NCBI GenBank assembly: GCA_031292195.1
Contig: JARLHP010000026.1
Location: 17,198 to 81,197 of the forward strand
Direction of reading: 5' to 3'
DNA length: 64,000 nucleotides
Source of the DNA: Syntrophobacteraceae bacterium
Lineage (GTDB): Bacteria; Desulfobacterota; Syntrophobacteria; Syntrophobacterales; Syntrophobacteraceae
Shown in pieces: positions 1-64,000 of the stretch (position 1 is the stretch's first letter; each line of letters starts with the position of its first letter). The position numbers and the translations under genes are program-made. The notes below the pieces were generated by a model, which ran no database searches, was not told the origin of the DNA, and saw only the letters and a list, made by a program, of their open reading frames with translations.

Positions 1-4
1 AACA

Positions 5-2047
5 ATGGATGAAATCGCCTCAAAATCCGAAAATACCTGGGATTCGGAAGACCCGCGGGCGGATACGCCGGAAAACCCGGTGGATGGGAAGCGCATACCG
101 AAAGAAGGCAACACAACCGCAGACGCAATTGATCCCTCCAAATTGAAAGGCGCCCGTCCGGGTCAGTTGCCCGCGTTTATCGGGCCGGAGCTTGCCACCT
201 TTGCCGAAGAGCCCCCTGATGGAGAAAACTGGATACACGAGATAAAGTATGACGGATATCGAATCGAATGCATAGTGAGCAACGGCGGCGCCCGGCTAAT
301 TTCCCGCAACGGAAAGGAGTGGACGGATCGCTTTTCGGAGATTGCCCGGGCCGCTGCCGGGATACCGGTTGCCAGCGCGATACTCGATGGCGAAGTGGTG
401 GTAATCGATGAGGAGGGCCGGACCGATTTCCAGGCTCTGCAAAATATCCTGAAGGGTCTGCAGAAAGGCAGCCTTTCTTACATGGTATTCGATATCCCGT
501 TTTGCGGGGGCTATGATCTGACCCGCAGCCCCCTTCGCGAGCGAAAGGACTTGCTGGGGAGCCTGCTCGGGCCCGGAGAGGGTTCCAAAATCCTCTTTTC
601 CGGCCATATTCTCGGGGATGGCGAGACGGTTTTCCAGAAAGCCTGCGGACTAGGGCTGGAAGGAATTGTCTCCAAACAGGCGGACAGTCCTTATGAGCCA
701 AAGCGCTCCCGAAGGTGGTTGAAGATCAAGTGCGGCAAGAGGCAGGAATTTGTAATCGGGGGGTTTAGCGACCCCGGAGGCTCCCGGTCGGGATTCGGCG
801 CGCTGCTGCTCGGCTATTACGATGCGGGGGGCCATCTGATTTACTGCGGCAAAGTGGGGACCGGGTTCAATGACAAATTGCTGGCCGCTCTTTCCCGGCG
901 CCTCAAGAGCCTGGAGATATCCGAGCCTGCCTTTACGAATCCGCCAACCGGGCAGGAGGGCAAAGGCGGCCATTGGGTGAGGCCCGAGCTATCGGCGGAG
1001 GTCGTTTTCGGCTCGTGGACGGAGGAGGGCAAACTGCGCCAGCCCTCTTTCAAGGGGTTGCGGGAAGACAAAAACCCTCGTCAGGTAGTAAGAGAAGGCG
1101 CCCAGTCCCCCGGGAGCGAGGGTTTTCCAAAATCCACCAGGAAAAGAGCCGGCGTAAAGAAACCGGGGGCTGTCAAAGTCACCAATCCTGATAGAGCACT
1201 CTACCCCGACATCGGAGTAACCAAACGCGATTTGATCGACTACTATACCGATATAGCAGACTGGATCCTCCCCCATCTGAGGCGGCGTCCCTTAACGCTC
1301 GTGCGATGTCCCGAAGGGTATGAAAAGGAATGCTTCTTTCAAAAACATCTGGAGGATTCTGTCCCGCCAGTCCTGCGCCCCGTCCCGATCCGAGGGAAAA
1401 ACGGCGAGGAGATTTATCGCGTTCTCGATAGTATCGAGGGTGTTACCGCGCTGGTACAGCTGGGGGCTTTGGAGATTCACGTCTGGGGGAGCAGGGATAA
1501 TAATCTTGAAAAACCCGACCAGATGATCTTCGACCTCGATCCCGCTGAAGATGTGGAGTGGGAACGAATGATAAATGCAGCTTTGCTGATGCGAGACAGG
1601 CTGGCGGATCTGGGATTGCAGAGTTTTGTAAAAACAACCGGTGGCAAAGGACTCCATATAGCTGCGCCTCTCAGGCCGAAAGAGGAGTGGGAGGGTGTCA
1701 AAGAGTTCTCGCGGGCGGTTGCCGAGGGCATTGTGAACCAGTCTCCCCGCGAATATATCGCCACCATGTCCAAGGCGAAGCGAAAGGGCAAAATCTTTAT
1801 CGACTATCTCCGAAACGGGCGCGGAGCCACAAGCGTGGCCGCCTACTCCACCCGCGCCAAAGCGCACTGCCCTGTTTCGACCCCGATCTTCTGGGAGGAA
1901 CTCTCCGAAAGGCTGAGACCGGATAGTTTCCATATCGGCAATATCCGGGCAAGACTCGATCAATTGCAGGAGGATCCCTGGAAAGGGTATTTTTCGGTCA
2001 GGCAGACAATCACGGCCACTATGAGAAAAATGGTTGGGCCGGCATGA
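5..2047 (+). CDS. ligD: ATP-dependent DNA ligase LigD (ligase + primase/polymerase domains); 5' end probably runs off the window
   Basis: Ligase catalytic motif EIKYDGYR near the N-terminus, DGEVVV and KQADSPYEPKRSRRWLKIKCG; C-terminal polymerase-domain motifs (DQMIFDLDPAEDVEW, KTTGGKGLHIAAPL). The frame is open at the window edge. Confidence 0.9.
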   Translation: MDEIASKSENTWDSEDPRADTPENPVDGKRIPKEGNTTADAIDPSKLKGARPGQLPAFIGPELATFAEEPPDGENWIHEIKYDGYRIECIVSNGGARLISRNGKEWTDRFSEIARAAAGIPVASAILDGEVVVIDEEGRTDFQALQNILKGLQKGSLSYMVFDIPFCGGYDLTRSPLRERKDLLGSLLGPGEGSKILFSGHILGDGETVFQKACGLGLEGIVSKQADSPYEPKRSRRWLKIKCGKRQEFVIGGFSDPGGSRSGFGALLLGYYDAGGHLIYCGKVGTGFNDKLLAALSRRLKSLEISEPAFTNPPTGQEGKGGHWVRPELSAEVVFGSWTEEGKLRQPSFKGLREDKNPRQVVREGAQSPGSEGFPKSTRKRAGVKKPGAVKVTNPDRALYPDIGVTKRDLIDYYTDIADWILPHLRRRPLTLVRCPEGYEKECFFQKHLEDSVPPVLRPVPIRGKNGEEIYRVLDSIEGVTALVQLGALEIHVWGSRDNNLEKPDQMIFDLDPAEDVEWERMINAALLMRDRLADLGLQSFVKTTGGKGLHIAAPLRPKEEWEGVKEFSRAVAEGIVNQSPREYIATMSKAKRKGKIFIDYLRNGRGATSVAAYSTRAKAHCPVSTPIFWEELSERLRPDSFHIGNIRARLDQLQEDPWKGYFSVRQTITATMRKMVGPA

Positions 2048-2502
2048 GGGCGGCGCGCCGCCGCGACCGAGAGTTTCAGGGCGTCACAGGGGTGACCTGC
2101 GGAGTTGTTACGAGAAGTTTTTGTTTGGCTGGGCTGCGGTTAGCTCAACCTTGATCAACCGGAGTGCCAGTTGGAGCGGTTCTTGTTAGCAGTTAATTGA
2201 GAGCTTAGCCAATAACGTCAAATAGCTGGTATGTAATGAAGACTTATTCTCATCCGACGATCATGCCCGAAAAATAATTTTCCCGTTTTGTAGCAGAAGG
2301 GCAATTTATGTTGTCAACAAATAGAAATGTCCGGTTTTATAGCACATGAATTGTCCTCTTTTCGTTGTGTGCGTCAAGCTCTGTAAACTCGGTCAGCCGT
2401 CCTGGCTGAGTCCTTTTTAGGGACTTTGTGCGGTCCGCCCCTTTCTCCCTTCTTTGTAGGCTTTTGCGCACGGGGGGCACCGGCAAGGACCGGCCACCGG
2501 AT

Positions 2503-2630
2503 GCCGATCAGGAGTTCGGACCACAAACCGGCTTAGCGCCCGTTATGGGGGTCCCTGTGGCAGAGCAGCGTTTTCAGGGGGGACCCGTTACGGGCGCAAG
2601 CTGGTTGGTTGGGCTGAACTCCTGATCGGC
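2503..2630. repeat. Long imperfect inverted repeat (~128 nt hairpin) starting at the transposase stop codon
   Basis: GCCGATCAGGAGTTC...GAACTCCTGATCGGC is a perfect 15-bp outer stem; inner arms AACCGGCTTAGCGCCCGT and ACGGGCGCAAGCTGGTT also pair. Confidence 0.8.
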
Positions 2631-3901
2631 TACTTACTGCCGATTGTTTGGGCATGGCTCGTATGCCCTTCTCGCCCGCTCGCACGAGGCCTCTCTTTTG
2701 TTTCAATTTCTTTGAGTTCTCCCTCCGGGCCGTAGCAAGCCAGCCGACGCGGGCCGTGAAAGATGGACAGTTTACCTTCCGGATTACGATGAACTTTTAC
2801 CGTGACCTTTACATAGTGCATTCGATATTGGTCCGGCGGGATTTGGAGTTTTAGCCTTTCGAAGGAAACACAGTTGTCTTTGCCCACCACGCGTTCGTGC
2901 TGCTCGCATAGAATGTCGTCAAGGTCATGGCCTATAAAGGCGACGAATGCCGATCCTTCCTCCATGGCGGGTTGCATGAACTCCTCGTTAAACGCCCGCA
3001 GATAATGGTCGCTTAAATACCGGTTGGCCCCCTCCATATCTTTTATGCCGGCCAGGGCCAACTCTTTGGGAAGACGTTCCTGATGAGTACGAAACATTCG
3101 CTCACAACGCCCACGAGCCTCGGGAGAATAAGCCGGAATCATGTGGACACCCAGGTTCTTCATGGCTCGTCCAAATTGAGTCAGATTCACCTTGTCAACT
3201 TTGCCCCCGGCCTCCGGAGTCGTCCAATAGTGACTGCCCCGATCTGTGTAGGAGGAAGAGAATAGACCCCGGTTCTCAATCACCTCCTTTACCCCCTGAA
3301 AGCTGCTCAGTGTGCCCTCCTCTTCGACAAAGAAAAGGGAATAGTGCTCGTTGGTCGCATCATCCATGGTCAGGATCAAATCCCACTGCATGCTTGGCAC
3401 CCATTCATGCTTGCTGCCGTCTTGATGCAGCATCATCCCGGGCCAGGCTGCCCGTTCCCTGCGTTTTCTGTGTTTTCCGCGACCCGGCGCCTTGGTGATC
3501 AATCCCGCATCTTGGAGGCGGCACTTGACCCAGGTATAACTGCGGGCTCCTCCATCCTTCAGATACCAGCCATAAAAGTGCTTGGCGTTCCAACCCCGGT
3601 GGCGTTGCTTATAACGTTCCAGCAACTCAAAAACCTCATCGACAGGTGCTCTACGATGAGATGGGTGAGATAGCCGCTTATCGAGTAATCCGTCGAATCC
3701 GAATTCTTCGTATCGATCAACCTGGCGACGAAAGGTCTTCTCGCACACTCCAAGCATTCGCGCCGCTTCCTCCTGGGTCAAGCGCCCTTCCTGCCAGCCT
3801 CCGTACGCCTCTTCGAAACGCATTTTCCGCACCTCCTGCAGCAACTCTGTCCGTCTCACTGGCCCCCTCCTTCGGAGACCTATCAGAACCGGACATTTCA
3901 C
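2630..3901 (-). CDS. Transposase, HTH + DDE integrase-core (IS1202/ISNCY-like)
   Basis: HTH-like N-terminus (LTQEEAARMLGVCEKTFRRQVDRYEEFG), DDE-like blocks (MMLHQDGSKHEW, LTMDDATNEHYSLFFVEEEGT, YTDRGSHY, MIPAYSPEARGRCERMF). Confidence 0.85.
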   Translation of the reverse strand: MKCPVLIGLRRRGPVRRTELLQEVRKMRFEEAYGGWQEGRLTQEEAARMLGVCEKTFRRQVDRYEEFGFDGLLDKRLSHPSHRRAPVDEVFELLERYKQRHRGWNAKHFYGWYLKDGGARSYTWVKCRLQDAGLITKAPGRGKHRKRRERAAWPGMMLHQDGSKHEWVPSMQWDLILTMDDATNEHYSLFFVEEEGTLSSFQGVKEVIENRGLFSSSYTDRGSHYWTTPEAGGKVDKVNLTQFGRAMKNLGVHMIPAYSPEARGRCERMFRTHQERLPKELALAGIKDMEGANRYLSDHYLRAFNEEFMQPAMEEGSAFVAFIGHDLDDILCEQHERVVGKDNCVSFERLKLQIPPDQYRMHYVKVTVKVHRNPEGKLSIFHGPRRLACYGPEGELKEIETKERPRASGREGHTSHAQTIGSK

Positions 3902-4624
3902 GTGCTACAAGTGCGGACATTTTATTTGCTCGCTACACAGAAGGGCAATTTGATTGACAGAGGAATTATCGTGATGATAACGTGAAAGGCTAAGTGATCC
4001 ACAGGCTGTCAATTTTAACGATTCCGCGACTGTTGGCGTAACTGCGACTGTGCAAAAAGAAGGTTGTAGTGGGCTTTTCAAGGTACTGTTGCGGGATAAG
4101 TTCCGCGGTTTTCAGAGGGAAAACCGGACGGAGGTGGAGGTTGGCCAGTGCCGGGACTTTAGGAACACTGATAACATGTTGGTTTGCTTTGAATCCTCGT
4201 GCTAGAGTTCACTGTTTTGCCACCGTAGGCGATAAAGCCACAGTCGGTTTTATTGCCCCTCGTCGAAGCTGTCGCTGGTTTTTAAAAATTTCCCGAAAAC
4301 ATGAAAGATTCTTAACGCTTCAATTTGCTGTGTCCGATCTCTTTTCTGGGGCGATTGGATCAACACGGCGTCAGGTCATCATGAGGCACAAGAGCGGGGC
4401 CGCCCCGTTTTTAGACGGGGTTTTATCGAGGACGAAACTTCAGTCGGAGCGTCACCCCGGCAATCTTTTAGCCGCGGTCCATGGTCTCAAAGATCTTGAA
4501 GTTTCATATAAGCGGTAAATATAATTAGAATTGAGTGAGGAAGAAAAAGGAAGGAGGGCGTTGGCTTATTGTAATACCTGACCTTTGGACATCAGTTTCA
4601 CCCAAAAGGAGTGAAAGGAACAAA

Positions 4625-5314
4625 ATGAATTGTTGGAAACCGTTTTGCGTTGTTGTGTTAGTCGTGTTTTGGGGAACGCTGGCAACGGGCAATGTGTTTG
4701 CAGGCAACCAGTCTGGTGGCGGTGGTGGACATAGCGGTGGACATAGCGGTGGACACGGTGGTGTACACGGTGGCGTACACGGTGGCGGAATGGGGCATCC
4801 GGGAGGTATGCATAGGAGTTTCGGACAGAGTGGTGGCGCCCGAGGAAGAGGTGGCAGTTTCCAAGGCGCCGGTAGTGCTCATGGCAGGGGCGCTTCAGTG
4901 TCGGGTTATCATGGGAATTCACATGGTCGAGGTGGCAGCTATAATCATCATGGATCCTACTCCCATGGTGGGCATGGCGGTTACTACAGGCATGGAGGCT
5001 ATGCACACGGCGGCAGGGGAGGTTATAGTGCACGCTATGCTCGTGGCGCCCATTACCATCACGGATACTACCATTATGGCTGGCATGGGCATCACGGAAG
5101 GTATTGGTACTATGGTGGCTGGGCATATCCCACAGCCTTCGTGTATGATGCTTTTTGGATGTCATATCCAAGCATTGTAGTAGGTGTTCCGTTCTATTGG
5201 CCGTCTTATAATGTCTACATCATGCCAGGATTAGATGGATATTATCAGTACGGTCCTACTGAGAATGGACCTTGGGTAGAACGCTCACCTGCCGCGTCGC
5301 CGAACGGCTATTAA
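4625..5314 (+). CDS. Secreted Gly/His/Tyr-rich low-complexity protein
   Basis: Signal-peptide-like N-terminus MNCWKPFCVVVLVVFWGTLATGNVFA followed by GGHSGGHSGGHGGVHGGVHGGG and HHGYYHYGWHGHHGRYWYYGG; AAGGAG-like RBS upstream. Confidence 0.65.
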   Translation: MNCWKPFCVVVLVVFWGTLATGNVFAGNQSGGGGGHSGGHSGGHGGVHGGVHGGGMGHPGGMHRSFGQSGGARGRGGSFQGAGSAHGRGASVSGYHGNSHGRGGSYNHHGSYSHGGHGGYYRHGGYAHGGRGGYSARYARGAHYHHGYYHYGWHGHHGRYWYYGGWAYPTAFVYDAFWMSYPSIVVGVPFYWPSYNVYIMPGLDGYYQYGPTENGPWVERSPAASPNGY

Positions 5315-5677
5315 TATATCAACTAAACCAAAAGGAGGGAATGTGAGATGAGATGACGTTGTTTGCCCTCGGAATTGTTTAGGTGCTGTTTGCTTTCTTT
5401 GCCATTCAGAGATGTGAACCGATGCCGGCTGGAAAGGCGGGAGCAGCCCCGCCACCACCCATCCAAGTTGCGAAGGTGAAATCCTCCGTCGATTTTGTAT
5501 ATGTATGCTCAGGTAGTACATTTTTCAAGTCAGGATCTATAGGAGCCGGCGAGAGAGTGCCGGCGCTTTTTCTTTGTGCGCCCGGCAAGGCGGGTGAGAT
5601 GAGTTCGATATCCGTGCGATCCCCATCCGTGTTGTCTCAAGATTCACAGTCAATACCCCGCCATGCCCCACGCACGG

Positions 5678-5905
5678 TAAATTTGTTCTCACGCAAACAA
5701 CAGGAAAATCCACCACGGAGACACAGAGGCACAGAGAATTCTTTTTTTGACCGGCCGGGAGACGACGGCCGGTCAAAAGGGCAGGCCTTCGGCGGATAGG
5801 CGGCAGGCACACCGAACCACGGCGGAAGGGGCCATCGGACCGGAATGGGTCTTAACCTGGCGCGCTGACAATAAATTTCCGTTGGAACGGAATGGTCCTG
5901 ATGCC
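5678..5905 (+). repeat. Dispersed repeat family A, copy 1
   Basis: GGAAAATCCACCACGGAGACACAGAGGCACAGAG...GACCGGCCGGGAGACGACGGCCGGTCAAAAGGGCAGGCCTTCGGCGGATAGG...AATAAATTTCCGTTGGAACGGAATG shared with 40718, 45249 and 51363 (inverted). Confidence 0.85.
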
Positions 5906-5955
5906 CCACGAGCCCTCCGCACCCTGCCCGGCTCGACTCCTCCGGCGGGGATGGT

Positions 5956-6624
5956 TCATGGCGCAAAGGCGGCCCGATCGAAGTCGAGCAGGTTGCCTAT
6001 GCGATCCAGGTGGATGTCCGCGGAGGGATAGCGGTCCAGGAGCCCGGGTTCGTTGGCATGGCGGCCTTGCTTGACAAAGACGGTAGTCACCCGTTTTCCC
6101 CAGATTTTTTTTATGGCCGCAAGGATCCGCAGCTTGTCGTCGACCATCACATAACGATCAGCGGGATAGTGTCGCTCAACGTCTGCCAGCATATCCTCCT
6201 TGTGGACATAGATGAGCACGCGGTCCTCGAAGGTATCCCACAGGCCGGAGCGCTCGACCTTTCGGGGCTGGAAGACGGCGTCGCCATCCGACAAGATGAC
6301 CGGCGGCCCCCACCTGCGCACGTGGAGAACGGCGTCCAGGGCATGGGGATAGAGGCGTCGGGCAAAAGGATAATCCACCAGCCAGCCGGAAACCCTGAGC
6401 ACCCTTGGATTGCACAAGGCCTCCAGCCTGTAGCGTTCGAGCGCTCCCAGGTAGTCGGCATAACCGAGTTGGACGCGAAGCTCTTCCAGGAGCTGGAAAT
6501 AACGGTCCCGGGCCTGTGGACTCAAAAAGCCGGCCAGATGGCTGCGCATATCCCGCTCCACATGATCATTATCCAAAAGTGTATTGTCCACGTCGAACAG
6601 GAACACGATTTGATGTTTTGCCAT
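5956..6624 (-). CDS. HAD-superfamily hydrolase
   Basis: VFLFDVDNTLLDND motif I, VILSDGD motif II, MVDDKLRILAAIKKIWG motif IV. Confidence 0.8.
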   Translation of the reverse strand: MAKHQIVFLFDVDNTLLDNDHVERDMRSHLAGFLSPQARDRYFQLLEELRVQLGYADYLGALERYRLEALCNPRVLRVSGWLVDYPFARRLYPHALDAVLHVRRWGPPVILSDGDAVFQPRKVERSGLWDTFEDRVLIYVHKEDMLADVERHYPADRYVMVDDKLRILAAIKKIWGKRVTTVFVKQGRHANEPGLLDRYPSADIHLDRIGNLLDFDRAAFAP

Positions 6625-6649
6625 GCCCACGTCCCTGTCGGCCCCGGGA

Positions 6650-7411
6650 TCAGGCCGCCAATTTTTCCCGGTCGGAGCGCAGCCAATCCTCGAAGCGAGT
6701 GGTCCCGAGTCGGGCGTCATCACCGGGAGGGAGTGTGTTCTCGCTCACCTGGATTCCGTAGTAAGGCGCGTGCGGGTCAGTGAGAACCTGGCGCGGATCC
6801 CGGTGTGCGGCCAGGTAGAGCTGTGCGAGTCTATCCAGACGAAACGGCCGCGGCCCACCAACTTCCACGACGCCGTTAAGCGGCGCGCCGGTTGCGGTGC
6901 GGCCCACCTCCGCGGCGACATCGCCGGCCGCCATGGGCTGGATGAGCACGGGCGGCAAGCGCACATTGCCGCCGTCGGTGGCAATGTCGGCGATACTGGG
7001 GACGAATTCGAAGAACTGGGTCGCGCGGACAATCGAGTAGGGGATGGAAGAACGCTCGATCAAATGTTCCTGAGCGATTTTGGCCCGGAAGCAGCCGCTT
7101 TGGAGCAGACGCTCGGCTCCCACCACCGATAAGGCGACGTGATGTCCCACGCCCGCGGCCGCGCCACCGGCGAGGAGGTTACGGGTCGATGTCTCGAAGA
7201 ACTCCATCACGGCCGCGTCTTCCCACGAAGGAGAGTTGGATACGTCGACGACCACCGAAGCGCCGGCCAGCGCCTCGGCCAGTCCCTTGCCGGTAATGGT
7301 GTCGACGCCCGAGGAGGGGGATGCCGCCACGACCTCATGCCCCTGGCGACGCAGGTACCTTACGAGCTTTGTACCGATAAGCCCGCTACCGCCGTTGACC
7401 ACAATCTTCAT
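6650..7411 (-). CDS. NAD(P)-binding NmrA/SDR-like protein
   Basis: N-terminal Rossmann motif MKIVVNGGSGLIGTKLVRYL, extended SDR/NmrA-like fold. Confidence 0.8.
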   Translation of the reverse strand: MKIVVNGGSGLIGTKLVRYLRRQGHEVVAASPSSGVDTITGKGLAEALAGASVVVDVSNSPSWEDAAVMEFFETSTRNLLAGGAAAGVGHHVALSVVGAERLLQSGCFRAKIAQEHLIERSSIPYSIVRATQFFEFVPSIADIATDGGNVRLPPVLIQPMAAGDVAAEVGRTATGAPLNGVVEVGGPRPFRLDRLAQLYLAAHRDPRQVLTDPHAPYYGIQVSENTLPPGDDARLGTTRFEDWLRSDREKLAA

Positions 7412-7804
7412 AGCGACCCGACCGGTTGTGGTTTTACCGATCGGGTCCTGTTTTTCAACCTTTCGCACTCTCATGATTTTACTCTTACTCCTTCTGCTTG
7501 ATTTTATTAAGTATCAGGCAAAAAGTGTCAAGCCGGCCGGGCGAGTTCGATGAACCGCTTCATGAAGGGGCTAAAACGAGAGCGTCCATAGTGGCACCCC
7601 CGGCAATGATTACAGTAACTATTTGAAGACACTTATAATAAGTGAGGGAAACCCATGGAGACCTTGGATGATCTTCTTTAATGTCGTGGTGCAAACCGGG
7701 GTCCCGGGCTTTATTCCGGAAGGAAGATGAAGGCCGGCGCACTCTTTTGGAACATTCCGGCCGCGGGTAGGCGTTCCCGGAATCAAATTTGAAGGCCGGA
7801 AGGA

Positions 7805-7872
7805 GGTCATCCTGGTGGGCCACGACTACGCGGGGATGATCATCGAGGCCGTAGCCAACAAACCCGCCCTTG
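7805..7872 (+). pseudogene. Fragment of an alpha/beta-hydrolase gene (nucleophile elbow region)
   Basis: Translates EVILVGHDYAGMIIEAVANKPA, resembling VILVGHSYGGMVI of alpha/beta hydrolases; no full ORF around it. Confidence 0.4.
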
Positions 7873-7891
7873 CATCTTAAAAGAAAAGCGA

Positions 7892-7970
7892 TAAGGCATA
7901 GGACGTATTGGACGTATTGGACGAATAAAAAGCAGGGGGGAGCGAACCGGCCATGGGTAGCCCATGGACC
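7892..7970 (+). repeat. Dispersed repeat family B (GGACGTATT nonamers + CCATGGGTAGCCCATGG hairpin), copy 1
   Basis: AAGGCATAGGACGTATTGGACGTATTGGACGAATAAAAAGCAGGGGGGAGCGAACCGGCCATGGGTAGCCCATGG; related copies at 26878 and 62485. Confidence 0.75.
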
Positions 7971-8173
7971 CGGAGACTGCGACACCACGTGTTCTCCCAT
8001 AACTTGGTCCCACCCGCTGAATCCTGTGCGCGGTTTCGGGCCGGCCACTCAGAGTTTTCACCGCAACACCTCAAAACCTTACAAAAATGTGAGTTTACCC
8101 TTCCATTTTGTCAGTTTGCGCGTGGCGGCAGAGGCTGTCCGCCGCACCTCCCGGTAGCGAAAAATATAAATGA

Positions 8174-9088
<915 letters not shown>

Positions 9089-9099
9089 GAGAAGCCCAA

Positions 9100-9456
9100 A
9101 TGATAATGATCAAGTCGATAGTAAGGCCGGACAAAGTGGACAATGTGATGGCGGCCCTGATGGAAGCGGGGTTTCCGGCGGTGACCAGGATATCGGTTGT
9201 GGGCCGGGGCAAGCAGCGCGGAATAAAAATAGGCGAGATTACCTACGACGAGATCCCCAAGGAGCTTCTGCTGACGGTGGTAAACGATGGCGACAAGGAT
9301 TTCGTGATCCGAACGGTCATTCGGGCGGCCAGAACGGGGGACAAGGGCGCATACGGCGACGGCAAGATCTTCGTAAGCCCGGTGGAGGAGGTCTACACCA
9401 TCAGTTCGGGCATCAAGGAATTGGCGGGCGGGGTGATGGAAGAGGTGAAGATATGA
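9100..9456 (+). CDS. nifI1: PII-family nitrogenase regulator NifI1
   Basis: PII-like fold sequence (MIMIKSIVRPDKVDNVMAALMEAGFPAVTRISVVGRGKQ) between nifH and nifD. Confidence 0.9.
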   Translation: MIMIKSIVRPDKVDNVMAALMEAGFPAVTRISVVGRGKQRGIKIGEITYDEIPKELLLTVVNDGDKDFVIRTVIRAARTGDKGAYGDGKIFVSPVEEVYTISSGIKELAGGVMEEVKI

Positions 9457-9833
9457 AAGAGGTCATGGCCATAGTTCGCATGAACATGATGAACAAGACC
9501 AAGCGGGCGCTCCTGGATAGCGGGATATCGTCGATGACCGCCAAGGACGTCCTGGGAAGAGGCAAAGGGCTGGTTGACACTTCGGTTTTGGAAGGGGTCG
9601 AAAAGGGCTACGAGGAGGCCATGGCGCAATTGGGGCAGAACCAGCGGCTGATCCCCAAGCGGATGTTGATCGTGGTAGTGCCCGACAACCTGGTGGACAC
9701 CACGGTCAAAACGATCATCAAGGCCAATCGCGCCGGAAAGTCCGGAGACGGAAAAATTTTCGTGATGCCCGCACTCGATTCGATCAGCGTACGCACCGGA
9801 GAGACCGGTACCGGAACACTTGACGAGGCCTGA
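9453..9833 (+). CDS. nifI2: PII-family nitrogenase regulator NifI2
   Basis: Second PII paralog (MKEVMAIVRMNMMNKTKRALLDSGISSMTAKDVLGRGKG), overlapping nifI1. Confidence 0.9.
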   Translation: MKEVMAIVRMNMMNKTKRALLDSGISSMTAKDVLGRGKGLVDTSVLEGVEKGYEEAMAQLGQNQRLIPKRMLIVVVPDNLVDTTVKTIIKANRAGKSGDGKIFVMPALDSISVRTGETGTGTLDEA

Positions 9834-9862
9834 TAGTAACAGGGCTCAAGCGGAGAACTACA

Positions 9863-11515
9863 ATGGTAGCCAATAAGACAAACCCGGCCACGGAGATCGA
9901 CTCGGTCGATCCCAACGAACTGAAGGCGGAACTTGTCGCGAAATACCCGACCAAGGTGGGGCGCAAGCGGGCCAAGCAAATCGTGATCAACAGGGTGGAC
10001 GAGTGCGGGGAAGTGCCGGAAATGGGCGCCAACGCCCGGACCATCCCCGGCATAATCACCCAGCGGGGCTGCAGCTATGCGGGCTGCAAGGGGGTGGTGC
10101 TGGGGCCCACCCGGGACATCATTAATCTCACCCACGGCCCCATCGGGTGCGGCTTTTACTCCTGGCTCACCCGACGCAACCAGACCCGGCCCGATGGCCC
10201 GGAGGACGCAAATTTCATGACCTACTGCTTCTCGACCGACCTGCAGGACGAAGACATCGTTTTCGGGGGCGAAAAGAAGCTGCGGCAGGCCATTCGCGAA
10301 CTCTACGAGAACTTCAAACCCAAGGCCATAGGCATCTTCTCCACCTGTCCGGTGGGGCTTATCGGCGACGACGTCCACGCCGTGGCCCGCGAAATGAAAG
10401 AAGAGCTGGGGATAAACATCTTCGGTTTCAGCTGCGAGGGCTACAAGGGCGTGAGCCAGTCGGCGGGCCACCACATAGCCAACAACGGCCTTTTCAACCA
10501 CGTGGTGGGGCTCGACAACACGCCCAAGGAAGGAAAGTTCAAGATCAACCTTCTTGGCGAGTACAACATCGGCGGCGACGCCTTCGAGATCGAACGGATA
10601 TTGGAGGAGGCCGGAATCACGCTGGTCACGACCTTCAGCGGCAATTCCACCTATGACAAGTTTGCCAATTCTCACATGGCCGATCTCAACACCGTGATGT
10701 GCCACCGATCGATCAACTACGTAGCCGAAATGATGGAGAAAAAATACGGCATCCCCTGGATCAAGGTCAATTTCATAGGGGCCGCTTCGACAGCGAAGAC
10801 TCTTCGAAAGATCGCAAACTATTTCGAGGACGAGGAACTGATCGAGCGAGTGGAAAAGACGATTGCAGAGGAAATGGTGGAGGTGGAGAAAGTGCGGCTG
10901 GAAGTGAAGTCGCGGTGCGAAGGCAAGACCGCCATGCTGTTTGTGGGCGGCTCACGCGCCCATCACTACCAGGACCTTTTTGCCGAAATCGGGATGAAGA
11001 CGGTGGCCGCGGGCTACGAGTTCGCCCATCGCGACGACTACGAGGGGCGCACCGTTCTTCCCAATATCAAGGTGGACGCCGACAGCCGAAACATCGAGGA
11101 ACTTCATGTGGAGCCCGATCCCGAAAGATACAGCCCCAGGAAATCGGAAGAGGCGCTGGAGCGGCTCAAGGCCAAGGGGTTCCGGTTCAAGGACTACGAC
11201 GGCATGATGCCGGAGATGGAAAGCGGGACCCTGATCGTCGACGATATTTCGCAGTACGAGTCGGAAAAACTGATTGAAAAGTATAAGCCCGACATTTTCT
11301 GCGCGGGCATCAAGGAAAAATACGCCATCCAGAAGAAGGGCGTGCCCATGAAGCAGCTCCATAGCTACGATTCCGGCGGACCGTACGCCGGGTTCAAGGG
11401 GGCGATCAACTTCTGGCGGGAAATAGACCGCATGGTCAACAGCAAGGTCTGGAGCTATCTCAAGGCGCCGTGGCAGGAATCCCCGGAGTTGACCGCCACA
11501 TACGCCTGGGAATAG
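9863..11515 (+). CDS. nifD: Nitrogenase MoFe protein alpha chain
   Basis: RGCSYAGCKGVVLGPTRDIINLTHGPIGCGFYSW; ISQYESEKLIEKYKPDIFCAGIKEKY. Confidence 0.96.
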   Translation: MVANKTNPATEIDSVDPNELKAELVAKYPTKVGRKRAKQIVINRVDECGEVPEMGANARTIPGIITQRGCSYAGCKGVVLGPTRDIINLTHGPIGCGFYSWLTRRNQTRPDGPEDANFMTYCFSTDLQDEDIVFGGEKKLRQAIRELYENFKPKAIGIFSTCPVGLIGDDVHAVAREMKEELGINIFGFSCEGYKGVSQSAGHHIANNGLFNHVVGLDNTPKEGKFKINLLGEYNIGGDAFEIERILEEAGITLVTTFSGNSTYDKFANSHMADLNTVMCHRSINYVAEMMEKKYGIPWIKVNFIGAASTAKTLRKIANYFEDEELIERVEKTIAEEMVEVEKVRLEVKSRCEGKTAMLFVGGSRAHHYQDLFAEIGMKTVAAGYEFAHRDDYEGRTVLPNIKVDADSRNIEELHVEPDPERYSPRKSEEALERLKAKGFRFKDYDGMMPEMESGTLIVDDISQYESEKLIEKYKPDIFCAGIKEKYAIQKKGVPMKQLHSYDSGGPYAGFKGAINFWREIDRMVNSKVWSYLKAPWQESPELTATYAWE

Positions 11516-11540
11516 GGCCGGAAGAGGAAGGACCAGTTTC

Positions 11541-12917
11541 ATGCTGCTAAGACACACTACAAAAGAAATCAAGGAACGACAGGCGCTGGCCGTGAACCCG
11601 GCCAAGACCTGTCAGCCGATCGGGGCGATGTACGCAGCCCTGGGCATTCACAACTGCCTGCCGCACAGCCATGGATCACAGGGTTGCTGCGCCTATCACC
11701 GCAGCACCCTCACCCGCCATTACAAAGAACCGGTAATGGCAGGCAGCAGTTCATTTACCGAGGGGGCTTCCGTGTTTGGCGGCCAGGCCAACCTGCTTCA
11801 GGCCATAGACACGATTTTCACCGTCTACGACCCGGATGTGATCGCCGTCCACACCACCTGTCTTTCGGAGACGATCGGCGACGACATCCCGCAGATCGCC
11901 AAGAAGGCGGAAGCCGACGGCAAGATCCCCGCGGGCAAGTATGTCATACACGCCAACACCCCGAGCTACGTGGGGACGCACGTGACGGGCTTTGCCACCA
12001 TGACCAAGGCGATGGTCGATTATTTTGCGGAAGCAAACGGCCACAAGGTCGACCAGATCAATATCATCCCCGGCTACGTCGAACCCTCGGATATGGAGGA
12101 AATAAAGCGGATCGTGACCGAGCTGGGATTACGGTCGGTAATGTTTCCGGATACCTCCAATGTCTTGAATCGGCCTCAGACCGGCAGGTTCGACATGTTT
12201 CCCAAGGGCGGGACAACCGTCGAGGCGATCAGGAGCAGCGGAAATAGCAGGGCAACAATCGCCCTGGGCAGGCTGGCTTCCGGCCCGGCGGCCCGGGCCC
12301 TTGACTCCAAGTGCAAGGTGGGGTGCGAAATTCTGGAGCTGCCCATTGGCCTGGCGGCAACCGATGTCTTCGTAGACACCCTGCGAAGAATCGGCGGAGT
12401 GAGCGTGCCCGAATCGATCAACACCGAACGCGGGCGGATGCTCGATATCATCACCGATATGCATCAGTATTTTTACGGCAAGAAGGTGGGCCTGGTGGGC
12501 GACCCGGATCAGCTCATCTCCCTTACCGAGTTCCTGGTTTCGATCGATATGTGGCCCGTTTACGTGGTGACCGGAACCAAGGGCAAGAAGTTCGAGGCGC
12601 GCATAAAGGAAATCACGCGCGATGTTCCGCACGAGGTGAAGGTGGCGGCCGGCGGCGACATGTTCCTCTTTCATCAGTGGATAAAGAACGAACCGGTGGA
12701 CCTCATGATGGGCAACACCTATTTGAAATACATCTCCAGGGACGAGGACATCCCGTTGGTGCGCTTCGGATTTCCCATTCTGGATAGGGTCGGCCACAGC
12801 TATTTTCCGACCGTGGGATACCGGGGAGGCATGCGACTGCTCGAAAAAATCCTGGACGCGCTTCTGGACAAAAAAGACAAGGACGCCCCGGAGGAATCCT
12901 TCGAGCTGGTGCTGTAG
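11541..12917 (+). CDS. nifK: Nitrogenase MoFe protein beta chain
   Basis: VNPAKTCQPIGAMYAALGIHNCLPHSHGSQGCCAYHRSTLTRHYKEPV. Confidence 0.96.
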   Translation: MLLRHTTKEIKERQALAVNPAKTCQPIGAMYAALGIHNCLPHSHGSQGCCAYHRSTLTRHYKEPVMAGSSSFTEGASVFGGQANLLQAIDTIFTVYDPDVIAVHTTCLSETIGDDIPQIAKKAEADGKIPAGKYVIHANTPSYVGTHVTGFATMTKAMVDYFAEANGHKVDQINIIPGYVEPSDMEEIKRIVTELGLRSVMFPDTSNVLNRPQTGRFDMFPKGGTTVEAIRSSGNSRATIALGRLASGPAARALDSKCKVGCEILELPIGLAATDVFVDTLRRIGGVSVPESINTERGRMLDIITDMHQYFYGKKVGLVGDPDQLISLTEFLVSIDMWPVYVVTGTKGKKFEARIKEITRDVPHEVKVAAGGDMFLFHQWIKNEPVDLMMGNTYLKYISRDEDIPLVRFGFPILDRVGHSYFPTVGYRGGMRLLEKILDALLDKKDKDAPEESFELVL

Positions 12918-12994
12918 AAAAACACTCAAACCGCTGGTTGGGCCGGGCGCTAAGCGGCCCAACGGCAACTCGTCATACCCGCGGGAGGAATGAA

Positions 12995-13297
12995 ATGCAA
13001 AAACCGGACTACCATATATTCGTGTGTGCGAGCTTTCGGGGAACGGAAGCCAAGGGCAAGTGCATCAAGAAAGATTCCATGCAGCTCATGAACTACATCG
13101 AAGAAGAGCTCCAGGACCGGGACATGAACGCGATGGTGTCGAGCACCGGGTGTCTCAAGCTCTGCGAGGAGGGCCCCGTTATGGTCGTCTACCCCCAGGG
13201 CTACTGGTACAAAAACGTGATCGACGAGGGCACGGTGGACGAGATCCTGGACGCATTGGAGGCAGGGACGGCCGCCGAGGCGCACCTGCTGGCGTAA
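12995..13297 (+). CDS. [2Fe-2S] thioredoxin-like ferredoxin
   Basis: HIFVCASFRGTEAKGKCIKK...STGCLKLCEEGPVMVVYPQGYWY, typical of thioredoxin-fold 2Fe-2S ferredoxins; embedded between nifK and nifE. Confidence 0.85.
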   Translation: MQKPDYHIFVCASFRGTEAKGKCIKKDSMQLMNYIEEELQDRDMNAMVSSTGCLKLCEEGPVMVVYPQGYWYKNVIDEGTVDEILDALEAGTAAEAHLLA

Positions 13298-13382
13298 AAC
13301 GCCTTTACATCCAGTGGGGACACCCTGCAACCCGGCGAAGGCAATCCCGGCCGGCGGTCCCACCGCCTCGGAAAGGAATACC

Positions 13383-14744
13383 ATGAGCAGCAGTGCTTCT
13401 ATAATTTTTGAGGAACGCAAGGACCAGATAGTGCGCAAGGGGCAGGGCGCCTTCGATATGGACTGCAACCGGGAAAGCCTGGCCGGGGCGGTCAGTCAGA
13501 GGGCCTGCGTGTTCTGCGGGTCCCGGGTGGTGCTCTACCCCATCGCCGACGCGCTCCACCTGGTGCACGGCCCCATCGGTTGCGCGGCCTACACCTGGGA
13601 TATCCGGGGAGCGCTCTCCTCGGGCCCCGACCTGCACCGGTTGAGCTTTTCGACCGACCTGCAGGAAAAGGACATAATCTTTGGAGGCGAGGAAAAGCTC
13701 TACCGGGCCCTCTCGGAGTTGATCGACAGGCACCACCCCAAAGCGGCCTTCGTCTATTCGACCTGTATCGTGGGGATCATAGGAGATGACCTGGAGGCCG
13801 TCTGCCAAAGGGTATCCAAGGAAAAAGGGATCCCGGTTCTGCCGGTCCAGTCGGAAGGATTCAAGGGCAACAAGCGCGAAGGCTACGGGGCGGCCTGCAA
13901 GGCGATGTTTCGCCTGATGGGTACGGGGGATATTTCCGATATTTCCCCACTTAGCATCAACATCCTGGGAGACTTCAACCTGGCCGGCGAAATCTGGATC
14001 ATCCGGGAGTATTTCGAACGAATGGGCATCCAGACGGTGGCCAACATCACCGGGGACGGCCGGGTGGCGGATTTGCAGCGCGCTCACGGGGCGGCCCTCA
14101 ACGTGGTGCAGTGTTCGGGGGCCACCATGGAGCTGGCGAAAATGATGCAGGAGGGTTTCGGGACGCCCGTTATGCGGGTTTCCTATTTCGGGGTGGAGGA
14201 CATGGCGGAGTCGCTCTACCAGATAGCGCGCTTCTTCGAACCCAAAGACCCGGGGATCATGGAGCGCACCACCGAACTGGTTAAAACGGAACTCTCCGAA
14301 CTCTACCCCAAGCTCCAGGAGTATCGGCGCGAGCTTGCCGGAAAGAAAGCTGCCATATACGTCGGGGGGGCCTTCAAAGCCTTTTCGCTGGTCAAGGCCT
14401 TCCGGCTGCTCGGAATGCAGGTGGTGCTGGTGGGCTCTCAGACCGGCACCGAAGAGGACTACCGGGAACTCTACGAGATTACCGACGAGGGGACGATCAT
14501 CGTCGACGATTCCAATCCACTGGAGCTCTCCAGTTTTCTGAAAGAAAAGGATGTCGACGTTTTCGTTGGCGGAGTCAAGGAAAGGCCCATCGCCTACAAG
14601 CTGGGAGTGGGATTTTGCGATCACAACCACGAACGTAAGCAGCCGCTGGAAGGCTTTGTGGGAATGCTCAATTTCGCCCGGGAAATCCATTCTTCGGTGA
14701 TGAGTCCGGTGTGGCGGTTCGTACCACGAAAGAAAGCGAGATAA
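13383..14744 (+). CDS. nifE: FeMo-cofactor scaffold NifE
   Basis: RACVFCGSRVVLYPIADALHLVHGPIGCAAYTWDIRG; position after nifDK. Confidence 0.93.
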   Translation: MSSSASIIFEERKDQIVRKGQGAFDMDCNRESLAGAVSQRACVFCGSRVVLYPIADALHLVHGPIGCAAYTWDIRGALSSGPDLHRLSFSTDLQEKDIIFGGEEKLYRALSELIDRHHPKAAFVYSTCIVGIIGDDLEAVCQRVSKEKGIPVLPVQSEGFKGNKREGYGAACKAMFRLMGTGDISDISPLSINILGDFNLAGEIWIIREYFERMGIQTVANITGDGRVADLQRAHGAALNVVQCSGATMELAKMMQEGFGTPVMRVSYFGVEDMAESLYQIARFFEPKDPGIMERTTELVKTELSELYPKLQEYRRELAGKKAAIYVGGAFKAFSLVKAFRLLGMQVVLVGSQTGTEEDYRELYEITDEGTIIVDDSNPLELSSFLKEKDVDVFVGGVKERPIAYKLGVGFCDHNHERKQPLEGFVGMLNFAREIHSSVMSPVWRFVPRKKAR

Positions 14745-14746
14745 AG

Positions 14747-16123
14747 ATGGCAACGATGGACTACGTCTCGACCACAAATGCGTGCAAGCTGTGTAAACCG
14801 CTGGGGGCGTGCCTCGCTTTCCGGGGAATCGAGGGGGCTGTGCCGATGCTCCACGGCTCGCAGGGCTGTGCCACCTATATGCGACGATACATTATAAGCC
14901 ACTTCCGGGAGCCGATGGACATCGCCTCGTCTTCGCTGGGTGAAAAGCATGCGGTCTTCGGAGGAGGCCCCAACCTCAAGCAGGGCCTCAAGAACTTGAT
15001 CACCAAATTCGGGGCGGGCATGATCGGTGTGGCTTCGACCTGCCTTACCGAGACCATCGGCGACGATGTCCCGATGATCATAAGGGAGTTCCGAAAGGAG
15101 ATGGAGGCCGAGGGCGGTCCCGGGCTCCCCGCCCTGGTGAGTGTTTCCACCCCCAGCTATTCGGGCACGCACATGGAAGGTTTTCACTCCGCGGTTCGGG
15201 CCGTGGTCGACCAACTGTGCACCCCCGATTCTGTCGGCGAGGAGTTGGCGGGTAAATTCGTCAACCTGCTGCCGGGCTTTCTTTCCCCGGCCGATCTCCG
15301 GCATCTCAAAGAGATCGTGGAGGACTTCGGGCTGGGGTGGGTCATGCTCCCGGATATCTCGGAGACCCTCGACGGCCCGGCCCTGGAGGACTACGAGAAG
15401 ATCCCGGCGGGCGGGACCCCGATTTCGGCCATAAAAGGGATGGGACAAGGGGCGGCGACGCTCGAGTTCGGTCACACGCTGGAGGGTGGCCCCACGGCGG
15501 GAAGGATTTTGTTTGAACGCTTCGGCGTTCCCCTGCACCAGAGTGGGGTTCCCATCGGTTTGCGGGAAACCGACGCTTTCTTCCAGGCCCTGGAAAAATT
15601 TTCGGGGAGAGCGACTCCCAAAAAGCACGAACTGGAAAGAGGGCGCCTGGTCGATTCCTACGTGGACGGGCACAAGTACCTGTTCGGCAAACGTGCGGTG
15701 GTTTACGGCGAAGAGGACCTGGTGATCGGTTTGACCGCCTTTCTGGCGGAAATCGGCGTAAAGCCGGTGCTGTGCGCATCGGGGGGCCGAAGCGGCAAGA
15801 TGTCCTCCTGCATCGAGCGGGTAACGGCCGGACTTTTGGAGACGGTTCCCCGGGTGGAGGAAGGGGCGGATTTCCAGAAAATAGAGGACCTTTGCGAAGG
15901 ACTCGCGCCGGACCTCCTGGTGGGGCACAGCAAAGGATACAGGCTCTCCAAAAAGCTCGGCGCCCCCCTGGTGCGGGTGGGATTTCCCATCCACGACCGC
16001 TTTGGCGGCCAGAGGGTGCTGCACGCCGGCTACCGCGGCGCCCAGATGCTTTTTGACAGCTTGGTAAACGCTATTTTGGAAAAAACCCAGGAAGAGTCGC
16101 CGATAGGCTACGGGTACATGTAA
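14747..16123 (+). CDS. nifN: FeMo-cofactor scaffold NifN
   Basis: TTNACKLCKPLGACLAFRGIEGAVPMLHGSQGCATYMRRY; STCLTETIGDDVPMI. Confidence 0.93.
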   Translation: MATMDYVSTTNACKLCKPLGACLAFRGIEGAVPMLHGSQGCATYMRRYIISHFREPMDIASSSLGEKHAVFGGGPNLKQGLKNLITKFGAGMIGVASTCLTETIGDDVPMIIREFRKEMEAEGGPGLPALVSVSTPSYSGTHMEGFHSAVRAVVDQLCTPDSVGEELAGKFVNLLPGFLSPADLRHLKEIVEDFGLGWVMLPDISETLDGPALEDYEKIPAGGTPISAIKGMGQGAATLEFGHTLEGGPTAGRILFERFGVPLHQSGVPIGLRETDAFFQALEKFSGRATPKKHELERGRLVDSYVDGHKYLFGKRAVVYGEEDLVIGLTAFLAEIGVKPVLCASGGRSGKMSSCIERVTAGLLETVPRVEEGADFQKIEDLCEGLAPDLLVGHSKGYRLSKKLGAPLVRVGFPIHDRFGGQRVLHAGYRGAQMLFDSLVNAILEKTQEESPIGYGYM

Positions 16124-16183
16124 TCCGGGTGTTGGAGGCGGGGATCGACCAATCCCGGAACTAAAAATAAGGAACATTTCATC

Positions 16184-17449
16184 ATGGCTACAAATCTCGA
16201 ACGCCATCCCTGTTTCAATGCCGGCGCCAAGGGCTCCTACGGCCGGGTCCACCTGCCCGTAGCCCCCGAATGCAATATCCGGTGCAATTATTGTAACCGC
16301 AAAACCGACTGCGTTAACGAAAGCCGCCCGGGCGTTTCGAGCGCCATCCTGTCGCCCCGGCAGGCCCTGGCTTACATGGAAAAGGTCCTGGAAAAGGAAC
16401 CCAGGATCTCGGTGGCGGGTATCGCGGGGCCGGGAGACCCTTTTGCAAACCCACGGGAGACCCTGGAGACGATGCGTCTTCTCCGGGAGCGATACCCGGA
16501 ACTGCTGCTGTGTCTGTCCACCAACGGGCTGGCATTGGCCGGACACCTGGAGGAAATTGCCCGGATCGGGGTGTCCCACGTAACGCTTACCGTCAATAGC
16601 GTCGATCCGGAGATCGGGGCAAAAATCTATAGCTGGGTGCGGGACGGCAAAGTGATCTACCGGGGGGTAAAGGGGGCCGAGGTCTTGCTCGGACGGCAGA
16701 TTAAGGCCATCGAAGGCCTTAAAAAACTGGGCATCACGGTAAAGGTGAACGTTATCGTCATCCCGGGCGTAAACGATCATCACGTGGAGGAAGTGGCCCG
16801 GACCGCGGCGGGACTGGGCGCCGATCTGCTCAATTGCATGCCCATGTTTCCCAATCGGGACACGCTGTTCGAAAACATTGCCGAACCGGGAAAAGATCTG
16901 ATGGAAGAGGTCCGGGCGAAGGCGGAAAAGTATCTACCCCAAATGCGCCACTGCACCCGGTGCCGGGCCGACGCGGTGGGACTTCTGGGACAGGATCGAA
17001 GCGGCGAGCTGCAATCCTGTCTGAGGGAATGCGCGGCCCTGCCAAAGGATCTGGGCAACAGGCCTCATGTGGCCGTGGCCACCGTGGAGGGGCTGCTCGT
17101 AAATCTTCACCTCGGCGAAGCGGCAAGTTTCCAGATCTGGACCCCGAACGACGATGGATATCGGTGCATCGACCGACGGGAAGCGCCCGAACCGGGAGGC
17201 GGCGCCACGAGATGGGAAAAGCTGGCCGGTGTGCTGGGAGATTGCCGCGCCGTGCTGGTGGCCGGGATCGGAGAGAGCCCCCGAAAAGTTCTGGCCGCCT
17301 CTGGCGTTGAGCCGGTGGAGATGAGCGGCTTCATTGAACTGGGCCTGGAAGCCGTCTACTCGGGCCGCAGCACCAGGGAATTCAAGGTGCGAAGAGCGGG
17401 CGGATGCGCCAAGGGGGTTGGCTGCGGCGGCACTGGGGAAGGGTGTTAG
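16184..17449 (+). CDS. nifB: Radical SAM FeMo-cofactor biosynthesis protein NifB with C-terminal NifX-like domain
   Basis: HPCFNAGAKGSYGRVHLPVAPECNIRCNYCNRKTDC (CxxxCxxC). Confidence 0.96.
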   Translation: MATNLERHPCFNAGAKGSYGRVHLPVAPECNIRCNYCNRKTDCVNESRPGVSSAILSPRQALAYMEKVLEKEPRISVAGIAGPGDPFANPRETLETMRLLRERYPELLLCLSTNGLALAGHLEEIARIGVSHVTLTVNSVDPEIGAKIYSWVRDGKVIYRGVKGAEVLLGRQIKAIEGLKKLGITVKVNVIVIPGVNDHHVEEVARTAAGLGADLLNCMPMFPNRDTLFENIAEPGKDLMEEVRAKAEKYLPQMRHCTRCRADAVGLLGQDRSGELQSCLRECAALPKDLGNRPHVAVATVEGLLVNLHLGEAASFQIWTPNDDGYRCIDRREAPEPGGGATRWEKLAGVLGDCRAVLVAGIGESPRKVLAASGVEPVEMSGFIELGLEAVYSGRSTREFKVRRAGGCAKGVGCGGTGEGC

Positions 17450-17483
17450 GCGGAACTGTTTGGGCGTCGTCATTAAAAAGACG

Positions 17484-17618
17484 AAGGTCAAAAGAGCGGG
17501 GGTTGGGGGGACATGAGCCCCCCGCACCCCTGCGGAATCCGGATCGCGGGGCGGCTGTGCCGCAGACGACGTAGCCCGCGACCGGCAGGCCGGCGCCTCC
17601 GGGCGCAAAAATCCGGCC
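17484..17618 (+). repeat. Dispersed palindromic repeat family C, copy 1
   Basis: AAAAGAGCGGGGGTTGGGGGGACATGAGCCCCCC...ATCCGGATCGCGGGGCGGCTGTGCCGCAGACGACGTAGCCCGCGACCGGCAGGCCGGCGCC; partial copies at 21675, 22324 (inverted) and 22912 (inverted, left half). Confidence 0.75.
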
Positions 17619-17928
17619 TAAACGCATGTGTCTACAGCATTGAGGGTGTTAGACGGGGGTATCGTTCGATTTGCCGATTTTGAGCCTGGAGGGGAATTCC
17701 TCGCCAGAGTGCGATTGAATTACGCACAAAATTGTGGCAATATGGATTTAAGGTGCAAATTTGTCCTTAAAATTCGGGGGGATTTTAATTCTATTTGCCT
17801 CCGAAAAGTGGGGGCGCGGTTTGAGCGAGTCTGATGGTGATAAGTCTGGTGCGGGTCGAATGGATTTTTCCGCTAATGGTTCGGTTTCTCCGGCGGGAGT
17901 GGCATGATAAATGCTCATTAAGCGACAA

Positions 17929-19464
17929 ATGGAAACAAATCTTAGAGAAGCAGAACTCAACGTGCTCTACGAGACCTGCCGGGTCATCGGACAGGCGCTG
18001 AAGCTGGACCAGGCGCTCGAAACCATACTGGGTATCCTTGCGACTTCGCTTTCGATGAAGCGGGCCACTGTGACCCTAAAAGACGAGGAGACGGACTGCC
18101 TGGTGATCCGCGCCTCCCACGGTCTTAGTGAGAAAGAAGCCAGGCGCGGCATTTACCGGCAGGACGAAGGGGTGACCGGGTTGATTTTTCGGACCGCCAA
18201 GCCCTATGTCGTGCCCGATATCAGCAAGGAGCCGCTTTTTCTGAACAAGACCCGGTCCCGGTCGATCCTCAAGGAGTCGATAACTTTTCTGGGCGTGCCG
18301 ATAATGCTGCACGGAAAGCCTATCGGAGTCTTGAACGTGGACAGGCTTTTCGGAAACGAAGTCCCCTACGAGGAAGACATCCGGCTCCTGTCCATAGTGG
18401 CCACCCTGATAGCGCAATTTGTGAGCTTGAACCGCCAGGTAAAGCTCAGGGAAGAAAAACTGAAGAAAGACTGCGCGCTTTCCGGGTCGGAAGCGCAGGC
18501 GAAGCTGTTCATGGTAGGCAAAAGCCCCGCCATGCAGACGGTGCAGCAGCAGATAAGGAAAGTGGCCCCCAGCAAAGCTTCCGTGCTCCTGCTGGGGGAG
18601 TCGGGAACCGGCAAGACCCTGGTGGCCAAAATCATCCACGAGCTGAGCACCCGGGCCAAGCAGCCCTTTGTCAAAATCAACTGCGCGTCTTTACCCGAGA
18701 ACCTGCTCGAATCGGAACTTTTCGGCTACGAGAAGGGCGCCTTTACCGGGGCGCTCAAAGCCAAGCCGGGTCGAGTGGAAGAGGCCGACGGGGGGACGAT
18801 ATTTCTCGACGAGATCGGAGAGCTTCCGCTCTCTTTACAGGCAAAACTGCTCCGATTCATCCAGGAGAAGGAATTCGAAAGACTCGGGGGGACAAAGACC
18901 CTGAAGGTCGATGTCCGGGTGGTGGCGGCCACCAACCGGGACCTGGCAACGGCTGTGAGCGAGGGCGCCTTCCGGGAAGATCTGTATTACCGGTTGAATG
19001 TATTTCCGATCATGGCGCCCGCCCTGCGGGATCGAAAGGAGGACATCCCGGAACTGCTTCGCCATTTTCTGGAGAGGACCTCCCAGGAATACGGCAGGAC
19101 GGTTCGGATCACCAACTCGGCACTGGCCAAATTTACCGGCTATGACTGGCCCGGCAATGTGCGCGAGATGGAAAACCTGGTGGAGCGCCTGGTGATAATG
19201 GCCGACGGAGACGAAATCTGCACGGGCATCCTGCCGCTGTACGTGAACAAGGCCGCAATGGAAAAAGATAAGGTTCCGCTTTCGCGCATCGAAGAAATAG
19301 AGCGCCGAGAAATCCTGACCGCACTCGAACAGAATGGGTGGAACCAGACGCGAACCGCAAAAGAACTGGGTGTGACCCTGCGTCAGATTGGCTACCGGAT
19401 TAAAAAATTCGGGTTTGAAAAGATGGTGGAAGAGCACAAGAAGGGGAATGGATTGGGCGGTTGA
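17929..19464 (+). CDS. nifA: Sigma-54-dependent activator NifA (GAF-AAA+-HTH)
   Basis: N-terminal GAF, Walker [19 protein letters not shown] loop ([34 protein letters not shown]), C-terminal HTH ([29 protein letters not shown]). ATG at 17911 is also possible. Confidence 0.93.
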
Positions 19465-19728
19465 GGGCTATTGAGAGCACACTCGGCTCCCAGGCTCGAT
19501 GCGGGAGAGCCTGCCATATTCGTAAGGTTCGGTATGGCCGTGTTGCCGCATGGCCTCATGGTCGCATGGCCTTGCGTTACCGGGGACGGCCGCTGCCTGC
19601 CCTGGCCATATCCTTGTACTCGGTTTGAGCGAAAATAAAACTTGTAAGATTTCCACATCCATACCGCAGAACGCAGGCAGGAAGGATGCGGTAAATTTCC
19701 TGCTTCTTTCAGCCGAATTCCTTTGGAA

Positions 19729-20538
19729 TCACATGAGAAGTAAAAAGCTCCACCTGACCTCCAGTAAGAAATAGGCGAGCGCGTAGCCTAATGCTATCGC
19801 CAGTGTAAATGTTGCTCCTCCTTCAATGAAAGCAGCCTGCCTGCGATGATTCATTGATAATACTCTCGCTCCTATAGGCAGAATGGCCAGGAACATCACA
19901 AATTCGCCCAAGGGAATGTACAGGGCATAAGAATCTCCAAGCATGACCCTGGCTTCTTCATACCTCCACAAGTTCGCTCTGCAGGCCAGGTATTCGTAGA
20001 ATCCCACCGTTACCGAGGCTGCCAGGCCGGTCAGGAGTGAGGCGATGATCGCCGCTTGCTTCGTGGTCATGGATGCTCTGAGCCATCGGAACAACCGCAT
20101 CGCCGGATAGCCAAGCTCCGCGATGGCGCAGGCCCAGGCCACAGGCATCCACAGCGGCGAGGCAAGAAGAACGACATCGTTGCCGGTAAGGTAAACCAGA
20201 CGACCGTTGGAAATCCAGTGGATGAGTCCCCAATCCACGAGAATCTCAAAAATGCCCGCCACGAGTCCAAGATTGAAGAGATCGGATAAAATCTCACCAC
20301 CGCAACCCTCCAGAATTACCCCCGCCCTGAAGTAGAGGATCGCGCGAATGCCAAGTCCGATGTATGCCAAGAATTTCCCCGTCGGAGAGAAGGCAAAAAG
20401 ATAGGCGGCAAGCAGCGTAAAACCGAGACCGACACTCAGGGCCGCAAGCCAGACACGGTCCGATTTTACCGAAAGCTCACCAAGGCGGCGGAGAAATTCC
20501 GGGTCTTCGAGTCCGCCATTGTGCTGGTAATGCAACAT
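19729..20538 (-). CDS. Multi-pass membrane protein of unknown function
   Basis: Long ORF with about 7 hydrophobic segments (e.g. AALSVGLGFTLLAAYLFAF, EFVMFLAILPIGARVL, FTLAIALGYALAYFLLE). Confidence 0.6.
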   Translation of the reverse strand: MLHYQHNGGLEDPEFLRRLGELSVKSDRVWLAALSVGLGFTLLAAYLFAFSPTGKFLAYIGLGIRAILYFRAGVILEGCGGEILSDLFNLGLVAGIFEILVDWGLIHWISNGRLVYLTGNDVVLLASPLWMPVAWACAIAELGYPAMRLFRWLRASMTTKQAAIIASLLTGLAASVTVGFYEYLACRANLWRYEEARVMLGDSYALYIPLGEFVMFLAILPIGARVLSMNHRRQAAFIEGGATFTLAIALGYALAYFLLEVRWSFLLLM

Positions 20539-21474
20539 AGTCAAGCCTTCGTTATTTGTATTTTCGGACTCTGGGTATGACGCCTTACAGTGTATCTCCA
20601 TCTCGGCCCGGGATGGAAGCGGAACTGTCCAGTCTGCGATGGTGGTTCCTGTTCAAATACCGGAATCTTGCACGAGTCTTTTTCACCATCCTCGGTCCAA
20701 GACGACATTGGGCGCACATATATGATCCCAAGGTGGACAGTACTCTGTAAAAGAGCGTTATGTTGGGACCCAAACCCGGGTCCCTATGGCTGATCCCCGT
20801 CCGGAACCCTGGCGGGGATGCTCCTTCGGGATTACTCCCCGGCAACACCCAGTGCAAGTATACCAGACGCCGGCCGAGGAACGCCCCCTAGAGAAGACCC
20901 TAATGTGAATATCCTCCCGTCATCGGTGGCGTAGCGCCTGCCGAAAGCAATTACTCGGGTGGGCAGTCGCTGATAGCTGATTATGAGTTTAGGATGACCG
21001 AGTGGTTGGAACAATTTGCAACCGAGGATGGGCACCTATCGCGGCTGGAAGCCTGCACCTCAGCCCTACACGGACCGACCGTACCAGGTCTCGCTCTGCG
21101 TGAGATAAAAAGCGATGTTCGGTTACTAAGACCGTCATTAATTACCGAACATATACCGTGCCCATTAATCATTGGTGGGCAACGCTCCCGCTTTTGCCCA
21201 CCCTACTCGGAATGTTCGGTTATTTATGCATTTCTTAGTAATTGATGAAATTAGGGATAAGACTATTGACGATGATATTTACTGCACATTAGTACGAGTT
21301 CAAAATAATTTAGTTAATATACGCCGCAGATGCCGTCGATAGCCATTTCTTCGATCTTGATATCTTCTACTGCAAAAACAGCATCTTCCTGGTTTATAGT
21401 GACCCTGCTACTGCCCTAAACAAAAAGGCATCAGCAAGGAGAGCCCGCATAAGTTCATGGTCCAAAGACGAACT

Positions 21475-21660
21475 GCGCGAGAGGGAAAACCTGGTGGAGC
21501 GACTGGTGATAATGGCGGACGGAAGACGAAATCTGCACGGGCGTTCTGCAATCTGGGCAGGGTTACTCCCAGTTTTTTTGCGCTTGCGTCTTGTTCCAGC
21601 CATTCTGTTCGAGTTCGGTCAGGATTTCTCTGCACTCTATTTCTTCGATGCGCTGACGCC
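21475..21660. pseudogene. Rearranged nifA C-terminal remnant: forward segment joined head-to-head to an inverted HTH segment
   Basis: 21475-21545 GCGCGAGAGGGAAAACCTGGTGGAGCGACTGGTGATAATGGC matches nifA 19160-19230; reverse complement of 21546-21660 encodes RIEEIECREILTELEQNGWNKTQAQKNWE, matching Nif[30 protein letters not shown]. Confidence 0.85.
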
Positions 21661-21674
21661 CTCTATCCCCGGGG

Positions 21675-21755
21675 GATCCGGATCGCGGGGCGGCTGTGCC
21701 GCACACGATGAAGCCCGCGACCGGAAAACCGGCGCCGATGGCGCAAAAACTGGTC
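21675..21755 (+). repeat. Repeat family C, copy 2
   Basis: ATCCGGATCGCGGGGCGGCTGTGCCGCACACGATGAAGCCCGCGACCGGAAAACCGGCGCCGATGGCGCAAAAA. Confidence 0.75.
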
Positions 21756-21818
21756 CGACATTGGGGATAGACCCCGGGAGGACGGATAGGCAAAACTCCT
21801 CGCGGAGAGCGGGGAATA

Positions 21819-22025
21819 TCAGTCTTTTTCGATACTTACTTCGGTGGCTTTTACGACCGCATAGACGTCGTCCCCGGCCTTGAGGTTCAGCCGCCGGACA
21901 CTGTTCGTGGTGATCACGGAGGTAACCGTTCCCGCAGGGGTTTCAACTTCTATTTCAGAAACCACATCGCCTTGCAAGATAGTCTTAATTTTACCTTTCA
22001 AGTGATTCCGAATGCTTGTTTGCAT
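21819..22025 (-). CDS. mop: Molbindin / Mop-type molybdenum-pterin-binding protein (single TOBE domain)
   Basis: 68 aa: SIRNHLKGKIKTILQGDVVSEIEVETPAGTVTSVITTNSVRRLNLKAGDDVYAVVKATEVSIEKD. Confidence 0.9.
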   Translation of the reverse strand: MQTSIRNHLKGKIKTILQGDVVSEIEVETPAGTVTSVITTNSVRRLNLKAGDDVYAVVKATEVSIEKD

Positions 22026-22323
22026 GTTTCGCCTCCTGTCAGTTGAAGAAATAATATAGGGTAGGCCTAAATATGTAACCATTCCCTGAGATATTGTCAA
22101 GGCATGCGGGTTGGTGTTGGGTCTATTATAGACATTAAACATATTTATCGTTTGTACTTATCAAGTAATACGCTTGGAGCGTAAATTGAGAGTTGGCAGG
22201 GGAGCCAATCCGGTTCAAGATGCGTGAGGGCGATGGGTTCCACTGCGTATCACCCATCCTACTTCCCTTTGGATCGAGTCAACCGTTGCAACCCATATAG
22301 GAAACCATGGCAGAAGAGATTTT

Positions 22324-22400
22324 TGGGCCATCGGCGCCGGCGCTCCGGTCGCGGGCTTCGTCGGGTGCGGCATAGCCGCCGTGCGACCCGGATCCCGGGG
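22324..22400 (-). repeat. Repeat family C, copy 3 (inverted)
   Basis: CATCGGCGCCGGCGCTCCGGTCGCGGGCTTCGTCGGGTGCGGCATAGCCGCCGTGCGACCCGGAT is the reverse complement of the family C core with changes. Confidence 0.65.
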
Positions 22401-22980
22401 GGCCAATGTTGTTAGGTTGAGAAGCCCCGAGTTTTTCCCGCCTGTTTGAACACCATTTGTTTGGAGGCCTCTTTGTGACTCTTGGCTGAAAAGGGTGGCG
22501 AGATTTGGGCCTGTAGTCCCTCCCGCGTGAGATGGCATTTTAGATATCGGTGAATATTTTTATTGCTTTTTGCGGATCATCCGGTGCGAGTATGGCCGCG
22601 TTGGGTGGGATTCAATATGATCAGAGATATCTTGATTGATGGTTATGATCCGCGACCCCGTAAGGGGTCTCTGATCTGCGACCCCTCACGGGGTCGTCGT
22701 CTTCTTTTTCGTTCCTTTCCGGGGGTATCGGCCCTACGGCCTCAACCCCCGGCTAATGGCTTTGATCCCTGCGGGATCACGATCGTCGCAAAAAAAATGA
22801 ACAGCACAGTTGAGCCGATTAACTCAACCTCCCATGGGCTGACGCCCACAAAGAAAGATGAAAAACCGGGTCCTTGGCCCACTGAACTTTTCAGACAAAC
22901 AACATTTCGGGGGGGCGGGAGGGGCTCATGTCCCCCCCAAGCCCCCGCTCTTTTGCCCTTCGGCTTGTCAGTGACTCACG

Positions 22981-23450
22981 TCATGCCGCGAGGCTGATCT
23001 CGATTTTTTCCACCCCTTTTACGTATCTCGACCCGGTAAAGTAATCCCGGGAGGAGATGAGATCGGGCCTTCCATGCCCCGCGCACAATGGTTTGCCGTT
23101 CTTTTCGATCAGGAGCATGACGCCCTCGCCTATGGGGGAATTGAATATCTCCTGCCAGGAAAAAACCACCCTGTACCCGTCTCCGGCCGTTACAGTCACG
23201 AACATCCTCTTCGGTAATAACCTCTGCCCGCCTGATCCCGTCTTCCAGAACCACTCCGCGGCAATGGGCGATGCGGCCCTTCGGATCTCCGCTGCCGCAG
23301 ATTATCTGAAGGTCCCTGACATCCTCCACTTCCATGGCGCATAACTCGCTGGTGTGAAGGATGAGGGGGCGCTTTACCCTTCCGGTTACCGTGACTTCAT
23401 TGCCCACCGTTGGAGCTTGTGTATTCTGTGCGACTTGCCCGGAAGATCCC
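22981..23450 (-). pseudogene. SUOX-fold molybdopterin-oxidoreductase-like domain protein, frameshifted
   Basis: NEVTVTGRVKRPLILHTSELCAMEVEDVRDLQIICGSGDPKGRIAHCRGVVLEDGIRRAEVITEED in one frame continues in another as FVTVTAGDGYRVVFSWQEIFNSPIGEGVMLLIEKNGKPL; shift near 23205. Confidence 0.6.
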
Positions 23451-23913
23451 GCGCACAAAGCTCTACCCCCACCCTTTGAAGCCGCAGCAGGTCGTTTTCG
23501 GGGACCATCGCCATGGCGGCGACTTTTGCCGGCTTTCCTTCCATCCGCGGAAAGCAGCTCTTCGCAAAGCTCCCCACTTTTTCGTTGAAGTCCGCCCGCG
23601 CACTCACCCGCACACAATTGGACGAGCGAGTCTCGATAAACGTGGCGGCCGGCTTGCCGTAATCCATCATTTTGATGCTGCGTTTTCCAGGCGTGCGCCC
23701 GGTTACGGCAATTATGCCGTCCACCGGACACCGATCGGTTTCCACAAATATGACCAAATCCTTTCCCGCGGGGCCTTTGGAATCTTCAATGCCCAGTTCC
23801 CTCAGAGCGGCCAGGGCCATTCTCACACCGAGCACCAGCCCTTCACACAAATGTCCATGAAACTTCTCGGCTCCATCCACCATGACTTGTAAATTTCCAT
23901 CCGCCCAATACAT
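23386..23913 (-). CDS. FmdE-family (formylmethanofuran dehydrogenase subunit E-like) protein
   Basis: FHGHLCEGLVLGVRMALAALRELG, VETDRCPVDGIIAVTGRTPGKRSIKMMDYGKPAATF. Confidence 0.8.
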   Translation of the reverse strand: MYWADGNLQVMVDGAEKFHGHLCEGLVLGVRMALAALRELGIEDSKGPAGKDLVIFVETDRCPVDGIIAVTGRTPGKRSIKMMDYGKPAATFIETRSSNCVRVSARADFNEKVGSFAKSCFPRMEGKPAKVAAMAMVPENDLLRLQRVGVELCARDLPGKSHRIHKLQRWAMKSR

Positions 23914-23977
23914 CGCAGTCTCCCCGGTTGATTGTGGAATTCCATGTTGCGACGGATTTGCAAAAGGGGTACCAATG

Positions 23978-23998
23978 GCTTATATACACTACATAACG
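23978..23998. promoter_or_regulatory. Near-palindrome resembling a ModE-type operator in the FmdE/SBP divergent intergenic region
   Basis: GCTTATATA-CAC-TACATAACG; half-sites TTATATA / TACATAA resemble ModE half-sites, though the spacer is shorter than in the E. coli mod operator as I recall it. Confidence 0.35.
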
Positions 23999-24275
23999 TA
24001 TGGATTAAGCGATGCGGGTAGAGCGCTTGACAGCGCAAAAGATATTTTTCCTACATTTTTGAATTACAACCTTACACTTTTGAAGAGGGCTTCCTTGTCG
24101 TGCGTTTGGAATAAATGGGGAGGCTTCCTGCTCGAACAGGTCCTGGCGGGTTTTTTCATATCACTTCGGGCATGGCAAACCTGGCGCTTTCGACTCACAT
24201 TCCGCTGGAATCGGTTTTGCAATTGAGATCATTTACCGTGATTTTGGAGCGCGTTAAATCGAGGAGAGGAAAAAA

Positions 24276-25376
24276 GTGAATATTCAGTTGCAAACACTGA
24301 TCCGTTCCATAACTGAGATGGCTGAGGAAAAGGAGGGCTTGGCGGGGCCCGAAAAACTCGATCTTCTGCTTTACGCCCCCTGCCCCGTGAAACTGGTTAT
24401 GAAAGAGCGGATCGAGCGCATCGTTCATTCGCACCGGGAAAGAAACGTGGAGCTTAGCGTCCACATTCCGATGGGATGCACCTCGGTCGACCCCTACGAT
24501 CCGGTCTACCTGGCAAAAGACGCGGGAGAACTGCCGGCAATCATCGGTTCCATTGGGTTTGGCGACTTTTGGAAGAAGGAATTCGTCAATCGATTCGTTC
24601 GCGAAGGAGTGTTCGAAGCGGTTCTTGCTCCCCGAGTCAACCCCATGTTCGAAAAGGCCGGTCTGATCGACCCCCGGGGTTGTTACACCATCTACGGAGT
24701 CACCCCCTATATTTTCCTGGTGGACACCAGAAAGTTGGGCGGTCGGGCCATTCCACGAACCTGGGAAGATCTTCTGGACGTAAAATACAGAAACGAGATC
24801 GTGATGTGCGGGGACGGCGATGACATGGCCGACGCCGTCATCCTGAACATGTATAAGGACCGGGGATTGGATGGATTGAAACAGCTTGCCGGCAACGTGA
24901 AGAGCATAATGCACTCCTCGCAGATGGCCAAAATCGCGGGAACAGATGACCCCGAGGCGGCGGCTGTTTTCGTCATCCCCTGCTTTTTTGCCGAAAGCAC
25001 CAAAAGGGCGGACCATGTGCGGGCGGTGTGGCCCGAGGATGGGGCGGCGGCAAGCCCGCTCTATTTTCTGGCCAAAAAGAGCGATCTGGAGCGGTTAAGG
25101 GAGCTGATAGCGTTTTTTACCGAGGGCTTTCAAACCATCGAGAGCGCATCCTGGTTCATCCCTCTGGGGGCAACCGAGATGCCCGGCTTGCCGGTGAACG
25201 CGGCCATAAAGTGGATCGGATGGAATTTTATCGAAGAAAACGACGTCAACGGCCTGCGCGATGAGCTGAACCTGGTTTTTCGGGCAGCTCTGCCAGGAAG
25301 CGGGGAGCGAGGAAGGGGATGCGGGGAGCAGGGCAAGGGGCGGGGTGTTTTGACGGGTCGCGAGGGGCTGCGATGA
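24276..25376 (+). CDS. ABC substrate-binding-like protein lacking a signal peptide
   Basis: Type II periplasmic-binding-protein-like sequence (YTIYGVTPYIFLVDTRKLGGRAIPRTWEDLLDVKYRNEIVMCGDGDDMADAVILNMYKD) with hydrophilic N-terminus MNIQLQTLIRSITEMAEEKEG. Confidence 0.65.
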   Translation: MNIQLQTLIRSITEMAEEKEGLAGPEKLDLLLYAPCPVKLVMKERIERIVHSHRERNVELSVHIPMGCTSVDPYDPVYLAKDAGELPAIIGSIGFGDFWKKEFVNRFVREGVFEAVLAPRVNPMFEKAGLIDPRGCYTIYGVTPYIFLVDTRKLGGRAIPRTWEDLLDVKYRNEIVMCGDGDDMADAVILNMYKDRGLDGLKQLAGNVKSIMHSSQMAKIAGTDDPEAAAVFVIPCFFAESTKRADHVRAVWPEDGAAASPLYFLAKKSDLERLRELIAFFTEGFQTIESASWFIPLGATEMPGLPVNAAIKWIGWNFIEENDVNGLRDELNLVFRAALPGSGERGRGCGEQGKGRGVLTGREGLR

Positions 25377-26074
25377 GGCTGATCACGGTGGCCGGACCGC
25401 CCTCCTGCGGAAAGACCTCCCTTATCATCAAGACATGCACCCATCTCATGGCTGGAGGCTTATCCTGCGCGGTGGTCAAGTTCGACTGCCTTCAGAGTCA
25501 GGACGACGTGGCCTACACGGCGGCAAACATCCCGGTCTCGGTTGTGCTTTCAGGCGGCCTGTGCCCCGACCATTATTTTGCCACCAACCTGGAGGAGGCA
25601 TTCGCCTGGGCTTCGGGAGCGCAGTGCTGCATCATAGAAACGGCCGGACTCTGCAATCGCTGCTCGCCTCATATCAAAGGCCTGATGGCCGTCTGCGTCA
25701 TCGACAACCTCATGGGAATCGAGGCCCCCAAAAAAATCGGGCCGATGCTCCAGATGGCCGACCTTATCGCCGTCACCAAAGGAGATCTCGTATCCCAGGC
25801 CGAAAGGGAGGTATATCGACACCGCATCCGCCAGATGAACCGGCGGGCAGTCATAAGGCAGGTGAACGGCCTGACCGGACAGGGTTGCAGGGATCTTGCC
25901 GCTATCATGGCGGAAGCTCCCTCCGTGGAATCGGTCACAGATATGAAACTGAGGTTTTCCATGCCTGCGGCTATTTGCTCCTATTGTCTGAGCGAGAGGC
26001 GAATCGGTGCAAAATACCAAAAAGGCAACGTGAAGAAGGCCTCTTTCGGGAAAACGGTATGCAACACGATCTAA
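25373..26074 (+). CDS. P-loop GTPase of the SIMIBI (CobW/HypB/UreG-like) type
   Basis: ITVAGPPSCGKTSLIIKTCTHL P-loop, CCIIETAGLCNRC, LIAVTKGDLV (NKxD-like); start overlaps the upstream stop (ATGA). Confidence 0.75.
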   Translation: MRLITVAGPPSCGKTSLIIKTCTHLMAGGLSCAVVKFDCLQSQDDVAYTAANIPVSVVLSGGLCPDHYFATNLEEAFAWASGAQCCIIETAGLCNRCSPHIKGLMAVCVIDNLMGIEAPKKIGPMLQMADLIAVTKGDLVSQAEREVYRHRIRQMNRRAVIRQVNGLTGQGCRDLAAIMAEAPSVESVTDMKLRFSMPAAICSYCLSERRIGAKYQKGNVKKASFGKTVCNTI

Positions 26075-26850
26075 CCCTGCTAACGAGTCTGACTGTTACA
26101 GCGGGCCGCGACAAATCGGGAACAGAGGAAGCCGAAGACGTAGTCTTCCGGCCGGGGGAAATCTCGGCGCTTCTTGGACCCACAGGATCGGGCAAGAGCC
26201 GGTTTCTATCGGATATCGAATCCATGGCCAACGGGGATACGCCAACCGGGCGCAAACTCCTGCTAAACGGAGTGGAGCCCGATTCCGACGAGCGCTTTAG
26301 TCTCCAGGGAACGCTGGTAGCCCAGCTTTCGCAGAACATGAACTTCGTTTTGGACATGAGGGTTGGGGACTTCATTTTTACCCATGCGGAAAGCCGTGGA
26401 GTTTCCGATGCACGGGAGGCCGCATTGCGGGTGATGGAGGAGGCGAATCGGCTGGCGGGCGAGCCCTTCCACCCGGAAAATCACCTGGCCCAGCTTTCGG
26501 GCGGGCAGTCCCGGGCCTTGATGATTGCCGACACGGCGCTTCTTAGCTGGTCCCCGGTCATTTTGATAGACGAAATCGAAAACGCGGGCGTGGACAAGCG
26601 CAGGGCTCTGGAGTTGCTGGTGAAAAGCGACAAGATCATCGTGATCGCCACGCACGATCCCGTGCTGGCCCTGTCGGCGGATCGAAGGCTTGTCTTCCAG
26701 AATGGAGGGGTGAAGGGGAGTTTCCAGCGAACCGGCCGGGAAGAAGAACTCCTGGGTGAGCTTCTGGAGATGGAACTGAAATTTTCCCGCGTCCGTGAGG
26801 CCTTGCGCAGCGGCGTGGCGCCCGTTTTGGAACCAGTCCACCCGGGGTGA
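26059..26850 (+). CDS. ABC-type ATP-binding protein
   Basis: Walker A GPTGSGKS, signature QLSGGQSRALMIADTAL, Walker B PVILIDEIENAG; start overlaps the GTPase end. Confidence 0.85.
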   Translation: MQHDLTLLTSLTVTAGRDKSGTEEAEDVVFRPGEISALLGPTGSGKSRFLSDIESMANGDTPTGRKLLLNGVEPDSDERFSLQGTLVAQLSQNMNFVLDMRVGDFIFTHAESRGVSDAREAALRVMEEANRLAGEPFHPENHLAQLSGGQSRALMIADTALLSWSPVILIDEIENAGVDKRRALELLVKSDKIIVIATHDPVLALSADRRLVFQNGGVKGSFQRTGREEELLGELLEMELKFSRVREALRSGVAPVLEPVHPG

Positions 26851-26877
26851 CATCGATTGATCCGGGCACAGGACTAA

Positions 26878-26964
26878 AAGGCATAGGACGAATAGGACGA
26901 ATAAGACTTATAGGACGAATTAAAAGCAGAGAGTAGCCAACCGTCCAGGGATAGCCCTGGCTGG
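26878..26964 (+). repeat. Repeat family B, copy 2
   Basis: AAGGCATAGGACGAATAGGACGAATAAGACTTATAGGACGAATTAAAAGCAGAGAGTAGCCAACCGTCCAGGGATAGCCCTGGCTGG. Confidence 0.75.
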
Positions 26965-26994
26965 AGATTGTGAGGCCATGTGGTACTCCCCCGC

Positions 26995-28530
26995 TTAACC
27001 CTGTTCGCCAAATTCTATCCCCTGGGCCAGGTCCATTCGGCCGGACCAGTTGACAGTGCAGGTCTGGCGGCGCATGTAGGCCTTCCAGGCGTCCGAGCCC
27101 GATTCTCTTCCACCTCCGGTTTGCTTTTCGCCTCCGAAGGCCCCGCCGATCTCGGCCCCCGAGGTGCTGACATTTACATTTGCTATGCCGCAGTCGCTGC
27201 CCCGGGCGCTCAAAAAGAGTTCGGAGTCGCGCAGATCGTTTGTAAAGATGGCGGAAGAAAGGCCCTGTGGAACGTCATTGTGGAATTTAAGGGCCTCTTC
27301 TATGGTTTCATAGCGAATCATGTAGAGTATGGGGGCAAAGGTTTCTTTCTTTACGACGGGGAAGCTGCTTTGCACCTCGCAGATGCAGGGGCGCGCGTAG
27401 GCGCCGGTATCATAGAGGCCTCCGGTCAGAGGCTCGCCTCCATAGAGGATTTTTCCGCCGGATTTTGTGATTTCCGCCAGCGCCTTTTGCATCGTTTCGA
27501 CTGCTTCTTTGTCGATCAGGGGTCCCATCAGGACGCCGTCTTCGAGCGGGTTGCCGATTTTTACCTGCCTGTAGGCGGCAATCAGCCGTTTTTTTAGGAC
27601 ATCGAATATCGAGTTGGAGACGATGAGCCGCCTGATAGTGGTGCACCTTTGCCCCGAGGTCCCCACGGCGCCAAACAGGACGGCCCGCACGACGAGGTCA
27701 AGGTCCGCGCCGGGGGTAACGATGACTCCGTTATTGCCGCCCAGTTCCAGGAGAGGTCTTGCGAGGCGAGAGACCACGACCGAGCCGACGCGTCTTCCCA
27801 TCGGTACGCTGCCTGTGGCCGAGATGAGCGGGAGCCGCTCGTCGGCAGCCAGTTTCTCCCCGATATCCTCTCCAGGGCCGATAACCACGTTTAGAAGACC
27901 GGGAGGAAACCCACAGTCCGCAGCTACCCCGGCCGCCAGTACATTTGCGGCGACGGCGCAAAGGGGGACCTTGCCGGAGGGTTTCCAGACGACGGTATCT
28001 CCGGCGATCAGGGCCAGCATGGCGTTCCAGGCCCACACCGCAACGGGGAAATTGAACGCGGTGATAACGCCCACCGGGCCGAGCGGATGGTATTGCTCGA
28101 AGAGTCGGTGCCCGGGCCTTTCGCTGTGCATGGAAAGTCCATAGAGCATTCGGGACTGGCCGACCGCAAAGTCGCACATATCGATCAGCTCCTGGACTTC
28201 ACCTTCCCCTTCGGCCCGTATTTTTCCCATCTCGATGGAGATTAGGGCGCCAAGCTCTTTTTTTCGCCCGCGAAAGGCTTCCCCGATCCGGCGGACCAGT
28301 TCTCCGCGCTGCGGTGCAGGCACATCGCGCCATCGCAGGAAAGCTTCTCCCGCCGCTTGCACCACCCGGTCATAGGCTGTTGCATCGGCCTGCCTTATCT
28401 TGCACAGAATCTTGCCGTCCACCGGCGAAATGGATTCAATGACACTGCCCAGGCAATCCAGGCGGTTCAGGCCGATCAGGGCGCCCTGCTCCGGTTCGCG
28501 TATGCCCAGCCTTTCTAGAAGAGTATCCAT
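26995..28530 (-). CDS. Aldehyde dehydrogenase, ALDH7 (aminoadipate-semialdehyde dehydrogenase)-like
   Basis: GPVGVITAFNFPVAVWAWNAMLALIAGDTVVWKPSGKVPL; ELGGNNGVIVTP; GTSGQRCTTIRRL. Confidence 0.88.
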   Translation of the reverse strand: MDTLLERLGIREPEQGALIGLNRLDCLGSVIESISPVDGKILCKIRQADATAYDRVVQAAGEAFLRWRDVPAPQRGELVRRIGEAFRGRKKELGALISIEMGKIRAEGEGEVQELIDMCDFAVGQSRMLYGLSMHSERPGHRLFEQYHPLGPVGVITAFNFPVAVWAWNAMLALIAGDTVVWKPSGKVPLCAVAANVLAAGVAADCGFPPGLLNVVIGPGEDIGEKLAADERLPLISATGSVPMGRRVGSVVVSRLARPLLELGGNNGVIVTPGADLDLVVRAVLFGAVGTSGQRCTTIRRLIVSNSIFDVLKKRLIAAYRQVKIGNPLEDGVLMGPLIDKEAVETMQKALAEITKSGGKILYGGEPLTGGLYDTGAYARPCICEVQSSFPVVKKETFAPILYMIRYETIEEALKFHNDVPQGLSSAIFTNDLRDSELFLSARGSDCGIANVNVSTSGAEIGGAFGGEKQTGGGRESGSDAWKAYMRRQTCTVNWSGRMDLAQGIEFGEQG

Positions 28531-28552
28531 GGGTTAGTCCTCTAAATCCTGT

Positions 28553-29872
28553 CTAAAGTAGTTTCTTTAGTGTTTTTTCGAAGATGGACAGCCCCGTATT
28601 GACTTCCTCGGCGCTTATGGTAAGGGCGGGGCAAAATCGGAGCGTACTTTCCCCGCATCCGAGCAGGAGCAGGCCCGCTCTAAATGCGGCTTGGACCACG
28701 GAGTCGCGCAAGTCGGGGGCGATCTGCCGGGAGGCCCTGTCACGAACGAATTCCACGCCCACCATCAGGCCTTTTCCGCGCACGTCTCCCATGCATTCGA
28801 AGTTTTCCTGCAGTTGGCGCAAACCGGCCATTAACTGGCTGCCCCTTGCCGCCGCGTTTTCGATCAGGCCTGCTTCCAGAAGAGCGATGGTGGCCAGGGC
28901 CGCGCGGCAGGATATAGGGTTTCCGCCAAAAGTCGAGGCGTGCGACCCGGCGGGCCAGTCCATGAGTTTTGGGCCGGCAATCATAGCCCCCAGCGGCATC
29001 CCTGAGGCAATTCCCTTGGCCAGGGCCATAATGTCGGGTTCCACACCGAAGTGCTCCATGGCGAACATTCTACCCGTTCTTCCCATACCGGATTGAATTT
29101 CGTCGGCCACAAGGAGGATGCCGTACTTTTTGGCCAGCTTGGCCAGTTCCACGTGGAACTCGGCCGGCGGAACGATATAGCCGCCTTCCCCTTGAATCGG
29201 TTCCACAAAGATGGCGGCCACTTCTTCGGGCGAAATGCTGGTGCGGAAGATGGGGTCTTCTATCCATCTCACGCATGCCTGCCCGCAGGTGGGCTGACAC
29301 AGGCCGTAGGGGCAGCGGTAACAGTTGGGATAGGGGACGTGAATGATACCCGGCACGAGAGGATGAAAATACTTTTTCTGATAAGCCTTGCTGGCGGTAA
29401 GAGAAAGGGCCCCCATCGTCCTGCCGTGAAAAGCCCCGAAAAAGGCGATGGCATATTCGCGCCTGGTATGATATCGGGCCAGTTTGAAGGAGGCTTCAAC
29501 GGCCTCCGCCCCCGAGTTGCCGAAAAAGACCCTGGCGCCCCCGGTCATGTTGGCGATTTTCGCCAATTTTTCGGCAAGAATAATCTGGGGCTCATAGTAG
29601 AAGTCGGTTCCCGACATGTGGATGAGCTTTCCGGCCTGGTCCCGGATGGCTCTGACCACTTCGGGATGGCAATGGCCGGTCGAAGTTACGGCGATACCGG
29701 CCGTGAAATCGAGAAACCGGTTTCCGTCGACATCCCGGACCCACAGCCCCTTTGCCTTCTCGACGACCAGCGGATAGACCCTGGTGTAGGACTGAGAAAC
29801 CAGTTGGGAGTCTTTGCGGATGAATTCCGAGGCCCTGGGCCCTGGCAAATCGGTCCTGATCAGCGGTTTCAT
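28553..29872 (-). CDS. Class III aminotransferase (acetylornithine / 4-aminobutyrate type)
   Basis: FGNSGAEAVEASFKLARYHT; LLVADEIQSGMGRTG; HASTFGGNPISCRAALATI. Confidence 0.88.
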   Translation of the reverse strand: MKPLIRTDLPGPRASEFIRKDSQLVSQSYTRVYPLVVEKAKGLWVRDVDGNRFLDFTAGIAVTSTGHCHPEVVRAIRDQAGKLIHMSGTDFYYEPQIILAEKLAKIANMTGGARVFFGNSGAEAVEASFKLARYHTRREYAIAFFGAFHGRTMGALSLTASKAYQKKYFHPLVPGIIHVPYPNCYRCPYGLCQPTCGQACVRWIEDPIFRTSISPEEVAAIFVEPIQGEGGYIVPPAEFHVELAKLAKKYGILLVADEIQSGMGRTGRMFAMEHFGVEPDIMALAKGIASGMPLGAMIAGPKLMDWPAGSHASTFGGNPISCRAALATIALLEAGLIENAAARGSQLMAGLRQLQENFECMGDVRGKGLMVGVEFVRDRASRQIAPDLRDSVVQAAFRAGLLLLGCGESTLRFCPALTISAEEVNTGLSIFEKTLKKLL

Positions 29873-30066
29873 ATAGTGGAGCGCCTTTTTTGCTAAAATA
29901 TCGATCATGAAAGCTACCAAGATAGTTACTCCAGTTTCCGTTTCCATACAATGGGAGTATATATCTTCGATTTAGACCGGGTAATTTGACGAAATACCGG
30001 GGCCTGGTAACCTGCGGACCGATGCGTCGTGGTTTGCCTCTGGCGGGAGAAAGAGCCAGTACTTAT

Positions 30067-30080
30067 ATTGAGCGCTCAAT
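30067..30080. promoter_or_regulatory. 14-bp perfect palindrome ATTGAGCGCTCAAT, candidate TetR-type operator
   Basis: Perfect inverted repeat 53 bp upstream of the E1-alpha start in the divergent intergenic region. Confidence 0.45.
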
Positions 30081-30132
30081 AACAGGGAATATCTTTATTT
30101 TGCATTGAAGATTTCGAGAGGTGAGAAGAATA

Positions 30133-31218
30133 ATGCCAATCCGAGAAATCGATCTTCCAAACCGCGTCAAATACCTTTCGATCCTCGACCAGGAGGGGCA
30201 GGTCGACGAAGCCCTGGATCCGCGACTTTCCGAGGAACTGCTGCTGAGGCTCTATCGGGGGATGGTCCTGGCGCGAAGGTTCGACGAAAGAATGCTGATC
30301 ATGCAACGGCAGGGCAAGATAGGTACTTTTGCGCCGATAAAGGGGCAGGAGGCCCAGGTGGGGGCGGCGGCCGCACTGGAGGAAAATGACTGGATCGTGC
30401 CCTCCTTTCGGGAGGCCCCTGTGGAGATATGGCGCGGTAAGCCAATGGAGAGTATACTTCTTTACTACAGCGGCTACAGCGAGGGCGGAGAGATCCGGGA
30501 AGGCTTGAACATGCTGCCGGTTTCCGTGCCCGTTGGTTCTCAGATGTCTCATGCGGTGGGGATCGGGTTCGGCATGAAATACCGGGGCCAAAAGTCGGTG
30601 GCGGCCACTTTTTTCGGCGACGGGGCAACCTCGCAGGGTGATTTTCACGAAGCGTTGAATTTTGCTTCGGTCTACCAGGTCCCGGTCGTTTTCATATGCC
30701 AGAACAACCACTGGGCCATATCACTGCCCAGAGGCCGGCAGACCAATTCGGCTACCCTGGCTCAAAAAGCGCTGGCCTACGACATGGCTGCGGTTCAGGT
30801 GGATGGAAACGACGTTTTGGCCGTCTACAGCGCGGTAAAGGAGGCGGTGGACCGGGGCAGAGGGGGCGGGGGACCAACCCTGATAGAAATGGTGACCTAC
30901 CGGTTGTCCATGCACACCACGGCCGACGATCCGAAAAAATACCGAAGCGAACAGGAAGTGGCGGAGTGGGAAAGCCGCGATCCGATCACGCGGTTTGAAA
31001 AATACCTGACAAACAGGGGGGTGCTGGACGAGCAGCAAGTCCGCTCGATCACCCAGGAAATCAAGGCGCAAATCAGCCAGGCCGAACAACGTTGGCAGGA
31101 GGCGGCGCAAAAGCGGATCGACCCCCTGGGCATGTTCGAGCACGCCTATGCGGAACTGACGCCTGCGCTGCGCGACCAAAGAGAAATGCTTAAAAAGGAA
31201 CTGGAAGACAAGAAGTAG
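30133..31218 (+). CDS. 2-oxoacid dehydrogenase E1 alpha subunit (pyruvate/branched-chain type)
   Basis: FGDGATSQGDFHEALNFASVYQVPVVFICQNNHWAISLPRGRQT (TPP motif). Confidence 0.92.
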   Translation: MPIREIDLPNRVKYLSILDQEGQVDEALDPRLSEELLLRLYRGMVLARRFDERMLIMQRQGKIGTFAPIKGQEAQVGAAAALEENDWIVPSFREAPVEIWRGKPMESILLYYSGYSEGGEIREGLNMLPVSVPVGSQMSHAVGIGFGMKYRGQKSVAATFFGDGATSQGDFHEALNFASVYQVPVVFICQNNHWAISLPRGRQTNSATLAQKALAYDMAAVQVDGNDVLAVYSAVKEAVDRGRGGGGPTLIEMVTYRLSMHTTADDPKKYRSEQEVAEWESRDPITRFEKYLTNRGVLDEQQVRSITQEIKAQISQAEQRWQEAAQKRIDPLGMFEHAYAELTPALRDQREMLKKELEDKK

Positions 31219-31250
31219 CAGGGAGAAGGAAACCGATTTTACCCGGAGAA

Positions 31251-32237
31251 ATGCCGATGGCAAAAATGAATATGGTTCAGGCCCTTAACCTGGCCCTTCG
31301 CCAGGAGATGGAAAAAGACGACAGGGTGGTCCTCCTGGGGGAGGATATAGGAGTGGACGGGGGCGTATTCCGCGTCACCGATGGACTGCTCGACAAATTC
31401 GGGCCGCAGCGCGTGTTGGACACTCCTCTGGCCGAATCGGCCATAGCCGGAATGTCGATCGGGATGGCCGTCTACGGGCTGCGGCCGGTATGCGAGATGC
31501 AGTTTTCGGGCTTCAGCTATTACGCCCTGCACCAGATGGAGGCGCACGCCTCCCGGATGCGCGCCAGGTCTCAGGGCCGCTATACCGTCCCCATGGTGCT
31601 GAGAGCGCCTTACGGCGGAGGAGTCAGAGCGCTCGAACACCATTCGGAGAGCCGGGAGATTTACTGGGCGCACACGCCGGGGCTCAAAATGGTCATTCCT
31701 TCCACCCCCCGCCTGGCCAGGGCGCTTCTTGTAAGCGCCATCCGGGACCCCGACCCGGTCGTGTTCTACGAACCCAAAGCAGTCTACCGGGCTTTCCGGG
31801 AAGAGGTGCCCGAAGAGGAGGAAACCTTCCCCCTCGGCAAGTCCCGGGTGGCCAGGCCGGGGGGCGATCTCACCCTGATATCCTACGGAGCGAGTCTCAT
31901 GCCGACGCTCGAAGCCGCAACCGAGCTGAGCGAAAAGGACGGGGTGGAATGCGAGGTGATAGACCTTCTGTCACTTTCCCCCCTGGACGACCGGCTTTTT
32001 ATCGAATCGGTCAAAAAGACCGGTCGTGCGGTCGTCGTGCACGAGGCCCATGCCACCTTCGGCGCCGGGGCCGAAGTGATCGCCAGGATAGTGGAGAAGG
32101 CGCTCCTCTACCTGGAAGCCCCGGTCCGACGGGCGACAGGCTTCGATGTGGTAATACCGCTCTATCAGCGCGAACAGGATTATCTGCCCGGTGTCCACCG
32201 GATCACGAAGGCGGTTCGCGAAACCCTGGCATTCTAG
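31251..32237 (+). CDS. 2-oxoacid dehydrogenase E1 beta subunit
   Basis: NMVQALNLALRQEMEKDDRVVLLGEDIGVDGGVFRVTDGLLDKFGPQRVLDTPLAESAIAG. Confidence 0.92.
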   Translation: MPMAKMNMVQALNLALRQEMEKDDRVVLLGEDIGVDGGVFRVTDGLLDKFGPQRVLDTPLAESAIAGMSIGMAVYGLRPVCEMQFSGFSYYALHQMEAHASRMRARSQGRYTVPMVLRAPYGGGVRALEHHSESREIYWAHTPGLKMVIPSTPRLARALLVSAIRDPDPVVFYEPKAVYRAFREEVPEEEETFPLGKSRVARPGGDLTLISYGASLMPTLEAATELSEKDGVECEVIDLLSLSPLDDRLFIESVKKTGRAVVVHEAHATFGAGAEVIARIVEKALLYLEAPVRRATGFDVVIPLYQREQDYLPGVHRITKAVRETLAF

Positions 32238-32303
32238 CCGCTACCGGGGCGCGGGCGGCGGACATCGCACACCCCACAGCCCATATCCACAGGAGAGAAT
32301 TTC

Positions 32304-33605
32304 ATGCCGGTCGAATTCAAGCTTCCCGACCTTGGAGAAGGTATCCACGAGGGCGAGGTAATCGAGGTCCTGGTTAAGGCAGGAGACGAAGTCGAAGACG
32401 GACAGACCGTGCTCGTAATCGAAACCGACAAGGCGGCCGCCGAGGTCCCTTCGCCGGTTACCGGCGCCGTAGCGGAAGTGCGAGTAAAACCGGGGCAGAC
32501 GGTCAGGGTGGGCGAGGTGCTCATCGTGTTTACAGAAAAGGACGAGGCGGAAGGAAAGAGGGCGGCGCCGCCAAGGACAGAGGAAAGCGAAAAGGGAGCG
32601 TTGGAGGAGCGGGCGGAGGCGAAAGGAAAAGAGGCTGTGGAGGCGGAAAAGGAGACACCGGTCTCGGCCGGCCCCGTCCCGGCGGCTCCCTCCACCCGGC
32701 GCCTGGCTCGGGAACTGGGCATAGACCTGGCAAAAGTCACGCCTTCCGGCCCGGGGGGCAGGGTGAGCGCGGAGGACGTGCGCGGTTTTGCCGAAAAAGC
32801 GGGCCGGGTTGAGGCGGGGAAGGAAACCGTTTCGGCGAGCGCGGAAATAGCGGAGAAAGAAGAAGAGGCTATCGAGGTTTCCGGGGGCGCAGGCCGGGAA
32901 GAGAGAATACCGCTACGCTCGATACGGCGGGCCACCGCACAACGTATGGCGGTCGCATGGGCCCAAATTCCTCATGTGACTCACATGGATGCGGCCGACC
33001 TGACGGAGTTGGACGCGTTTCGACGCAAGCACAGGGAACAGGTCGAGGCGCAGGGCGGCGATCTCAGCCTCATGGTGTTCGTCATGAAGGCCGCGGCGGC
33101 CGCGCTCAAGAAATTCCCGACCTTTAATTCCAGCCTGGATATGGAATCCGGCGAAATCATACTTAAACATTACCATAATATCGGATTCGCGATGGATACC
33201 GACCGGGGCTTGCTGGTCCCGGTCATCCGCAACGTGGATTGCAAGAGCCTCTTGGAGCTGGCCGTCGAGTTCCGGCAAATCGGCGAAAAGACCCGCCAGG
33301 GCAAAGCGACCAGGCAAGACCTGTCCGGAGGAACATTTACCATAACCACCGTAGGCCCCCTGGGTGGAACGGGAATCAGTCCGATCATAAATTACCCCGA
33401 GGCGGCCATCCTGGGAATGGCCCGGGCCAAATTGCAGCCCGTGGTGATCGGCGACCAGAAAAATTATGAAATCGTTGCCCGCCTGATGCTTCCTCTGAGC
33501 ATCACTTTCGATCACCGCATCCTGGACGGGGCCGAGGCGGCCAGGTTTTTAAACCTGATCAAATCGGCGCTGGAGGAGCCGGAGACACTGTTGATGATGA
33601 GTTAG
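32304..33605 (+). CDS. Dihydrolipoamide acyltransferase E2
   Basis: Lipoyl domain (VIETDKAAAEVPSPVTG), E3-binding domain (STRRLARELGIDLAKVTPSGPGGRVSAEDV), catalytic DHRILDGAEAARFLN. Confidence 0.92.
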   Translation: MPVEFKLPDLGEGIHEGEVIEVLVKAGDEVEDGQTVLVIETDKAAAEVPSPVTGAVAEVRVKPGQTVRVGEVLIVFTEKDEAEGKRAAPPRTEESEKGALEERAEAKGKEAVEAEKETPVSAGPVPAAPSTRRLARELGIDLAKVTPSGPGGRVSAEDVRGFAEKAGRVEAGKETVSASAEIAEKEEEAIEVSGGAGREERIPLRSIRRATAQRMAVAWAQIPHVTHMDAADLTELDAFRRKHREQVEAQGGDLSLMVFVMKAAAAALKKFPTFNSSLDMESGEIILKHYHNIGFAMDTDRGLLVPVIRNVDCKSLLELAVEFRQIGEKTRQGKATRQDLSGGTFTITTVGPLGGTGISPIINYPEAAILGMARAKLQPVVIGDQKNYEIVARLMLPLSITFDHRILDGAEAARFLNLIKSALEEPETLLMMS

Positions 33606-33658
33606 GCCGATAGTGGGCCGGTATTTAAGATTTTCTCCGGCAAAGGAGCTTTCTTGCA

Positions 33659-35083
33659 ATGGTAATGGGAGAGTTTACCCAGGAAACCGATCTGCTGGTC
33701 GTGGGAGGAGGCCCGGGGGGGTACGCCGCAGCCTTTCGGGCCGCAGATCTGGGGTTGGATGTAACGATGGTCGACACGCTCGCCGAGCCGGGTGGAGTAT
33801 GCCTTTTCACGGGCTGTATTCCTTCCAAGACCCTGCTGTACGTGACGGAACTAATGCATGACGCCCGCCGGTCGAGCGAGATGGGCATCAGTTTTTCCGA
33901 TCCGCGGGTGGATCTCGACATGCTTCGGGGCTGGAAGGACAAAGTGGTGGCACGCCTGGCCAAGGGGCTGGCCGGTCTTACTCAGAGGCGCGGGATTCTC
34001 TACCTCCAGGGAAAAGCGACGTTTGAAGATTCAAGCCATGCGCGGGTCCAAAACAGCGGTTCCAGCCATATCAGATTCAAACACGCCATAATTGCCACGG
34101 GCTCACGGCCCCGGCCCCTGCCCGGCGCCCCGTTCCGGCCGGGCGGACGGATTATGGATTCGACGGGCGCGCTCGAACTGGCGGATGTGCCCAAAAGGCT
34201 GCTGGTGGTGGGCGGGGGCTTCGTCGGCCTGGAGCTGGGGTCGGTCTACGCTTCTCTTGGTAGCCAGGTTGTTCTGGTCGAAGACAACGGGCAGCTCATG
34301 CGGGGCATAGACCGGGATCTGTCCGGACCTCTTTTGAACCGGCTGGGAGATCTTTTCGAATCGATTCACTACAACACCCGGATCGAGGCGGCAGACGAGG
34401 ACGATAGCGGGGTCAACGTCACCTTCGGGGGCGAAATCGAAAGCAAGGCCCAGCGGTTCGACCGCGTGCTGGTGTCTATAGGCCGGCTCCCCAATTCGGA
34501 GGAAATCGGCCTGGAAAATACCCGGGTAAGAACAGACGAACGGGGGTTCATAACCATTGATCGGCAGCAGCGAACGACGGACGAAAAAATCTTCGCGGTG
34601 GGAGACGTCACCGGCGGGGCCATGCTGGCGCACAAGGCCATGCATGAGGGGAAGGTGGCGGCCGAAGTGATCTCGGGGATGGCCTCGGCCTTCGATTTTC
34701 AGGCCGTACCGGCCGTGCTGTACACAGACCCGCAAATAGCGGTGTGCGGGTTGAGCGAAGAAGAGGCAAAAAAGCGGGGGATCAAGGTCCGGACGACCCG
34801 CTTCCCCTGGTCGGCATCCGGCCGCGCCGTATCGATGGGCGTCTCCTCAGGCATGACCAAGGTGATTATAGACCCTGACAGCCAAAGGGTGCTGGGAATG
34901 GGGATCGTGGGAAGGGAGGCCGGCGAGATGATTGCCGAGGGGGTCCTGGCGATCGAGATGGGAGCGCTGGCCGAGGACGTAAGCCTTACGATTCACCCTC
35001 ATCCCACTCTTTCGGAGGCCGAGGAAGAGGCCGCCGGGGCTTTCCTCGGGAGTGCAATCCACATACTGCCCCAGAAGAAATGA
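33659..35083 (+). CDS. lpdA: Dihydrolipoamide dehydrogenase E3
   Basis: LLVVGGGPGGYAAAFRAADLGLDVTMVD; GGVCLFTGCIPSKTLLY; HPHPTLSEAEEEAA. Confidence 0.92.
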   Translation: MVMGEFTQETDLLVVGGGPGGYAAAFRAADLGLDVTMVDTLAEPGGVCLFTGCIPSKTLLYVTELMHDARRSSEMGISFSDPRVDLDMLRGWKDKVVARLAKGLAGLTQRRGILYLQGKATFEDSSHARVQNSGSSHIRFKHAIIATGSRPRPLPGAPFRPGGRIMDSTGALELADVPKRLLVVGGGFVGLELGSVYASLGSQVVLVEDNGQLMRGIDRDLSGPLLNRLGDLFESIHYNTRIEAADEDDSGVNVTFGGEIESKAQRFDRVLVSIGRLPNSEEIGLENTRVRTDERGFITIDRQQRTTDEKIFAVGDVTGGAMLAHKAMHEGKVAAEVISGMASAFDFQAVPAVLYTDPQIAVCGLSEEEAKKRGIKVRTTRFPWSASGRAVSMGVSSGMTKVIIDPDSQRVLGMGIVGREAGEMIAEGVLAIEMGALAEDVSLTIHPHPTLSEAEEEAAGAFLGSAIHILPQKK

Positions 35084-35135
35084 CATCCATTTGCCTTTTG
35101 CGGTTATCAACTTATTTACATCAAATAGGGAGAAA

Positions 35136-35606
35136 ATGATGAAGGGCAACGACAAAGTCATCGCGAAACTAAACGATCTGCTCTCCGACGAACTAACGGC
35201 CATCAACCAGTATTTCGTTCATGCGGAGATGTGCGACAATTGGGGGTATGACAGGCTTCACGACAAAATCAGGGAAAGATCGATCGCCGAGATGAAACAC
35301 GCCGAAAAGTTGATCGAGCGCATTATTTTCCTGGACGGCATTCCGATAGTCAGCAACTTGAAGACGTTGAATATTGGCGGGGAAGTCCCGGGTCAGCTTC
35401 AAAATGACTGGCAAGCCGAAGAAGTGGCCATCAAGGGCTACAACGACGGCATTCGAGTGGCCGTGGAACAGGGCGATAACGGCTCGCGCGAGCTGCTGGA
35501 GTCGATCCTGAAGGAAGAGGAAGGACACATCGACTGGATCGAGGCCCAACTGGACCAGATCAAGCAGATGGGGCTTCCCAATTACCTGGTGGAGCAAATC
35601 GACTAG
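35136..35606 (+). CDS. bfr: Bacterioferritin
   Basis: KVIAKLNDLLSDELTAINQYFVHAEMCDNWGY; MKHAEKLIERIIFLDGIP; EEEGHIDWIEAQLDQI. Confidence 0.92.
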   Translation: MMKGNDKVIAKLNDLLSDELTAINQYFVHAEMCDNWGYDRLHDKIRERSIAEMKHAEKLIERIIFLDGIPIVSNLKTLNIGGEVPGQLQNDWQAEEVAIKGYNDGIRVAVEQGDNGSRELLESILKEEEGHIDWIEAQLDQIKQMGLPNYLVEQID

Positions 35607-35620
35607 GCGGCGGCGTGCCG

Positions 35621-35804
35621 GCGGCGTGCCGCCGCGGTCGGGGTTGCCAGGCGCGGACCACGGACTTTTCGTGGTTTCCGGGTGTTTCGGGGGACGTGAG
35701 GAACTGCTTTGAGCGGCGTGCCGCCGCGGCCGGGATTGCCGGGCCTGGACCACGGACTTTTTGTGGTTTCAGGGTGTTTTGGGGGGATGTGAGGAACTGC
35801 TTTG
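35621..35804 (+). repeat. Two tandem ~92-bp units
   Basis: GCGGCGTGCCGCCGCGG(T/C)CGGG(G/A)TTGCC...GACCACGGACTTTT(C/T)GTGGTTTC...GAGGAACTGCTTTGA occurs twice, starting at 35621 and 35713. Confidence 0.85.
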
Positions 35805-35907
35805 ATACTTCCTGTGCCCCCTCCAGGCGCTACGCGCCCCGGACAGCGTGTGTCCGGGCCTTGTGGAAAACCGCGGTCAAGCAGCGAAGGAAGACGAGTT
35901 CCCTGAA

Positions 35908-37149
35908 TCACACCTGTTTAAGGTAATCCCGAACGGCAAGGGCGGCGGCGGCGCCTTCGCCTGCGGCGCTTACCGCCTGCTTGGTGCTGGAGTCTCGCAC
36001 GTCGCCGGCGGCGAACACGCCTGGGACGCTGGTTTCGAACATGTAGGGATCACGCTTTTGATAGGCCTGCGGTCGGTCGCTGCCCTGGAAGAGGTTGTAG
36101 CCGGTCACGATGAACCCCCAGCGGTCGACGAGCACTCCGCTTTTGTCCAAAAAGCCGGTATTGGGCATCAACCCGATGAAGATGAAGGCGCCGTCGACCG
36201 GCAAGTCATCTTCTGCGCCCGTGAGGATGTTGGCGACCTTTATCCGGTTCAGCTTACCGGCTGCGCCGACGAATTCGCGTACTTCCGTATTCCAACGCAC
36301 GTCGATTTGGGGATGGGCAAGCACTTTTTCCTGGATGAGGTGGGTAGCGGTAAACTCCGGGCCGCGCACCAGAATGGTCACATGCTCGGCGAATTTGGTC
36401 AAGAGCAGACTCTCCTCGGCGGCGGAGTTGCCCCCGCCGATCACCGCCACCCTCTTGCCCTTGTAGAAAGGGCCGTCGCAGGTGGCGCAGAAATGAACGC
36501 CCGCGCCCAGAAATTCCCCTTCGCCCGGAACATTGAGCCGCCGGTAGTGACTGCCCGTGGCGACGATCAGGGCGCGGGCGCTGTATTCGCGCCCGTCTTC
36601 GGTCTTGATGCAAAGCAGGTTGCCGTGCCTGCATATGGAGTCCACCTCATGGGCTTCGAGCAGTTCGACGCCAAAGCGCTCGGCCTGCTGTCTAAGGCGG
36701 TTGGAAAACTCGATTCCCTCGACGCCTTCCGGAAAACCGGGCATATTGTCCAGTTTCTCGGTCCCGGAGGTCTGGCCGCCAAAGGAGGAGCGTTCTATAA
36801 CCAGCGTGTCGATAGCTTCCCTGGCCGTGTAAAGGGCCGCGGTGAGACCCGCCGGACCGCCTCCGATAACGATGAGATCGTAGTGAGTGCGGTTTGCCAC
36901 GGTCTTAAGGCCCAGCTTGGTGGCCAACTGGGCGTTTGTCGGTTCAACCAGAAACGTGCCGTCGTGGAAAACGATGGTGGGAATGATTCGTTTGCCGCCG
37001 TTTTTTTCGGTGACAAAACGGACGGCATCGGAATCTTCCTCGATGTCCACCCATTTGTAGGGGACCCGGTGCTCGCCCAAAAACAGCTTGCTGCGCCGGC
37101 AATCGGGGCACCAGTTGGCGCCGTAAACCGTGATATCCGTTTCGATCAT
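35908..37149 (-). CDS. Thioredoxin reductase with N-terminal glutaredoxin-like domain
   Basis: N-terminus MIETDITVYGANWCPDCRRSKLFLGEHRVPYKWVDIE; TrxR part IVIGGGPAGLTAALYTARE, HFCATCDGPFYKGKRVAVIGGGNSAAEE. Confidence 0.9.
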   Translation of the reverse strand: MIETDITVYGANWCPDCRRSKLFLGEHRVPYKWVDIEEDSDAVRFVTEKNGGKRIIPTIVFHDGTFLVEPTNAQLATKLGLKTVANRTHYDLIVIGGGPAGLTAALYTAREAIDTLVIERSSFGGQTSGTEKLDNMPGFPEGVEGIEFSNRLRQQAERFGVELLEAHEVDSICRHGNLLCIKTEDGREYSARALIVATGSHYRRLNVPGEGEFLGAGVHFCATCDGPFYKGKRVAVIGGGNSAAEESLLLTKFAEHVTILVRGPEFTATHLIQEKVLAHPQIDVRWNTEVREFVGAAGKLNRIKVANILTGAEDDLPVDGAFIFIGLMPNTGFLDKSGVLVDRWGFIVTGYNLFQGSDRPQAYQKRDPYMFETSVPGVFAAGDVRDSSTKQAVSAAGEGAAAALAVRDYLKQV

Positions 37150-37616
37150 GAGGGGCTCCAGTGTTATAATTCAATGGACCGCACAGGCTGCGGTGTCGAG
37201 CACGCCGTGAGGACTCGTAAAACAGGGCGATGCGCCACTTTCGTATGCGGCCTTAAATAGTGGTATCATGAAGGAAATCATAAAGGAAATCAAGAGCCGC
37301 TGAAACATGGCCTGGCTCCGTGGCCACTGTGGGCCGACCTGCGCCTTCACATGTTTTTTACGAGGCCGCGAAGTCCCGAGGCATTAATACTTGTCATGGT
37401 TGCGGGTGTCCCGGGGGGGCATGAGGAGTTGCTATGAAAGGACCCTGTTGACTCCTCGCGGCGCTTCGCGCCCCGGACACCGTGTGTCCGGGCCACCCTT
37501 TGTGCGCCGCGGCTTTTCGTGGTTTCCGGGTCGAGAACGCAATCAGCGCAATGAACCAACCGGGCCAGAGCATCCTCTCCGGAAATGGCGGACCGATCAT
37601 CATTGCGGGCAACCTG

Positions 37617-38065
37617 TCAAGCGGCCTTGTTCACCTTGCTTTCCATCAGGCTTCTCAGTTCTTCGCCGGTTAGAGTCTCTTTTTCGAGTAGAGCTTGTGC
37701 TACGATTTCCAGATAGTGGCGCTCTCGGGAGAGGATTTTATTGGTCGTGGCATAGGATTCTGACAACATCCGGGAAACCTCGGCGTCGATCAATTTGGCG
37801 GTTTCCTGGCTGTACTCCAGGCCACGGTCCTGCATTCCGGCCTGGGGGAAAGGCGCCTGCCTTGCTTGGTTGTATGCGGCCAACCCCAGATTGTCACTCA
37901 TGCCGAACTCGGTGATCATGCTGCGAACCAGGTCGGTGGCCTGCTGCAGGTCATTTGCGGCGCCAGTGGAGACGTCGTTTACCGGGTCACCATTGGGGAC
38001 GTTGAAGGCCACCACCGCATGACCGGCTTCGTGGTAGGCGACGATAGACTTTTCCCGCCGAGAGC
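37617..38065 (-). pseudogene. FtsH C-terminal remnant with internal deletion
   Basis: YHEAGHAVVAFNVPNGDPV joins directly to NDVSTGAANDLQQATDLVRSMITEFGMSDNLG...EETLTGEEL-type C-terminus; the intervening M41 segment and all of the AAA+ domain are absent. Confidence 0.8.
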
Positions 38066-38133
38066 AAGGTATGGGATCAACCGGAGTGGCAAATTTTTTT
38101 GTTGGGCTGCGCTGCGCTTAGCCCAACCTACAG
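38061..38133 (+). repeat. Dispersed repeat family D, copy 1 (GGGCTGCGCTGCGCTTAGCCC hairpin)
   Basis: AGAGCAAGGTATGGGATCAACCGGAGTGGCAAATTTTTTTGTTGGGCTGCGCTGCGCTTAGCCCAACCTACAG; second copy at 41261. Confidence 0.8.
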
Positions 38134-38301
38134 GGCTTAGCCCAACCTGCGGATCTCTGAAAAGGAGCAGGTCCGGGACCTTTTCGTTAAATTGGGTGTT
38201 CCGAGGTAACTGTGGTTAGGTTGGACAAGGGTTTCTTTTCTGGTAAAATATTGGAATTGATTCTGCGAACTTCAAACAGTTCCAAGGGCGACGCCCGGGT
38301 C

Positions 38302-38988
38302 GTGCGAATATTGGTAGTCGAAGATGACTTGAAGATCGCCCAGTTCGTTACCGATGGGCTGCAACAGTCAGGTTTTGTGGTCGACCGGGCGGCTGACGGT
38401 GAAACCGGGGTCGACCTGGCCTCCACCGAGTCCTATGACGCCGCCATTGTTGATATTATGCTGCCCAAAATGGATGGACTGACGCTCATCGAGCAACTGA
38501 GGCATCAAAACATCCACACCCCGGTAATCATTCTTAGCGCCAGGCAAGCGGTTGCCGACCGGGTGAGGGGACTCCAGACCGGAAGCGATGACTACCTGAC
38601 CAAACCCTTTGCTTTTGCCGAACTTCTGGCGCGAGTGCAGGCCCTGATTCGAAGAGGGGCGGCCCCGGTTCAGGCCAGCCGCCTGACGGTGGGCAGCCTG
38701 ACAATGGATCTTTTGAGCCGGGAGGTCACTCGGGGGGGCAAAAAAATCGACCTCAACCCCCGTGAATTCACTCTGCTCGAGTATTTGATGCGCAACTCCG
38801 GCCGGGTGGTGTCAAAGACCATGATCCTCGACCAGGTCTGGGGCTACCACTTCGATCCGCAAACCAACATGGTCGACGTGCTGGTTTGCCGTTTGCGAAA
38901 TAAGATTGACAAAGGCTATAGCGACAAGATGACTCATACCATCCGGGGGGTGGGCTACGTTTTGAAGCTTCCCGATCAAGAGGAGTGA
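38302..38988 (+). CDS. OmpR/PhoB-family response regulator (GTG start likely)
   Basis: RILVVEDDLKIAQFVTDGL, DAAIVDIMLPKMDGL, KPFAFAELLARVQALIRR; winged-helix LNPREFTLLEYLMRNSGRVVSKTMILDQVWGY. Confidence 0.9.
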   Translation: MRILVVEDDLKIAQFVTDGLQQSGFVVDRAADGETGVDLASTESYDAAIVDIMLPKMDGLTLIEQLRHQNIHTPVIILSARQAVADRVRGLQTGSDDYLTKPFAFAELLARVQALIRRGAAPVQASRLTVGSLTMDLLSREVTRGGKKIDLNPREFTLLEYLMRNSGRVVSKTMILDQVWGYHFDPQTNMVDVLVCRLRNKIDKGYSDKMTHTIRGVGYVLKLPDQEE

Positions 38989-39068
38989 ATAGTGAGCAGT
39001 GAACAGTGAAGAAAAAAGGCCTTCCCCTGGCCGCTATTTCCGCCAGTTGGTCAAACGTTACAAAAAAG

Positions 39069-39167
39069 TAATATTCCCGCCATATTCCCGCAATGTTTTC
39101 GCCATGCAGACGTAATGTTCGGGCCATCGTCTGGTAATGTTCCGGTCATTCTCGGGTAATGTTTTCC
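39069..39167 (+). promoter_or_regulatory. Array of nine contiguous 11-bp direct repeats, candidate OmpR-family operator array
   Basis: TAATATTCCCG/CCATATTCCCG/CAATGTTTTCG/CCATGCAGACG/TAATGTTCGGG/CCATCGTCTGG/TAATGTTCCGG/TCATTCTCGGG/TAATGTTTTCC with no spacing slips. Confidence 0.8.
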
Positions 39168-39301
39168 CTGTATAAATCTATCGTACCTGAAGAAATCCGC
39201 GAGAGTGCAAAAACCTGACAGTTTTACGCCGGGTTTAAATTTTTGGTTGTTTGCCTTGCACCGGTTTCACCTCCGATCACCCCAAAAAGAAGGGGAACCC
39301 T

Positions 39302-40428
39302 ATGAAGAACAAAGGTTTGCTGCAGTTTCCTCACCCGTTTTTCTCCGAGCGGCCGTCATGGAAATGGTTCATCCTTTTGAACGTTCTGATCGGCGCCACC
39401 ATGTCGGCGCTTGACGTCAGCATCGTCAACGTGGCGATGCCCACGCTCAAGACGGAATTTCACACCTCCATGGCCGTAATCGAATGGGTGGCCATGTCCT
39501 ACATGATCACCCTGACGGTTTTGCTCCCCTTCTTTGGCCGGCTGGCCGACGTTTTGGGACGCTCCAAACTCTACAACCTGGGCTTTATCATCTTCACGGT
39601 CGGTTCCTGGTTTTGGGGCATGGCCACCTCGGCCTCGTTCATCATCGCGGCCAGAGTCCTTCAGGCGGTGGGCGCCGGTCTTCTTCAGGCCAACTCGGTT
39701 GCTCTCATTACCCAGGCATTTCCGGGCAACGAACGCGGAAAGGCCATCGGCATCCAGGGCGCGGTGCAGGCGATCTCCATGGCCATCGGGCCTTTTGTGG
39801 GCGGCATTTTGATATCGGCTGTGGGGTGGCGGCTGGTGTTCTACATCAACATTCCCATCGGCATAGTGGGCACGATGGCCGCTATGTTCATTCTTCCGTC
39901 CCAGGAGAAAAGCACGGTCAGGCAGAAAATCGATTACCTGGGCACGGCGTTTTTCGCCACCGGCCTGGCATGTTTTGCTCTGCTGTTCGTCGGTCACCAA
40001 GGCAGCGTTTGGCTGCTGGTAGCCGAACTGATAGTTCTTGGTATTGGAATGGGCATGTTTACGCCTCCCAACAACAGCGCCATCATGGGTGCGGCGCCCC
40101 GGGAAAAGCTCGGGCTGGCCGGCGGCATTTTGAACATGATGAGGTCCCTGGGGCTTATCTTCGGGGTAGATATCTCGGGGCTCGTTTTTACATCCCTGGA
40201 ACATAAGTACCTGTCGACCCACGGATATCAACATGTGGCCCACGTCTTCCAGGACGGCCGCATTCCCCTGGCCATGAAGGATCTACGTTCATGCGCGGTT
40301 TCATCATAGTAATCGGCGTGCTCCTGGTGATGAACGTTTCCGCCTCACTGCTCTCAGCCTTCAAGCAAACCAGCGAACTGGACGCCGAGACGCTAGCGGC
40401 GGCCAAGGAAGCCGAGGCGGCGGCTTAG
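39302..40428 (+). pseudogene. DHA2-like MFS transporter, apparently internally deleted and frameshifted near the 3' end
   Basis: ALDVSIVNVAMPTLKTEFHTSMAVIEWVAMSYMITLTVLLPFFGRLADVLGR N-terminus; ORF stops at 40309 but MRGFIIVIGVLLVMNVSASLLSAFKQTSELDAETLAAAKEAEAAA continues in another frame. Confidence 0.6.
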
Positions 40429-40450
40429 CTCCAGCCTCCCCGGCCCCCGG

Positions 40451-40478
40451 CCCCGTCCTTCGCGGACGGGGCTTTTTT
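40451..40478 (+). terminator. Rho-independent terminator
   Basis: CCCCGTCCTTCGCGGACGGGGCTTTTTT. Confidence 0.9.
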
Positions 40479-40717
40479 ATTCCCGGGGGCTGGAATCACT
40501 GGAATCGATTGATTCGAGGGAGGTGTTGAATTAAAGAAGAGCGCTCCGACACGGTAAGGCCGATGGTTGCAAAGACCGCCTCGGCTTCGGCTTTTACATC
40601 GGTGTCGATGCTCGCGCGGACAACAGAATTTGCGGACATGTTGAATTACCTCGCATGGGCTACATTGTGGCTCGCGGGGTCGGGGAAGTCAATTATAGGG
40701 TCTTGGCGTCCACGGCT

Positions 40718-40925
40718 AAAAACAGGAAAATCCACCACGGAGATACAAGAGGCACAGAGAGTTCTTTTTTTTGACCGGCCGGGAGACGAAGGCCGGTCAA
40801 AAGGGCAGGCCTTCGGCGGATAGGCGGCTGGCACACCGAACCACGGCGGCAGGGGCCATCGGATCGGAATGAGTCTTAAGCTGGCATGCTTACAATAAAT
40901 TTCGGTTGGAACAGAATGCCCCGGG
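40718..40925 (+). repeat. Repeat family A, copy 2
   Basis: AAAACAGGAAAATCCACCACGGAGATACAAGAGGCACAGAGAG...GACCGGCCGGGAGACGAAGGCCGGTCAAAAGGGCAGGCC...AACAGAATGCC. Confidence 0.85.
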
Positions 40926-41260
40926 ATTTATGCGCGATCCTCTTTTCCGCAGAAGGCCTTGCAGTCTTTGATATGGTCATTGGGTCAGGGTGAGAGCCGA
41001 AAACGGCGAGATAGTCGTTTCCAGCACGGGCCACTTGGCCGATGGGAAGAAGCTTATTGCCAAAGTCGAAGAAGTCATCGACGATGAAAAAACAGGGGTT
41101 CACGTCAAGGATTGTCGAACCGAGCCTGGTGGCCTGAGGCGAAGTAAATTCGCATAAGAGAAGGGCTGGTGGGATAGTGAACAGTGAAAAGCTTTTTCAT
41201 GCCGGGTTGCGTTCAAGATTTGCCTGATGGGTTGCGCTCCCCCCATCCTTGTATCTTAAA

Positions 41261-41334
41261 AGAGCAAGAGCATGGGATTAATCGGGGTGGCGAAAGTATT
41301 TGTTGGGCTGCGCTACGCTTAGCCCAACCTACAG
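41261..41334 (+). repeat. Repeat family D, copy 2
   Basis: AGAGCAAGAGCATGGGATTAATCGGGGTGGCGAAAGTATTTGTTGGGCTGCGCTACGCTTAGCCCAACCTACAG. Confidence 0.8.
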
Positions 41335-41460
41335 TCCAATCCTACCCCAGCCCGTCGAGAGCCGCTGCAGGCTGGGTGAACCGCAGTGAAACCCATCTGT
41401 TTGACGCGTCTTGAACGCAACTTCGTATCAGTTCACTGCTGACAGCTCACAGTTCACTGC

Positions 41461-41886
41461 TTAATCACCGAGCACGCATTTAATATCGAGAAGGGGGGTG
41501 CCGTCCACGGCGTCCAGGCCAACCACATCGATGATGGTGCCTCTCACGCGAGTGACCTCCACCACCTGGAGGGAAACCGGGTTTGGCCTCTGGGGGCTGC
41601 GGGTGGAGAAAACGCCCCGCATGGGCCGGGTTCGGTCTCCCCGGGGGTGGACCTGGAGGACGTCGCGCTCGGCAAGGTGCATCCAGTAGAGGATAACGAT
41701 CTTACTGCCCTCCCGCACGCCGATCAGGCCCTCCCGGTAGCGTTCGTCCAGTATCAGCTTCCCGCTTACAGCCGCTTCGCCCCCCTGTTTGGGGCCTTGC
41801 CCCGGCTCGGCGATCCCACTGCGTATCACCCCTATGGGCGTCATGATTATTTCCGGGGAAGAGATTTGTTCCTGTTCCTTTTTCAT
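41461..41886 (-). CDS. TrmO/TsaA-like tRNA methyltransferase
   Basis: MTPIGVIRSG...RGVFSTRSPQRPNPVSLQVVEVTRVRG...GLDAVDGTPLLDIK. Confidence 0.9.
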   Translation of the reverse strand: MKKEQEQISSPEIIMTPIGVIRSGIAEPGQGPKQGGEAAVSGKLILDERYREGLIGVREGSKIVILYWMHLAERDVLQVHPRGDRTRPMRGVFSTRSPQRPNPVSLQVVEVTRVRGTIIDVVGLDAVDGTPLLDIKCVLGD

Positions 41887-41892
41887 CGGTCG

Positions 41893-42399
41893 TTACCCCT
41901 TTTTGAGCATTGGCTCGACCACCCGCCGGAAGTCTTCGGGCAAAAGGCTCGGCCGTCCGGTGAACTGCACGCAGACCATGTCCATGCGGCATTCCGTGCA
42001 CAGTTCGCGCCCCGGACCGCGGGGTTGGTCGTTTCCCGAAGCCTGGAGCGGTCTATAGAGGAATTGCGAAAATGACAGACTCCTGGCGCCAAGCACGGTT
42101 ATTGCCGTGTGAACCTCGAGTTGATCGTCGTATCGAACGGGTTTGCGATATTTACAACGGGCCTCGACCACGGCCAGATGAAGCTGGCGATTCATAAATT
42201 CACGATAGGGAAAGCCGAGGTTTCTCAGCATGTCCTCGCGGCCAAGTTCGAAGAGGTGATAATAGTTGCCGTGATAGAGCGCCTGCCCCAAATCTATCTC
42301 AAAAAGCGGGACACGCAGGCTGGTAATGTGGTAGTTACTATCAACTCCGCCCTGCACATCGGGATCTCTCAATATCTTTTTACGCGAAGGGTCGCTCAT
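41893..42399 (-). CDS. Acyl-CoA thioesterase (YbgC/4HBT hotdog family)
   Basis: FEIDLGQALYHGNYYHLFELGREDMLRNLGFPY...EARCKYRKPVRYDDQLEVHT. Confidence 0.85.
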   Translation of the reverse strand: MSDPSRKKILRDPDVQGGVDSNYHITSLRVPLFEIDLGQALYHGNYYHLFELGREDMLRNLGFPYREFMNRQLHLAVVEARCKYRKPVRYDDQLEVHTAITVLGARSLSFSQFLYRPLQASGNDQPRGPGRELCTECRMDMVCVQFTGRPSLLPEDFRRVVEPMLKKG

Positions 42400-42470
42400 C
42401 GGGGGACTCCTTGTTACAATAAATAAACTGGTAAGAAAAGCATTTCAATCTTTGACATCAGAGGTGGTTT

Positions 42471-45185
42471 TTGGCAATCTTTCCACAAATGAATAAGCAT
42501 GGTCACAAGCGAGATCACACCAGACATTACGGACAGCGGGGGCCTGTAAAGCCCGCAAGCGGTCCTTTTGCTCTCAAGATCTATAAGAGCCTGCTCCCCG
42601 TGCTGGACCGCATACGGATCCCCGAACCGGTTCCTTTCGAGGCGGACCCGTTTCAGATCGAGGCCCTGAGCCTCGTGGAGGATTCGGACGTGCTGGTGAC
42701 CGCTCCAACCGGAGCCGGCAAAACTTATATCGCAGTCGGGGCTATTGACAAGGTTTTTCGCAGGGGAGGCAAAAGTTGGTACGCATCCCCGCTCAAGGCA
42801 TTGTCCAATTCGAAGTATCATGAATTCGGCGAAATTTTCGGTCCGGAAAATGTGGGGATACTTACCGGCGACAGGAAAGAAAATGCGCATGCGCCCGTAA
42901 TCGTGGGCACCACCGAAATTCTACGCAACCAGTTGTATGACACGATGCACCGGGGTGAGGACATCGAAGTCGACCTGGTGGTGCTCGACGAGGCCCATTA
43001 CCTGGGAGATGCCGACAGGGGTGTGGTGTGGGAGGAGGTGCTGATCTATCTGCCGCCTCGGGTCCGGCTCCTGCTGCTTTCCGCAACCATATTGAACGGC
43101 CGGGATATTTGCGGCTGGCTTACCTGGATGCGCGGAGCGGAGTGCAAATGGGTGGAGGCCTTCGAGCGTCCCGTGCCGCTTTTCCCGCTGTTCCTTTTCC
43201 CCGGAGGCGAGCTTGCGCCCCTGGGAACGCGCCGGGGTTTGCTGCCAAGAATCGAAAAAATAGACAAGGCAACGCTTCCGAGAAGCGAGCTTGCCCAAGT
43301 CCCCCGAGTTCTGGATGTTCTGAGGAGCGCCAATCTCCTGCCTGCCATATTCTTCCTCAAGTCGAGGTCCGACTGTGACCGGGCGGTGGAAATGTGCCTG
43401 ACCTGGCATGGCGAAAATGGGCGGGAAAAATCGGAATTCGAGCCCAAATTCGAAGAACTGCTCTCTCAGTATCCTTTTCTTTCCGCCCACCAGCATCTCG
43501 AGGTGCTGAAAAGTTGCAGGGTCGGCTCCCATCACGGCGGACAGCTCCCGAACTGGAAGCTCTTTTTGGAGAAGATGATGCAGGCGGGGCAGCTGGACGC
43601 CATCTTTTCGACCTCCACCATCGCCGCGGGGGTCAATTTTCCGGCCCGCACGGTGGTTGTTTTTCAAAGCGACCGGTTCAACGGCAAGGACTTTGTTTCC
43701 CTGGGCGCGACCGACCTTTTGCAGATGACCGGCCGGGCCGGACGCCGGGGGATGGACGAAATCGGGTTTGTGCTGGTGATCCCGGGACAGCACCAGGATC
43801 CCAAGCTCATAAACGACCTTCTCAAATCGCCCCCCGACCCGATACGGAGCCAGATCCGGGTAAATTTCTCGATGGTCTTGAACCTGCTGCTCTCCCACAG
43901 CCCCGATGAAATTCGAGACCTTTTCGTGGCGTCTCTGGCCACGTTTCAGAACCTGAGCGGCGATGCCAAGTCGATGCAGGACCTCGACAAGACCCGGGCG
44001 GAGCTCGATAAGTTTAGAGACCTTATGGGCTGCGGGTCCCTGGAGGATTTGTCCGAAATTCGCCCGGCCTACCTGAGCGCCATCGAACAGTTGCGCAAGA
44101 TGCGCAAGTCGCTCAAGCGAAGGCCGAGGTTTAAACAGGTAATCGATCAGCTCACTCCGGGTCGGGTGTTTATCAGCAGCAGAGGAACGCCCTACCTGTG
44201 CGTAGCCTGGCCCGACGTTGACTTTGGCAACGTGGAGGCCGTCCGGCTGGCCCACCCGGTAAAAATGCGGCGCCGGAGCATCCGGACGCACCGGGTTGCC
44301 TTCCAGCGGATCAGAGCCGCGAGCGTCAAGCTCGAATCTTTTCCCGCGCCGCAGGAAAGGAAGGAATGGGAGCAACTGATCGCCCGGGCGGACCAGGGTG
44401 AATTCAAACCGGCCGATTCCCAGGGGATTGACGGGGCGCGCGACGACCTGGCCTCCAACGAACTTGCCGCCACGGCCCAGAGGCTGAGGACCTATCCGTG
44501 CCAGAGGTGCAGGCTGTTCGGGCCTTGCCTGCAGGAAGCCTCCCACCCTTTTACCTACGCGCTCAGGCGATACTTTCATCTTTTCGCCAGGGTCGATTCC
44601 ACCCAGGAACAGCTATGGCGTTCATTTCTGAAACACTACCGGATGCTTCAGAGCGAAGAGTACGTCGATGAGACCGGAAATCTCACCGGCGACGGCCTGT
44701 GGGCTTCCAAGCTAAGACTCGATCAGCCGCTTCTTATCTCCGAGGGGATCCGCAAAAATCTTTTCCCCCAGGACGCCCCCGAGCTTCTGGCGGCTCTCAT
44801 AGCCCCGTTTGTAACCGACCGGGACAAGCAGGGAGACATTCAACTGGCCACTTTTGTGTGGAAATACCCCGACCTGGCCCGGCCCTTTTTCCAGATGCTA
44901 AAGGACTTGCAGAGGCTCAAAGAGCGGCTGCAGGCCGAAGGTTTCGAAACTCCTCCCCTTCCCTTCTGGGCGCTGATTACCGTCTATCATTGGGCAAAGG
45001 GGCTGACCTGGGAGGAGGTGCGGGAAATATCGGGCATGGACGAGGGCGATCTGGCCATGATCATTTTGCGCACCGCCGACCACCTCAGGCAAATAGAAGC
45101 TCTTTACGAAACGCACCCCAGGCTGGCCGCAACCGCCAAGGAGGCCATCGGCCTGCTGCTTCGCGAACCGGTGCTTGCGCCATGA
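42471..45185 (+). CDS. Ski2-like DEAD/DEAH helicase
   Basis: VLVTAPTGAGKTYIA (motif I), LVVLDEAHYLGD (DEAH), LLLLSATI, LQMTGRAGRRGMDEIG (motif VI). Confidence 0.9.
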   Translation: MAIFPQMNKHGHKRDHTRHYGQRGPVKPASGPFALKIYKSLLPVLDRIRIPEPVPFEADPFQIEALSLVEDSDVLVTAPTGAGKTYIAVGAIDKVFRRGGKSWYASPLKALSNSKYHEFGEIFGPENVGILTGDRKENAHAPVIVGTTEILRNQLYDTMHRGEDIEVDLVVLDEAHYLGDADRGVVWEEVLIYLPPRVRLLLLSATILNGRDICGWLTWMRGAECKWVEAFERPVPLFPLFLFPGGELAPLGTRRGLLPRIEKIDKATLPRSELAQVPRVLDVLRSANLLPAIFFLKSRSDCDRAVEMCLTWHGENGREKSEFEPKFEELLSQYPFLSAHQHLEVLKSCRVGSHHGGQLPNWKLFLEKMMQAGQLDAIFSTSTIAAGVNFPARTVVVFQSDRFNGKDFVSLGATDLLQMTGRAGRRGMDEIGFVLVIPGQHQDPKLINDLLKSPPDPIRSQIRVNFSMVLNLLLSHSPDEIRDLFVASLATFQNLSGDAKSMQDLDKTRAELDKFRDLMGCGSLEDLSEIRPAYLSAIEQLRKMRKSLKRRPRFKQVIDQLTPGRVFISSRGTPYLCVAWPDVDFGNVEAVRLAHPVKMRRRSIRTHRVAFQRIRAASVKLESFPAPQERKEWEQLIARADQGEFKPADSQGIDGARDDLASNELAATAQRLRTYPCQRCRLFGPCLQEASHPFTYALRRYFHLFARVDSTQEQLWRSFLKHYRMLQSEEYVDETGNLTGDGLWASKLRLDQPLLISEGIRKNLFPQDAPELLAALIAPFVTDRDKQGDIQLATFVWKYPDLARPFFQMLKDLQRLKERLQAEGFETPPLPFWALITVYHWAKGLTWEEVREISGMDEGDLAMIILRTADHLRQIEALYETHPRLAATAKEAIGLLLREPVLAP

Positions 45186-45248
45186 CGGGCGCTTTGGGGG
45201 AGCGGGGAGCAGGGAGCAGGGAGCAGGGAGCAGGGAGCAGGGAGCAGG

Positions 45249-45452
45249 GTAAATTTGTTCTCATACAAAAAACAGGAAAATCCACCACGGAGACACAGAG
45301 GCACAGAGAGTTCTTTTTTTTGACCGGCCGGCAGACGACGGCCGGTCAAAAGGGCAGGCCTTCGGCGGATAGGCTGCAGGGGCCATCGGACCGGAATGAG
45401 TCTTAACCTGACGCGCTTACAATAAATTTCCGTTGGAACAGAATGCCCCTGG
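45249..45452 (+). repeat. Repeat family A, copy 3, preceded by a GGGAGCA heptamer run (about 45197-45248)
   Basis: GGGAGCAGGGAGCAGGGAGCAGGGAGCAGGGAGCAGGGT then AAATTTGTTCTC...AAAACAGGAAAATCCACCACGGAGACACAGAGGCACAGAGAG. Confidence 0.85.
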
Positions 45453-45556
45453 AGCGGGGAGCGGCTGCGTTTTTTTTTGAAAAAACCTTGACAGGGCGTA
45501 ACGCATTTAGATATATAAGGCAGTTCCAAATATTTTCCTTCAAAGGAGGCGTCCAG

Positions 45557-45685
45557 ATGTTAAAGAGCCCGTGCATCAATTGCGATCGAGCCAGTGAAGA
45601 CAAGAACAAATGTTTGGACAAGTGTGAGAGGCTCAAGGAATACCAGGAAATGATTTTGAAACAGGGAATTTACGCCACCATGTAA
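45557..45685 (+). CDS. Small Cys-rich protein (42 aa)
   Basis: MLKSPCINCDRASEDKNKCLDKCERLKEYQEMILKQGIYATM; AAAGGAGG RBS 8-12 nt upstream; CxxC...CxxxC arrangement. Confidence 0.6.
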   Translation: MLKSPCINCDRASEDKNKCLDKCERLKEYQEMILKQGIYATM

Positions 45686-45794
45686 ATCCGGGCGTTCAGC
45701 CTTTTTCGAGCGGCCGGGCGCTGGCCGCTTTTTTTGTCGGGCAGTCTTATATTTCAAGGGCGAAACCGGCGGCAGACCAGGAGGAAACAAGCTC

Positions 45795-46103
45795 ATGTAC
45801 GCCATCTTCAAAACCGGCGGAAGGCAATACGAAGCCAAGCCCGGGCAGATTATCAAAGTAGGGAAGATTTCCGGCGAAGTCGGGGAAAACGTAACTTTGG
45901 ATGAAGTGTTGCTTTACTCCGAAGGCGACCAGTTGCGTGTCGGCCAGCCTCTTGTGGAAGGCGTAGCGGTCACGGCCACCATAGTGGAGCAGGGCCGTCT
46001 GCCCAAGATCGTCATCTTCAAGCATAAACGCCGCAAGGATTACCGGAAGAAAACGGGCCACAGGCAGGCGTATACCGCGGTGCGAGTGGAAAATATCGGT
46101 TAA
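45795..46103 (+). CDS. rplU: 50S ribosomal protein L21
   Basis: [40 protein letters not shown]...[19 protein letters not shown]. Confidence 0.97.
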
Positions 46104-46262
46104 GAACCGGAGCGGGAAGCAGGGCGCTGGAAGTCGGAAGCCGGAAGCCGGAAGCAGGGAACAGGGAGCGGGCAGTAAAACGCATCCTGCTCCAAGCTGC
46201 CCGCTATTTGCTCCAAGCTTTCCGCTACTTGCTCCTCGCTCCCCGCTTCTATTTTTTGGAGG
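46104..46262. repeat. Inverted arrays of GGGAGCA/GGAAGCC-type heptamers between rplU and rpmA
   Basis: GAGCGGGAAGCAGGGCGCTGGAAGTCGGAAGCCGGAAGCCGGAAGCAGGGAACAGGGAGCGGGCAG followed by CTGCCCGCTATTTGCTCCAAGCTTTCCGCTACTTGCTCCTCGCTCCCCGCTTC. Confidence 0.8.
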
Positions 46263-46268
46263 TTTATC

Positions 46269-46538
46269 GTGGCGCATAAAAAAGCGGGCGGGAGTTCCCG
46301 AAACGGACGTGACAGCGCTGGGCAGCGCAGGGGCATTAAAAAATTCGGCGGCGAATTCGTAACCGCCGGCAACATTATAGTTCGCCAGCTCGGCACCAAA
46401 TTTCACCCCGGAAACAACGTGGGGATGGGCAGGGACTATACGATTTTCGCCCTGACCGACGGGCGGGTCGCTTTCGAGCGCAAGGACAAGACGCGCCAGA
46501 AGATCAGCGTCTACCCGGTAGTCGAAGCCCTTCAGTAA
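46269..46538 (+). CDS. rpmA: 50S ribosomal protein L27 (GTG start)
   Basis: [62 protein letters not shown]. Confidence 0.97.
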
Positions 46539-46905
46539 GTTCGGTTGCCGGACCTTCAGGCTCCGCAGCGGCAAAGGGGTCTGTGGCATGGGCGAGCGGG
46601 TATCGGAATTGCGGGCGCTTTAGGCGCCTGCCGTGCTCCCCTCCACCGCAAAGGGTGGAGCCGGGAGCGGGAAGCAGGAAGCAGGAGAGTAAGACTCTCC
46701 AGGCCCCCTGCTCCTCGCCCCCCGCTTCTATCTGCAAGGTGAGAGGGGAGTCTTGTATGGAGCATGCGAGCGGGGTGTCGCCGCGGACGGATTGCCAAGG
46801 TCCGATCTGCCCGGTGACGTGCTCGCCGAAGTTTCATTCTCATTCAAACCGCGTTCTGAAACGTGGCTGCCTGGCTTGTATGGAGCTTGCGAGCGTCATG
46901 GAAAA

Positions 46906-47919
46906 ATGAAATTCATCGACGAAGTAACAATTTCGGTTTCCGCCGGTAAGGGCGGTAACGGCTGCGTGAGTTTCAGGCGAGAGAAGTACGTCCCGCGGGG
47001 CGGACCCGATGGCGGAGACGGCGGCGAAGGTGGCAGCGTCATCTTCGAAGCCACGGAAAGAAAGCACAGTCTACTTGATTTCCGATACCGCCACCTCTTC
47101 AGGGCCGAGGCGGGCAAAGGCGGCTCCGGCCAGAACCGGAAGGGACGGAGCGGGAGCGACCTGATCGTGGAGGTGCCGGTCGGCACGGTGCTAAAAGACC
47201 CGGTTACGGGTGAAATTTTCGCCGACCTCACCGAAGCCGCCCAGAGGAGCATCGCGGCCAAAGGGGGCAGAGGCGGGAAGGGAAACGCTCACTTTGCCAG
47301 TTCGACCCACAGGACTCCCCGCTTTTCCCAGGATGGGGAGCCGGGGGAGGAGCGCGAGTTGAGGCTCGAACTCAAACTCATTGCCGACGTGGGTTTGGTG
47401 GGGCTTCCCAACGCCGGAAAATCAACCCTCATTTCCACCGTCTCCGCAGCGCGGCCCAAAATTGCCGACTACCCTTTCACCACTCTTACCCCCAACCTGG
47501 GCGTGGTACAATACGACGATGCCCCCCCATTCGTAATGGCCGACGTGCCGGGGTTGATCGAGGGCGCCCACCTGGGCGCGGGCCTTGGCGTACGATTTTT
47601 GAAACACATTGAAAGAACCAAGATTCTGGTTCACGTCATCGACGCCTCGAAGGCTCCCGCCGACAATCCGCTCGCGCCATTAGAGCAGATCGAGCACGAA
47701 CTCCAGAGTTATTCCGAAGACATGAAGAGGAAGCCTCGAATAATTGTCCTGAACAAGACCGATCTGTTGGAGGATCCTGAGGTCCTGGACAAAATCAAGA
47801 AAGCCTACCTTGAACTCGGGCCGCCTGTTCTGCTGGTATCCGCCTTAAAGAGAGAAGGGTTGCGCGAACTGGTTCGGCTTCTTACCGCAAATCTGTTCGA
47901 AATGAACCGGCAAACGTGA
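46906..47919 (+). CDS. obgE: GTPase Obg
   Basis: MKFIDEVTISVSAGKGGNGCVSFRREKYVPRGGPDGGDGGEGG; GLPNAGKSTLIS. Confidence 0.97.
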   Translation: MKFIDEVTISVSAGKGGNGCVSFRREKYVPRGGPDGGDGGEGGSVIFEATERKHSLLDFRYRHLFRAEAGKGGSGQNRKGRSGSDLIVEVPVGTVLKDPVTGEIFADLTEAAQRSIAAKGGRGGKGNAHFASSTHRTPRFSQDGEPGEERELRLELKLIADVGLVGLPNAGKSTLISTVSAARPKIADYPFTTLTPNLGVVQYDDAPPFVMADVPGLIEGAHLGAGLGVRFLKHIERTKILVHVIDASKAPADNPLAPLEQIEHELQSYSEDMKRKPRIIVLNKTDLLEDPEVLDKIKKAYLELGPPVLLVSALKREGLRELVRLLTANLFEMNRQT

Positions 47920-48107
47920 GAATTGACCTGCCAAGCGGCTAGCCATAGCAGAAATTTAAGGAAAAGATGAAGGGCGGGGTCCAATGGAAGATGGCGCCCC
48001 CGCCTTTTCTTAATTGAACTACTCGAACGGACTCGTTATATTAAGCCCAACTTGGAGTGCGCATTCAGGGTCTTGCATCAAAACGGACTGATCGAGAGGT
48101 AAGAGTA

Positions 48108-51100
48108 ATGAATTATGATGTTGGAGTTGACGTAGGCTCTGTCAGCATCAACTGCATTATTTTGGACGAAAATCAAAGAATCGTCCTGGAAACTCCCTAT
48201 TTGAGACATTTTGGGCTGGTCTACAAAGAAACACACACCCTTTTGGACAATATCATACGAAAGATCGGCTCAGAATACTCAGGCACGATCAGATCGGTCA
48301 GTTTTACCGGTGTTCACGGTGAACCTCTGGCGGAAAAACTGGGCGCGCCTTATGAAGTCGAGACCATCGCACAGGTGGAGGGGGCCATACACGTCGCGCC
48401 GGGGGTAGGTTCCATCATTACAATGGGGGGCCAGGACGCGGCGATTTTCCAGTTGGCTCACAACAGCGGCCAGTGGCGGCTGGAGTCTTTCAACATAAAT
48501 GGTCCATGCGCTTCGGGAACGGGTTCCTTCATTGACCAGCAGGCCGAGAGGCTGGCTCAGTCGATCTACGGGGCCGATTTTTCGATGGGCCAGGATAAGC
48601 TTCAGCAGACGCTGGAAGACTTTATCGAACTGGGTCTAAAGAGCACCTACCCCGCGCCGGTGGCGTGCCGCTGCACGGTTTTCACCAAGTCGGACATGAT
48701 CCACCTGCAGAATAAGGGCGAGAGTCTTTCCAACATCATCGCCGGACTCCACTTCGGCAACGCCGCCAATTATGTGAGCACCATCGTAGGCAACCGGGAA
48801 CTGCTGGACCCGATTATTTTCGTCGGGGGCATGGCTTCCAACCGGCTCCAGGTGAAGGCTTTCCAGCACTATTTTCCCTCTTTGAGCGTCCCCGCCCATC
48901 ACACCTCGATAGGGGCCCTGGGGGTGGCTGTCCAGGCCTCCAAGCAAAAGTGGCGAAACCAGATCGATCTTTCCGGTCTTTTACACGCAGAAACTCAGTC
49001 GGTTGACAGTTTTCCGAGGGCCGAGCGGCTGGAGCTTTCGCTGAGCCGCTTCGACACGGGAAAAGGGTCTTCGCCCTGGGCATGGAAAAAGGGAAAACCG
49101 GTGGAAGCCTACCTCGGTGTGGATATAGGCTCCACCTCCACCAAATACGCGCTGATAAGCGAAAAGGCCCAGATCCTTCACAAATGCTACGTGCCCACGC
49201 GGGGAAAACCGATCGAGGTGACCCAGCAGCTTCTGCGCTCCCTGCAGGAAGAAGTGGGGGGCAAAGTGAAGCTGATGGCGATCGCCACGACGGGGTCGGG
49301 CCGTAATGTGGTGGGCGATTTTCTGAGTTCCGACCTGGTAATCGACGAGATTACGGCGCACGCCCGGGGCGCGGTCCAAACCGATCCCGAAGTGGACACC
49401 ATATTGGAAATCGGCGGCCAGGACTCCAAGTATATCATGATCGAAAACACCCATCCGTTTGATTTTGCCATGAACAAAGTGTGCGCCGCAGGCACGGGCA
49501 GTTTTCTGCACGAACTGGCCAACAAGATGAAGATCAATATAGTCGGGGAATTCCAGGATATAGCGCTTAGCTCGAAGATCCCGATTCATCTGGCGGAGCG
49601 GTGCACGGTATTCATGGAATCAGACCTGGCAAGCTATCTGCAAAAAGGCGGTGAGCGGCAGGACCTGATAGCCGGGCTTTGCTATGCGATAGTCTACAAT
49701 TACCTCAACCGGGTGGTGGAAAAGAGGCGCATTGGCAAGCGCGTCATGTTTCTGGGCGGACCTTCGCTGAACAAAGGAATCGTTGCGGCGTTCGAAAAGG
49801 TGCTCAACCGCGAAGTGCTGGTGCCCGAGCACCGCGAGGTCATGGGGGCGTTCGGGGCGGCCCTGTCCGTCATGGAGCTTTTCAAAAAGGAAGGAATGGA
49901 ATACCGCCGGCGCGATCTCGACCAGCTAGCCGGCATGGCGGTGAACTTTACCGAGAGCATCTGCCATGTGGACAAAAAGTGTCACAACGAATGCAAGCTG
50001 AAAGTCTATAGCTTCGGCGAGCGCAAAAGCGTATGGGGGGGAGACTGCGGCCGTTATGAGACCCGGGCCGAAGGGGGCCGGGAGGTCGATTATTTTGCGG
50101 TGAGGCAGGAGCTTTTCGAAAAGGCCCTGTCGGAAGCCGGAAACCTGCTCACGGAGGCCGAAGCAAGGCGCCAGCCAAAACCGGTTATCGGCATTCCGCT
50201 TGCCTTGCACTCCCTGGAGTGGGGGATCTTTTGGGCCCACCTCTTCTCCGATTTGGGGTTTCCGGTGCTGCTGAGCCCCAGGACCACCAACAAGCTGGCC
50301 TTCCTGGGCGTGGAAAACGTGGTCTCCGAGGTCTGTTTTCCGGTCAAGGTGTTCCACGGGCATGTGCGCTACCTTATGGACCGGGCCGAATACCTCTTTT
50401 TGCCCAATGTGGTGAACGGACCCGTGCCGCAGCGGGAGGAAATCGGATATTTCTGCCCGCTCGTTCAGAGTTCCCAATTCATGAGCAGGTCGGCTCTGAA
50501 CATCCCGGACGGCAGGATCATCCGGCCTTCGCTCTATTTGAAGGAAGGTCCGCAAAACCAGGTCTTCGCCTTTGAAAAGGCCTTTCCCAAAGCGCTAAGA
50601 CCCAAAAGGGCCGAGCTGGAACGGGCCCTTGTGAAGGCGAGCTGCAGGCAGGAGCAATTTCGCCGGGATCTTGTGGCGGTCGGTAGAAGGATCATAGAAA
50701 AAATCGACCCGGCCGAACCGGTTTGGATAGTCACGGGACGTCCTTACAACCTCTATGACGATCGTTTGAACCTGCAGCTGGGAAAGCAGCTGGCAAAGCT
50801 GGGCATAAAGGCCCTGCCGATGGATTTGGTCGATTCGGATGCCGAGGACATGAGCGATTTCAAGCGCATGTTCTGGGGGCTGGGCGCCAGAATCATCCGC
50901 ACGGCCAAAATGATCCTGCGCACCCCCAACTGGTATGGGGTACATCTGACCAATTTCAGTTGCGGGGCCGATTCCTTCATCGAGCATTTTTATCGTCACC
51001 TGCTGGCCGACAAGCCCTCGCTGATACTTGAACTCGACGAGCACAGCGCCGTGGCCGGTCTTCTGACCCGGGTGGAAGCCTACCGCAACGTGGTAAGAAA

Positions 51101-51170
51101 TCTCCAGGAAAAGCGGCTGTCCAGAAAACTCGACCCGGTGGAAGGCAACCCGCTGGAGGAGGCCGGATAG
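48108..51170 (+). CDS. Large acyl-CoA dehydratase activase (BcrAD/HgdC-type, two ASKHA domains + DUF2229-like region)
   Basis: Two actin-fold copies: VGVDVGSVSINCIILD and LGVDIGSTSTKYALIS; CASGTGSFIDQQAERL and CAAGTGSFLHELANKM. Confidence 0.9.
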   Translation: MNYDVGVDVGSVSINCIILDENQRIVLETPYLRHFGLVYKETHTLLDNIIRKIGSEYSGTIRSVSFTGVHGEPLAEKLGAPYEVETIAQVEGAIHVAPGVGSIITMGGQDAAIFQLAHNSGQWRLESFNINGPCASGTGSFIDQQAERLAQSIYGADFSMGQDKLQQTLEDFIELGLKSTYPAPVACRCTVFTKSDMIHLQNKGESLSNIIAGLHFGNAANYVSTIVGNRELLDPIIFVGGMASNRLQVKAFQHYFPSLSVPAHHTSIGALGVAVQASKQKWRNQIDLSGLLHAETQSVDSFPRAERLELSLSRFDTGKGSSPWAWKKGKPVEAYLGVDIGSTSTKYALISEKAQILHKCYVPTRGKPIEVTQQLLRSLQEEVGGKVKLMAIATTGSGRNVVGDFLSSDLVIDEITAHARGAVQTDPEVDTILEIGGQDSKYIMIENTHPFDFAMNKVCAAGTGSFLHELANKMKINIVGEFQDIALSSKIPIHLAERCTVFMESDLASYLQKGGERQDLIAGLCYAIVYNYLNRVVEKRRIGKRVMFLGGPSLNKGIVAAFEKVLNREVLVPEHREVMGAFGAALSVMELFKKEGMEYRRRDLDQLAGMAVNFTESICHVDKKCHNECKLKVYSFGERKSVWGGDCGRYETRAEGGREVDYFAVRQELFEKALSEAGNLLTEAEARRQPKPVIGIPLALHSLEWGIFWAHLFSDLGFPVLLSPRTTNKLAFLGVENVVSEVCFPVKVFHGHVRYLMDRAEYLFLPNVVNGPVPQREEIGYFCPLVQSSQFMSRSALNIPDGRIIRPSLYLKEGPQNQVFAFEKAFPKALRPKRAELERALVKASCRQEQFRRDLVAVGRRIIEKIDPAEPVWIVTGRPYNLYDDRLNLQLGKQLAKLGIKALPMDLVDSDAEDMSDFKRMFWGLGARIIRTAKMILRTPNWYGVHLTNFSCGADSFIEHFYRHLLADKPSLILELDEHSAVAGLLTRVEAYRNVVRNLQEKRLSRKLDPVEGNPLEEAG

Positions 51171-51177
51171 GGCTTGT

Positions 51178-51960
51178 TTCACGCGAAGGTGCGAAGGGGC
51201 GAGGACTGAAGACGCGAAGAACCGAGGGGGAGAAGGGACGGGACGAATTTTGATCTCCCCTGTGGATTGGCTGGGTATGGAGGCTGAGGGGATCGTCGGA
51301 GGTTGGACAGGGCTTGTTTCACGCGAAGACGCGAAGACGCGAAGACGCGAAGGATCAGGCGCAGGGGCATTCTGTTTCAACGGAAATTTATTGTAAGCGC
51401 GCCAGGTTAAGATTCATTCCTGCCGCCTATTCCGCCGACGGCCTGTCATTTTGACCGGCCGTCGTCTCCCGGCCGGTCAAAAAAGAAAGAACTCTCTGTG
51501 CCTCTGTGTCTCCGTGGTGGATTTTCCTGTTTTTACCGTGGGGTCGGGCTTATGGAGATTGAGGAAATCGCCAGGTTGGTGGTAGACTGCGGGTTCAATA
51601 TACATAAACAACTGGGGCCGGGTCTGCTGGAGACAGTCTACGAAGCGGTTATGGCAAAGTTGCTGGCCGACTCCGGTTTTCGCGTGGAACGGCAAAAGCA
51701 GGTACCGATCGTCTTCGGCGGGCTTCAATTCGAGGAAGGATTTCGGGCCGATCTATTGATTGAAGGGAGAGTTCTGGTCGAGATAAAGTCCCTGGAGAAT
51801 CTTGCTCCAGTGCACGGCAAGCAGGTGCTTACTTAGCTGAGACTTCTCAACCTGCCTCTTGGACTGCTCATGAACTTCGGCGCCGCTATGTTTAAAAGCG
51901 GCATCAAGCGCATAGTCAACAATCATTGCGACTTCGCGGCTTCGCGTCTTCGCGTGCACC
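51178..51960. mobile_element. Candidate element: GCGAAGAC-type microrepeat - inverted family A repeat - GxxExxY gene - inverted GCGAAG-type end
   Basis: CGCGAAGACGCGAAGACGCGAAGACGCGAAGG (51325-51356) versus CTTCGCGGCTTCGCGTCTTCGCGTG (about 51931-51956) in opposite orientation; AGGGCTTGTTTCACGCGAAG duplicated near 51170 and 51310; lies between two normally adjacent gene types. Confidence 0.5.
51363..51535 (-). repeat. Repeat family A, copy 4 (inverted)
   Basis: GGGGCATTCTGTTTCAACGGAAATTTATTGTAAGCGCGCCAGGTTAAGA...GACCGGCCGTCGTCTCCCGGCCGGTCAAAAAAGAAAGAACTCTCTGTGCCTCTGTGTCTCCGTGGTGGATTTTCCTGTTTTT. Confidence 0.85.
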
Positions 51961-51970
51961 AGGGTCTGAT
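51552..51970 (+). pseudogene. GxxExxY-family protein gene with in-frame amber codon
   Basis: MEIEEIARLVVDCGFNIHKQLGPGLLETVYEAVMAKLL...FRADLLIEGRVLVEIKSLENLAPVHGKQVLT*LRLLNLPLGLLMNFGAAMFKSGIKRIVNN; TAG at 51834-51836 sits where the family has Tyr. Confidence 0.85.
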
Positions 51971-51991
51971 TTGAGGGGAAATGGAAAAGAA

Positions 51992-53374
51992 ATGACGGTT
52001 CCGGGAAAGCAGCATTTCGGGCGGTTCTACGATCAGGTCAAACAGTTCGATGTTACGGGCAAGACCCTTCTCATTCCAGACATGGCCCCCTTTGCCTCCC
52101 GGCTGCTGGCTTCCTCCTTCCACGCCGTTGGCGTGAACGCCCTGATCATGGAGACTTATAAAGGTCTTTCCCTGGGAAAGGAATTTACCTCGGGAAAGGA
52201 ATGTTTTCCCTGCCAGGTGACCCTTGGAGATATTCTCTATTTTTTGCGCCAGGAAAAAGAAAGGCTGGGGACCGCTTTTGCGCCGGACCAGTACGTATAC
52301 TTTCTGCCCGAAGCGGACGGTCCCTGCCGTTTTGGCATGTACAACAAGATGCAGCGCCTCGTGCTGGACAGGTTCGAGGAATTTCGGGATGTGCCGATAA
52401 CCTATGTTTCGACCAGAAATTCCTATTCGACGGTGGACATCATGCCGGCGGAGGCGGCCTCCATTTTCAGAAGACTGTGCTATGTGACCATAATTATAGC
52501 TGATATACTCGACCGCATAGCATGGCGGGTGCGACCCTACGAACTTCGTCCCGGCTTGACCGATTCCTTCATGGAAAAGGCGCTCGAGGCGTTGGTCGAG
52601 GAAGTCGAGCTCAAGGGCGCTTCCCTGGAGCTCAAAGGTCTATTCGATATTGTCGAAGATGCGGCCTCCACGGCCAAAACATTTATCGACACCCGGCAGC
52701 CCAGGCGTCCGTTGATCGGGATCGTCGGGGAGATTTATGTTCGCACTCATCCGGATTCGAACCAACACATCGTGCGGGTGTTGGAGCGGTTCGGGGGGGA
52801 AGTCGTGGTGGCCTCGATCGGCGAGTGGATAAACTACATAACTTATGATATGGCCAGGGATCAGAAGCGGCGTGTGAAGCTGGCCCTGCTGAAAAAGGAT
52901 GTCGGGCTGCTGAGGGGCGCCCTTAACGACCTGATTCCCACCCAGATCGAAAAATATTATCAAATGGCACGCCAGAGACAGATTTACAATCGCGCGCTGA
53001 AACACTTGGACATTCAAAGAGATCATGCCATATCGATGCTGGAAAAGCGGCTGGACAAGGATCGGCTCTACAGCTTCGATATCGGCACCGAATCGGCTCT
53101 GAGCATCGGGGCTGCGCTCGAACATTTGCACGAAGGTTATAGCGGCATCGTCAACGTATACCCTTTCACCTGCATGCCCAGCGCAGTCTGCACCGCGGTT
53201 CTCAAGCCGCTTCTCAACAAAATGCGTATGCCCTACATCGATGCGCCTTACGATGGGGCCATTCAGCCCAACCGGGAGATCGCGCTACGCACGTTCCTGC
53301 ACCAGGCGAAGCAGCATCTGGAATCCGGCAACTCGGGCAACAGAAACGGCAAGGCAGCAAAATGTCATACTTAA
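51992..53374 (+). CDS. Acyl-CoA dehydratase activase-associated protein (COG3581-like)
   Basis: LLIPDMAPFASRLLASSFHAVGVNALIM...GKECFPCQVTLGDILYFL...FLPEADGPCRFGMYNKMQ...VYPFTCMPSAVC. Confidence 0.85.
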   Translation: MTVPGKQHFGRFYDQVKQFDVTGKTLLIPDMAPFASRLLASSFHAVGVNALIMETYKGLSLGKEFTSGKECFPCQVTLGDILYFLRQEKERLGTAFAPDQYVYFLPEADGPCRFGMYNKMQRLVLDRFEEFRDVPITYVSTRNSYSTVDIMPAEAASIFRRLCYVTIIIADILDRIAWRVRPYELRPGLTDSFMEKALEALVEEVELKGASLELKGLFDIVEDAASTAKTFIDTRQPRRPLIGIVGEIYVRTHPDSNQHIVRVLERFGGEVVVASIGEWINYITYDMARDQKRRVKLALLKKDVGLLRGALNDLIPTQIEKYYQMARQRQIYNRALKHLDIQRDHAISMLEKRLDKDRLYSFDIGTESALSIGAALEHLHEGYSGIVNVYPFTCMPSAVCTAVLKPLLNKMRMPYIDAPYDGAIQPNREIALRTFLHQAKQHLESGNSGNRNGKAAKCHT

Positions 53375-54843
53375 CCATGATCATAAACGCGGTCCATCCC
53401 GAGGAGTTCCGGATCGCGGTAGTAGAAGGCCATAATCTCGAACATTTTTTCATTGAAACCGCAACGCGGGGCAAAATTGTCGGAAGCATCTACAAAGGGA
53501 CCATAACTCACATTCAGTCCAGCCTCCAGGCCGCCTTTGTAAATTACGGGGTGGAGCGCAACGGATTTCTGCCCTCATCTGAAATCCACCCCGAGTACTA
53601 TGCCTCCGAGAGTTCCGATAATACCAGGATCCAGGACGTCGTTCATCCCGGGCAGGAAGTGCTGGTGCAGGTGGTAAAGGAGGAAGTGGGCTCCAAGGGG
53701 GCGCTTCTGACCACTTACGTCTCTCTTGCCGGCCGGGACATCGTGCTCATGCCGGGCCAGGACCAGCGCGGGGTCTCCCGAAAGATCGAAAACGGGGACA
53801 AGCGCGAGCGAATGAAGGAACTGGCCAGAAGCCTCAAGGTTCCCGAGGAGTTCGGGGTGATCCTGAGGACGGCTGCCGAAGACCGGACCAAGCGCGAAAT
53901 TAACATGGACCTGGACCACCTGGTGAAAATCTGGGGGGAAATAAAAAAAAGGGTGGAGGAGACCCCTGCCCCCGCGCTCATCTACAAGGAGCAGGATCTG
54001 GCCATCAGGATCATTCGCGACTACTTTCCGGCCGGAATCAAGAGCATCATTGTCGATGACAAGGATGTGTACCGACGGGTGAAAGAATTTCTGGGCATAA
54101 TAAGTCCGAGAAATCAAAAGACGGTCAGGCTCAACAAGGAAGAGGGTCCGATTTTCTCCAAATTCAATCTGGAGGATCAGGTAGCCCAGATCTTTCGCCG
54201 GAAGGTGCCTCTCAAATCGGGGGGATACCTGCTTTTGGACCCCACTGAAGCCCTGGTGTCCATCGATGTCAATTCGGGACGCACCAGTGCGGAAGGGGCG
54301 GTCGAGGAAATGGCCCTGAAGGTCAATCTCGAAGCGGCGGTGGAAATACCAAGGCAGCTCAGACTAAGAGATCTGGGAGGCCTGGTGGTCGTCGATTTCA
54401 TCGACATGCGCGAGCAGAGGCATGCGCGTGAAGTCGAGCGCCGCTTCAAAGAGGAGATCAAAAAAGACAAGGCGAAGATGACCGTGGGCCGCATTTCCAA
54501 GTTCGGCCTCCTGGAGTTGTCGCGCCAACATCTGGGACTGAACATTTTGCGCGGTTCCTACCAAGAATGCCAGGTCTGCCAGGGAAGCGGCCTGGTGCGC
54601 TCCACAGAAACGACCGCCCTTGATTACTACCGCAGGATCTGGACCACTCTGGTGCATAAAAGGCCGGCTGTTTTAAAAGCGGTGCTGCCGGCCGATGCCG
54701 CCGACTATCTTTTGAACCGCAAACGGGCCGAGATCGCCAACCTGGAGAACACGTACAAAGCTTGCATAATTATTGAGTCTTCTCCGACCGCCCTGTCGCA
54801 CGAAGGCTATATAGAAACAACGCCTCACGAACTGCAACCCTAG
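53362..54843 (+). CDS. rng: Ribonuclease E/G family
   Basis: GSIYKGTITHIQSSLQAAFVNYGVERNGFLPSSEI (S1); LGGLVVVDFIDMREQRHAREVE; LGLNILRGSYQECQVCQGSGLVRS. Confidence 0.92.
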   Translation: MSYLTMIINAVHPEEFRIAVVEGHNLEHFFIETATRGKIVGSIYKGTITHIQSSLQAAFVNYGVERNGFLPSSEIHPEYYASESSDNTRIQDVVHPGQEVLVQVVKEEVGSKGALLTTYVSLAGRDIVLMPGQDQRGVSRKIENGDKRERMKELARSLKVPEEFGVILRTAAEDRTKREINMDLDHLVKIWGEIKKRVEETPAPALIYKEQDLAIRIIRDYFPAGIKSIIVDDKDVYRRVKEFLGIISPRNQKTVRLNKEEGPIFSKFNLEDQVAQIFRRKVPLKSGGYLLLDPTEALVSIDVNSGRTSAEGAVEEMALKVNLEAAVEIPRQLRLRDLGGLVVVDFIDMREQRHAREVERRFKEEIKKDKAKMTVGRISKFGLLELSRQHLGLNILRGSYQECQVCQGSGLVRSTETTALDYYRRIWTTLVHKRPAVLKAVLPADAADYLLNRKRAEIANLENTYKACIIIESSPTALSHEGYIETTPHELQP

Positions 54844-54845
54844 GC

Positions 54846-54985
54846 GGCTGTCCGAGAATAGCAAATCGGGGGGTGTAGGGTTGAGGTGCAGGCTTTCAGC
54901 CGCGACAAGCCTGTCGCGGCTGGAAGCCGCTCCTACACAGCAATGCATCTCCTGGCAACGATTCTCGGACAGCCTCCTGGGCGGC
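54846..54985. repeat. REP/BIME-like element with outer inverted repeat
   Basis: GGCTGTCCGAGAAT...ATTCTCGGACAGCC outer arms; inner TTTCAGCCGCGACAAGCCTGTCGCGGCTGGAAGC hairpin; a related arm (TCGCGGCTGGAAGCCTGCACCTCAGCCCTACAC) at about 21038-21070. Confidence 0.8.
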
Positions 54986-55069
54986 GTTAGCCAGAGTGCG
55001 TGAGTGCGTGAGGGCCATGTGCGCGAAAGAGCGCCACCCACGCACTTACGCACAACGCTTCCTGTGGGG

Positions 55070-55648
55070 TCAATGCTCAGTCGTCGGTCTGCGCTCCCAC
55101 GCTTCCCGGTATTGTACGACCGACTGCTGCGCCACCGACTGCCCGCCCTCGATCTTAAGCTCGTCGGCAAGCTCGCTGGCCAGCACAAAGGGGATCACCT
55201 CGCTCAGCTCCACGACCAGTTGAGCGAAGTCCGTCATGTGGAGCCTGGCCATATCGGCGATATCATCTTCATTGACAGCCAGCATGGCCGTATGCAGCAT
55301 TCCGCAGCTTATGACGGCGTGGTTGAGTAATGTGTAATCGTCTCGAAGGCTTCTGGAGACCGGTTCATTTGTGCGAAACTTTTCATAAATGTATGCAACC
55401 GATCCCAGGAAGGATGTGGCGGTTTTTTTCAGCTTCGTCTCAAAACCGCTGTCAATACCTGTAAGATAGAGTTCGAGTTCAGCTACGTGCAACATGAGAG
55501 CTTTCCGGATTTTCTGGAGCATCTCGAGAGCACGATCATATTTTTTTACCCGTTCTTCTCTGGAGTGACGATCGATGCGCTGCAGGACACTTTGTTCGAC
55601 ACCGAGCGCATCCAAGAGATTATCTCGAATTATCATCAATTTAGTCAT
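55070..55648 (-). CDS. Hypothetical helical protein
   Basis: 193-codon ORF MTKLMIIRDNLLDALGVEQSVLQRIDRHSREERVKKYDRALEMLQK...; no recognised domain. Confidence 0.55.
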   Translation of the reverse strand: MTKLMIIRDNLLDALGVEQSVLQRIDRHSREERVKKYDRALEMLQKIRKALMLHVAELELYLTGIDSGFETKLKKTATSFLGSVAYIYEKFRTNEPVSRSLRDDYTLLNHAVISCGMLHTAMLAVNEDDIADMARLHMTDFAQLVVELSEVIPFVLASELADELKIEGGQSVAQQSVVQYREAWERRPTTEH

Positions 55649-56024
55649 GGCAGTCCTCCCTTGGCCGTATCCTCCCGGTTTTGGCATTGCTCTCCAAATA
55701 CCGGTTTCCTGCCTTGAAATGTAAGCCGCCTTTCGGCAAATGAAAACCCCTGGCTGCCGGTGGGGAGGCTGGATGGGACCAAAGGCATGAGGCACAGTAT
55801 TCAAGGCCTGAAAGGCCGGCCCGGCGCCAGGGGCGCCCGAAGGAAATGGTATCGGTCGTTTTTTATCCTCGAAGTGATATCTATCTTTCCGCGCAAAAAT
55901 AATTATGTTAGTTATGAAAGATTGCAGGGGGAATTGGCGCAGGGTGGGTCTGTTCGTAAATCAGGTTAGCTCATCATATAATGAGTGCGGAGTCAGCGGT
56001 CAAAACGAAAGGAGATTTGTCTAA

Positions 56025-56348
56025 ATGATACACTTGTCGGAAAAGGCAGAGGACGTCTTGAAAGACTATTTCAAGGAAAAGGAAGTCACCCCGATCCGGA
56101 TTTTTCTCCAGACCGGTGGGTGAGCCGGGCCGTCCCTGGCAATGGTTCTGGATGAACCAAAAGGAACGGATGATGTGTTTAAGATCAACGGTTTTACCAT
56201 GATGGTCGACAAGGATCTTCACGAAAAGACAAAGGACATAACCGTAGATTATGTCTCCTACGGCATGGGTTCGGGCTTCCGAGTGGCGTCCGAAATTCCG
56301 GTGGCCGGAGGTGGTGGAGGCGGATGTGGCTCCTCGTGTAGCTGCTGA
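56025..56348 (+). CDS. HesB/IscA-like protein with in-frame UGA (candidate selenoprotein)
   Basis: MIHLSEKAEDVLKDYFKEKEVTPIRIFLQTGG(UGA)AGPSLAMVLDEPKGTDDVFKINGFTMMVDKDLHEKTKDITVDYVSYGMGSGFRVASEIPVAGGGGGGCGSSCSC; TGA 56121-56123; RBS AAAGGAG upstream. Confidence 0.88.
56144..56158 (+). promoter_or_regulatory. Candidate bacterial SECIS hairpin
   Basis: GGTTC-TGGAT-GAACC, stem 5 / loop 5 with G in loop, starting 21 nt 3' of the UGA. Confidence 0.6.
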
Positions 56349-56394
56349 CAGTCCAACCTACATGGTACAGGTCCTTTTTTAGCATCCCGCATCA

Positions 56395-56423
56395 GGGCCC
56401 TCCCGATTCGTCGGGGAGGGCCC
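56395..56423 (+). repeat. Strong hairpin between the HesB-like gene and lspA (possible terminator or attenuator)
   Basis: GGGCCCTCCCGATTCGTCGGGGAGGGCCC; not followed by a T-run. Confidence 0.6.
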
Positions 56424-56439
56424 GATCCATAGAATTCCA

Positions 56440-56925
56440 ATGGCCGATTCGAAAATACGAAAAACAATGCTGTTTGTCATTCCGATTGGCATTCTGGTCA
56501 TCTCAGACCAGTTGACCAAGTACCTGATCGCCCGCTCGATCCCGGCGAACACCGGGTTTGCGGTCGTTCCCGGTTTTTTCAACGTGGTCTATGTCCACAA
56601 TCCGGGAGGGGCTTTCAGTCTTTTCGCCAGCGCGGGACATCCCTGGGCGGTATATGCTCTGGCGGGGATCAGCATAGCGGTGGTGGCGGCGATAGCCTAT
56701 GCCTTCGGCAAGACCCGCAAAGGAGACAACTGGACCAGGATCGCATATGTCTGCGTTGCGGGCGGTGCGGTGGGGAACCTCGTCGACCGCATCAGGTTCG
56801 GAGAAGTAACCGATTTTTTGGATTTCCACGCCGGAAATCTGCACTGGCCCGCTTTCAACGTGGCGGATATGGCCATTTCCACCGGCGCGGTAATGTTGCT
56901 TATCTCCCTGATGCGGGGTAAGTGA
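56440..56925 (+). CDS. lspA: Lipoprotein signal peptidase
   Basis: ISDQLTKYLIARSIP; VYVHNPGGAFSLFA; GGAVGNLVDRIRFGEVTDFLDFH; FNVADMAISTGAVML. Confidence 0.95.
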   Translation: MADSKIRKTMLFVIPIGILVISDQLTKYLIARSIPANTGFAVVPGFFNVVYVHNPGGAFSLFASAGHPWAVYALAGISIAVVAAIAYAFGKTRKGDNWTRIAYVCVAGGAVGNLVDRIRFGEVTDFLDFHAGNLHWPAFNVADMAISTGAVMLLISLMRGK

Positions 56926-56937
56926 ATCAAACCCGCG

Positions 56938-57915
56938 TTAAAATGACGCGTGGTTGTCTTTTTTGACCAGCTTGATGGTGAAATTTTCCGGGGTTCTCTT
57001 CTTTGTCTTGCTGTTCCATATTTCCTGCTGAATCACAAGCTGATCGTCCTGGACCCGGGTAATTACCCCTGCATTGGGACCTGCCGGAGTTCCAACGCCG
57101 ACGATAAAGCCCTTGCCGGTGGAATCCTCGATAACGGCCATTCTTCCCAGGCTCCCCCACACAATGGCCTTGAGGCCTCTTTCCATTTCGGCCATGGTCA
57201 TCCTCTGCAATGGGGTGAGAGGCACGCTGCCGGGGGCGCCGTTTGCGGTCGCAGGCTGGAGGGAAATGAAGGGTACAAAAGGATCAAGGGCCTTGTCCGG
57301 AATGAAACTAAACTTGGGAGTGGCCAGTAACGCGGAGGTTCTCTTTGCAATAGCCGAGAGTTCCTCGGGAGTCTCTTTTGGCTCCTCTGCAGACTTCTTA
57401 CCCAAAAAGTTCTGAAGGACTTTTACGGCATCCGGTGTCGATGCGCGCTGCACAGCGGGGGGCGCGGGCGGTTTCGGCGCGGAAGTGAGGGCTTTCACTG
57501 GGTTGGCCGCGGCGGGCTTAGCGGCAAAAGGCTTAGCGGCAGCGGGCTTTTCGGACTTTTGGGCCGTGGCCTGGATGGCTCCGTTGGGCTTGGGTGGAAC
57601 CGCGGGCGGCTTTTGGGCTACAGGCGTGGCTGGTTGCGCGGGTTTGGCGGCAACGGGCTTAGCGCCAACAGGCTTAGCGGACTTTTGGGCCGTGGCCTGG
57701 ACCGCTTCATTGGGCGTCGGTGGAAGCTGTTTTTGCGCTACGACCGAGTTTTTAGCCGGAGCGGCAGGCAAAGGCTTTACGACGGTTTGCCCGGATTTCT
57801 GGGCGGCAGGTTCATCGGCGTTTGAAACTGAAACCAGCAGTGCGGTTGTTGCAAGCACAAGGAGTAAAACGAAGGTAAAACGGCAGGCGCTCGCAGGCTT
57901 CCAGGATTTTTTCAT
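56938..57915 (-). CDS. PilP-like type IV pilus assembly protein with long Ala/Pro/Lys-rich linker
   Basis: Signal-peptide-like N-terminus; repetitive QATAQKS(A/E)KP(V/A)(G/A)AKP linker; C-terminal LQRMTMAEMERGLKAIVWGSLGRMAVIEDSTGKGFIVGVGTPAGPNAGVITRVQDDQLVIQQ. Confidence 0.65.
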   Translation of the reverse strand: MKKSWKPASACRFTFVLLLVLATTALLVSVSNADEPAAQKSGQTVVKPLPAAPAKNSVVAQKQLPPTPNEAVQATAQKSAKPVGAKPVAAKPAQPATPVAQKPPAVPPKPNGAIQATAQKSEKPAAAKPFAAKPAAANPVKALTSAPKPPAPPAVQRASTPDAVKVLQNFLGKKSAEEPKETPEELSAIAKRTSALLATPKFSFIPDKALDPFVPFISLQPATANGAPGSVPLTPLQRMTMAEMERGLKAIVWGSLGRMAVIEDSTGKGFIVGVGTPAGPNAGVITRVQDDQLVIQQEIWNSKTKKRTPENFTIKLVKKDNHASF

Positions 57916-57978
57916 ATGCTCCCCCCCTCAAGTCCTATTTGGCGTATAATATACGTGAGTATCGTGACAAATGCCAAG

Positions 57979-60627
57979 CTATTTACTGACCGTCTGAGAT
58001 TTGACATTATTTCCCATGTTCAATTTGCTGCAAAGCTCTTCCACAATCGGGCGATGCGGATAACCGGGGTAGAGTTCGAGTACCTTTTTAAAGGCCGCTT
58101 CAGCCCCCTTGTTATCCCCCGTTTTGGTCAAAAAGAACCCTCGGGCCAGCCATACGTTCGAATCCGTTGGGTTGGCGGCAAGGAGCTTTTCGGTATCCCC
58201 GGCCGCTTTGCCTGCCTCGTTTTGGTTATAGAGGTACCAGGAATTGAGCAGCCGTGCGTCCCGGGAGTCCGGAGAAATCTTTAAGGCCGCATCGAGCCGG
58301 TTTCTACCTATACGCTGAAAAAACTTTGGCAAATCATTTGTTTGCACCAAATATGCCACAGCCATATCGAAATTGAACCTGGAAAAGGGGCTTTTCACAT
58401 ATTTAGAAAAACTGTCCCAATATTTCTTTTGGGCGAGGTTTTGGGCGTCTTCTTTTTGGAAGTTGGCCATTCGGGCTTTCACCAGGGGATCGTTGGGGTG
58501 CTTTTCGTATTGCGCTTGAAGCATCATGCGCGCATATCCCTCTTCGCCGTGAGCGTCGAAGACCATCGCCGCCAGGACCTGGGGAGGTTGTCTGGCGGGT
58601 CCGGGCGAGGAAACGGAGCATACCCCCTGCGATTTAAAACCCAGCACATCGTGCGAGTCGGCAGGCCGGCCGCACGCGGAAGGGTGCGCACGGCTGGCCG
58701 TGGACTGTGCGGGAAGATAGGGTGCAACGGCGGTGGCGAGCGCCGGATCGACCTCGCCAGCGTCATAGCGGGAAAAAAGCTCCTCCATTACAGTTTCCAG
58801 AAAGTTTCTTTTGTAAAGGGAGGAATCGTGGCTCGATTGAATGTACCTGATCCCTCTTATCGCCCATTTGTAGGCGTCTTTTGGTCTGTTTTCCAAAATG
58901 CAGTCTTTGGCGACGTTAGCGCAAACAGCGGGAAGGGAATCGATATTGATACCTTTGAAGTCATCGGCCTTTACGAACTTTTCAGCGCGTTCAATGGCTT
59001 CCGATGTTTTTCCCTTTCCCTTGAGGGCCAGAACGATGGCATTCTGGGCCAGGCTGTCGGCCTCGTTTTCTTTTTCCCCGAGCATGAGGGCTTTTTGGGC
59101 ATATTCCAAAGCTTCGTCATACATCCCGAACTGGCACAGGGTATTTGCGTAGTCGGCGTTGGCCCTCGCATCGAGGGGCGCTTTCTCCATCGTATCCTGA
59201 TGGATGGTGAGCGTGTCCTTCCACGTCCCGTTACGCAAAAAAGTCATGATGGAAAAAAAGGATGCGCAGACCAGGAGAAGCGAAAAGACCGCCTTTGCGT
59301 ATTCCACCCGGGGGAGGCCTTTGGCGGTCTTGCGCAAAAGCAGCGCAAGGAGAGGGACAACCGCGAGATAAAAGCCCACCGAGGGCAGGTAAAGCCTGTG
59401 TTCGAAGACCAGTTCGAGAGGGATGATGGTCGATTCTATAACAAGGTTCAAAAAGAACCATATAATGCCGAATGTGATGACGGGAAATTTTTTTCTAAAT
59501 CTTACGGCCAGGAAAACGAGGGCGGCGATAAAAAGGATGGCCGGAAGAGTTGTCAGGGGGCTAAAAAGCGAGGTGGAGAGCCGGGGGTCGTGCTGCATCG
59601 AAAGCCTGGAGGGCGCCGGCCATAGAAGCAGCGACATATACCATACCACCACGCGCGCTTCGGTCAGCAGCCTCTGCATCAGGGTGAAATCCCTAGTGGA
59701 ATAGCGGCTGAAAATTCTGATCAGGCTAGTGGAAAAGGCAAAACCAAACGAGGAAAGAAGGGCCACAGAGGCAAAGACACGGAGCTTCCACCCGGTTTTG
59801 CGTAGCGAGTCGAGGCCTTTTTTAATCCAGGCCGAATCGAAAAACCAGATATCGATCACTGCCAGCACAACCGGCAGCGTGGCCGAATTTTCCTTGGAGA
59901 GGCCTGCGCAAAGCCCGTTCAGGGCGCAGAGGAAATAGAAAACAGGGGCAGTCCGGCGTTTTTTTTTTGATAGAAGGCGCGCCTTTATGAAGCAGGCCGC
60001 GCTAAGTGTAAAGAAAAGCGCCTGCATGGAAGCCATGCGCTGAACAAGATAAGTTACGGCGCTGGTCTGCACGGGGCTAAGCGCCCATATGGCCGCAACA
60101 CAGAGTGACAAATACCCGAAAAATTCTGGACTGCGGGAGTGATCATCGCCCTCGGACCATAAGGCGCTAAGAGCTGCGGGACTCTTGGTTGTCTGGGGCC
60201 CCCCCGGTGCTTCATCCAAACCTGTCGAGCAGGGATTGCGGACGCTGGAGAACAAGACTTCAGCGGTAATGACCAGGCGCGCAAGCCAAAAGACGGCAAA
60301 AAACGCCAACAGATGAATGAGGATGTTGACCGCGTGAAAATAAATCAAGCGGCTGCCACCGAAATAGTCGTTCAGGGCGAAGGTCACATCGGGTAGAAAC
60401 CGCGTCCAGCCAAACTGGGTTCTGGAAAGGGCCAGAAGGTCGGATATCGAGAGTGAATGCAGATAGAAGGCTTTGACATTCACAAACGAATGAAAGTCAT
60501 CCAGGTAGGGAGGCGAACCGAAGGTGTTGGAGTAGGCGGAAAAAATCATCAGGGCAATGACAAGGCAGAGGAGGGAGGGAAGCGCCCTTTTCCATCGAGT
60601 GCGTACCTTTTGGCCCAAGGAGTTCAT
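57979..60627 (-). CDS. Multi-pass membrane protein with TPR repeats (TMTC-like)
   Basis: WALSPVQTSAVTYLVQRMASMQALFFTLSAACF core, then TPRs (DARANADYANTLCQFGMYDEALEYAQKALMLG; DSNVWLARGFFLTKTGDNKGAEAAFKKVLELYPGYPH). Confidence 0.75.
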   Translation of the reverse strand: MNSLGQKVRTRWKRALPSLLCLVIALMIFSAYSNTFGSPPYLDDFHSFVNVKAFYLHSLSISDLLALSRTQFGWTRFLPDVTFALNDYFGGSRLIYFHAVNILIHLLAFFAVFWLARLVITAEVLFSSVRNPCSTGLDEAPGGPQTTKSPAALSALWSEGDDHSRSPEFFGYLSLCVAAIWALSPVQTSAVTYLVQRMASMQALFFTLSAACFIKARLLSKKKRRTAPVFYFLCALNGLCAGLSKENSATLPVVLAVIDIWFFDSAWIKKGLDSLRKTGWKLRVFASVALLSSFGFAFSTSLIRIFSRYSTRDFTLMQRLLTEARVVVWYMSLLLWPAPSRLSMQHDPRLSTSLFSPLTTLPAILFIAALVFLAVRFRKKFPVITFGIIWFFLNLVIESTIIPLELVFEHRLYLPSVGFYLAVVPLLALLLRKTAKGLPRVEYAKAVFSLLLVCASFFSIMTFLRNGTWKDTLTIHQDTMEKAPLDARANADYANTLCQFGMYDEALEYAQKALMLGEKENEADSLAQNAIVLALKGKGKTSEAIERAEKFVKADDFKGINIDSLPAVCANVAKDCILENRPKDAYKWAIRGIRYIQSSHDSSLYKRNFLETVMEELFSRYDAGEVDPALATAVAPYLPAQSTASRAHPSACGRPADSHDVLGFKSQGVCSVSSPGPARQPPQVLAAMVFDAHGEEGYARMMLQAQYEKHPNDPLVKARMANFQKEDAQNLAQKKYWDSFSKYVKSPFSRFNFDMAVAYLVQTNDLPKFFQRIGRNRLDAALKISPDSRDARLLNSWYLYNQNEAGKAAGDTEKLLAANPTDSNVWLARGFFLTKTGDNKGAEAAFKKVLELYPGYPHRPIVEELCSKLNMGNNVKSQTVSK

Positions 60628-60715
60628 TTACAATTCCCAAACGTTGAAGGAGCAAAGAATGCCGGCGCTATGCCGGCATTCTTTGGGTGATAGGTTCGTA
60701 ATGGCAACTCGCGTG

Positions 60716-61171
60716 CTATTGCCCCGCCAATCCAAGGCTCGTGGCAAGATCGCCGGACAGCGTCCATCCCCTGATCTTACCGCTGGTTGTTACAACGGTA
60801 GCGACAATCTGCTCACCGTTAAGCTGCTGAAGGTCGGTGCAGGCAGACGCGCTCGCTTTAACCTGTATCGTCAATACGCCGGTAGCTTGCACAAAAGACG
60901 GGGTGAAGCAATGAGTGTCCGCATCGCTAAACACAGGGGAGGTGTTGCCGGCAGTGACGTCCAAAGGAAATTGACTTTGAAGACTGTAGTAGGACCCCAG
61001 GTTTGTTTCAATGGCGTGCATGCCGGGGAAAACCTTGCTGGTCAGGCGGGCTTTCTGAATGTATCTCTGATAAAAGGGGACCGCCACTGCGGCCAGGATT
61101 CCGATGATCGCCACGACGATCATCAATTCCACGAGGGTAAAACCTTTGCTTTCCTTCATCTTGATAAACAT
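60716..61171 (-). CDS. Type IV prepilin (PilA-like)
   Basis: [43 protein letters not shown]. Confidence 0.92.
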
Positions 61172-61585
61172 CTTTTTCTCCTTAGTTGGTTGTTGGTTCA
61201 TACTGGCCATATTTCACAGCGGGGAATCTTCCAGTACTACGAAAACTATCGTCAGCTTTCTTGTGTCTCTTTAACCCTTTTTTCCCCTGGCGTCGTAGCG
61301 GTGAGGGTGAAGCAAGTTTGATGCCTGAATTGCAGGCGCCTTCCCACTAATTCCGATATGAGCGCCGGAGCCGCCAATGGTAATGATTTGATAATAAATG
61401 GCGGAATGAGGCCGGCAATACGGCAGATGCTGATAGCCTCCCGAAGTGACAAATGTTGTCAGTGATGATGACGAAAATCGGCATCGGCTATAGCGGGAAA
61501 AGGTTGAATGAGCAAGAGTTTGGGTCCTGGTATTGGGCATCACTGCCGCCCCTTCCGAGTTCACAGTGTTCCTTTCGATCCGCTC

Positions 61586-62032
61586 TTATCTTTCACCCTG
61601 CAGGCTGAGGCTTTGCGCAAGAGAGCCACTCAGCTGCCATCCTTGAATCTTTCCGCCGCTCGTAATGGGATGGGCGCTCAGGACCTGACCGTCGAGGGCA
61701 TGGAGCGGATTGGTTGCTCCCGAGGCCTTGATCGTAAAGTCTACGGTGGCGCCTGAAACCGACCCGGCAGGGCTGAAGTATGTGGTGTCAGCATCAGTGG
61801 TGATTGAATCGAAGGATGAACCCGAGGGAAACTCGTACTGCATGGCATAGTAAGCCGCGAGGTTGGTTTCGATAATATGCACACCGGGAAAAACCAGGCT
61901 CACCAGGCGCGACTTCTGAATGTATTTTTGATAGTAGGGAACCGCCACCGCGGCGAGGATGCCGATGATGGCTACGACGATCATCAGCTCAACGAGCGTA
62001 AAGCCTTCTTTTTTGCTGATTTTCACAAACAT
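61586..62032 (-). CDS. Type IV prepilin (PilA-like), paralog
   Basis: [43 protein letters not shown]. Confidence 0.92.
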
Positions 62033-62484
62033 GGAGTTCTCCCTGCCAAAATGACCTGCACCTTTTGAATAAGCATGTGGAAGTAAATGTTTCAGCGGAA
62101 TTTAATCGGAAATTCGTTCAAAACCTTTAGCTCTTTTCTCGACGCAAATATCCCTTACGCAAAAGTGATGCCCGGACGGAGACTATTTGTCCCAATCTGA
62201 TGAAAAAAAAGATGAAGACGCTGGAATCATACGCTTCACACACTGCCCTGAGGTTTGCGGCAGTACCGCTTTTGGGTAGGATTTCTTCCGGGAGACTGTC
62301 AATTGTTGTCACATGGTTACAAAAAATGACAGTTAAGATGGGAGCTACGGGATATGAAAAATCTCTCCCGGCATTGGCCTTGTTTTAGTATAAATCCGGT
62401 GGCATTATACTGAAGTCCATGCGGAAACCGGTGTCGTCATGGCTGAGGGGGAGCGAAGCGGGGGGTGCCCTGCACACAGGATTG

Positions 62485-62565
62485 GAAGGCATAGGACGAA
62501 CAGGACGTGTAGGACGAATAAAAAGCGGGGAGGAGCGAACCGTCCATGGGTAGCCTGGACGGGGG
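62485..62565 (+). repeat. Repeat family B, copy 3
   Basis: GAAGGCATAGGACGAACAGGACGTGTAGGACGAATAAAAAGCGGGGAGGAGCGAACCGTCCATGGGTAGCCTGGACGG. Confidence 0.75.
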
Positions 62566-62613
62566 CAATGAAGAATTTTTCATTATGAAAAGCGTTCGGG
62601 GCCTCCCGAGCGC

Positions 62614-63513
62614 ATGAAAGAAAAGACTTTGCGATTTTCGGTGATCGTGCCCGCCTACAATGCCCAATCGACGTTGCCGGGGCTTCTGGACTCGCTTTCG
62701 CATCAGGGTTACCGGGAAGATTTCGAGGTGATCGTCGTCGATGATTGTTCGACCGATTCGACGAGCGATGTTTGCCGCCGGTCGGGATGCAAGGTTGCGT
62801 GTTGCACGAAAAACAGCGGACCGGCCAGGTGCAGAAACCTGGGAGCGGCCCAGGCGACAGGGGAGTTTCTGATTTTTACGGACAGCGACTGCATTGTTTC
62901 CTCCGACTGGCTTCAATGCTTCGATCGGGCGATTGATTCCGGAGATTCGGCCGTTATCATGGGCAAGCTCGTTCTCCTTCCTTCGACCGTCCTGGGAGAG
63001 GCGATTTCCGCGCTCGGCTTTCCGGCGGGCGGGTCGCTCGGGTTCGAAAAAATCTGGAGGGTCTCCGAGGAGGGTTACACCCATAGCCTCAGTTCGTGCA
63101 ACTTTGCGATAAAGAGAGACATTTTTCTAAAACTGGGCGGATTCGACGAATCCTTTCCCTATGCGGGAGGAGAGGACAGTTTCCTGGCGTACCAGCTTTT
63201 GGAGGCCGGCTACAGGATAAAGTACTGTCCAGAGATCGTGGCATATCACCCGGCGAGAAAATCTTTTACCGAATTTGTCCGCTGGCAGTTCCGGCGAGGC
63301 ATTAGTAGCCTGATTTTTGCAAGAAAAGTCACAAAGAAGGATGAATACATTTCACTGCGGCTTTGGTCCACTAAAAACGTGATCAAATATAATCTCCACG
63401 ACAGGAAATTTCCGCTCATTCTTTTGCTGCTGGGGTTGAGCTTTGCGGCGCAGATGAGCGGGTTCCTGTTTGCAAAATACAAATTCGGAAAGGCGCGCGC
63501 ATGCGAGTGCTGA
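62614..63513 (+). CDS. Family 2 glycosyltransferase
   Basis: FSVIVPAYNAQSTLPGLLDSLSHQGYREDFEVIVVDDCSTDST; FTDSDCIV. Confidence 0.92.
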   Translation: MKEKTLRFSVIVPAYNAQSTLPGLLDSLSHQGYREDFEVIVVDDCSTDSTSDVCRRSGCKVACCTKNSGPARCRNLGAAQATGEFLIFTDSDCIVSSDWLQCFDRAIDSGDSAVIMGKLVLLPSTVLGEAISALGFPAGGSLGFEKIWRVSEEGYTHSLSSCNFAIKRDIFLKLGGFDESFPYAGGEDSFLAYQLLEAGYRIKYCPEIVAYHPARKSFTEFVRWQFRRGISSLIFARKVTKKDEYISLRLWSTKNVIKYNLHDRKFPLILLLLGLSFAAQMSGFLFAKYKFGKARACEC

Positions 63514-64000
63514 TAGTTAATCCACCGTGGCCCGGGAAAGGCTTCGGCACAAGGTCCCAAAACCGGATCATCAAACACCGGAGCGATAAGTTTCTGCAGT
63601 ATCCCATATATCTTGCCTACAGCGCCGCACAACTCAAAGAGGCAGGGCACGAGGTCTCTTATATCGATTCGGTGATCCAGGATTACGACCTGCCCCGCAC
63701 GATTTCCGAGGCGGTCAAGATCGGGCCGGAGGTGATCTTCATGGAGACCACCACCCCGTCGATCTCAGCCGACTACGAGAACCTGGCGCGGCTAAAGGAA
63801 GCCACCAACGCCAAGATTGTGGTCGGGGGGCCGCACGCCACATACTTCCACCGCAGTGTGCTCGAAGAGTGTCAGGCCATCGACGTGGTCATTCGTCATG
63901 AATTCGACACCAAAATTTCCGCGGTGGTGTCGAATATGGGAGACCTGGACGGCATACCCGGAATTACCTACCGGAAGGGACCCGACATCGTCGATAACGG
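63501..64000 (+). CDS. Cobalamin-binding radical SAM protein, partial (runs off the window)
   Basis: MRVLIVNPPWPGKGFGTRSQNRIIKHRSDKFLQYPIYLAYSAAQLKEAGHEVSYIDS...VVGGPHATYF; overlaps the glycosyltransferase end; no stop before 64000. Confidence 0.85.
   Translation, partial: MRVLIVNPPWPGKGFGTRSQNRIIKHRSDKFLQYPIYLAYSAAQLKEAGHEVSYIDSVIQDYDLPRTISEAVKIGPEVIFMETTTPSISADYENLARLKEATNAKIVVGGPHATYFHRSVLEECQAIDVVIRHEFDTKISAVVSNMGDLDGIPGITYRKGPDIVDN

Follow-up and report, generated by a model that had tools for sequence, protein, structure and literature searches.

An IscA/HesB-like gene with a conserved in-frame UGA, predicted to encode a selenoprotein, in a Syntrophobacteraceae bacterium

The gene at positions 56025-56348 of the DNA analysed here almost certainly encodes an IscA/HesB-like Fe-S protein in which an in-frame UGA at 56121-56123 is decoded as selenocysteine (Sec). 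The DNA, which we call the window, is a stretch of 64,000 nucleotides taken in its entirety from a Syntrophobacteraceae bacterium, whose genome is a draft assembly of 311 contigs. The hesB-like frame runs from 56025 to 56345 on the plus strand, comprises 107 codons, and is open apart from the TGA at 56121-56123. With this TGA read through, the protein is MIHLSEKAEDVLKDYFKEKEVTPIRIFLQTGG-U-AGPSLAMVLDEPKGTDDVFKINGFTMMVDKDLHEKTKDITVDYVSYGMGSGFRVASEIPVAGGGGGGCGSSCSC, an alternative rendering of the same frame being MIHLSEKAEDVLKDYFKEKEVTPIRIFLQTGG-U-AGPSLAMVLDEPK...GGCGSSCSC. Direct reading of the sequence confirmed the positions that an earlier sequence-only reading had given for the frame, the in-frame UGA, the motif and a downstream hairpin, GGTTC-TGGAT-GAACC, which starts 21 nt past the UGA as had been claimed. 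The features of the locus are as follows.

56008-56014 (approximate), plus strand: Shine-Dalgarno-like AAAGGAG, about 10 nt 5' of the ATG at 56025, read from the sequence
56025, plus strand: ATG start of the hesB-like gene, from direct sequence reading
56025-56348, plus strand: predicted gene for a selenoprotein of the IscA/HesB family (107 residues including one Sec, followed by a TGA stop), matching NF038090 and Pfam Fe-S_biosyn
56121-56123, plus strand: UGA codon, predicted to encode Sec as residue 33; TGA in 50 of 50 Sec-type homologues at this column
56143-56159, plus strand: putative bSECIS apical hairpin with stem TGGTTC/GAACCA, loop TGGAT and G at loop position 2 (TGGTTC 56143-56148, loop 56149-56153, GAACCA 56154-56159, from sequence reading)
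56325-56345, plus strand: C-terminal CGSSCSC motif with Cys101, Cys105 and Cys107, probable other metal or cluster ligands
56346-56348, plus strand: terminal TGA stop, from direct sequence reading
56395-56424, plus strand: GC-rich inverted repeat in the hesB-like/lspA intergenic region, GGGCCCTCCC-GATTCGTCG-GGGAGGGCCC, read from the sequence

The read-through protein matches the NCBIfam model NF038090, whose short name, IscA_HesB_Se, itself marks the family as selenium-linked. The match scores 112.1 bits against a cut-off of 85 and spans the whole length (protein residues 1-103, profile 1-101). The protein also exceeds the cut-off of Pfam Fe-S_biosyn (32.9 bits, cut-off 26.3), lies far below that of the IscA equivalog model (36 bits, cut-off 150), and scores 44.9 bits against TIGR01911 HesB_rel_seleno, for which the curated cut-off is 66.35, indicating that it represents a sister subfamily and is not a TIGR01911 member. 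TIGR01911 is the model cited for HesB-like selenoproteins (PMC13188914, PMC9312934). The assignment to the HesB-like family made by the sequence-only reading is thus upheld for an IscA/HesB selenoprotein as defined by NF038090, but does not extend to the model cited in the literature. As that reading had pointed out, a mechanical ORF list covers only 56142-56348 (68 aa) and misses the N-terminal half; its expectation that automatic annotation would truncate the gene is not a given for current NCBI annotation, since NF038090 covers exactly the subfamily of this gene. The start of the mechanical ORF at 56142 would fit a locus in which the TGA is a true stop, separating a 32-residue peptide from a 68-aa protein that begins at this ATG. 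We regard such an arrangement as very improbable, given that the 68-aa frame begins inside the family profile and lacks profile residues 1-39, that the ATG at 56142, which lacks a clear ribosome site, overlaps the putative SECIS stem, and that the fused protein is the conserved unit, with a Cys-containing paralogue in the same genome forming a single uninterrupted frame.

Among sequences in the PDB, the nearest to the read-through protein are Aquifex AQ_1857 and IscA (1r94, 1s98, 1x0g). When aligned, Sec33 occupies the position of the Cys in the E. coli IscA motif SGCSG (1r94, 1s98), the first cluster-ligand Cys, and the counterpart of the C-terminal CGSSCSC in AQ_1857 is GCGSSFSC. In an alignment of 28 sequences, Cys101 is invariant and Cys105 and Cys107 are at least 90% conserved, so that Sec33 and these three Cys residues would supply the ligand positions expected of an A-type carrier. 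The cluster or iron ligands of IscA are Cys35, Cys99 and Cys101, and the spacing of the C-terminal Cys motif in the present protein differs from the CGC of IscA. An AlphaFold2 model (28 family members) has a pLDDT of 84, and its best Foldseek matches are 1x0g, 1r94 and 2d2a, by name IscA with [2Fe-2S], IscA and SufA, consistent with an IscA (HesB) fold; for 1x0g the E value is 7e-7 and the TM-score 0.67-0.70. The tail of the model, residues 95-107, which carries the C-terminal Cys ligands, is disordered (pLDDT <50), and ligand geometry therefore cannot be judged from it.

The TGA is widely conserved. Of the 54 distinct homologues that we assembled, 50 have TGA and four have TGC or TGT (L021, L035, L046 and L086) at a single shared alignment column, and the in-frame UGA is thus aligned with Cys of homologues. 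The 50 TGA homologues come from several families of the phylum and from many independent assemblies, and the TGA form is present in Desulforhabdus sp. TSK and in single-contig genomes. When 297 genomes of the phylum were sampled, 127 had matches above the NF038090 cut-off, mostly of the TGA form, with one in-frame TGA in most of these matches. In same-genus comparisons, where estimable, dN is low and dS much higher on both sides of the TGA; for L054, dN/dS values are 0.013/0.31 upstream and 0.032/0.75 downstream. These values indicate, at the level of sequence comparison, that purifying selection acts on the protein both upstream and downstream of 56121-56123. Two more distant IscA/HesB-like frames, L089 (G007:C314:417-638, motif GAGUKSHIEL) and L087 (G057:C445:16834-17106, motif GGUACTASL), also have a TGA at the same position and are possibly further Sec subfamilies.

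In a draft assembly of 311 contigs, a one-base error could convert TGC or TGT to TGA, and the sequence-only reading had itself named such an error as grounds for abandoning its proposal. The TGA would then have arisen by nonsense mutation, or through faulty sequencing or assembly, in what is otherwise an ordinary iscA-like gene of the Cys type. We assign this explanation a negligible probability: TGA is common to the 50 distinct homologues across genera, dozens of relatives having been assembled independently, and the hairpin is conserved only together with the TGA. Cross-genus conservation of the TGA refutes the error or nonsense reading, and its combination with low dN on either side excludes a pseudogene or sequencing error.

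We next consider the hairpin downstream of the UGA. Published bSECIS criteria are a loop of 3-9 nt, a stem of 4-16 bp, a G among the first two nucleotides of the loop, a UGA-loop spacing of 16-37 nt and an MFE of at most -7.5 (PMC13188914). The putative element falls within all of these limits, with a 5-nt loop (UGGAU), a 6-bp stem and a UGA-to-loop distance of 25 nt, and its MFE of -7.6 kcal/mol (56136-56165, a 30-nt window) barely reaches the threshold. Compared with shuffled sequences, the folding energy of the single sequence stands out only slightly (z = -2.1 for a 44-nt stretch and -0.5 for 66 nt), and the hairpin on its own is thus weak evidence; an Rfam scan of the hesB-like region gave no meaningful match. 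Comparison among homologues is more informative. Every one of the 50 TGA homologues, which contribute 29 distinct hairpins, has Watson-Crick pairing at all five inner positions of the stem; being related, these homologues do not represent 50 independent events. Sliding the partner strand by 1-4 nt as a control yields 5-49% of pairs, as opposed to 91% in register, and none of the four Cys homologues, the same-genome Cys paralogue among them, keeps all five inner pairs. One pair has undergone a compensatory exchange from T-A (U-A) to C-G, with GTT/GAA in 34 homologues, GCT/GAG in 16, and no exceptions; the route is a change of codon 41 from GTT (Val) to GCT (Ala) accompanied by a synonymous change of codon 44 from GAA to GAG. 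The GCT/GAG state is seen in more distant families, f5 among them, and recurs in the L084/L085 lineage. Codons within the hairpin are frozen, Val codon 41 being GTT in 34/34 and Leu codon 42 being CTG in 50/50, while Val and Leu codons are mixed elsewhere in the same TGA-form genes. The compensatory exchange and the frozen synonymous codons back the earlier bSECIS reading, and the alignment indicates that the hairpin at 56143-56159 is conserved far beyond chance and is under RNA-level selection.

The genome also possesses the components expected of a bacterial selenoprotein producer, namely selA, selB, selC and selD, the absence of which the sequence-only reading had likewise said would count against it. 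The genes found are as follows.

Contig C260: selA, 626 bits
Contig C61: selB, 368 bits
Contig C272 (G000:C272:19072-19995, locus L010): selD, 386 bits, with one in-frame TGA (AAG-U-AAK)
Contig C195: tRNA-Sec, 74 bits, anticodon TCA (UCA)

The selD product is itself probably a Sec-containing selenophosphate synthetase. Among the genomes of relatives, selA is present in 60 of 61, including every carrier of the TGA form. A scan for tRNAs covering part of the genome found tRNA-Trp with anticodon CCA and the TCA anticodon on tRNA-Sec only. Decoding of the TGA as Trp, or general read-through under a reassigned code, has hardly any likelihood: any code requires that the frame be read through, but the tRNA-Trp found has the CCA anticodon, the same gene ends in TGA as do those of many relatives, the Cys forms have Cys and not Trp at the aligned residue, and a putative SECIS is present.

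Returning to Sec decoding, we propose that SelB would recognise the hairpin at 56143-56159 and deliver Sec-tRNA(UCA) to the UGA at 56121-56123, with the second UGA, at 56346, leading to termination as it has no hairpin element. Sec would thereby replace the first conserved cluster-ligand Cys of a small A-type (IscA/HesB-like) protein. Sec33 and Cys101, Cys105 and Cys107 may bind iron or an Fe-S cluster in the manner of the three IscA Cys residues, and the protein may carry or transfer clusters, or act as a redox sensor, in an anaerobe with many Fe-S enzymes. We infer Sec insertion in this bacterium itself from its sequence, and a role in cluster assembly from homology.

We also compared the gene neighbourhoods of relatives. 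The genes rng, an unassigned ORF, the hesB-like gene and lspA occur together, wholly or partly, in some genomes of the same genus (L052, L054, L056, L057, L059), and this order is not kept outside the genus among the loci compared; the neighbourhoods of the Sec-form genes at these loci give no consistent lead to a client. In the window, 48057-53374 holds a gene for a large CoA enzyme activase of the BadF/BcrD type (DUF2229); next come an ORF of 482 aa, for which Pfam gave no match at E <= 0.001, and then an RNase E/G gene. The inverted repeat at 56395-56424 has no T-tract and was not scored by a terminator scan; as read from the sequence, it suggests that the hesB-like gene and lspA may be separate transcription units. 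Elsewhere in the order, one family has selA 1.5-2 kb upstream of its hesB-like gene. We rejected a selA-hesB-like operon there because an oppositely oriented MFS transporter ORF lies between the two genes (regions G031 and G039).

A search of the source genome with NF038090 returned three copies. Searching the same genome with PF01521 returned nothing, reflecting the limited sensitivity of that profile. The same-genome Cys paralogue (C120:946-1248, minus strand, locus L088) is directly preceded by the end of an hdrA-like frame and by an mvhD/flpD-type gene, and a Cys paralogue in a second genome of the genus (L127, G005:C164) likewise follows hdrA and mvhD/flpD, whereas the Sec copy stands alone near lspA. 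For the Cys-type NF038090 paralogue, a client role in Hdr/Mvh cluster assembly is possible. Also at L088 (1371-2333, minus strand) is a 321-aa ORF that combines an FlpD/MvhD domain with a C-terminal ArsR-type HTH (HTH_5), which may be a genuine fusion or an effect of the assembly.

Tandem Sec and Cys IscA/HesB copies, no more than about 1 kb apart on the same strand, were observed in eleven genomes from three other families of the Desulfobacterota (f20, f38 and f45; loci L090-L100 in G222, G170, G142, G070, G262, G323, G095, G190, G216, G303 and G338). In these pairs the non-TGA copies were confirmed to have Cys, the Sec copies have a bSECIS-like hairpin, and the hairpin is mostly not kept in the Cys copies. 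This arrangement suggests paired isoforms, with either back-up or a division of labour. A broader idea, which we put forward as speculative and rather unlikely, is that Sec33 is a true selenolate Fe-S ligand in an A-type carrier and that Desulfobacterota keep paired selenium-dependent (Sec) and selenium-independent (Cys) carriers, some in tandem and, in this genus, with the Cys form beside hdrA-mvhD/flpD, that divide clients such as Hdr-type electron-bifurcating enzymes. Where a genome has matching Sec and Cys copies, the two form a natural pair for assessing the contribution of selenium at an Fe-S ligand position.

In 2006 the HesB-like selenoprotein figured among 25 bacterial selenoprotein families, with listings for Syntrophobacter fumaroxidans, Syntrophus aciditrophicus, Desulfovibrio, Geobacter and others (Zhang et al., PMC1794560), bearing out the sequence-only reading's statement that the family had been reported. 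An archaeal HesB-like selenoprotein has been labelled with 75Se, and its disruption mutant fixes nitrogen normally (PMC11097638). The cited literature gives the HesB-like selenoprotein no known function, which makes the family worth pursuing. The gene at 56025-56348 is a well-supported further member of the family reported in 2006. With NF038090 it shares the whole-length match, the TGA at the Sec site, the UxGPSL motif and the C-terminal Cys motif, and it has no feature that sets it apart from that family. Like the proteins listed in 2006, it is predicted to contain Sec and comes from the same deltaproteobacterial group; the likeness to the S. fumaroxidans protein is drawn through that listing and not by sequence, and the present gene comes from a separate MAG. 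TIGR01911 HesB_rel_seleno proteins are homologous and have the UxGP motif in common with it, although its score lies below their cut-off. Finally, the predicted fold is the same as that of E. coli IscA (1r94, 1s98) and 1x0g, with Sec33 placed at the SGCSG Cys, and the protein differs from E. coli IscA, to which it is about 26% identical, in that Sec would replace Cys at the first ligand.
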